Assembly: GCF_029168335.1 (NCBI RefSeq)
Contig: NZ_JARGYC010000052.1
Coordinates: 1-33,714 of the forward strand
DNA length: 33,714 bases
Source of the DNA: Psychromarinibacter sediminicola
GTDB lineage: Bacteria > Pseudomonadota > Alphaproteobacteria > Rhodobacterales > Rhodobacteraceae
Reading direction: 5' to 3'
A program made the translations under genes and the position numbers. The notes under the pieces are model-generated. The model did not search any database, was not told the DNA's origin, and saw nothing but the letters and a program-made list of their open reading frames with translations. Shown here in pieces: positions 1 through 33,714 of this stretch (its first letter is position 1; the number at the start of each line of letters is the position of its first letter).

Positions 1-46
1 GCGCCGTCCGATCCGCCGGGGGGCCAGCCCCCGCCGTCCATCGTGC

Positions 47-301
47 TTGCACCGATGGCGCACTCAGGACGACCCCCCGGCGTATTTTAAACGAGAAGAA
101 GCATCATGGGTCTTGGAAGGCAGGGGAGAGCGACCTCGTGGCCGGCCCCTTGTGGACATCCCCGGCGCCCGGGCGTACCGTCGCGCCATGACCGACTACC
201 CGGCACAGTCCTGGCGCCACATGGGCCGGAAGATCGACGCGAACGCCCACCCCGGCGCCGCCCTTGGCGCGGCCCCCGGTCTGCCGCGCCGCCCCGGATG
301 A
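47..301 (+). CDS. Possible short ORF or remnant preceding the DMT transporter
   Basis: A reading frame opens at a TTG (47) and ends at a TGA (299-301) that overlaps the ATG (298) of the next gene as ATGA, the coupling used repeatedly in this window. Its residues are more natural-looking than those of the other frames here, for example PLVDIPGARAYRRAMTD. No family is recognised and the true start is unclear; an in-frame ATG at about 188 and a GTG at about 149 are alternatives. An AT-rich patch (TATTTTAAA, about 83-91) followed by a purine run and an out-of-frame ATG at 106 lies inside it, so this stretch could instead be leader sequence or a decayed gene end. Confidence 0.25.
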   Translation: MHRWRTQDDPPAYFKREEASWVLEGRGERPRGRPLVDIPGARAYRRAMTDYPAQSWRHMGRKIDANAHPGAALGAAPGLPRRPG

Positions 302-1188
302 GGCCGGCCCGTCTCGGCGCCACTGCAACCGGTATCCTGCTAATCCTGGGCGCCATGCTGCTTCTGTCGACCATGGACGCGCTGGCCAAGCAGGTGGCGC
401 AGGAGACGCACCCGATCATGGCGACCTGGGCGCGCTATCTGGGCCAGACGGTCGTGGTCTTCGTCGTGGTGATCCCGCGCATGCCGCGGGTCTTCCACAC
501 CGCCTATCCGGGGCTGCAGTTCCTGCGGTCGCTGTTCCTGCTGCTGGCGACCACCTGCTTTTTCTTCTCGATCACGCTGATCGGGCTGGCCGGCTCCACC
601 GCCGTGCTGAACCTCAACCCCGTCCTGATCACCCTGGGCGCGGCGCTGTTTCTCGGCGAGCGCTTCGGCCCGCGCCGCGCCTTCGCCGTGGCGGCGGCGC
701 TCGCCGGCGCGCTGATCGTGATCCGCCCCGGCTCGGCGGTCTTTTCGCTGTGGTCGCTGCTGCCGCTGGTCTCGGCGGTGTTCGTGGCCGCCTATTCGCT
801 GACCACCCGCTTCGTCGGGCGCGGCGAGGACGCCTGGACCTCGCTGCTCTACGCCGCCGCCTTCGGGGCGCTGGTGCTCAGCGTCGCCGTGCCGTTCTTC
901 TGGGTGCCGCCCGACGCGGCGACCTGGGTGCTGATGGCGCTGATGGGCCCGATCGGCTCGCTGGGCCACCTGTTCCTGATCCGCGCCTACATGGCGGCCG
1001 AGGCCTCGGCCATCGCGCCCTTCGCCTATGCGCAGCTGCTGTTCTCGACGATCTGGGCGATGACCTTCTTCGGCGAGGTGCCCGACCGCTGGACCGTCCT
1101 GGGCGCGCTTGTGATCGTGGGGGCCGGGCTCTATGTCTGGCACCGCGAGACCCGCGCCGCCCCGACCCCCAGCCCGCCCGAGGCATGA
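298..1188 (+). CDS. DMT-superfamily (EamA-type) inner-membrane transporter
   Basis: A 296-residue, strongly hydrophobic protein with the two-fold EamA layout of about ten membrane segments. The first half starts near residue 8 (ILLILGAMLLLSTMDALAKQ) and includes the typical motif VLNLNPVLITLGAALFLGERF, residues about 100-120. The second half ends with the equivalent FAYAQLLFSTIWAMTFFGEVP, followed by a last helix and a short hydrophilic tail. I chose ATG 298 because it fits the family N-terminus; the frame is open upstream to 106 but that extension is arginine/proline-rich and not protein-like. Members export or import small metabolites and the substrate cannot be read from sequence. Its stop overlaps the next start (ATGA at 1185), so the acyltransferase gene is translationally coupled. 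Confidence 0.88.
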   Translation: MRPARLGATATGILLILGAMLLLSTMDALAKQVAQETHPIMATWARYLGQTVVVFVVVIPRMPRVFHTAYPGLQFLRSLFLLLATTCFFFSITLIGLAGSTAVLNLNPVLITLGAALFLGERFGPRRAFAVAAALAGALIVIRPGSAVFSLWSLLPLVSAVFVAAYSLTTRFVGRGEDAWTSLLYAAAFGALVLSVAVPFFWVPPDAATWVLMALMGPIGSLGHLFLIRAYMAAEASAIAPFAYAQLLFSTIWAMTFFGEVPDRWTVLGALVIVGAGLYVWHRETRAAPTPSPPEA

Positions 1189-2108
1189 AGACCCGCGACA
1201 CCCCCACCCTGACCGACCGCGCCACCGACGCCGCCGCGCGCGCGCTGATCGCCGCGGCGCTGCGGCTGCCCTATCCGCGCCGGATCGCCGCCGGCGGCTG
1301 GATCGCGGCGCATCTGGCCGCGCCGGTCGCGGGCTGGTCGCGCCGGGTGCGCGAGAACCTGGCCTACGTGATGCCCGAGCTGCCGGCGGCCGAGGTCGAC
1401 CGCCTCGCCCGGCAGGTTCCCGACAATTTCGGCCGGGCGCTTCTGGAGATGTATTCCGGCCCGGACTTCGTGGCCCGCGCCGCCGCCACGCCGCTCGACG
1501 AGGACGCGCTCGCGCCGCTGGCCGAGGCGCATGCCCAGGGCCGCCCGTCGATCCTGGTGACCGGGCATTTCGGCAGCTACGACGCGGTGCGCGTGGCGCT
1601 GACCGCCCGCGGCTATCCGGTCTGCGGGCTGTTCAACCCGATGAAGAACCCGCTGTTCAACGCGCATTACGAAACCGCCCTGCGCAGCCTGGCCGAGCCG
1701 GTCTTCGCCCGCGACCGCCGCGGCATGGCCGAGATGGTGCGCCACCTGAAGCGCGGCGGCTCGGTCGGGATGGTCATCGACCAGCACATGCGCCACGGGG
1801 CGGTGCTGGACTTTCTGGGCCGGCCGGCGCGCACCGCGCTGTCGGCGGCCGAGCTCGCGCTGAAGCTCGACGCGCTGCTGATGCCGGTCTACGGCATCCG
1901 GCGCCCCGACGGGCTGAGCTTCGATCTGCGGCTGGAACCGCCGGTTGCGCATAGCGACCCGGTGACGATGACCCAGGCCCTGAACGACAGCCTCGCCGCG
2001 CTGGTGCGCCGCCACCCCGAGCAATGGTTCTGGATCCACCGCCGCTGGAAGGAGGCGGAGGACGTCCCAGAGGAGACGGAGGAGACCGAGGAGACCGACG
2101 GGGCGTGA
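1185..2108 (+). CDS. LpxL/HtrB-like lysophospholipid acyltransferase
   Basis: A 307-residue protein of the lipid A/lysophospholipid acyltransferase superfamily, expected at the cytoplasmic face of the inner membrane, transferring an acyl chain to a lipid A precursor or a lysolipid. The catalytic HX4D signature is visible as TGHFGSYDA (His about 128, Asp about 133). Downstream are the family features GMVIDQHM, LGRPARTALSAAELALK and the C-terminal HPEQWFWIHRRWK. The last residues form an acidic in-frame repeat, EET three times, from 9-bp tandem DNA units (about 2069-2098). The start overlaps the transporter stop by four bases. Whether the substrate is lipid A or an ornithine/glycerophospholipid precursor cannot be decided here. 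Confidence 0.85.
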   Translation: MKTRDTPTLTDRATDAAARALIAAALRLPYPRRIAAGGWIAAHLAAPVAGWSRRVRENLAYVMPELPAAEVDRLARQVPDNFGRALLEMYSGPDFVARAAATPLDEDALAPLAEAHAQGRPSILVTGHFGSYDAVRVALTARGYPVCGLFNPMKNPLFNAHYETALRSLAEPVFARDRRGMAEMVRHLKRGGSVGMVIDQHMRHGAVLDFLGRPARTALSAAELALKLDALLMPVYGIRRPDGLSFDLRLEPPVAHSDPVTMTQALNDSLAALVRRHPEQWFWIHRRWKEAEDVPEETEETEETDGA

Positions 2109-2178
2109 CGGCGCGACCCTGCGCCTCCCCCCGCCCTTTGCGATTGCCCCGTCCCGGCCCGCCGCGCATTCTGCGCCC

Positions 2179-2795
2179 ATGAAGGACCCGCAGGTCAAAT
2201 CCATCAACGCGCTCGCCCGCGGGCTGGAGGTGCTGCAGCTCTTGCAGAGCACCGGCGCGCTGACGCTGCACGACCTGCACCGGCTGTCGGGCATCCCCAA
2301 GGCCTCGCTCCTGCGCATCCTGAAGACGCTGAAGGAAAAGGGCATGATCTGGCAGCGCATGGTCGACAGCGCCTATGTCCCCTCGCACTCGCTGTCGGAA
2401 CTGGCCAGCCGGATGGACCGCGAGCACGAGCTGACCGAGATCGCCTCGCCGATCCTCGAAGCGCTGTCGGACGAGGTGAAATGGCCCTCGGTCCTCGCCG
2501 TGCCGCGGCTGGGCCATATGGAGGTGATCGAGACCAACGCGCGGCGCGCCTATTTCGGCGACATCCCGTTGGGCCCGGCGGGGTTTCAGGTGAACATGCT
2601 GCGCTCGGCCTCGGGCCGCGCCTATATCGCCTATTGCGAGGACGCGGTGCGCGAGGCGATCCTGGAACGGCTGCGCCGGTCGGACCGGCCCGGCGACCGG
2701 CTGGCGCGCAGCCCCGCCTATGTCGCGCGGGCGTTGCAGGAGACGTGGGCGCAGGGCTTCGGCCTGCGCGATCCCGACTTCGGCGGCCATTTCGA
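2179..2795 (+). pseudogene. Truncated IclR-family transcriptional regulator (5' part)
   Basis: From ATG 2179 the product is a clear IclR regulator: an N-terminal winged helix (ALARGLEVLQLLQSTGALTL, then SGIPKASLLRILKTLKEKG, residues about 10-55) and most of the effector-binding domain, up to GLRDPDFGGHF near residue 203. In the family this motif is normally followed by roughly 45-50 more residues. Here family similarity stops abruptly at about 2790-2795. The same frame runs on to a TGA at 3141 but encodes a Ser/Pro/Arg-rich shadow of another gene, giving a 320-residue chimera. The DNA-binding half is intact; the effector domain is incomplete, so ligand response is doubtful. It precedes the acetoacetate-CoA ligase operon and may once have regulated it. 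Confidence 0.75.
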
Positions 2796-3227
2796 ATCGT
2801 CAGCACCCAGGCGATGCTCAACGTCACCGGCCCCGACCGCTACGCCACCGTCCCCGACGAGGTCACCCGTTATGTCCTCGGCTGCATCGGCAAGCCCGCC
2901 ATGCCGATGGATGCCGAGATCGAGGCGAAGATCAGAAATTCCAGGCGCGCCAGAGAGTTGGAGGATGAAGCTCAGATGGCGTCGCTGGACGAGCTGCGCG
3001 CCAAGTTCGGCAAGGGGCTCAGCGACGAGGAGTTCCTGCTGCGCGCGACGATGCCGGAAGACCAGGTCGATGCCATGGTCGCCGCGCCCCCGGCCCGCGA
3101 TCGCTATGATCCCGGGTCGAAACCTGTCATGGATCTGGTGAAAGAACTCACCGCCCGGAAGTCCCTCGGCTCGGTCAAGATCGAGAAACCCGGCTTCCGG
3201 CTGGAACTGAACGGAGGCGGCCGATGA
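2796..3227 (+). pseudogene. 3' fragment of an OadA/PycB-like carboxyltransferase gene
   Basis: In the frame two bases away from the IclR frame, the translation from about 2796 resembles the C-terminal PYC_OADA region of oxaloacetate decarboxylase alpha / pyruvate carboxylase B: IVSTQAMLNVTGPDRYATVP, then FGKGLSDEEFLLRATMPEDQ, and a GSVKIEKPGFRLELNG end, stop 3225-3227. The catalytic HMGL-like barrel that should precede it is absent, and the fragment begins exactly where the IclR gene breaks off. An in-frame ATG at 2814 could start a 137-residue peptide, but without the barrel it cannot be a carboxyltransferase. Its stop overlaps the next start (ATGA at 3224), showing it was the upstream neighbour in the ancestral operon. 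No biotin-attachment MKM motif is present in the fragment. Confidence 0.65.
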
Positions 3228-4054
3228 CCCGCACCATCCGCGCCGCGGTCTTCGACATCGACGGCACGCTGGCCCTGATGAACAAGAAGGCCGGCACCTT
3301 CACCGCGCTGCCCGGCGCCGTCGACGCGCTGGCCGCCTGCGAGGCCGCGGGCATCGCCGTCATCGCCTATACCAACGGCACCTTCTTTCCGCCGGCGCAT
3401 TACTATCCGCTGCTGGCCGATGCCGGGATCCGCATCGCCCCGGGCCACCTGCTGACCCCCGCCGCCATCGCCGCCGAGGCGCTGGCCCGGCAGGGCTATG
3501 CCCGCATCATGGTGATGGGCGGCGACGGCACCCGCGTGCCGGTCCGCGACGCCGGGATCGAGATCGTCGAGCCGACGCCCGATGCCGGCCCCGTCGACGC
3601 CGTCCTCCTCGGCTATACCCGCGACTTCGGCGCGACCGAGCTGGAGGCCGTGGTGCAGGCCGTCTGGGACGGCGCCAGGCCCTTCGCCGGTTCCGTCGCC
3701 CCCTATTTCGCGTCTTCGAACGGGCGGATGCTCGGCATCTCCGGCGCCATCGCCGCCGCGCTGGAGAACGCCACCGACCAGAAAGTCACCGTCTTCGGCA
3801 AGCCCGAGGTTGCCGGGCTCGACACCGTCACGGCCCTGACCGGCGCCGCGCCCGCCGAGATGGCCGTCATCGGCGACGACCCCAAGCTCGAAATCCGCAT
3901 GGGCCGCCGCGCCGGCGCCCTGACCGTCGGCGTGACCACCGGCATCGCCGACGAGGCGCTGTTCATGAGCTTCCCCGCGGACGAGCGCGCCCACATGGTC
4001 CTGTCCTCGCTGGAACAGCTGGCGGACCTCCCCTGGCTGACGGAGCCCGCCTGA
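3224..4054 (+). CDS. HAD-superfamily IIA (NagD-like) hydrolase
   Basis: A 276-residue phosphatase-type protein. The nucleophile motif is VFDIDGTLAL (Asp 11 and Asp 13). Motif II is AYTNGT, with Thr/Asn at the usual place. The IIA cap follows, then FGKPE and the metal-binding IGDDPKLEIRMGRRAGA that closes the HAD core. Family members dephosphorylate small phosphorylated metabolites in the cytoplasm; the substrate is not predictable. It is coupled by ATGA to the carboxyltransferase fragment upstream and by TGATG to the acetoacetate-CoA ligase downstream (stop 4052-4054, next ATG 4054), so it is transcribed within this operon. It may clean up side products of the pathway, which is inference only. 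Confidence 0.82.
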   Translation: MTRTIRAAVFDIDGTLALMNKKAGTFTALPGAVDALAACEAAGIAVIAYTNGTFFPPAHYYPLLADAGIRIAPGHLLTPAAIAAEALARQGYARIMVMGGDGTRVPVRDAGIEIVEPTPDAGPVDAVLLGYTRDFGATELEAVVQAVWDGARPFAGSVAPYFASSNGRMLGISGAIAAALENATDQKVTVFGKPEVAGLDTVTALTGAAPAEMAVIGDDPKLEIRMGRRAGALTVGVTTGIADEALFMSFPADERAHMVLSSLEQLADLPWLTEPA

Positions 4055-6042
4055 TGGTCTCCGAAGGCGACATCCTCTGGGAGTGCCCCGAAGACCGGCT
4101 GGCAGAGACGAACATCGTCAAATACTTAGGCTGGCTGGCCGAGCGCGGCCGGCGCTTCGACGGCTACTGGGATCTCTGGCAATGGTCCGTGGATGACCCG
4201 TCCGCGTTCTGGCAGTCCCTCTGGGACTATTTCGAGATCCTCCACGACGGCGAGATCGACGCCGTCATGACCGCCGACCCGATGCCCCGCACCCGCTGGT
4301 TCACCGGCACCCGCCTGAACTACGCCGAGCATGTCCTGCGCCACGAGACCACCGGCGACCCGTCGCGCGCCATGCTGCATCATTCCAGCGAATGCCGCAC
4401 CGCAGCCACCATGAGCTGGGCCGAGGTCGGCAGCGCCGTCCGCCGCCTCGCCACATCGCTTCGCGACCGCGGCATCGGCCCCGGCGACCGCGTCGTCGCC
4501 TACATGCCGAACATCCCCGAGACGGTGATCGCGATGCTCGCCACCACCGCCATCGGCGCCACCTGGTCCTCGGCCGCGCCCGAATTCGGCGCCCAGACCG
4601 TCATCGACCGCTTCGCCCAGATCGAACCGAAGCTCGTCTTCGCCGTCGACGGCTACCGCTACGGCGGCAAGGACTATGACCGCTCGGCCGACCTGGCCAC
4701 GATCCTCGCCGCGCTGCCCGGCGTGGAAACCCTGGTTACCGTTCCGTATCTTAACGAGTCGTCAACCGAATGTTTCGCGCGCGAAACAATTGCTTGGGAG
4801 GCGCTGTTAAACCGCCCCGAGATCGCGCCCGACGCCTTCGCCTATGAGCGTGTCGCCTCCGACCACCCGCTCTGGATCCTGTTCTCCTCGGGCACCACCG
4901 GCCTGCCGAAACCCATCACCCACGGCCACCACGGCATCGTGCTCGAGCACTACAAATCCGCCGCCTTCCACTTCGAGCTGCAGCGAAACGGCGCGCTGTT
5001 CTTCTACTCAACCACCGGCTGGATGGTCTGGAACACGCTGATGTGGGGCCCGCTGATGGACGGCCGCGCAGTGCTTTACGACGGCCACCCGGCGCATCCC
5101 GACGCCACGCTTCTCTGGCGGATCGCGGCGGACACGCGGGCGACCGTGATGGGCGTCAGCCCGACCTATATCCAGATGGTCCGCCAGCAGGGCATCGTGC
5201 CGGGCCGCGACGTCGACCTCTCGGCGCTGCAATCGGTGATGCTGGTGGGCTCCCCCTCGACGCCGGAGACCTTCGCCTGGGCCTACGAGGCGATCGGCCC
5301 GGACATCTGGGCCAGCTCGCAATCCGGCGGCACCGAGTTCTGCTCGGGCATCCTGGCGGGCTCGCCCCTCCTGCCCACCCGCGCCGGCGAAATCCAGGCC
5401 CCCGGCCTCGGCACCGCCGCCCGCGCCTATTCCGAAGAGGGCACGCCCGTGACCGACGAGGTGGGCGAGCTGGTGCTGGAAAAGCCGATGCCGTCGATGC
5501 CGCTCTTCCTCTGGGGCGACGACAATTTCGCGCGCTACACAGACAGCTATTTCGACACCTACCCCGGCATCTGGCGCCACGGCGACCGGGTGAGGTTCAA
5601 CGCCCATGGCGGCGGCTTCGTGCTCGGCCGCTCCGACGCCACGCTGAACCGCTTCGGGGTGCGCATCGGCTCGGCCGAAATCTACCGCACCATCGAGACC
5701 TTCCCCGAGATCGCCGACAGCCTGATCGTCTGCGTCGAGGAAGACAGCGGCGGCTATTACATGCCGCTGTTCGTGAAGATGGCTGAAGCTCGCGCGCTAA
5801 CCGACGATCTGAAAACCGAAATCGCCCGCCGCCTGCGCGCCGACCGCAGCCCCCGGCATGTCCCCGACGAGATCGTCGAGGCCCCCGACATCCCCGCCAC
5901 GCTGACCGGCAAGAAGATGGAGGTGCCGGTGCGCAAGCTGCTGCTCGGCGCCGCGCCGGAGACCGTCGCCAGCCGCGACGCGACGAAAAACCCCGAAGCG
6001 CTCGACTGGTTCGCCGCCTTCGCCGCGAAACGCGCGTCATGA
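4054..6042 (+). CDS. Acetoacetate-CoA ligase (acetoacetyl-CoA synthetase)
   Basis: A 662-residue member of the adenylate-forming ligases with the length and N-terminus of acetoacetyl-CoA synthetases (acetoacetate + ATP + CoA to acetoacetyl-CoA + AMP + PPi, cytoplasm). Visible motifs are the P-loop FSSGTTGLPKPITHGHHG (residues about 276-293), the SGGTEFCSGI motif, the hinge region WRHGDRVRFNAHGGG (about 508-522), FGVRIGSAEIYR, and the A10 catalytic lysine in LTGKKMEVPVRKL (about 616-628). It sits between a HAD phosphatase and an SDR with overlapping stops and starts. Around 4733-4806 codon use becomes AT-rich and contains an 18-bp perfect palindrome, listed separately. A propionyl/acetyl-CoA synthetase is less likely given the WECPEDR-type start and overall length. 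Confidence 0.87.
   Translation: MVSEGDILWECPEDRLAETNIVKYLGWLAERGRRFDGYWDLWQWSVDDPSAFWQSLWDYFEILHDGEIDAVMTADPMPRTRWFTGTRLNYAEHVLRHETTGDPSRAMLHHSSECRTAATMSWAEVGSAVRRLATSLRDRGIGPGDRVVAYMPNIPETVIAMLATTAIGATWSSAAPEFGAQTVIDRFAQIEPKLVFAVDGYRYGGKDYDRSADLATILAALPGVETLVTVPYLNESSTECFARETIAWEALLNRPEIAPDAFAYERVASDHPLWILFSSGTTGLPKPITHGHHGIVLEHYKSAAFHFELQRNGALFFYSTTGWMVWNTLMWGPLMDGRAVLYDGHPAHPDATLLWRIAADTRATVMGVSPTYIQMVRQQGIVPGRDVDLSALQSVMLVGSPSTPETFAWAYEAIGPDIWASSQSGGTEFCSGILAGSPLLPTRAGEIQAPGLGTAARAYSEEGTPVTDEVGELVLEKPMPSMPLFLWGDDNFARYTDSYFDTYPGIWRHGDRVRFNAHGGGFVLGRSDATLNRFGVRIGSAEIYRTIETFPEIADSLIVCVEEDSGGYYMPLFVKMAEARALTDDLKTEIARRLRADRSPRHVPDEIVEAPDIPATLTGKKMEVPVRKLLLGAAPETVASRDATKNPEALDWFAAFAAKRAS
4771..4788. 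other. 18-bp perfect palindrome, parS-like, inside a coding region
   Basis: The sequence TGTTTCGCGCGCGAAACA is a perfect inverted repeat. Its outer hexamers TGTTTC and GAAACA are those of the bacterial ParB site parS (consensus TGTTTCACGTGAAACA), but the centre is GCGCGC, two bases longer. It lies within the acetoacetate-CoA ligase gene in a 70-bp patch with unusually AT-rich codons for this genome. It could be a divergent chromosome- or chromid-partition site, a site for another dimeric DNA-binding protein, or chance. Confidence 0.35.
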
Positions 6043-6812
6043 GCCTCGATGCGCTGTTCGGCGTGGCCGGCAAGGCCGCCTTCGTCACCGGCGCCGCCGC
6101 CGGGCTGGGCCGCGCCATGGCCGAGGCGCTGGCCGAGAACGGCGCCATGGTCGCCTGTTTCGACCAGGACGTCGACGGGCTCGCCGAGACCGCCCAGCGG
6201 CTGAAGCAGACGGGCGCCGAGGTCCTGACCTATCCCGGCGACGTCACCCACCGCGCCGCGGTCGACAGCGCCATGGCGGGGGCGGCGAAAGGGTTCGGCC
6301 GGCTCGACATCGCGGTCGCGAATGCCGGCATCTCCGACCCGTCCGACGCCCTTCTGCACGAGACGGAGGAGGACGACTGGCAGCGCGTCGTCGACGTGAA
6401 CCTGCACGACACCTACAACACCTGCCGCGCCGCGCTGCGGCTGATGCTGCCGCAGGGCGCGGGCAAGATCGTGACGGTCGTCTCGATGTGGGGCCTCGCC
6501 GGCGCCGCCGGGCTGCAGCCGCGGCCCGCCTATGCCGCCAGCAAGGGCGCGGTGGCGAACCTCACGCGCGAGCTGGGCCTCGAATACGCTCGCCACGGCA
6601 TCCAGGTGAACGCGCTCTGCCCCGGCTTCTTCCGCACCGAAACGCGGCCCCGCGACGCCGCGCAGGCCGAGCGGTTCGAGGCCTACACGCCGATGGGCCG
6701 CATCGCCGAGGCCGACGAGATCAAGGGCTCGCTGCTTTACCTCTGCTCGCCCGCGTCGGATTTCGTGACCGGCACGACGCTCGTCGTCGACGGCGGCATC
6801 CTGGCGCGGTAG
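6039..6812 (+). CDS. Short-chain dehydrogenase/reductase (classical SDR)
   Basis: A 257-residue cytoplasmic NAD(P)-dependent oxidoreductase. The Rossmann glycine motif TGAAAGLGRA starts near residue 17. Asp in FDQDVDGL at the end of the second strand suggests NAD(H) preference. The NAG structural motif (VANAG), a catalytic Ser in VVSMWG and the catalytic YAASKG (Tyr/Lys, residues about 166-170) follow, and the protein ends with the usual VDGG. It overlaps the ligase stop by four bases and is the last gene of the operon, ending five bases before the palindrome array. A 3-hydroxybutyrate-type or related hydroxyacyl dehydrogenation would fit the acetoacetate context, but the substrate is inference. 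Confidence 0.85.
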   Translation: MSLDALFGVAGKAAFVTGAAAGLGRAMAEALAENGAMVACFDQDVDGLAETAQRLKQTGAEVLTYPGDVTHRAAVDSAMAGAAKGFGRLDIAVANAGISDPSDALLHETEEDDWQRVVDVNLHDTYNTCRAALRLMLPQGAGKIVTVVSMWGLAGAAGLQPRPAYAASKGAVANLTRELGLEYARHGIQVNALCPGFFRTETRPRDAAQAERFEAYTPMGRIAEADEIKGSLLYLCSPASDFVTGTTLVVDGGILAR

Positions 6813-6815
6813 GTT

Positions 6816-6893
6816 TCAAAATCTTCCAGAAGATTTTGACTTTGCAGGATTTTCTAGAAAATCCTGACGGGCACGATCTTCTAGAAGATCGTG
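6816..6893. repeat. Triple-palindrome array 1
   Basis: Three consecutive 22-bp inverted repeats follow the SDR stop codon. Unit 1 (6817-6838; half CAAAATCTTCC) has a two-base imperfection at its centre (TTCCAGAA). Unit 2 (6845-6866; half CAGGATTTTCT) and unit 3 (6872-6893; half CACGATCTTCT) are perfect with centre TTCTAGAA. Unit starts are 28 and 27 bp apart, with spacers of 6 and 5 bp. The array lies between the convergent ends of the SDR gene and a decayed ferredoxin-like ORF. As RNA each unit would fold into a hairpin, so bidirectional termination or 3'-end protection is plausible; no U-tract is evident. Confidence 0.85.
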
Positions 6894-6894
6894 G

Positions 6895-7217
6895 CCCCGC
6901 CCCGTCGCGACCCGGAACACCGCGCCCGCGAGCTGCGGGGTCACGGTGATCTGGCAGGGCAGCCGCGACGCCTCGGTCGGCTCGTGCGCCATGAACTCGA
7001 TCGTGTCCGCCTCGTCCGGCGCCGGCGGCTCCAGCGCGCCGTCGGCCGCGACGCCGTCCGCAAGAGCGCAACCCAGCCCGCCGACCGCGTCGGTGACGAA
7101 CACGCGGGCGCGGTCCAGTCCCGGACCGCTCATCCCGGATACCTCTCCCATCTGCAGTTCGGCCCAGGCGGCAGCCGTGCTCCCCTGCGCCAGCGCACGG
7201 CCCGCATCGGTCGTCAT
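6895..7217 (-). pseudogene. Decayed 2Fe-2S ferredoxin-like ORF
   Basis: The minus-strand frame from ATG 7217 (open to 6816 through the palindrome array) ends its protein-like part with LEPPAPDEADTIEF, EPTEASRLPCQITVTPQL and AVFRV. This matches the C-terminal half of adrenodoxin/bacterial-type 2Fe-2S ferredoxins. The segment that should carry the clustered cysteines (CxxxxxCxxC) reads GGLGCALADGVAA, with only one cysteine. With the final SRLPCQI cysteine, two of four ligands remain, so the protein could not bind a normal cluster. The N-terminus is not ferredoxin-like, and the ORF continues into the palindromes as if its own stop was lost. I read it as a gene remnant. Confidence 0.5.
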
Positions 7218-7486
7218 GATCGGGGCGACTGGTCCCTAGCATGCCGAAGAGTTCCAACAGCGGCCAACCGGACCAGCCCGCTATGGCCCGCACCCCGTGC
7301 AGCGCTCGCGGCAGCCCGTCGGCAACGAGGGTGTGCTCGCAATTGTTGCGCATGTCGAGGAAGGCGCGCGCCTCCCGCCACAGCGGCAGGTCGCGCGGCA
7401 GGGCGCCCCGTCCAAGGCGCCCCGTTAGCGCTATCTCACGTCAAATCAACGACTTGCCAACCTGTCCAACCTTGGACACCCGCGCG
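7218..7486. other. Gene-poor stretch with weak coding remnant
   Basis: No intact gene is visible. On the minus strand, from about 7440 down to 7240, one frame has a protein-like composition (LPLWREARAFLDMRNNCEHT, then SGWPLLELFGMLG) without a recognisable family, start or end, suggesting another gene fragment next to the ferredoxin remnant. Positions 7411-7438 hold two 14-bp units built on GGCGCCCCGT, the same core as the repeat array at 23807-23876. Confidence 0.4.
7463..7478 (-). terminator. Short inverted repeat after acnA, possible terminator
   Basis: A perfect 7-bp stem (TGTCCAA / TTGGACA, 2-nt loop) lies 9 bases past the acnA stop on the minus strand. The stem is short and no clear U-run follows, so termination is only possible, not shown. 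Confidence 0.3.
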
Positions 7487-10267
<2,781 letters not shown>

Positions 10268-10348
10268 GAAGGTCCCTCCATTGGCTTGGGGCGAAACGGT
10301 CCCGGTCGCTGGTCCCGTCGCGGCGGCGGGACTCGGGTCTGGCGGCTC

Positions 10349-10375
10349 AGTATACCATTGTGCACCGTGGCGCAA
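10349..10375 (-). promoter_or_regulatory. Candidate acnA promoter
   Basis: On the minus strand TTGCGC (10370-10375) and TATACT (10349-10354) resemble -35 and -10 boxes but with a short 15-bp spacer, about 80 bp before the acnA start. The hexamers stand out in GC-rich DNA between two divergent genes; experimental support is lacking. Confidence 0.35.
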
Positions 10376-10479
10376 TCGGCTTTGGGGCCGCCTGTTACGG
10401 TATCCTCGCTAATCGTTGATTGGCGGTCGGCATGTGGCTTGGTTAGGTAGATAGGGGCGACAGGTCAAAGGGGAAATTC

Positions 10480-11190
10480 ATGCGATTGCTGTGGGCAGCG
10501 CTGTCACTCGCGGCGGCGGTATCGGCCGGGCCGGACCGGAGCGCGGCGCAGTCGGCCGAGGACCCCGTGGTGGTCGAACTCTTTACCAGCCAGGGCTGTT
10601 CCTCCTGCCCGCCGGCGGATGCGCTGCTGGCCGAGCTGGCCGGGCGCGACGACGTGATCGCGCTGGCGCTGCATGTGGACTACTGGGACTATATCGGCTG
10701 GACCGACAGCTTCGGCGACAGCGCCTTCACGACGCGGCAGAAGGGCTATGCCCGCGCCTCGGGCCACCGCACGATCTACACGCCGCAGATGATCGTGGAG
10801 GGGCACGACCACGTCGTCGGCTACAAGCCGATGAAGCTGGCCGAACTGATCGGGCGCCATGGCGACGCGGCGCCGCTGGCCGACCTCACGCTGCGGCGCG
10901 AGGGCGACAAGCTGCATATCCGGGCCGAGGCGCGGGGCGCGCTGCCGCGCAAGCTTCTGGTGCAGCTGGTGCGCTACCTGCCGGAGGGCACGGTGGATAT
11001 CCGCAAGGGCGAGAATGCCGGCCGGACGATCAAGTACACCAACATCGTCACCGAATGGGAGGTGCTGGGCGGCTGGGACGGCACCGAGCCCCTGGAGATG
11101 GAGGTGGCGGTCGACGGCGACAAGCCCTGCGTCGTCGTCCTGCAGGAGCCGGGCCACGGCGCCATCGTGGCGGCGGCGCGGCTGCGTTGA
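10480..11190 (+). CDS. DUF1223 thioredoxin-like protein, exported
   Basis: A 236-residue protein with an N-terminal signal-like stretch (MRLLWAALSLAAAVSAG) and the DUF1223 core: VVELFTSQGCSSCPPADALL with a CxxC pair (Cys 40 and Cys 43), LALHVDYWDYIGWTDSFGD, and the TIYTPQMIVEGHDHVVG segment. The family has a thioredoxin-like fold but no firmly assigned reaction; a periplasmic redox role is inference. It lies between acnA (divergent) and the ccm genes. Its last codons begin a short tandem repeat that continues past the stop. Confidence 0.85.
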   Translation: MRLLWAALSLAAAVSAGPDRSAAQSAEDPVVVELFTSQGCSSCPPADALLAELAGRDDVIALALHVDYWDYIGWTDSFGDSAFTTRQKGYARASGHRTIYTPQMIVEGHDHVVGYKPMKLAELIGRHGDAAPLADLTLRREGDKLHIRAEARGALPRKLLVQLVRYLPEGTVDIRKGENAGRTIKYTNIVTEWEVLGGWDGTEPLEMEVAVDGDKPCVVVLQEPGHGAIVAAARLR

Positions 11191-11220
11191 ACAGGCTGCG
11201 TTGACGCGCGGCTGCGTTAA
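11179..11220 (+). repeat. Tandem repeat spanning the DUF1223 stop codon
   Basis: Three copies of GGCTGCGTT(G/A)A occur at 11180-11190, 11194-11204 and 11210-11220, spaced 14 and 16 bp. The first contains the gene's own TGA. The second repeats TGA in another frame. The third carries a TAA in the original frame, 30 bp after the first. Confidence 0.7.
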
Positions 11221-11639
11221 CGGGGCGGCGCGGCCGTCCCGAACGGCGCCTGCCCCCCGTGTCAACGTCGCCGGGATTGCCGGGTCGACAACCTATCGGA
11301 GAAGTTCTACAATTAGGAGTTGAACGCTGAGTCCGAAGCGCCCGCGATCCGGCTTTTCGCCTGCATCGCGGCGCTTGCGGATTCGCGCGCGCCCTCTCGA
11401 CAATGCGAAGCGGCGGCGTACTCTGTTGCGCCGGGCGAAATGCCTTATTCGGCCGCGCGGCGCCGCCCCGTGCCTTTCTCCTGCCGCATTTCGGCTGCGT
11501 TTCCGCCGGAAATCCGCAATTTTCGGCAAATTTCGGCCCGGATTAACCGATAAGTAAGGTTCCCGAAACGATCTGTTTCCTCGCAGCGGCTAATCCCCGT
11601 GGCTAGAATGCGACGAGAACGATAGGGGCGACCGGACCG
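11221..11639. other. Intergenic region without recognisable gene
   Basis: This stretch of about 420 bp lacks a convincing ORF. It is locally richer in A/T than its surroundings near 11510-11560. A TAGAAT hexamer at 11604-11609 is a plausible -10 box for the small ORF that starts at 11640; no good -35 is found at normal distance. Confidence 0.4.
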
Positions 11640-11744
11640 ATGATTGATACGACCGTACTGAACGACCGCCGTGGCAGGCTTGTCTGGCCGATGGTGGAAT
11701 TCGCGTTTTTCACGCTGATGATCACGATCGCCTACGTGTCGTAA
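11640..11744 (+). CDS. 34-residue single-pass membrane peptide ORF
   Basis: From ATG 11640 to TAA 11742-11744 the peptide has a hydrophilic N-terminus (MIDTTVLNDRRGRLVWP) followed by one hydrophobic segment (MVEFAFFTLMITIAYVS). AGGGG lies about 13 bases upstream and a TAGAAT -10-like box at 11604-11609. The positive N-terminal part and single helix are typical of small inner-membrane proteins. It converges on ccmG, and its last codons form the first unit of a 12-bp tandem repeat. No family is recognised; coding is likely but unproven. Confidence 0.5.
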   Translation: MIDTTVLNDRRGRLVWPMVEFAFFTLMITIAYVS

Positions 11745-11768
11745 TACGTGCCGTAGTACGTGTCGGGG
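11733..11768 (+). repeat. 12-bp tandem repeat at the small-ORF stop codon
   Basis: Three units, TACGTGTCGTAA, TACGTGCCGTAG and TACGTGTCGGGG, run from 11733 to 11768. The first ends with the ORF's TAA. The second supplies an in-frame TAG. The array ends four bases before the ccmG stop on the other strand. Confidence 0.8.
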
Positions 11769-11772
11769 GCGA

Positions 11773-12303
11773 TCACTCGGCGGCGGCCTCGATCGCGGGC
11801 CGCAGCCGTTCCTCGATGACGCGCTGCGTCACCGGACCCGCGAAGCGCAGCACGACCTTGCCGTCGCCGTCGATCACGTAGGTCTCCGGCACGCCATAGA
11901 CTCCCCAGTCGAGCGCCGTCTTGCCGCGGCTGTCCGCGGCCAGCGCCGTGTAGGGGTTGCCGAGCTCGCGCAGGAAGGCCATCGCCTTCTCGGGGTCGTC
12001 CTTGTAGTTGATGCCGTAGATCGGGAGGCCCTCGTCGGCCAGCGCCTCCAGGTTGGGGTGTTCCACCCGGCAGGGCGCGCACCAGCTGGCCCAGTAGTTC
12101 ACCAGCTTCACCCCCGGCTCGCGCAGCGCGGCGTCGGTGAACGGCTCGCCGTCGCCGAGCGGCGTCAGCTGCATCGGCGGCGCCGGCTGTCCGGCGATGG
12201 CCGAGGGCAGCGCGTCCGGATCCTCGCGGTTCATGCCGAAGAAGAACAGCCCCGCCAGCGCGGCGAAGACCACCGGCGGCAGCACGACGAGCGGCTTAAC
12301 CAC
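11773..12303 (-). CDS. ccmG: Thiol:disulfide interchange protein DsbE/CcmG
   Basis: A 176-residue membrane-anchored periplasmic thioredoxin of cytochrome c maturation System I, which keeps apocytochrome CxxCH cysteines reduced for haem ligation. The N-terminal anchor is residues 3-23. The active site is NYWASWCAPCRVEHP (Cys 75 and Cys 78), with the cis-proline region YGVPETYVID and the CcmG-typical YGINYKDDPEKA. The likely start is a GTG at 12303 overlapping the ccmD stop. It is the last gene of ccmC-ccmD-ccmG and converges on a small plus-strand ORF. Confidence 0.93.
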   Translation of the reverse strand: MVKPLVVLPPVVFAALAGLFFFGMNREDPDALPSAIAGQPAPPMQLTPLGDGEPFTDAALREPGVKLVNYWASWCAPCRVEHPNLEALADEGLPIYGINYKDDPEKAMAFLRELGNPYTALAADSRGKTALDWGVYGVPETYVIDGDGKVVLRFAGPVTQRVIEERLRPAIEAAAE

Positions 12304-12469
12304 GCTTTCCCTCCTGCGCGCCGAGGCGCCTGTTTTCCGCCGCGTCCAGCCGGCGGCGCATCCGCCGTGCCTGCACGACGCTGAGCACCACGATGCCCAG
12401 CAGCAGCGCCAGGCTGATCCCGTAGGCCGACAGCACCGTGCCCGCGTATTTTCCCAGATCCGGCATCAT
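12296..12469 (-). CDS. ccmD: Haem exporter protein CcmD
   Basis: A 57-residue single-pass protein (MMPDLGKYAGTVLSAYGISL, then an LLLGIVVLSVVQARRMRRRL helix end and a basic tail). This is the usual CcmD pattern of Tyr-rich N-terminus, one helix and an arginine-rich cytoplasmic end. CcmD helps release holo-CcmE from the CcmABC complex. It overlaps ccmC upstream (ATGA at 12466-12469) and ccmG downstream, so the three are translationally coupled. Confidence 0.9.
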   Translation of the reverse strand: MMPDLGKYAGTVLSAYGISLALLLGIVVLSVVQARRMRRRLDAAENRRLGAQEGKRG

Positions 12470-13194
12470 CCCATCCGCTCGCGCATTTCCAGGGTGTGCA
12501 GCCGCCGGCGGCGGATCTCGGTCTGCGTGCGCAGAAGCACCAGCGCCACGAACAGCAAGACGAAGCCCACGATGGCCACCAGCGCGGGGTACCAGAAGAC
12601 GTCGGCCACGTTTTCCTCGGCATCCATCGACAGCGAGGCGCCCTGGTGCAGGCCCTGGTTCCAGAAGTTGACGGCATAGCGGCTGAGGATGGCGAAGACC
12701 GAGCCGACGAGGCACAGCACCGCCGTCAGGTCGGCCGCCGTGTCCGGGTTCTCGATCGCCTGCCACAGCGCCATGTAGCCCAGGTAGAACAGGAACAGGA
12801 TCAGAAACGAGGTCAGCCGCGGATCCCAGGCCCACCAGGTGCCCCACATCGGCTGGCCCCAGATGGCGCCGGTGACCAGCGCTATCAGGGTGAAGGTCAC
12901 GCCGACGGGCGCCGCCGCCTTGGCCGCCAGTGCCGAGACATGGTGGCGCCGCACGATCCAGATCAGCGAGGCGACCAGCATCATCGCCCAGGCGTTGATC
13001 GCCATCATCGCGGCGGGAACGTGCAGGTAGAATATCTTGACGGTCGATCCCTGCCGGTAATCCTCCGGCGTGAAGAAGAACCCCCAGATCAGCCCGCCCG
13101 CGAGCGCGAGCGCGGCCAGCCCCGCGACCCAGGGCAGGACCTTGTCCGAGGTCGCGATGAACTTGACGGGGTTGGCGTATTCCCAGATCGACAT
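12466..13194 (-). CDS. ccmC: Haem-handling membrane protein CcmC
   Basis: A 242-residue protein with six membrane segments and the tryptophan-rich haem-binding motif in GTWWAWDPRLTS. Conserved histidines are in KIFYLHVPAAMM and in the WNQGLHQGASLS loop. CcmC delivers haem to CcmE in System I. The start MSIWEYANPVKF at 13194 is chosen because the open frame upstream to 13266 is arginine-rich and not family-like. The usual upstream partners ccmA and ccmB are not present; an MFS exporter gene occupies that place. Confidence 0.94.
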   Translation of the reverse strand: MSIWEYANPVKFIATSDKVLPWVAGLAALALAGGLIWGFFFTPEDYRQGSTVKIFYLHVPAAMMAINAWAMMLVASLIWIVRRHHVSALAAKAAAPVGVTFTLIALVTGAIWGQPMWGTWWAWDPRLTSFLILFLFYLGYMALWQAIENPDTAADLTAVLCLVGSVFAILSRYAVNFWNQGLHQGASLSMDAEENVADVFWYPALVAIVGFVLLFVALVLLRTQTEIRRRRLHTLEMRERMG

Positions 13195-13281
13195 GGGGCG
13201 AGGATTACCGCCCCCGCCCCGCCGCAACAAGCCCAACCGCATGCGCCGGGCGCGGCGCGCGGTCACATCTTTGCGCGGGGC

Positions 13282-14463
13282 TCAGGCCACCTGGCGCGAC
13301 AGCCGCGGCAGAACGGCGAGCGTCAGAAGCCCCGCCGCCCAGGCGCAGCCCGCGATCACCGCCATCATCGGCAGCGCGGTGCCGTCGAAGAACAGCCCCG
13401 ACACGGCGATCATGATCCCGCCCGCCAGCATCTGCAGCGTGCCGCCCAGCGACGAGGCGAGCCCGGCGATCTCGCCATGCGGGTCGAGCGCCATGACCAT
13501 CGTCGTCGGGATCACCAGCCCCAGCCCGGCATTGCCCAGCAGCAGCCCGGCGATCAGCACCGGCAGGCTGCCGTAGCCCGCCGCCACCAGGGCGAGCGTC
13601 GCGGTGGCGAACAGCACGAAGCCGGTGATGCCCAGCCGGATCACCCGCGCGGTCCCCATCCGCTCGCCCAGCGGCCCGGCCAGCTGCGAGGCCGAGAAGA
13701 AGCCCACCGCGTTCACCGCGAAGGCCAGCGAGAAGCCGGTGGGCGTCAGCCCGAACTGGTCGACATAGACGAAGGAGGCGCTGGCGAGGAAGGCGAAGAA
13801 GCTGGCCATGCCGAAGCCGCCGATGAAGGTCAGCCCCATGAAGGTCGGGTCGGTCAGCAGGGTCCGGGTTCCGCGCAGCAGGCTGCGCAGGTTCACCCGC
13901 ACCCGCCGCTCGGGCGGCAGCGTCTCGCGCAGGGCCGTGGCCGTGAGGATCAGGCTGATGAGCGCCGCGAGCCCCAGCACGCCGAAGATGCCGCGCCAGC
14001 CGGCGACGGCGGTCACCGCGCTGCCCGCCAAGGGCGCCAGCATCGGCGAAATCGAGATCACCAGCATAACCATCGCCATCAGCTTGGTCGCCTGCGGCCC
14101 GGTATGCATGTCGCGGATGACGGCGCGCGGCACCACCATCACGACGGATCCGCCCAGCCCCTGCAGGAAGCGGAACGCCACCAGCAGCTCGATCGTGGGT
14201 GCCAGCGCGCAGCCGACCGTGGCCAGCACGAAGATCGTCAGCCCGGTATAGATCGGCAGCTTCCGCCCCGCCTGGTCGGCCCAGGGGCCGTAGACAAGCT
14301 GCGCCAGCCCGAAGGCCAGGAAGAAGGCCGTCAGCGTCTGCTGCGTGCCGCCCGCCGTGGTCGCCAGATCGTCGGTGATCTGCGGCATGGCGGGCAGGTA
14401 CATGTCGATGGCGAAGGGGCCGACTGCGGACAGCAGCCCGAGGATCAGGGCGATGCGGAACAT
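13282..14463 (-). CDS. Bcr/CflA-like MFS multidrug exporter
   Basis: A 393-residue, 12-helix major facilitator. The start PFAIDMYLPAMPQI is the hallmark of the Bcr/CflA subfamily. The loop 2-3 motif is visible as GPWADQAGRKLPIYTG, and motif C-like VISISPMLAPLAGSAV follows in helix 5. Such proteins export drugs or small metabolites by proton antiport; the substrate is unknown. ATG 14463 fits the subfamily N-terminus; the frame is open to 14586. It is followed by ccmC 87 bp downstream on the same strand, so the ccm genes may share its transcript. Confidence 0.88.
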   Translation of the reverse strand: MFRIALILGLLSAVGPFAIDMYLPAMPQITDDLATTAGGTQQTLTAFFLAFGLAQLVYGPWADQAGRKLPIYTGLTIFVLATVGCALAPTIELLVAFRFLQGLGGSVVMVVPRAVIRDMHTGPQATKLMAMVMLVISISPMLAPLAGSAVTAVAGWRGIFGVLGLAALISLILTATALRETLPPERRVRVNLRSLLRGTRTLLTDPTFMGLTFIGGFGMASFFAFLASASFVYVDQFGLTPTGFSLAFAVNAVGFFSASQLAGPLGERMGTARVIRLGITGFVLFATATLALVAAGYGSLPVLIAGLLLGNAGLGLVIPTTMVMALDPHGEIAGLASSLGGTLQMLAGGIMIAVSGLFFDGTALPMMAVIAGCAWAAGLLTLAVLPRLSRQVA

Positions 14464-14615
14464 GGGGTTTGCCTTTGCGGTTGGCGCAGGCCTAGCGAGT
14501 CCGTCGCGCTGCGGCAACGGAAAATGCATGCCACTCTCATGTTTTGAGCGGGAGGCAGCCAGTCGCCCGGCGCAAGGGGCGCGCATGCGGCGCTGGCGGA
14601 GCAGGCGCGGCGGAA

Positions 14616-14692
14616 CAGGATTTTCTAGAAAATCCTGATCTTACGAGATTTTCTAGAAAATCTCGCGCTGCAGAACCTTCTAGAAGGTTCTG
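14616..14692. repeat. Triple-palindrome array 2
   Basis: Three perfect 22-bp palindromes: 14616-14637 (half CAGGATTTTCT, identical to unit 2 of array 1), 14644-14665 (half CGAGATTTTCT) and 14671-14692 (half CAGAACCTTCT), all with centre TTCTAGAA. Starts are 28 and 27 bp apart and spacers 6 and 5 bp, exactly as in array 1. The array begins 17 bp past the stop of the minus-strand ABC exporter gene and about 150 bp before the MFS start, so it separates two co-oriented genes. Confidence 0.88.
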
Positions 14693-14709
14693 TCGCGTCG
14701 GACCTGGCC

Positions 14710-16545
14710 CTACTCCGCCGCCACCGCCTCGTCGTCCTGCTCGGCCGCCTGCCGCTGCCACAGCGCGGCATAGCGCCCGTTCCGCGCCAGCAGGTCGGCG
14801 TGGCTCCCCTCCTCCACCACCTCGCCGGACTCCAGCACCACGATCCGGTCGGCATCGGCGATGGTCGACAGCCGGTGCGCGATGGTCAGCACCGTGCGCC
14901 CCTCGCCCATCGCCTTCAGCTCGGACTGGATGTCGCGCTCGGTCTCGGTGTCGAGCGCGCTGGTCGCCTCGTCCAGCAGCAGGATCGGCGGGTTCTTCAG
15001 AAGCGTCCGGGCGATGCCCACGCGCTGCTTCTCGCCGCCCGACAGCTTCAGGCCGCGCTCGCCCACCTGGGTGTCGTAGCCCTCGGGCAGCGACACGATG
15101 AAGTCGTGGATCTTGGCCGCGCGCGCCGCCGCCTCGATCTCCTCGCGCGTGGCGTCGGGGCGGCCGTAGGCGATGTTGTAGAGGATCGAGTCGTTGAACA
15201 GGACGGTGTCCTGCGGCACCACGCCGATCTGCGCGTGCAGGCTCTCCTGCGTGACCTCGCGCAGGTCCTGCCCGTCGATCCGGAGCGCGCCGTCCGACAC
15301 GTCGTAGAACCGAAACAGCAGCCGCCCGATGGTGGACTTGCCCGAGCCCGACGGCCCGACGATCGCCACCGTCTCGCCGGCGGCGACGGAGATCGACACG
15401 CCCTTCAGCACCGGCCGCTCGGGGTCGTAGCCGAAGACCACCTGGTCGAGTTCCACCGCGCCGCCCTCGATGCGGATGTCGTGGGCGTCCTCGGCATCCT
15501 TCACCTCGGCCGGCTGTTCCAGCAGGTCGAACATCTCGGCCATGTCGACGAGCGCCTGGCGGATCTCGCGATAGACGGTGCCGAGGAAGTTCAGCGGCAT
15601 GGTGATCTGGATCATGTAGGCGTTGACCATCACGAAATCGCCCACCGTCAGGCTGCCGTTCTGCACGCCGACGGCCGCCATCACCATGACGATGACGAGG
15701 CCCGCGGTGATCAAGAGCGACTGCCCGAAGTTCAGGAAGGCCAGCGAATAGGCCGTGCGGATCGCGGCGCTTTCATAGCCTTCCATGGCGCTGTCGTAGC
15801 GCTCCGCCTCGCGCCGCTCGGCGCCGAAATACTTCACCGTCTCGAAGTTCAGCAGGCTGTCGATGGCCTTCTGGTTGGCGTCGGTGTCCTGCTCGTTCAT
15901 CTGGCGGCGGATCTTCACGCGCCATTCGGTGACCTTGAAGGTGAACCAGATATAGAGCCCGATGGTCACCACCACGACCGCCAGGTACCAGAGGTCGAAG
16001 ACCACCGCGAGCACCACGCCGATCATCAGCAATTCCAGCAGCAGCGGCCCGATGGAGAACAGCAGAAAGCGCAGCAGGAACTCCACGCCCTTCACGCCGC
16101 GCTCGATGATGCGGCTGAGCCCGCCGGTCTTGCGGGTGATGTGATAGCGCAGCGACAGCGCGTGCATGTGCCGGAACGTCTCCAGCGCCAGCTGGCGCAG
16201 CGCCCGCTGGCCGACCCGCGCGAAGATAACGTCGCGAAGCTGCTGGAAGCCCACATTCATCAGCCGCGCCATGCCGTAGCCGATGGTCAGGCCGACCGCG
16301 CCGATGGCCAGCATGAAGGCCGCGCTGTCGCCCTCGCCGGCGAGCGCGTCCACCGCCGCCTTGTAGAAGAACGGCGTGCCCACGGCGACGAGCTTGGCCA
16401 CGAACAGCGTCACCAGCGCCCAGACCACGCGCTTTTTCACCCAGGCCTTGTCCCTGGGCCAGAGATACGGGGCCACCTTGCGCACGACGCGCCAGCCGCT
16501 GCGGCGCGCGGCCTCGCTGTTCCAGTCGGTCATGACGCTGGGCAT
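14710..16545 (-). CDS. Atm1/ABCB7-type ABC exporter (permease-ATPase)
   Basis: A 611-residue half-transporter with an N-terminal six-helix domain and a C-terminal ATPase. The ATPase shows Walker [10 protein letters not shown] (about residue 396-404), Q-loop VPQDTVLF, signature LSGGEKQR (about 500), Walker [13 protein letters not shown] (about 520) and H-loop IAHRLS (about 555). The membrane half has the Atm1 hallmarks [29 protein letters not shown] and a final-helix-region [15 protein letters not shown]. The family exports glutathione-linked metal or sulfur species and is tied to Fe-S assembly or heavy-metal tolerance. It stands between the LysM gene and palindrome array 2 and appears to be transcribed alone. 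Confidence 0.93.
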
Positions 16546-16636
16546 GGGTGTCCTTTCGTCCGAGCCGCATACCTAGGCGCGGCCGGCGGGGATTGCCAGT
16601 GCATGGATGCACAGGGCGGACGCCGGTCTCCCCGCG

Positions 16637-16688
16637 CCGTCCCCCCATGCCGTCCCCCCATGCCGACCCTCCGTGCCGACCCTCCGTG
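16637..16688 (-). repeat. 13-bp tandem repeat directly after the LysM gene
   Basis: Four 13-bp units, two of CCGTCCCCCCATG and two of CCGACCCTCCGTG on the plus strand, end four bases from the stop (16693-16695) of the minus-strand LysM gene. No stop codon is repeated inside the units. Confidence 0.8.
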
Positions 16689-16692
16689 CCGC

Positions 16693-19600
16693 TCACTCGC
16701 CGTCGGGAATTTCGAACACCTGGCCGGGATAGATCCAGTGCGGGTCGCGAATGCGGTCGCGGTTCGCCTCGAACACGCGGACATAGAGGAAGCCGTCGCC
16801 ATAGCGCGCGTCGGCGATGCCCCAGAGCGTGTTGCCCGGCTGCACCGTCAGCAGCTCGGTCCGCGGCCCGTCGCCGCCCTTGGCACCGGGGTCGGAGGCG
16901 TCGCGCCCCGCCTCCAGCTCGGCCAGCAGCTCCGGCTCCTCGCGCTTGAACGGCGTCTCCACGCGGGAGGTCACGGTGCCGTCGGGGCCGAGCTCGTCGA
17001 CGCGCAGGGTGTAGACGCCGGTGTCGACATCGGGCAGCGGGGTGCGCCACTGGCCGTCGACGCCGATCTCGGTGGTCTTGATCGGGTTGTTGTCCAGGTA
17101 GACGCGGACGAAGCCGCCCTCCTTGCCGCGCCCGCCGAGCGCGACCTCGCCCTCGGGGTCGTAGCTGATCGTGTCGATGATGACCGACTGCACCGGGGCG
17201 GGGCGGTTGCCGCCCGACTGCAGCACGCGAATGCCGGTCTCGTCGGCGAGCAGCACGGTCGGCGCCTCGGGCTTCGGCGCGGCGCCCGGGGTGCTTTCGC
17301 CGCCGGGCAGGTCGGCCGGGCCGTCCGCCTCGGGCGCGCTCATCCCGGGCGTCTCAGACGGGGCGGCCGGGCCGGCGCCGGGAAGCTCCGGCGCCGCGGC
17401 GACCGGGACCTCGGGCGCGTCGGTGTCGGGCGCGGCGGTGTCGGGGGCGGCGGGCGCCGTGGTCTCCGCCCCGGCGCCGCCGAGTGTGGGTGCGTCGGGC
17501 GATGTCCCCTCCGGCCCCGTTGCACCGGCCTCCGCGACGGCGACCGGCGCGTCGGTTTCCGGCACGACCGAGCTGGGGGCGGAGAGGTCCGGCGCCGCGA
17601 TCTCGGGCGCGGGCGTCGCCCCGTCCTCCGATGCGGTGTCGGTGGCCGAGGGCGCGGCGCCCTCCGTCGTGGCGCCGGGCGGGTCGGTCTCGCCGATCTC
17701 CGCTGTCACCGGCGCGTCGGTCTCCGGCGCATCGGTCACCGGCACGTCGGTCACCGGGGCGTCGGTCACCGGCACGTCGGTCACCGGGGCGTCGGTCTCC
17801 GGTGCGTCGGTCTCCGGCACGGTCGTCTCCGGTTCGGTCGTCTCCGGGCCGGTGCCCGCGATCTCCGGTCCGGTCCCCTCCGTCGCCGCGCCCGGCCCCG
17901 ATGGCGCGAGGTCGTCCGCCTCGGCGATGTCCTCGGACGCGGGGGCGGCGGCGGAGTCGTCGACGGCCGCATCCGCGCCCGCGAGCCGCTCCGGTGACGA
18001 CGGAGAGGCCTCCTCCGCCGCGTCGGGCGTCGCGGGGGCGTCCGCTGGATCGGTCCCAGGCTCCGACGGCGCGGCCTCGTCCGCCCCGGCCAGCTCGGTC
18101 TCCGCCGGGTCGGTCCCGGCAGGGGGTGTCCCGGAGGCCGTCGGCCCGGTGACCTCGGCCGTGTCCACGGCGGGCGCGGCGTCGCCGGCGGGAGCGCCGT
18201 CCGCCGCAGCCACATCCGCCGCGTCCGGACCCTCTTCGATGGCCGGATCGGCTTCGGTCGCCGCCGTGACAGTCGTGTCGGCGGGGCCCTCCGGCGCGTC
18301 CGGCTGGGGCGGCTCAGTTCCCTCCGCGATGCGGGGCGTCTCGGAGACAGCCGGCCCGTCGGTGACCCCGTCCGGTGCAGGCACGTCATCGGCCGCAGCC
18401 ACGGCAGGGCCGTCGGGCGCAGGTGCGTCGTCGGCGCGCGCGACCTCCGGGGCGTCGCCGGAGGGGGCGTCGGCGCTCGGCGCCTCGGCCGTCGTTGCGG
18501 GGCTGTCGTCAGGGGCGCTGTCCGGGGCGGCACCGCCGGTCCCGGACGTGGGGGCGGCAGGGGCCTCCCCTTCGGGCCGTCGCTCCGGGACCAGCCCGGC
18601 GATGTCGAGCGGCGGCGCGTCGCCGGTGTCGCGGTCGCCCTCGGCGACCTCTTCCGGAGCGCTGTCCTCCGTCGATCCGTCCCCGACGGTCCCGGCTGGA
18701 GCCTCCGGCCCGGCGTCGCCGCCCTCGGTCCCGGCCGTCTCGACGCCCCCCGCGCCCGGCACGGCGCCGTTCTCGGAGGTGCTCAGCCGGGTCTCGCCCG
18801 GCGGCGCGGGCGCCGTTTCGACGCCGGCCAGGTCGCCCGGAGGCGCGTCCGCCTCCGGGGCCGCGGCGATGTCGGGCGTGGCGGTGGCGTCCGGCGGCGT
18901 GTCGGCGGGCGGTGCCGGCGGCGCCGCGCTCTCCGGTATGGGGCCATCGGGCGGCGGCAGGGTCTGGGCGAGATCCGGCGCGGCGGGCGTCTCGGGCGGC
19001 GCGTCCTCGGCGGCCAGGTCGGTCTCGCCCGGCTCGGGCACATCCGCCGCGGTCACCGGCGGCACGTCCGCCGCGTCGGGCACCGGCGCGGTGCCGGTGT
19101 TCACCGGCGGTGCCGCCTCGCCTGTCGCCCCGGCCCCGGAGAGCGCCGGCGGCGCGGCATCGGCATCCGGCGCCGCCGTCACGCCGGGCACCCGCCCGAC
19201 CGGCGCGTCCGGATCGGGCGCCGCGCCCACGCCCTCGGCGCTGGCCACGACATCCGGTTCCGGCGCGGCGGGCTGCAGGATGACCGTGGCGGCGGATCTC
19301 ACGGGGTCTTCGCCGTCCTTCAGCATCGTCAGGCTCATGACGCGGGGCACATCGGCCGGGGGGACCGAGAACATCGACACGAAGCCGCCGTCGCCGCCGG
19401 CCTGCGTCACGGCGACCTCTTCGCCGTCGAGAAGCACCTTGACCTCGGACCGCGGCGCCGCCTTGCCGGCGATCAGCGCGTTGCCGTCGGCATCGACGCG
19501 CACGACGTCGAAGCTGGGCGGCGTCGGCTTGGGCGGCGGCGCGGCCGCGTCCGGGGTGTCGGGCGCCGCGGCGCTCTCCGGGTCGGGGGCGGGGTCGGCC

Positions 19601-19854
19601 TCGGTCCCGGAAGGCGCTTCGGCGGTGCCTTCGGGCGCAGTCTCCTCGGGCGCGGTCTCCTCGGGCGCCGTCTCCTCGGGGGCGGGGGCGCTGTCGGGCG
19701 GCGGTGTCGTGGCGATCTCGACGGGGGCGTCGGGGTTCGGCGACGGGGTCAGGACCTGCCACGCGCCAAAGCCCGCGGCCCCCAGGGCGACCGCCACGGC
19801 CACGGCCCCGCTGGCAGGCCCTCCGCCAAAGACGGACCCGATTTTCGACAGCAT
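16693..19854 (-). CDS. Very long LysM-domain envelope protein with low-complexity spacer
   Basis: The product is about 1053 residues. A single N-terminal membrane segment ([20 protein letters not shown], about 13-32) is followed by EETAP repeats and a small beta-rich domain (about 110-195; [20 protein letters not shown]). About 650 residues of Ala/Pro/Asp/Glu/Thr-rich, surely disordered sequence follow, then a second beta domain (about 865-970) and a C-terminal LysM (about 1001-1053; [20 protein letters not shown], ending [12 protein letters not shown]). LysM binds peptidoglycan, so the protein probably tethers the inner membrane to the wall. ATG 19854 is preferred because GGGGGA lies 6 bases upstream; upstream in-frame starts exist to 19908. 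Length is far beyond what two small domains and LysM need. Confidence 0.85.
17711..17845 (-). repeat. 15-bp coding repeats in the LysM spacer
   Basis: Nine 15-bp units of the type GG(C/G)(G/A)CGTCGGTCACC (plus strand) encode pentapeptides of the form (V/E)TD(A/V)P at residues about 670-714. Several copies are identical, indicating recent expansion or active slippage. Confidence 0.85.
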
Positions 19855-19948
19855 CGCGTTCCCCCATGCGCCGGCCCCGTGCCGACGGTTGAGCGACATT
19901 AGCAACAAGGCTATTGGTGGTCAAAACCCATTGCCGTGAGGGCTAGAT

Positions 19949-20506
19949 ATGGTAGCTACCGCCCCGTCCATCTGTGTCTTCTGCGGCTCGCGCGACGGCG
20001 CCGATCCGGCCTTCCGCGCGGCCGCGACCGAGCTGGGCCGCGCCATGGCCGCCGAGGGCTGGCGGCTGGTCTACGGCGCCGGCGATGTCGGGCTGATGGG
20101 CGCCGTCGCGCGCGCCGCGCAGGAGGCCGGCGGCGACACGTTCGGCGTGATCCCGATCCACCTGATGGCGCGCGAGGTGGCCAAGCGCGACCTGGGCCGG
20201 TTCATCGTCACCGAGAACATGCACGAGCGGAAGAAGGTGATGTACATGAATTCCGACGCGATCGCGGTGCTGCCCGGCGGCGCGGGATCGCTGGACGAGT
20301 TCTTCGAGGTGCTCACCTGGCGCCAGCTGATGCTGCATGCCAAGCCGATTTATCTTCTGGATACAGAAGGTTACTGGCAACCGCTCGTGCGCCTCGTGGA
20401 CCACACGATCGAGACGGGCTTCGCCGATCGCAGCCTTGCCAGCTACTTCACCACCGTCGCCACGGTGGACGAGCTGGTCGCCGCCCTGCGCGCCGACCTC
20501 TCCTGA
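19949..20506 (+). CDS. LOG-family (TIGR00730) nucleotide phosphoribohydrolase
   Basis: A 185-residue Rossmann-like protein. It shows the N-terminal FCGSRDG, the nucleotide loop VYGAGDVGLMGAVA, the MHERKKVM motif (91-98) and PGGAGSLDEFFEV (109-121). The canonical motif is PGGxGTxxE; here the threonine is a serine. Members cleave cytokinin riboside or other nucleoside 5'-monophosphates to base and ribose 5-phosphate in the cytoplasm. GAGGG precedes the ATG by about 9 bases. The 3' end overlaps the convergent RarD-like gene by 64 bp. Confidence 0.88.
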   Translation: MVATAPSICVFCGSRDGADPAFRAAATELGRAMAAEGWRLVYGAGDVGLMGAVARAAQEAGGDTFGVIPIHLMAREVAKRDLGRFIVTENMHERKKVMYMNSDAIAVLPGGAGSLDEFFEVLTWRQLMLHAKPIYLLDTEGYWQPLVRLVDHTIETGFADRSLASYFTTVATVDELVAALRADLS

Positions 20507-21390
20507 CGCCACGTCCGCAGCGTGTAGATCGCCAAGGCCACCCAGATCAGCGGGAAGGCGATGGCGTGCCAGCGGGTGAACGGCTCGGCGAAGATCGCCA
20601 CGGCCACGGCGAATTGCAGCGTCGGGTTGAGGTACTGCACCAGCCCGACGGTCGCCATCGTCACCCGCCGCGAGGCGTAGGAGAACAGGATCAGCGGGGT
20701 CGCCGTCAGCGGCCCCGACAGCATCAAGAGCGCGCTGTCGGACAGGCTGCGACCGAATGTCGCCAGGTTGGTGCCGGTCAGCCCCGTCCAGCCCTGACTG
20801 TGCACGCCCCACAGCCAGAACAGCGCCAGCGGCACCAGCAGGACCACTTCCGCCGTCACCGACACGACCGCGCCGGCGGCCACGTATTTCTTCACCATGC
20901 CATAGAAACCGAAGGAGAAGGCCAGCACCAGCGACACCCACGGCGCCACGCCAAGCCCCAGGGTCAGCACGATGACGGCGGTGGCGGCGAGCCCCACGGC
21001 CACGGCCTTCGCCGCGTCCATGCCCTCGCGGTAGACCAGCACGCCCAGCATCACCGAGACCAGCGGGAAGATGTAATAGCCCAGCGACGATTCCACCACG
21101 CGGCCGATCTGGACCGAATAGATGAAGAAGAACCAGTTGGTGGAGATCATGCCGGCCGCGAAGCCGACCGCGGCGACCTGGCGGGGCGAAGAGAGCAGAA
21201 GCCGCCGCACCTCGCCCAGCCGCGCCTGAAGCGCCAGCACCGTGCCGAAGAAGATCAGCGACCAGAAGGTCCGGTGCGCCAGAAGTTCCAGCGGCGGCAC
21301 ATGCGCCAGGAGCTTGTAATAGAGCGGCGACAGGCCCCAGATCATGCAGGCCGTCACCATCGCCGCCACACCCTTGCCCGCCTCGTTCAT
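20443..21390 (-). CDS. rarD: RarD-like EamA permease
   Basis: A 315-residue ten-helix membrane protein. Its start, KGVAAMVTACMIWGLSPLYY, and the motifs LLAHRTFWSL, NWFFFIYSVQIGRVVESSLG and LGYYIFPLVSVMLGVLVYRE are characteristic of RarD (originally linked to chloramphenicol sensitivity; true substrate uncertain). AGGAG lies nine bases before ATG 21390; an in-frame ATG at 21417 is an alternative. The last 64 bp overlap the convergent LOG gene. Confidence 0.85.
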   Translation of the reverse strand: MNEAGKGVAAMVTACMIWGLSPLYYKLLAHVPPLELLAHRTFWSLIFFGTVLALQARLGEVRRLLLSSPRQVAAVGFAAGMISTNWFFFIYSVQIGRVVESSLGYYIFPLVSVMLGVLVYREGMDAAKAVAVGLAATAVIVLTLGLGVAPWVSLVLAFSFGFYGMVKKYVAAGAVVSVTAEVVLLVPLALFWLWGVHSQGWTGLTGTNLATFGRSLSDSALLMLSGPLTATPLILFSYASRRVTMATVGLVQYLNPTLQFAVAVAIFAEPFTRWHAIAFPLIWVALAIYTLRTWRQERSARRAATSSSTVATVVK

Positions 21391-21437
21391 CGCCGCCCGC
21401 TCCTTTTGGCCCGCCAATGGGCGCGCGCGGGCGGCGA

Positions 21438-21479
21438 TGTCAAGGCGCGGGGGTCAAGGCGCCGGGGTCAAGGCGGGCT
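21438..21479 (-). repeat. 14-bp tandem repeat after the host-attachment gene
   Basis: Three 14-bp units, each containing GTCAAGGCG on the plus strand (21438-21451, 21452-21465, 21466-21479), lie eight bases past the stop of the minus-strand host-attachment gene. Each unit carries a TGA on the minus strand, and the three fall in three different reading frames. Confidence 0.8.
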
Positions 21480-21486
21480 CGGGCGC

Positions 21487-21951
21487 TCAGCCCAGTTCCC
21501 TGGGCAGCAGCGTCTCGACCTTGTCGAGCGGGTGGTTGGTGAAGTCCTTGGGCACCTCGGCCACCACCCGCGACGCCACCTCCTTGTGCATCTTGTGGCG
21601 CAACTCGCCCAGCACCTTGGGCGAGGCGGTCAGCACGATGCGCTCGAAGGCGTGCGTGTGCGCGTACTTGTACAACAGATCGGCCAGGTCGTCGGCGAAC
21701 CGCTCCTTGGCCAGTTCGTGCCAGTCGGTGTCGTCCATCGCCGAGCGCTGCTGCACGCCGGTATCCTCCATCCGGCCCGGACGGTTGGCCGACTGCTCGC
21801 GGTCCGACGGGTTCTCCTGCTCTTCCAGGCGCACCACGTTCAGGTTCAGATCCTGATCGTCGCCGTCGTTGCGCAAAAACAGCGCCTTCTCGCCGTCGGC
21901 GAGCAGCACCCACGTTCCGGTCTTCACCTTGGGCTTTTCCTCGATGGCCAT
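21487..21951 (-). CDS. Host-attachment-family protein
   Basis: A 154-residue soluble protein with the family start KTGTWVLLADGEKALFLRND, a variable charged middle (RPGRMEDTGVQQRSAMDDTD), and the conserved second half FADDLADLLYKY, FERIVLTASPKVLGELRHKM and VPKDFTNHPLDKVETLLP. The name comes from a plant-associated relative; the fold resembles peptide-chain-release-factor-like (baeRF) proteins and the biochemical role is unknown. Its ATG directly abuts the stop of the small gene upstream, so the two are co-transcribed. Confidence 0.82.
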   Translation of the reverse strand: MAIEEKPKVKTGTWVLLADGEKALFLRNDGDDQDLNLNVVRLEEQENPSDREQSANRPGRMEDTGVQQRSAMDDTDWHELAKERFADDLADLLYKYAHTHAFERIVLTASPKVLGELRHKMHKEVASRVVAEVPKDFTNHPLDKVETLLPRELG

Positions 21952-22182
21952 CTACGTCTTCTCCTTGTCGCCGCTGTCGTTCTGGTCCTGCGCCAGCGGG
22001 CGGGTGTTGCCGGCCGAGGTCTCGTCGACCTGCTTCTCCTCGTCGCGGGTGCCGACCTTGCGCTGGATGTTGCCGCCCTTGCGGCCCTCCTCGGTCGTCT
22101 CGCCGGACATGTTCTCGGGCTTGTCGCCGAGGATCTCCTCGGTCTCGCGGCGGCCGTCGTTCGACTTCTTGCGCTCTGCCAT
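21952..22182 (-). CDS. Small, highly charged hydrophilic protein
   Basis: A 76-residue protein without hydrophobic segments, rich in Glu, Lys, Asp and Gly (EILGDKPENMSG, EEGRKGGNIQRKVGTRDEEK). ATG 22182 is chosen because AAGGAGG lies eight bases upstream; the ATG at 22188 is almost on top of that site. No family is recognised with confidence. The composition, with an RKGG segment, resembles small stress-associated disordered proteins, which is inference. Stop and next start are adjacent, so it pairs with the host-attachment gene. Confidence 0.65.
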   Translation of the reverse strand: MAERKKSNDGRRETEEILGDKPENMSGETTEEGRKGGNIQRKVGTRDEEKQVDETSAGNTRPLAQDQNDSGDKEKT

Positions 22183-22249
22183 TTCCATTCCCTCCTTGGT
22201 TCGGGGAGGAAACGTTCGGGCCGCGCGCCGGGTTCCGCCCCGACACGAC

Positions 22250-22278
22250 GACGGCCGCCCCGATCCGGGACGGCCGCC
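22250..22278 (-). terminator. Strong hairpin downstream of sodB
   Basis: On the minus-strand RNA a 13-pair stem with a 3-nt loop (GGCCGUCCCG then GAU then CGGGGCGGCC as the core, with G-U wobbles) starts 28 nt past the sodB stop. On the plus-strand RNA the wobble positions become mismatches, so the structure favours sodB transcripts. There is no U-tract. Confidence 0.65.
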
Positions 22279-22306
22279 GCCAAAATAACGCTGTCGTCGC
22301 GGCAGG

Positions 22307-22906
22307 TTACATGCGCGAGGCGACGTTTTCCCAGTTCACCAGGTTGTTGAGGAAGTTGTCCAGGTAGGCCGGGCGCTTGTTGCGGAAGTCGATATAGTAG
22401 GAATGTTCCCACACGTCGCAGCCCAGAAGCGCGGTCTGGTTGAAGCACAGCGGGTTCACGCCGTTCTCGGTCTTGGTGACCTTGAGCGAACCGTCGGTGT
22501 CCTTCACGAGCCACGCCCAGCCCGAGCCGAACTGCCCGGCGCCGGCGGCGGCGAATTGCGACTTGAACTCGTCGACCGAGCCGAACGCCTCGACCAGCGC
22601 CTTTTCAAGCTCGCCCGGCATGCCGGTGCCGCCCGGGGCCATCATCTCCCAGAACTGGTTGTGGTTCCAGTACTGCGAGGCGTTGTTGAAGATGCCGTTC
22701 TGCGCGACGGCGTTCGGGTCGTAGGTGCCCTTGATGATCTCTTCGACCGGCTTGCCTTCCCACTCGGTCCCCGAGATGGCCTTGTTGCCGTTGTCGACAT
22801 AGGCCTTGTGGTGGATGTCGTGGTGATACTCCAGCGTCTCCTTGGACATGCCCGACGCGGCCAGCGCATCGTGGGCATAGGGCAGATCGGGAAGTTCGAA
22901 AGCCAT
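22307..22906 (-). CDS. sodB: Superoxide dismutase, Fe/Mn family
   Basis: A 199-residue enzyme converting superoxide to O2 and H2O2. The N-terminus MAFELPDLPYAHDAL is typical of SodB. Metal ligands are seen in LEYHHDIHHKAY (His about 28), QYWNHNQFW, and CDVWEHSYYIDF (Asp and His of the DxWEHxYY motif). Overall pattern and length favour the iron-type enzyme, though cambialism cannot be excluded. The start follows AGGGGG. It is a single gene with its own terminator-like hairpin. Confidence 0.94.
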   Translation of the reverse strand: MAFELPDLPYAHDALAASGMSKETLEYHHDIHHKAYVDNGNKAISGTEWEGKPVEEIIKGTYDPNAVAQNGIFNNASQYWNHNQFWEMMAPGGTGMPGELEKALVEAFGSVDEFKSQFAAAGAGQFGSGWAWLVKDTDGSLKVTKTENGVNPLCFNQTALLGCDVWEHSYYIDFRNKRPAYLDNFLNNLVNWENVASRM

Positions 22907-23110
22907 GGGGGTCCCCCTATCGTTGTAAGGTGTATCTGCTGGACAGAAATGGCATGGAGCGCGCGGCGTCAAGGGCAAGGCGCGGAAAACCCGCCGCCGC
23001 GCCTGTGTCGCGGATGCCGCAGTCGATACCGGAGTCTCCGCTGCATCGTTTACGTGGCGTCATCCAGGCGGCACGCTGGACGGCGCCAAATGCCACGAGA
23101 GGGGATCGCC

Positions 23111-23812
23111 ATGAAAAGGACCATGTCCGTCGTCGCCGCAGCTCTGCTGTCGGTCAGTTCCACCGCCGCCGCGGCCCAGAGCGCGGATTCCGCGCCCTTC
23201 GTCCTGATCCCCGGCGCCGCCGCCAGCAGCGCCTTCAGCGGCGACAGCACGCCGTATTTCGTGCCGACCGGCATCGCCCTGGGCTTCGGGCTGTTCCTGA
23301 ACGAGTATTCCATGGTGGACGTCGCCACGCGCGAGACGCTCTTCGCGCAAAGCCCGTTCTACTTCGACCTGACCCTCTACTGGCGGTTCGCCACGATCTC
23401 GGCGCTCGCGACGGCCTTCCAGCTGGGCTATTACAACCAGAGCGGCACGGTGGAGCGCGTGGTGCAGCCGGGCGGCGCCACCTTCGCGACGAGCGGCGAC
23501 ATGCGCGACCACGGCGTCTTTGCCGGGGTGCGCACCGAGCTGCCGCTCAACGGCGACCCGGCCGACGACACCGGGATCAAGCTGAGCGGCGCGCTGTCGC
23601 TGGGCTATGGCTGGCGCGAGTTCGACGCCTTCGGCGGCGGGTTCACCCAGGAAGAGGACGGCCTGTTCTGGCGGGCCGAGGCCGGGCTGGACATCCCGCT
23701 GGGCGACTCGCGGGCGGTGCTCAACCCCGGCCTGATCTACACCCATTTCGGCGGCGACGACATCGAGGCCGAAAACCTGGTGGGCGCGATGCGGATCCGC
23801 TTCGACTTCTGA
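23111..23812 (+). CDS. Outer-membrane beta-barrel-like protein
   Basis: A 233-residue protein with a clear signal peptide (MKRTMSVVAAALLSVSS, cleavage near AAA-QSA). Alternating aromatic strands follow, such as YFDLTLYWRF, AFQLGYYNQ and VLNPGLIYTHFGG, and the protein ends with RIRFDF, where a terminal Phe is the usual BAM-recognition signal. Strand and turn pattern suggests an 8-10-stranded barrel. No specific family is recognised. GAGGGG precedes the ATG. Its stop codon is part of a 14-bp tandem repeat running into soxG. Confidence 0.7.
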   Translation: MKRTMSVVAAALLSVSSTAAAAQSADSAPFVLIPGAAASSAFSGDSTPYFVPTGIALGFGLFLNEYSMVDVATRETLFAQSPFYFDLTLYWRFATISALATAFQLGYYNQSGTVERVVQPGGATFATSGDMRDHGVFAGVRTELPLNGDPADDTGIKLSGALSLGYGWREFDAFGGGFTQEEDGLFWRAEAGLDIPLGDSRAVLNPGLIYTHFGGDDIEAENLVGAMRIRFDF

Positions 23813-23876
23813 GGCGCTGCGTCCGGGGCGCCCCGTCTGAGGCGCCCCGTCCGAAGCGCCCCGTCTGAGGCGTTAC
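23807..23876. repeat. 14-bp x 5 tandem repeat joining two convergent genes
   Basis: Five contiguous 14-bp units, consensus GTCTGAGGCGCCCC, span 23807-23876. Unit 1 contains the TGA of the outer-membrane-protein gene. Units 3 and 5 repeat TGA at 23838 and 23866, giving stops in all three frames. Unit 5 contains the TAA (minus strand, 23873-23875) of soxG. GGGGCGCCCC inside the array is itself a palindrome, so the transcript could fold as a bidirectional terminator. Confidence 0.85.
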
Positions 23877-24442
23877 GTCTGCCAGTAGCCGACTTCGCTG
23901 CCCGGGATCGCGGCGGAAATCAGCAGGTCGGCCATGTACTGCGCGACCGAGCGGAAGCAGAGGATTTCGAAGGCCGTGTCGTCCAGCGCCCGGATCGCCG
24001 CCGGCACCTGCGCCATGCGGGTGCGGCGAAAGGTGCCGGGCGGGACGGCCGCCGGCGACATGTCGGCCGGCGTCAGCTTGGCCAGCGCCTCGCGCGCGTC
24101 CAGCCCGGTGACGCGGAACACCGCCCGCGCGTCGGAGACGTCGAGGGCCAGATGATGCACGCCCTGTAACGCCTCGGCGAGAGCCGCGACCTTCGCCGCG
24201 GCCTCGTCGTAGTCGCACAGGAGCAACAGCTCGTCTGGCGCCATCCAGCAGAGCGCGGGCATCTCGCCCTCGAACCGGTTCGGGGCGGGGACGGTAACGC
24301 CCGCCACCTCTGCGGCGGCGCGCTGCACCGGCGCGGAGGACAGATCGCCCCGCAGCAGCACCATGCCGCGCGGCGGCTGTTCGGCGATGTCGGCGAAGCT
24401 GTCGGCGGTCATCCCGCCGAGCGCCGTGACCGGGTCAGACAT
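23873..24442 (-). CDS. soxG: Sarcosine oxidase gamma subunit
   Basis: A 189-residue subunit of heterotetrameric sarcosine oxidase. Recognisable features are APNRFEGEMPALCWMAPDEL near residue 53-72, the LDVSDARAVFRVTG segment, PADMSPAAVPPGTFRRTRMA and the C-terminal FRSVAQYMADLLISAA. It resembles the folate-binding GcvT fold but acts as a structural subunit. Its start overlaps the soxA stop by 8 bp. It is the last gene of the operon. Confidence 0.88.
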   Translation of the reverse strand: MSDPVTALGGMTADSFADIAEQPPRGMVLLRGDLSSAPVQRAAAEVAGVTVPAPNRFEGEMPALCWMAPDELLLLCDYDEAAAKVAALAEALQGVHHLALDVSDARAVFRVTGLDAREALAKLTPADMSPAAVPPGTFRRTRMAQVPAAIRALDDTAFEILCFRSVAQYMADLLISAAIPGSEVGYWQT

Positions 24443-27395
24443 TCTGCTTCTCCCCCTCCGGATCGAAGAATACGGGCTGCACGATCTTGGCGCGCGTCGT
24501 GGTGCCGTCGGTGCGGGTGAACTCCACCACTTCGCCCATCCGCTCCGGCCCGCGCCGGATCAGCCCCATGGCGATGCCGCGCCCCAGCGTCGGCGAGCGG
24601 TAGGTCGACGTCACCCGCCCTTGCACGTTGCGCTGGCCGTTGGCATTGCGCCCCTCGGCCACCGCATAGGCGCCGTCCTCCAGCACCGAGCCGTCCACCG
24701 TCTCCAGCCCCACCAGCTTCCACCGCTCGGGGTCGGTCAGGTGCGACCGCGCCTGCCCGCGCTTGCCGATATAGTCGTCCTTCTTCTTCGAGATCGCCCA
24801 GTCGAGGCACAGATCCTGCGGCGTGACGGTGCCGTCGGTCTCGTCGCCGATCATGATGAAGCCCTTTTCGGCGCGCAGGATATGCAGCGCCTCGGTGCCG
24901 TAGGGCATCATCCCGACCTCGCGCCCCGCCTCCGCCAGCATGTCCCAGAGCGCCCGGCCATAGCCGGCCTTCACCGCGATCTCGTAGGACAACTCGCCCG
25001 AGAAGCTGATGCGGAAGACGCGCACCGGCAGCCCGCCCAGTTCGCCGTCCTGCCAGTCCATGAAGGCCATCGCCTCTTTCGACACGTCCATGCCGCCGAC
25101 CAGGTCCAGCACCTCGCGGGCGTGGGGGCCGACGACACCGATCTGCGCGTAGTGCTCGGTGACGTTGGCGGTGTAGACCTGCCAGTCCCACCACTCGGTC
25201 TGCAGCCATTCCTCCATGTGGGCATGGACATGCTCGGCCCCGCCGGTGGTGGTGTGGCACAGGAACGTGTCCTCGTCGATCCGGGCGACGACGCCGTCGT
25301 CCATCAGGAACCCGTTCTCGTTGCACATCAGCCCGTAGCGGCAGCGGCCGGGCTTCAGCGTCGACATCATGTTGGTATAGAGCATGTCGAGGAACCGGCC
25401 CGCATCCGGCCCCTTGACGACGATCTTGCCCAGCGTGGATGCGTCAAGCAAACCAACGGCTTCGCGGGTGTTCTTCACCTCGCGCTGCACCGCCTCCTCG
25501 ACCGTTTCGGCGGGCTGCAGGTAGCAATAGGGCCGGCGCCAGTGACCCACCGGCTCCCAATGCGCGCCGTTGGCCATGTGCCAGGCATGCATCGGCGTCC
25601 GGCGCAGCGGCTGGAACATGTCGCCCCGCGCCTGCCCGGCGATGGAGCCGAAGGAGATCGGCGTATAGGGCGGCCGGAACGTGGTGGTGCCGACCTGCGG
25701 GATCTCGGCGTTCAGCGACCGCGACAGCACCGCCAGCCCGTTGATGTTGCTGAGCTTGCCCTGGTCGGTCGCCATCCCCAGCGTGGTGTAGCGCTTGGTG
25801 TGCTCGACGCTCTCGTAGCCCTCGCGCGCGGCGAGCTGCACGTCGGACACCTTCACGTCGTTCTGGTAATCGAGCCACATCTTCGACCGCAGCTCCGGCC
25901 CCGCGCCCTGCGGCATGATCCAGACCGGCTCGATCGGCCCGGCCGCCTCGGGCGCTGCCTGCGCGTCCGCCCCGGCATCCGCCAGCACATCCGCCGTGGT
26001 CATCGCGCCGTTCGCCGCGCCCACGACCCGGACGAAGGGCTGGCCGTCGGCGCCGGTCGGCGCCTTCTCCGGGTCGGGCCGGAAGAACGCCTGCGCATCG
26101 TCCCAGACGAGCTTGCCGCCGCAATGCGACCACAGATGGACGACCGGCGACCAGCCGCCCGACATCGCCACCGCGTCGCAGTCGATCACCTCCAGCACCG
26201 CGCCCTCGCCGGCCTGCATGGTCATCGCCACGCCCTCGACCTTCGCCCGGCCCTTCACCTTGGCCACGGCGCGGCCGGTCTCGACCCGCACGCCCAGGGC
26301 GCGGACGCGCTCCACCAAGGGGCCCTCCGGCGCCGTCCGCGCGTCGATCACCGCCGGCACCTCCAGCCCCGCCTCCTTAAGCGCGATCGCCGTGCGGTAG
26401 GCGTCGTCGTTGTTCGTCACCACGACCGTCCGGTCGCCGGGCGAGACGGCCCAGTTCACCACATAGTCGCGCACGGCCGAGGCCAGCATCACCCCCGGCA
26501 CGTCGTTGCCCGCAAAGCTCAGGGGCCGCTCCAGCGCGCCGGTCGCGGTGATCACCTCCGACGCCCGGATCTTCCACAGCCGGTGCCGCGGCAGGTCCGG
26601 ATGCGGGTCGTGGTCGGTCAGCCGCTCGTAGGCCAGCACGTAGCCGTGGTCATAGACCCCGACCCCCATGCAGCGGGTGCGGATGCGGACATTCTCCATG
26701 CCTTCAAGGGTTTCGACCGTGTTCTTCACCCAGGCGTCCGCCTCGGCGCCGTCGATCACCGCGCCGTCCACCGGCGCCCGGCCGCCCCAATGCGCCGTCT
26801 GCTCGATCAGCAGCACCTCGCGGCCCGCCTCGGCCGCCTTCAGCGCGGCGGCCAGCCCCGCGATGCCGCCGCCGATCACCAGGCAGTCGACATGCACGTG
26901 GAAATGCTCGTAGACGTCCGCGTCGCGCTCCTTCGGGGCGCGGCCCAGCCCCGCCGACTGCCGGATGAACGGCTCGAACAGGTGCTTCCAGGCGGGCCGC
27001 GGGTTGATGAAGGTCTTGTAATAGAACCCTGCCGGCAGGAAGCGCGAGACGTAGTTGTTCGCCACGCCCACGTCGAATTCCAGGCTCGGCCAGTGGTTCT
27101 GGCTTTCCGCCGCCAGCCCGTCGTAAAGCTCCTGCGTCGTGGCGCGCTGGTTCGGCTCGAAGGTCCCGCCTTCGCCCAGGTTGACCAGCGCGTTGGGCTC
27201 CTCGGCCCCCGAGGCGACCAGCCCGCGCGGCCGGTGATACTTGAACGACCGCCCCACCAGCCGCTGCCCCGCGCCCAGAAGCGCCGAGGCGAGCGTATCG
27301 CCCTGATAGCCGGTCATCCGCTTGCCGTTGAAGGTGAACTCCAGCGCCCGGCCGCGATTCAGCAGCCGCCCGCCCCTGGCCAGTCGGGTCGTCAT
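24435..27395 (-). CDS. soxA: Sarcosine oxidase alpha subunit
   Basis: A 986-residue subunit. An N-terminal cysteine-free ferredoxin-like domain carries FTFNGKRMTGYQGDTLASAL. A nucleotide-binding domain has VIGGGIAGLAAALKAAEAG (about 170-190), holding the non-covalent NAD+ of the complex. The C-terminal part is a GcvT-like folate-binding domain (about 600-970; PYCYLQPAETVEEAVQRE, then LDASTLGKI, then VFRISFSGELSYEI). The tetramer oxidises sarcosine to glycine with transfer of the methyl carbon to tetrahydrofolate and release of H2O2. ATG 27395 overlaps the soxD stop by four bases. Confidence 0.95.
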   Translation of the reverse strand: MTTRLARGGRLLNRGRALEFTFNGKRMTGYQGDTLASALLGAGQRLVGRSFKYHRPRGLVASGAEEPNALVNLGEGGTFEPNQRATTQELYDGLAAESQNHWPSLEFDVGVANNYVSRFLPAGFYYKTFINPRPAWKHLFEPFIRQSAGLGRAPKERDADVYEHFHVHVDCLVIGGGIAGLAAALKAAEAGREVLLIEQTAHWGGRAPVDGAVIDGAEADAWVKNTVETLEGMENVRIRTRCMGVGVYDHGYVLAYERLTDHDPHPDLPRHRLWKIRASEVITATGALERPLSFAGNDVPGVMLASAVRDYVVNWAVSPGDRTVVVTNNDDAYRTAIALKEAGLEVPAVIDARTAPEGPLVERVRALGVRVETGRAVAKVKGRAKVEGVAMTMQAGEGAVLEVIDCDAVAMSGGWSPVVHLWSHCGGKLVWDDAQAFFRPDPEKAPTGADGQPFVRVVGAANGAMTTADVLADAGADAQAAPEAAGPIEPVWIMPQGAGPELRSKMWLDYQNDVKVSDVQLAAREGYESVEHTKRYTTLGMATDQGKLSNINGLAVLSRSLNAEIPQVGTTTFRPPYTPISFGSIAGQARGDMFQPLRRTPMHAWHMANGAHWEPVGHWRRPYCYLQPAETVEEAVQREVKNTREAVGLLDASTLGKIVVKGPDAGRFLDMLYTNMMSTLKPGRCRYGLMCNENGFLMDDGVVARIDEDTFLCHTTTGGAEHVHAHMEEWLQTEWWDWQVYTANVTEHYAQIGVVGPHAREVLDLVGGMDVSKEAMAFMDWQDGELGGLPVRVFRISFSGELSYEIAVKAGYGRALWDMLAEAGREVGMMPYGTEALHILRAEKGFIMIGDETDGTVTPQDLCLDWAISKKKDDYIGKRGQARSHLTDPERWKLVGLETVDGSVLEDGAYAVAEGRNANGQRNVQGRVTSTYRSPTLGRGIAMGLIRRGPERMGEVVEFTRTDGTTTRAKIVQPVFFDPEGEKQNV

Positions 27396-27721
27396 TCGAT
27401 GTCTCTCCAGCGCCAGCCGGGCCGCCTGGCCGTGATTGCGTCGCGGATGTCCTGCGGCGGGTCGGTCACCTGGGCCGAATAGGTGCCGAAGACCTCCAAT
27501 GTCTGGGTGCAGCGCGCGGCGTGGAACCACTTGCCGCAGCCCGCGGCGTGGCGCCAGCGCTCGAAATGCACGCCGCGCGGGTTCTCGCGATGGAACAGAT
27601 AGCCCTCGAAGGCATCGTCCGACGCCTCCGGGCCGACGCGCCTCAGATGCGCCTCGCCGCCGGGGGCCAGTTCCGTCTCGTCGGCGTCGATACCGCAATT
27701 GGGACAGCGCAGGATCAGCAT
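27392..27721 (-). CDS. soxD: Sarcosine oxidase delta subunit
   Basis: A 109-residue zinc-binding subunit: MLILRCPNCGIDADETEL carries the first metal-binding CPNCG, followed by DAFEGYLFHRENPRGVHFER and HAAGCGKWFHAARCTQTLEV, which supplies the remaining His/Cys ligands, and a C-terminal TARRPGWRWRDIE. The delta subunit is structural in the alpha-beta-gamma-delta complex. Its start is 69 bp past the stop of a small membrane-protein gene, with a GC-rich hairpin between them. Confidence 0.93.
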   Translation of the reverse strand: MLILRCPNCGIDADETELAPGGEAHLRRVGPEASDDAFEGYLFHRENPRGVHFERWRHAAGCGKWFHAARCTQTLEVFGTYSAQVTDPPQDIRDAITARRPGWRWRDIE

Positions 27722-27743
27722 GGCCGACCTCCGCGCAGCATTA

Positions 27744-27769
27744 GGGCGGGCGCAACGCGGCGCCCGCCC
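27744..27769 (-). terminator. GC-rich hairpin upstream of soxD
   Basis: A perfect 10-bp stem (GGGCGGGCGC / GCGCCCGCCC) with a 6-nt loop lies between the small membrane-protein gene and soxD. It could end or attenuate transcription, or set differential stability within the sox cluster. No U-tract follows in either direction. Confidence 0.55.
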
Positions 27770-27790
27770 CGCAGGTGTCCGCGAGTGGTG

Positions 27791-28039
27791 TTACTCCGCG
27801 CCGGGGGCCGGCACGGGCTCGGCCGCCGCCGGAGCGGTTTGCTCGATGCCCGAGGCACCGCCGGGATGCTCGACCGAGGTGGTGCCGCTGGCACCGAAGA
27901 TGACGAGACCCAGCAGGACGGCCACGGCGATGCCGGCCATCCAGATCCAGCCCGTTCCACCGCCTTCGGGACGGAAACGGTCGTCGGGGTCATGCAGGCC
28001 GTAGGCCGGACGATGGGGTTTGGGGACGTTCTCGTACAT
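27791..28039 (-). CDS. Small single-pass membrane protein within the sox cluster
   Basis: An 82-residue protein: a hydrophilic N-terminus (MYENVPKPHRPAYGLHDPDD), one membrane helix (IWMAGIAVAVLLGLVIFGAS, about residues 32-51) and an Ala/Pro/Glu-rich tail. ATG 28039 is preceded by GGAG; longer starts in the frame are arginine-rich and not protein-like. No family is recognised. It lies between soxB and soxD, which are usually adjacent. Confidence 0.65.
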   Translation of the reverse strand: MYENVPKPHRPAYGLHDPDDRFRPEGGGTGWIWMAGIAVAVLLGLVIFGASGTTSVEHPGGASGIEQTAPAAAEPVPAPGAE

Positions 28040-28256
28040 GGCACTTTCTCCTTCCTGCTCTGGAAGGATAGGACGCCGCTCGTCCGGCGGACAGGGCCCG
28101 GCCGCCCCGCGCCCGCGCGTGCGCCGAAAGCTGCGCGCTTCTGCACCGCGGCTAAGCCAAACCCTGCCGGCGTCGCCCGATTCGCCCCGGGTTCCGCGCC
28201 GCACGCAACCGTGATCGCCATTTCCCGTTCCATCTCCGCCCTTTACCGAACGCCGT

Positions 28257-28796
28257 TCATGACCGCAGCCAGTCCCGGCAGTGCCGCATCGCCGCCTCGA
28301 CCTCGCGCCGCTGGGCGAGGCTCACGTCGATCGTGTCTCCCAGGCTGGGGATCTCGATCCTGAGCGAGCCGTTGGCCTCGATCAGCTTGTAGAAATTCTT
28401 CGCGGTGCCGCCGAAGCCGATATTCGTGAACAGGTTGTTGCCGCTGCGCTTCATGCCGAAGGCCACCGCCTGCCCGCCCGGAAAGCGGAAATTGACCTGC
28501 CGGTTGCCGGTGACCTGCCCCGCGTTCGGGTGCATCGTCAGCAGATACAGCGACCGCCCCGGCACCCAGTAGATCGAGAAGCCGACCCGCGCGCCCTTGG
28601 CCGAGCGCAGCGTCGACTGCGCCGCGCAGGAGCGCTTGGAATAGGTGCCGATCACCTCGAACGCGCCGAAGCGGAGCTTCATCGTGTTGCCCTCGGGCGC
28701 CGCCGGCGCCGGCCCCGTCGTCAGCGCCAGCATCAGCGCAGCGGGCATCAGGGCCGCCCGCACGGCCCGGCTCAGGTTCCTTGTCATCGCACGCAT
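28257..28796 (-). CDS. Exported protein, possibly IalB-like, within the sox cluster
   Basis: A 179-residue protein with a signal peptide (LMPAALMLALTTGPAPAAP) and a mature domain with strand-rich pattern: LRFGAFEVIGTYSKRSCAAQ, FSIYWVPGRSLYLLTMHP, VNFRFPGGQAVAFGMKRSG. A cysteine near the start and another near the end (MRHCRDW) could form a disulfide. The layout recalls the invasion-associated locus B (IalB) family, but I cannot confirm it. ATG 28796 was chosen, with an alternative at 28787. It is co-oriented with soxB upstream. Confidence 0.6.
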   Translation of the reverse strand: MRAMTRNLSRAVRAALMPAALMLALTTGPAPAAPEGNTMKLRFGAFEVIGTYSKRSCAAQSTLRSAKGARVGFSIYWVPGRSLYLLTMHPNAGQVTGNRQVNFRFPGGQAVAFGMKRSGNNLFTNIGFGGTAKNFYKLIEANGSLRIEIPSLGDTIDVSLAQRREVEAAMRHCRDWLRS

Positions 28797-29046
28797 CGCA
28801 GTGGTCCTTCCTCGTTCGCGTGGCAGCCCCGCCCGGTCGTCGGACGGCACGAGAAGAGACGCGCGGGCCCCCAGCGGCCCCGTCCCCCGGTGTCGGACTC
28901 GCCCAGCAGACGGGCAGAATCCTTGCCGGAGGGTAAACAAAATCTGGGGGATCTGCGAGAGTGCGACACAAGATTTGACCGGCTTCGGCGCGGCCACGCC
29001 TGCCTGTCGCGCCCGCGCCCCGGACCGCGACTGCCGGGCCGCCCGG

Positions 29047-30291
29047 TCAATGCGCCACCCCCGCCGCGACGCTTTCGTCCACGAAGCGCCCCTCGCGGAA
29101 GCGGTGCATCTCGAACCCGTCGGCCAGCGGCGAGGCGCCCTTCGCCATCAGCTCCGCCATCGCCCAGCCGGAGCCGGGGATCGCCTTGAACCCGCCGGTG
29201 CCCCAGCCGCAGTTGATGAAGCAGTTCTCCACCGGCGTCTTCGAGATGATCGGCGAGCGGTCGCCGGTCATGTCGACGATCCCGCCCCATTGCCGCAGCA
29301 TCTTCAGCCGCGAGATGATCGGGAAGGTCTCCACCAGCGCGCGGACGGTCTCCTCGACATGGTGGAACGAGCCGCGCTGGGTGTAGTTGTTGAACCCGTC
29401 CGCGCCGCCGCCGATCACCATCTCGCCCTTGTCCGACTGGCTCATGTAGCCGTGGACGGTGTTGGCCATCACCACGACGTCCATGCAGGGCTTGATCGGC
29501 TCGGACACGAGCGCCTGCAGCGCCACCGACTCGATCGGCAGCCGGAACCCGGCCATCTCGGCCACCACGCCGGAATGCCCCGCCACCACGATCCCCAGCT
29601 TGCCGCAGCCGATGTCGCCCCGCGTCGTGGTCACGCCCGACACCTTGCCGCCCTCGGTCCGGATGCCGGTGACCTCGCATTTCTGGATGATGTCCATCCC
29701 CATGTCGGAACACGCCCGCGCATAGCCCCAGGCGACCGCGTCGTGCCGCGCCGTCCCGGCCCGCGCCTGCCACAGCGCGCCCAGCACCGGATAGCGGGGC
29801 CCCTCCAGGCTGATGATCGGGCACAGCTCCTTCACCCGGTCGGGGCTTACGAACTCGGTCTTCACCCCCTGCAGGCTGTTGGCATGCGCCGTCCGACGAT
29901 AGCCGCGCACCTCGTGCTCGGTCTGCGCCAGCATCAGCACGCCGCGCGGCGAGAACATGATGTTGTAGTTCAGCTCCTGGCTCAGCGTCTCGTAGAGGCT
30001 GCGCGCCTTCTCGTAGATCGCCGCCGACGGGTCCTGGAGGTAGTTCGAGCGGATGATCGTCGTGTTCCGCCCGGTATTGCCGCCGCCGAGCCAGCCCTTC
30101 TCCAGCACCGCGACATTGGTGATGCCGAAATTCTTGCCCAGGTAGTAGGCCGTGGCCAGCCCGTGCCCCCCGGCGCCGACGATCACCACGTCGTACTGCG
30201 CCTTCGGCTCGGGCGAGCGCCAGGCGCGCTCCCAGCCGATATGGCCGCGAAGCGCCTCGCGGGCGATGGCAAAGGCGGAGTAACGTTTCAT
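29047..30291 (-). CDS. soxB: Sarcosine oxidase beta subunit
   Basis: A 414-residue flavoprotein of the DAO family: YDVVIVGAGGHGLATAYYLG (residues about 33-52) binds FAD. ARHDAVAWGY contains the histidine (His 183) at the place of the covalent FMN attachment in heterotetrameric sarcosine oxidases. Further features are LEKGWLGGGNTGRNTTIIRS, GGGADGFNNYTQRG and the C-terminal NCGWGTGGFKAIPGSG. This subunit oxidises sarcosine. The start MKRYSAFAIAREAL fits the family. It is the first gene of the sox operon and divergent from ccmI. Confidence 0.95.
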   Translation of the reverse strand: MKRYSAFAIAREALRGHIGWERAWRSPEPKAQYDVVIVGAGGHGLATAYYLGKNFGITNVAVLEKGWLGGGNTGRNTTIIRSNYLQDPSAAIYEKARSLYETLSQELNYNIMFSPRGVLMLAQTEHEVRGYRRTAHANSLQGVKTEFVSPDRVKELCPIISLEGPRYPVLGALWQARAGTARHDAVAWGYARACSDMGMDIIQKCEVTGIRTEGGKVSGVTTTRGDIGCGKLGIVVAGHSGVVAEMAGFRLPIESVALQALVSEPIKPCMDVVVMANTVHGYMSQSDKGEMVIGGGADGFNNYTQRGSFHHVEETVRALVETFPIISRLKMLRQWGGIVDMTGDRSPIISKTPVENCFINCGWGTGGFKAIPGSGWAMAELMAKGASPLADGFEMHRFREGRFVDESVAAGVAH

Positions 30292-30494
30292 CCGGCGAAT
30301 CCCTCGGGCACGGTTTCGCTTTTGTGGAACCTCGGGCGCGGTGCCGATAGACGCTCCGCGGCATTTGCGGCCGGATTTGCGACATGGCCCCGGCCGCGCT
30401 CCGTTCCGCACGGAGGCGTGACGCCGCAGGGGCCGATTAAGGGTTTTGCACGGCCGCCTCAGTGGATAGATGGACACCCGGAAACGGAGGATAC

Positions 30495-31733
30495 ATGGCG
30501 GAGTGGGCGTTCTGGATCGTCGCGGGGCTTCTGGCGCTTCTGGTCGCGGCGCTGATGCTTCTGGCACTGATGCGCGGGCGGCGGCAGGCGACGCCGGCGG
30601 CCGCCTATGACGTGCAGGTCTATCGCGACCAGCTGGCCGAGGTCGAGCGCGACCTCGCCCGCGGCGTCGTCACCGAGGACGAGGCACAGCGCACCCGCAC
30701 CGAGGTCTCGCGCCGCCTGCTGGAGGCCGACCGCGCCGCGCAGGCCGCCCGCGCCGCCGGCACCGCGCCGCGGCCCGCCACCTACGGCGCCGCCGCGCTG
30801 GTGGTGGCGATCCTCGCCGGCAGCTTCGGCGTCTATTACGCCGTCGGCGCGCCGGGCTATCCCGATCTGCCGCTGAGCGCCCGCCTCGACGCCGCCGAGG
30901 AGCGCCGCGCCAACCGTCCCGACCAGGAGACGGCCGAGGCCCAAGCTTTGGCCCGCCTGCCCGAGCGCGAGGCGCCCGACGAACGCTTCACCGAGCTGAT
31001 GGACCGCCTGCGCGCCGCGCTGGAGGAGAACCCCGACGACCTGCAGGGCCTGCAACTCCTGGTCGTCAACGAGGCCCGGCTGGGCAACTTCAAGGCGGCC
31101 TACGAGGCGCAGGAGCGCCGCATCGAGGTGATGGGCGAGGACGCCACCGCCACCGACTGGGCCGATCTCGCCGACCTGATGGTGCTGGCCGCCGGCGGCT
31201 ATGTCTCGCCCGAGGCCGAGGCGGCGATCGACAAGGCGCTGGAAATGGATCCCGACAACGGCCCCGCGCGCTACTATTCCGGCGTCACCTATGCCCAGAC
31301 CGGGCGGCCGGACCGGGCCTTCGAGATCTGGCGCGGGCTGTTGCAGGACTCCCGGATGTCCGACCCTTGGGTGCAGCCGATCCTGCAACAGATGCCGCGC
31401 GTCGCCGCGCTGGCCGGCGAGCGCTGGTCGCCGCCCGAGGCCGCCGCGCCGGAACGCGGCCCCACCGCCGCCGATATGGAGGCCGCCGCCGACATGGCGC
31501 CCGAGGACCGCCGGCAGATGATCCAGAACATGGTCGACGGCCTCGCCGACCGGCTGGCCTCCGAGGGCGGCCCGCCCGAGGACTGGGCGCGGCTGATTGG
31601 CGCGCTGGGCGTGCTGGAGGAGACCGAGCGCGCCGCGGCGATCTGGGACGAAGCGCAGGGCGTCTTCGCCGACGCGCCGGACGCGCTGCAGACGATCCGC
31701 GCCGCGGCGCTCCGCGCCGGGGTCGCCGAGTGA
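30495..31733 (+). CDS. ccmI: Cytochrome c maturation protein CcmI
   Basis: A 412-residue protein with two membrane helices (about 4-26 and 95-113) and an intervening cytoplasmic loop containing the conserved [21 protein letters not shown] periplasmic TPR-like domain follows (from about 165; for example [15 protein letters not shown] and [14 protein letters not shown]). CcmI presents apocytochrome c to the CcmFH haem ligase. ACGGAGG lies four bases before the ATG. It is 17 kb from ccmCDG and is coupled by GTGA to ruvX. Confidence 0.9.
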
Positions 31734-32206
31734 TCTGCGACGACATCGCCGCGTTCGCCGCCGCCCTGCCCCCGATGCGCGGCATCGCCGGGCTCGACTT
31801 CGGCACCAAGACCATCGGCGTCGCGGTGGCCGACCGGCTGCTGCAATCGGCCACCCCTTTGGAAACCATCCGGCGCAAGAAATTCACCCAGGACGCCGAG
31901 CGGCTGTTGCAGATCGCGGCGGAGCGCGAGCTCGCGGGCCTCGTGCTGGGCCTGCCGGTGAACATGGACGGCAGCGAGGGCCCGCGCTGCCAGTCCACCC
32001 GCGCCTTCGCCCGGAACCTGTCGCGCCTCACCGACCTGCCCATCGCCTTCTGGGACGAACGCCTGTCCACCGTGGCCGCCGAGCGCGCGCTTCTGGAGGC
32101 GGATACGTCGCGGCGCCGCCGGGCCGAAGTGATTGACCATGTGGCCGCAGGCTTTATCCTTCAGGGAGCGCTGGACCGCATCCGGCACCTGAGGCAGGAG
32201 CAGTGA
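31730..32206 (+). CDS. ruvX: YqgF/RuvX-type Holliday junction resolvase-like nuclease
   Basis: A 158-residue RNase H-fold protein: [17 protein letters not shown] gives the first catalytic Asp (about 23), followed by [36 protein letters not shown] and [16 protein letters not shown] with the terminal acidic residue. YqgF proteins act in pre-16S rRNA 5' maturation and possibly in branched-DNA cleavage. The start is a GTG overlapping the ccmI stop (31730-31733), and it overlaps the next gene the same way. Confidence 0.92.
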
Positions 32207-32445
32207 AAGACCACGGCGACACTCCGGGCGGCATCGACTCGCCCTGCATACGCATTTGCGTCATCCATCCCGAGGCACGCATCTGCACGGGCTGTCTGCG
32301 CACGATCGAGGAAATCACCGGCTGGACCGCGATGAGCCCCGAGGAACGCCGGGCGCTGATGGACGAGCTGCCGGAGCGCAAGGGCCGCCTGCGCAAACGC
32401 CGCGGCGGCCGCCGGGCGAAGGACGCGCGCCGGACGGCCTCCTGA
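32203..32445 (+). CDS. DUF1289 small cysteine-rich protein
   Basis: An 80-residue protein: [20 protein letters not shown] supplies four cysteines (15, 19, 28, 31) in the DUF1289 spacing, likely binding Zn or an Fe-S centre. It is followed by [20 protein letters not shown] and a basic tail ([10 protein letters not shown]) that may contact nucleic acid. The family's function is unknown. It starts at a GTG overlapping the ruvX stop and is the last gene of ccmI-ruvX-DUF1289. Confidence 0.9.
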
Positions 32446-32491
32446 CGGGCCCCGCGCAAGGCGCCGCCGCACGGGGGGCAACGCGCGGCCC

Positions 32492-33316
32492 TTACCCGAA
32501 CAGCGCCGCGCGCAGCATGTTCAGCGCCACCAGGAACAGAAACACCGCAAAGACGCGCCGGAGCGGCGCCGGATCGAGCCGGTGCGCCAGCTTCACGCCC
32601 AGCGGCGTGGTCAGCAGCGTCATGCTGATCACGATGGCGAAGGCCGGCAGGTTGATCGCCCCCACCGTGAAGGGCGGCCGGAACGCCGGGTCGATCTCGA
32701 CGAACAGAAAGCCGATGACCGAGGGCACCGCGATCAGCAGGCCGAACCCCGCCGCCGTCGCCACCGCCCGGTGGATCGGCATTCCGTAGAGCGTCATCAC
32801 CGGCACCCCGAAGCTGCCGCCGCCGATCCCCATCAGCACCGACAGAAAGCCGACCGCGGGCGACAGCGCCGCGCGCGCGGCGCCCGTCGGCATCGCCGCG
32901 CCCAGCCGCCAGTCGCGCCGGCCGAACGCCATGTAGAGCGAGATCACGATGGCCAGCACGCCGAAGATCGCCTGCAGCGCGACGGTGCGCAGGCTGGCGG
33001 CCACCAGCACGCCGACCACCGCGCCCACCGCGATGCCCGGCGCCCAGGTCTTCAGCACCGTCCAGTCGACCGCCCCCTTCTTGTTGTGGCCGTGGACCGA
33101 GCGTACCGAGGTCACGACGATGGTCGCCAGCGAGGTGGCCAGGCAGATCTGCATCAGCTGCGGCCCAAGGTAGCCGAGCGCGGTGAAGCTGTAGAAGAAG
33201 GCCGCCACCAGCACGATGCCGCCCCCCACGCCCAGAAGCCCGGCGAGCACGCCGGCGAAGGCGCCGATGGCGATCAGGATCAGGGCGAGCTGGATCAGCA
33301 GGGCGGTCTCGGGCAT
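32492..33316 (-). CDS. TauE/SafE-family sulfite/anion exporter-like permease
   Basis: A 274-residue membrane protein with about eight helices. The family repeat is visible twice: GVLAGLLGVGGGIVLVAAFF (about residues 21-40) and VLMGIGGGSFGVPVMTLYGM near the middle. The loop ATSLATIVVTSVRSVHGHNKKGAVDW is typical. Relatives are linked to sulfite, sulfoacetate or other organic anion transport; substrate is unknown. It converges on the DUF1289 gene. Its upstream region (33317-33679) holds palindrome array 3 and no other recognisable gene. Confidence 0.9.
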   Translation of the reverse strand: MPETALLIQLALILIAIGAFAGVLAGLLGVGGGIVLVAAFFYSFTALGYLGPQLMQICLATSLATIVVTSVRSVHGHNKKGAVDWTVLKTWAPGIAVGAVVGVLVAASLRTVALQAIFGVLAIVISLYMAFGRRDWRLGAAMPTGAARAALSPAVGFLSVLMGIGGGSFGVPVMTLYGMPIHRAVATAAGFGLLIAVPSVIGFLFVEIDPAFRPPFTVGAINLPAFAIVISMTLLTTPLGVKLAHRLDPAPLRRVFAVFLFLVALNMLRAALFG

Positions 33317-33400
33317 GGGCGGGCCTCTTCGGTGCGGTTGCCCCGCTAAACCGCATCCCGGCCGGAAGGTCCATGCCCTGCCGCTGTGACGCGGTCGGCG

Positions 33401-33469
33401 GCAAGCGGTTTCGAAACCGCTTGCAAGGGCCTTGCAAGGCCCTTGTCCAAGGCGCTTGCAAACGCCTTG
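33401..33469. repeat. Triple-palindrome array 3 (GC-rich variant)
   Basis: Three adjacent 22-bp palindromes: 33402-33423 (half CAAGCGGTTTC, perfect, extending one pair to 24 bp), 33424-33445 (half CAAGGGCCTTG, perfect) and 33448-33469 (half CAAGGCGCTTG, one mismatch). Unit starts are 22 and 24 bp apart. Centres differ from arrays 1 and 2 (TTTCGAAA, CTTGCAAG), but unit number and length are the same. It lies 85 bp upstream of the TauE-type gene, in a divergent intergenic region. Confidence 0.85.
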
Positions 33470-33679
33470 CGGCGGGCTCCCCCGGACGCTCGCGACACTG
33501 CGTCCCGGCGCAGGGCCGGCCGGGTACAGCACGCGGGCCAGTCCTGTCGTGCGGACGCCATCACACTACACGACACAACTTCCTCGGCGTTGCCGGATAG
33601 CGGTCCCGGTCGAGCGGAGCGCCGTGCAGCGCCGACCCGCCGGGGCGCGGTCGAGCTTTGCGATGCCGGAGACATAAGC

Positions 33680-33714
33680 ATGTATGTCGAACACTTGGCA
33701 CCGTCCTCGCCAGT
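33680..33714 (+). CDS. Start of a gene running off the window
   Basis: ATG 33680 opens a frame (MYVEHLAPSSP) that is still open at the window end. GGAG at 33668-33671 sits eight bases upstream, and the residues are protein-like. Too short to assign; it would be divergent from the TauE-type gene. Confidence 0.4.
   Translation, partial: MYVEHLAPSSP

Follow-up and report, generated by a model that had tools for sequence, protein, structure and literature searches.

The window analysed here, a stretch of 33,714 nucleotides, is contig 226 of the draft genome of Psychromarinibacter sediminicola (G000; 5.03 Mb, 278 contigs), and it contains two arrays of short palindromes. In array 2, three perfect palindromes of 22 bp, spaced at 28 and 27 bp, fill positions 14616–14692 exactly, as an earlier note on this DNA had claimed. 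Unit a (CAGGATTTTCTAGAAAATCCTG, 14616–14637), unit b (CGAGATTTTCTAGAAAATCTCG, 14644–14665) and unit c (CAGAACCTTCTAGAAGGTTCTG, 14671–14692) each form 11 of 11 pairs and are separated by a first spacer of 6 bp (atctta, 14638–14643) and a second of 5 bp (cgctg, 14666–14670). Array 1 occupies 6817–6893. Its middle unit (6845–6866) has the same sequence as unit a of array 2, which bears out the claim of one unit common to both arrays, and its last unit (CACGATCTTCTAGAAGATCGTG, 6872–6893) has the commonest stem among the catalogued units, one half being found in 27 of them. The first unit (6817–6838; 10 of 11 pairs) is symmetric except for the central two bases. The further claim that array 2 copies the architecture of array 1 thus holds for the 28/27 spacing but not for the centre, which in the first unit of array 1 is TTCCAGAA rather than TTCTAGAA. 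No strand is assigned to units or spacers.

The genes next to the arrays are host genes outside the element. Array 1 begins 4 bp past the stop of a short-chain dehydrogenase gene on the + strand (6039–6812; PF13561), and the end of array 2 lies 17 bp from the stop of an ABC transporter gene on the − strand (14710–16545, ending at 14710; PF00664 and PF00005); both arrays do lie within 17 bp of a stop codon, as had been stated. The sequence TTCTAGAA occurs five times in the window, always inside the arrays, whereas 100 shuffles contained it 0.02 times on average. CTAG is scarce in the window (10 occurrences compared with ∼93 expected from base composition), and five of the ten are array centres. 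A 133-aa frame on the − strand (6816–7217) runs with its C-terminal end into array 1; it has no Pfam match and a weak NCBIfam hint of a short-chain dehydrogenase model (E 0.046), and is perhaps a decayed gene.

The two arrays belong to a family that is dispersed through the genome. The exact 14-base core WTTTTCTAGAAAAW is present at 23 places in G000, and its reversed control at none. A covariance model (R1) built from 15 arrays gave 80 two-strand matches at E 0.001, corresponding to 41 places by hand count, with 150 of 1416 candidates scored; two of these places, on C7 and at the end of C239, are apparently the halves of a single array that an insertion sequence (IS) has interrupted. A stricter unit scan of the same genome, in which a unit had to show 7 of 11 pairs and 4 of 6 core bases and which therefore misses strongly decayed units, found 36 arrays of two or more good units; 30 are triplets and 6 are pairs. 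Three units (one spurious, two cut by the IS) were removed by hand to give a set of 107. By spacing, 17 triplets are 27/28 (one of them, L110, with a degenerate fourth unit), 9 are 27/27, 2 are 28/28, and one each is 27/29 and 28/29. Unit-to-unit spacings are 27 (44 cases), 28 (24), 29 (2) and 42 (1, owed to the spurious unit). Random unit counts and spacing, which according to the earlier note would have pointed to unrelated palindromes, are therefore not what is seen in G000, where the spacings are nearly all 27 or 28. The spacers are likewise constant in length while their sequence varies.

Three stems are the most frequent in G000, CACGATC (27 units), CAAAATC (21) and CAGGATT (19), and two orders of the three occur five times each among the arrays. 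When arrays are grouped by equal stems, a comparison that reveals divergence of spacers and flanks only and cannot show conservation of stems, the spacers are 54%–56% identical and the flanks 30%–45%. The array L046 and the IS-split array (L235 and L243, taken as the two sides of one insertion) agree in their stems and at 10 of 11 spacer positions but lie in unrelated flanks. This likeness is the best sign that a bare triplet may be copied. The IS itself has the ends AGCTTCGTGCG and AGCCTCGTGCG, with CTAG where it joins the flanking DNA, and is found in the centres of arrays (L235, L236, L243 and L244); 4 of the 13 junctions found are of this kind (contigs C4, C7, C236 and C239) and were taken as two insertions.

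The earlier note had suggested that covariation between half-sites be examined, and the stems indeed covary almost perfectly. When the 15 arrays are aligned, pairing is seen in 99.3% of 405 cells, and double changes number 70 compared with 20.0 in shuffles. A wider alignment of 54 matches from several genomes, which includes both strands of arrays and was fitted to the model, has 98.6% of its 1449 cells paired and 337 double changes compared with 84.7. Of five measures of covariation, one (further pair types) did not exceed the shuffles, 261 of 500 reaching the observed value in the 15-array set and 47 of 500 in the 54-match set. In the G000 unit scan, all but 10 of the 1070 stem pairs are intact. 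Template switching at palindromes can correct one arm from the other, and covariation could in principle be a by-product of this mutational process, one arm being fixed from the other with no selection needed. The near-perfect stems, the asymmetry of the central pair, which cannot be corrected in this way, in 43 of 107 units, and the lack of enrichment of G-T intermediates are all consistent with such a process. It leaves unexplained the constant unit length, the spacing, the tip, the rule of distinct stems described below and the placement, and stems have decayed in some copies from G001 and G003 (L059 and L061); as an account of the arrays it is highly improbable.

The 22-bp units have a conserved tip, TTC-YR-GAA, with spacers of 5–6 bp between units, and the centre is YR in 106 of the 107 G000 units, a figure to be read with the fact that the scan itself demanded most of the core. 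A conserved TTCYRGAA core, a site of constant length and near-constant spacing would also be expected if the units were three sites, 27/28 bp apart, bound in register by a dimeric protein such as a regulator or a chromosome-organising protein. Independent half-sites, however, need not mirror each other, yet the variable positions of the arms change on both sides together, and a protein bound in register would not alone explain covariation. In addition, two arrays of the uncultured Rhodobacteraceae bacterium CANNFE (G289), L226 and L231, retain the stems of their middle units although the tips TTCGTCGAA and TTCGACGAA, read by eye, replace TTCYRGAA, which indicates that the tip is not strictly fixed. 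Together with a placement at gene ends that does not look regulatory (0 of 35 arrays in divergent gaps), these observations make protein sites an improbable explanation.

Folded as DNA, array 2 gives three hairpins (z −7.1); in the RNA fold (z −6.0), unit b pairs with unit c. Among the mismatches in G000 units before hand removal, 4 are G-T and 5 A-C; both are equally rare, so that the data do not favor RNA over DNA, and the fact that G-T pairs are no commoner than A-C speaks against selection on RNA alone. A closing stem that would enclose the triplet was sought and rejected: the flanks of the arrays are no more complementary than permuted flanks, and their first 6–12 bases are significantly less so. 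A weak outward pattern in the flanks (YYGC.T, then C at position 12) is partly due to stop codons and may be part of the element or of its target. All seven arrays scanned in UBA10424 (G210) are pairs, and three units are thus not universal. In the genome G189, the arrays L078 and L084 have equal spacings of 30/30 and 31/31, and five of their six units end in A..T rather than C..G.

A further property of the arrays is that their stems differ. None of the 36 G000 arrays has two equal stems, compared with 11.9 expected under free shuffling, and pairs of stems one base apart in the same array are also rare (1 compared with 8.3 expected). The effect persists among the 26 unique stem sets (0 with a repeated stem compared with 6.0 expected, P 0.0004) and among unique triplet sets with position kept (0 compared with 4.2, P 0.0036). 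In G289, none of 17 arrays repeats a stem (3.2 expected, P 0.01; with position kept, 2.3 expected, P 0.04). Two processes would each produce this rule: selection for hairpins that fold separately, and slippage that removes equal units. One unit of L104 is chimeric, as if a deletion had joined two centres.

Genes were predicted with a simple caller trained on those of the window, and 39 G000 arrays were placed relative to them. Of these arrays, 21 lie between co-directional and 14 between convergent genes, none in a divergent gap and none inside a called gene, and 4 at contig ends; at L046 and L095, a called gene extends into the array. In 1.6 Mb of G003, 14% of the gaps between genes are divergent, and such gaps account for 30% of the intergenic bases; with this reference, their complete avoidance by 35 arrays has P 0.0045 by gap count. 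In G289 (n = 17), 10 arrays are co-directional, 5 convergent and 2 divergent, and 7 of the 10 are nearer the stop; in G210, one of seven arrays lies inside a called gene. For both of these genomes, the caller had been trained on another genome.

Such a position suits a cellular 3′-end element, that is, a bidirectional terminator or hairpins that protect mRNA, immobile and under selection at each gene. The arrays stand close behind stop codons, 18 of the 21 co-directional ones, by hand count, lying closer to the stop upstream than to the start that follows (P 0.0007), and one locus (L094) is filled in three species, G000, G001 and G003, with 27/27 spacing kept, spacers changed and stems compensated, apart from two one-sided mismatches, one in G003 and one in G001. 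A T-rich tract (5 T in 8 nt) follows none of the 72 outer ends of the G000 arrays, and a terminator scan flagged neither array of the window; an intrinsic (Rho-independent) terminator was rejected on these grounds. The array L110 trails a terminator-like hairpin with a T tract, read by eye, which G003 also has without the array. The distribution among relatives likewise argues against the cellular element. Two of the four congeners have no R1 match at E 1e-6, and seven of eight inspected sites in G003 are empty, which indicates that those genes do without the array. Taken together, selection of an immobile element gene by gene is unlikely.

Within the genus, three of five genomes contain R1 matches at E 1e-6, while G002 and G004 have none. 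In a family sample, 5 of 394 genomes match at E 1e-8, and in a class sample 1 of 385 at E 1e-7, which is G000 itself; weak copies may be missed in both samples because filters were stricter, with 12 candidates scored per genome shown. Holders include Maritimibacter sp. NAT7, which is the same as G001 by identical loci, UBA10424 and CANNFE, the last being a second copy-rich genome from a different genus. On the Salipiger abyssi plasmid pPABY2, two units 30 bp apart and ∼15 bp behind a stop codon (E 3e-5) are a likely relative, and a query of the G289 type found nothing among plasmids. With pPABY2 as the one likely relative, a plasmid origin is not supported. A phage origin was rejected: two exact patterns had no match in viral contigs, and the one match in phages was at chance level (E 0.6).

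The site of array 2 is empty in all four congeners (G001–G004). Flank comparison with G003, which covered 34% of that genome and gave a flank match for 20 of 39 array sites, showed clearly empty sites for array 2, L034, L039 and L045. At L040 and L101 no array is present in a poorer alignment, and at L110 the site is empty behind the common hairpin; the eighth site inspected, L094, is filled. Larger gaps in G003 near L051, L054, L095, L097 and L104 lie outside the eight inspected sites. In G001, the L098 site contains two of three units. The empty sites in G003 could reflect either gain or loss of arrays. Equal-scoring matches in contig 1 of G003 at 15938–19634 and 4655998–4659694, and the same for neighboring segments, suggest that this assembly overlaps at its ends.

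GTAG-tagged REPs are thought to be mobilised by RAYT transposases (IS200/IS605-like, Y1), and the earlier note had proposed a search for such an enzyme. The corresponding domain (Y1_Tnp, PF01797) is absent from the array-bearing genomes G000, G001, G003, G210 (83% complete) and G289. Among the nine genomes searched, two have a match, G189 and G244, with one each, and both carry some arrays. A RAYT-driven REP was thus rejected for the copy-rich G000 and G289. In G210, the frames between arrays at two loci, where they stand 690–770 bp apart, were read by eye and no transposase was seen among them, so that an autonomous parent element was not supported there. In the 36 G000 arrays, GTAG or GGAG stands directly at the stem foot on 4 of 204 unit sides, and CGTC, TGTC or CCTC on 1 of 204. 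Direct repeats of 2–11 bp at array ends, as a target-site duplication would leave, occur in one case (4 bp) compared with 0.2 expected. As neither REP tags nor a target-site duplication is a feature of the arrays, the classical MITE form is unsupported; of the REP- or MITE-like repeat proposed earlier, what stands is a dispersed REP-like element of three hairpins. A known RNA family was rejected, Rfam giving no match in the window at the gathering score; at four loci, with E up to 1, only weak matches to animal microRNAs touch the arrays (E 0.55 and 0.68).

Comparison with known repeats places the arrays near the REPs. Like GTAG REPs, they are many short extragenic palindromes close behind stop codons, often with unlike partners in the case of the REPs (PMC3733652), and their avoidance of divergent gaps is that of tagged REPs, for which the same paper describes a location past stop codons where neighboring genes converge or run in one direction. 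Unlike GTAG REPs, the units are fully symmetric with no head or tail, occur mostly as phased triplets, rarely have the foot tag and are found in copy-rich genomes without PF01797. CGTC REPs, as described in that paper, resemble the arrays in being mainly alphaproteobacterial, with stems of 8–9 bp, loops of 4–5 nt and unlike dimers in some families, and in having no associated or dedicated transposase; a CCA-like unpaired tail is a further feature of these REPs. The arrays differ from them in being triplets rather than head-to-head dimers and in the near absence of a CGTC-like foot. With MITEs and REPINs they would have in common that small non-autonomous units are dispersed whole, but neither a target-site duplication nor terminal inverted repeats around an internal body were observed. 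Untagged REP-like palindromes are named in the sections consulted for M. tuberculosis, D. radiodurans, Bordetellae, Brucellae and Cyanobacteria (PMC3733652), and the arrays, which are dispersed in many copies in G000, extragenic and without a conserved terminal motif, resemble this broad class by description only. The phased triplet with unlike stems does not appear in the descriptions of REP-like palindromes in those sections. A full-text literature search, in which subscription papers were mostly outside the scope, found no account recognisably about this family.

The arrays are probably an untagged REP-like dispersed non-coding repeat of ∼77 bp that forms three separate hairpins with different stems. 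Copy number, geometry, covariation, distinct stems, stop-codon placement, patchy distribution and empty sites in relatives are the observations on which this reading is built. The whole triplet would spread as one unit, and a putative enzyme supplied in trans would recognize the hairpins, most likely in single-stranded DNA. Arrays may persist at the 3′ ends of genes since little harm is done there. If transcribed, they would give hairpins that, by analogy with the REPs of E. coli, may shield the 3′ ends of mRNA or slow ribosomes near the stop; PMC12306157, citing earlier work, states that ribosomes are stalled by REPs that lie no more than 15 nt from a stop codon. The best reading is that arrays are tolerated or used at the 3′ ends of transcripts, the steps from placement to function being conjectural. 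Several observations count against it: no mobilising enzyme, no target-site duplication and no array caught moving were found; L094 (in G001 and G003) and L098 (in G001) are filled in relatives; and the pairing of units b and c in RNA, the two divergent arrays of G289 and the array inside a gene in G210 do not fit well. A more specific proposal, which we hold only tentatively and regard as doubtful, is a mobile element recognized in single-stranded DNA as three mutually non-pairing hairpins at fixed spacing and mobilised by a nuclease or recombinase of a kind other than RAYT, for which unlike stems would be needed so that the hairpins fold separately.

The most economical view is that the family belongs to a known kind, the untagged REP-like repeats, and is set apart by its triplet form, unlike stems and strict phasing. 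According to PMC3733652, there is no obvious reason why REPs that form dimers should prefer unlike partners. Arrays that are mostly strict triplets, strictly phased and never with a repeated stem offer a clean system to test why hairpins must differ. Since the family is abundant in a few genomes but absent from certain close relatives, comparison of strains could expose the enzyme. Elsewhere in the window, a long frame on the − strand (16693–19908) is full of short Ala/Pro/Asp/Thr repeats with a DNA period of 15 bp, and its C-terminal end presumably resembles a LysM domain.
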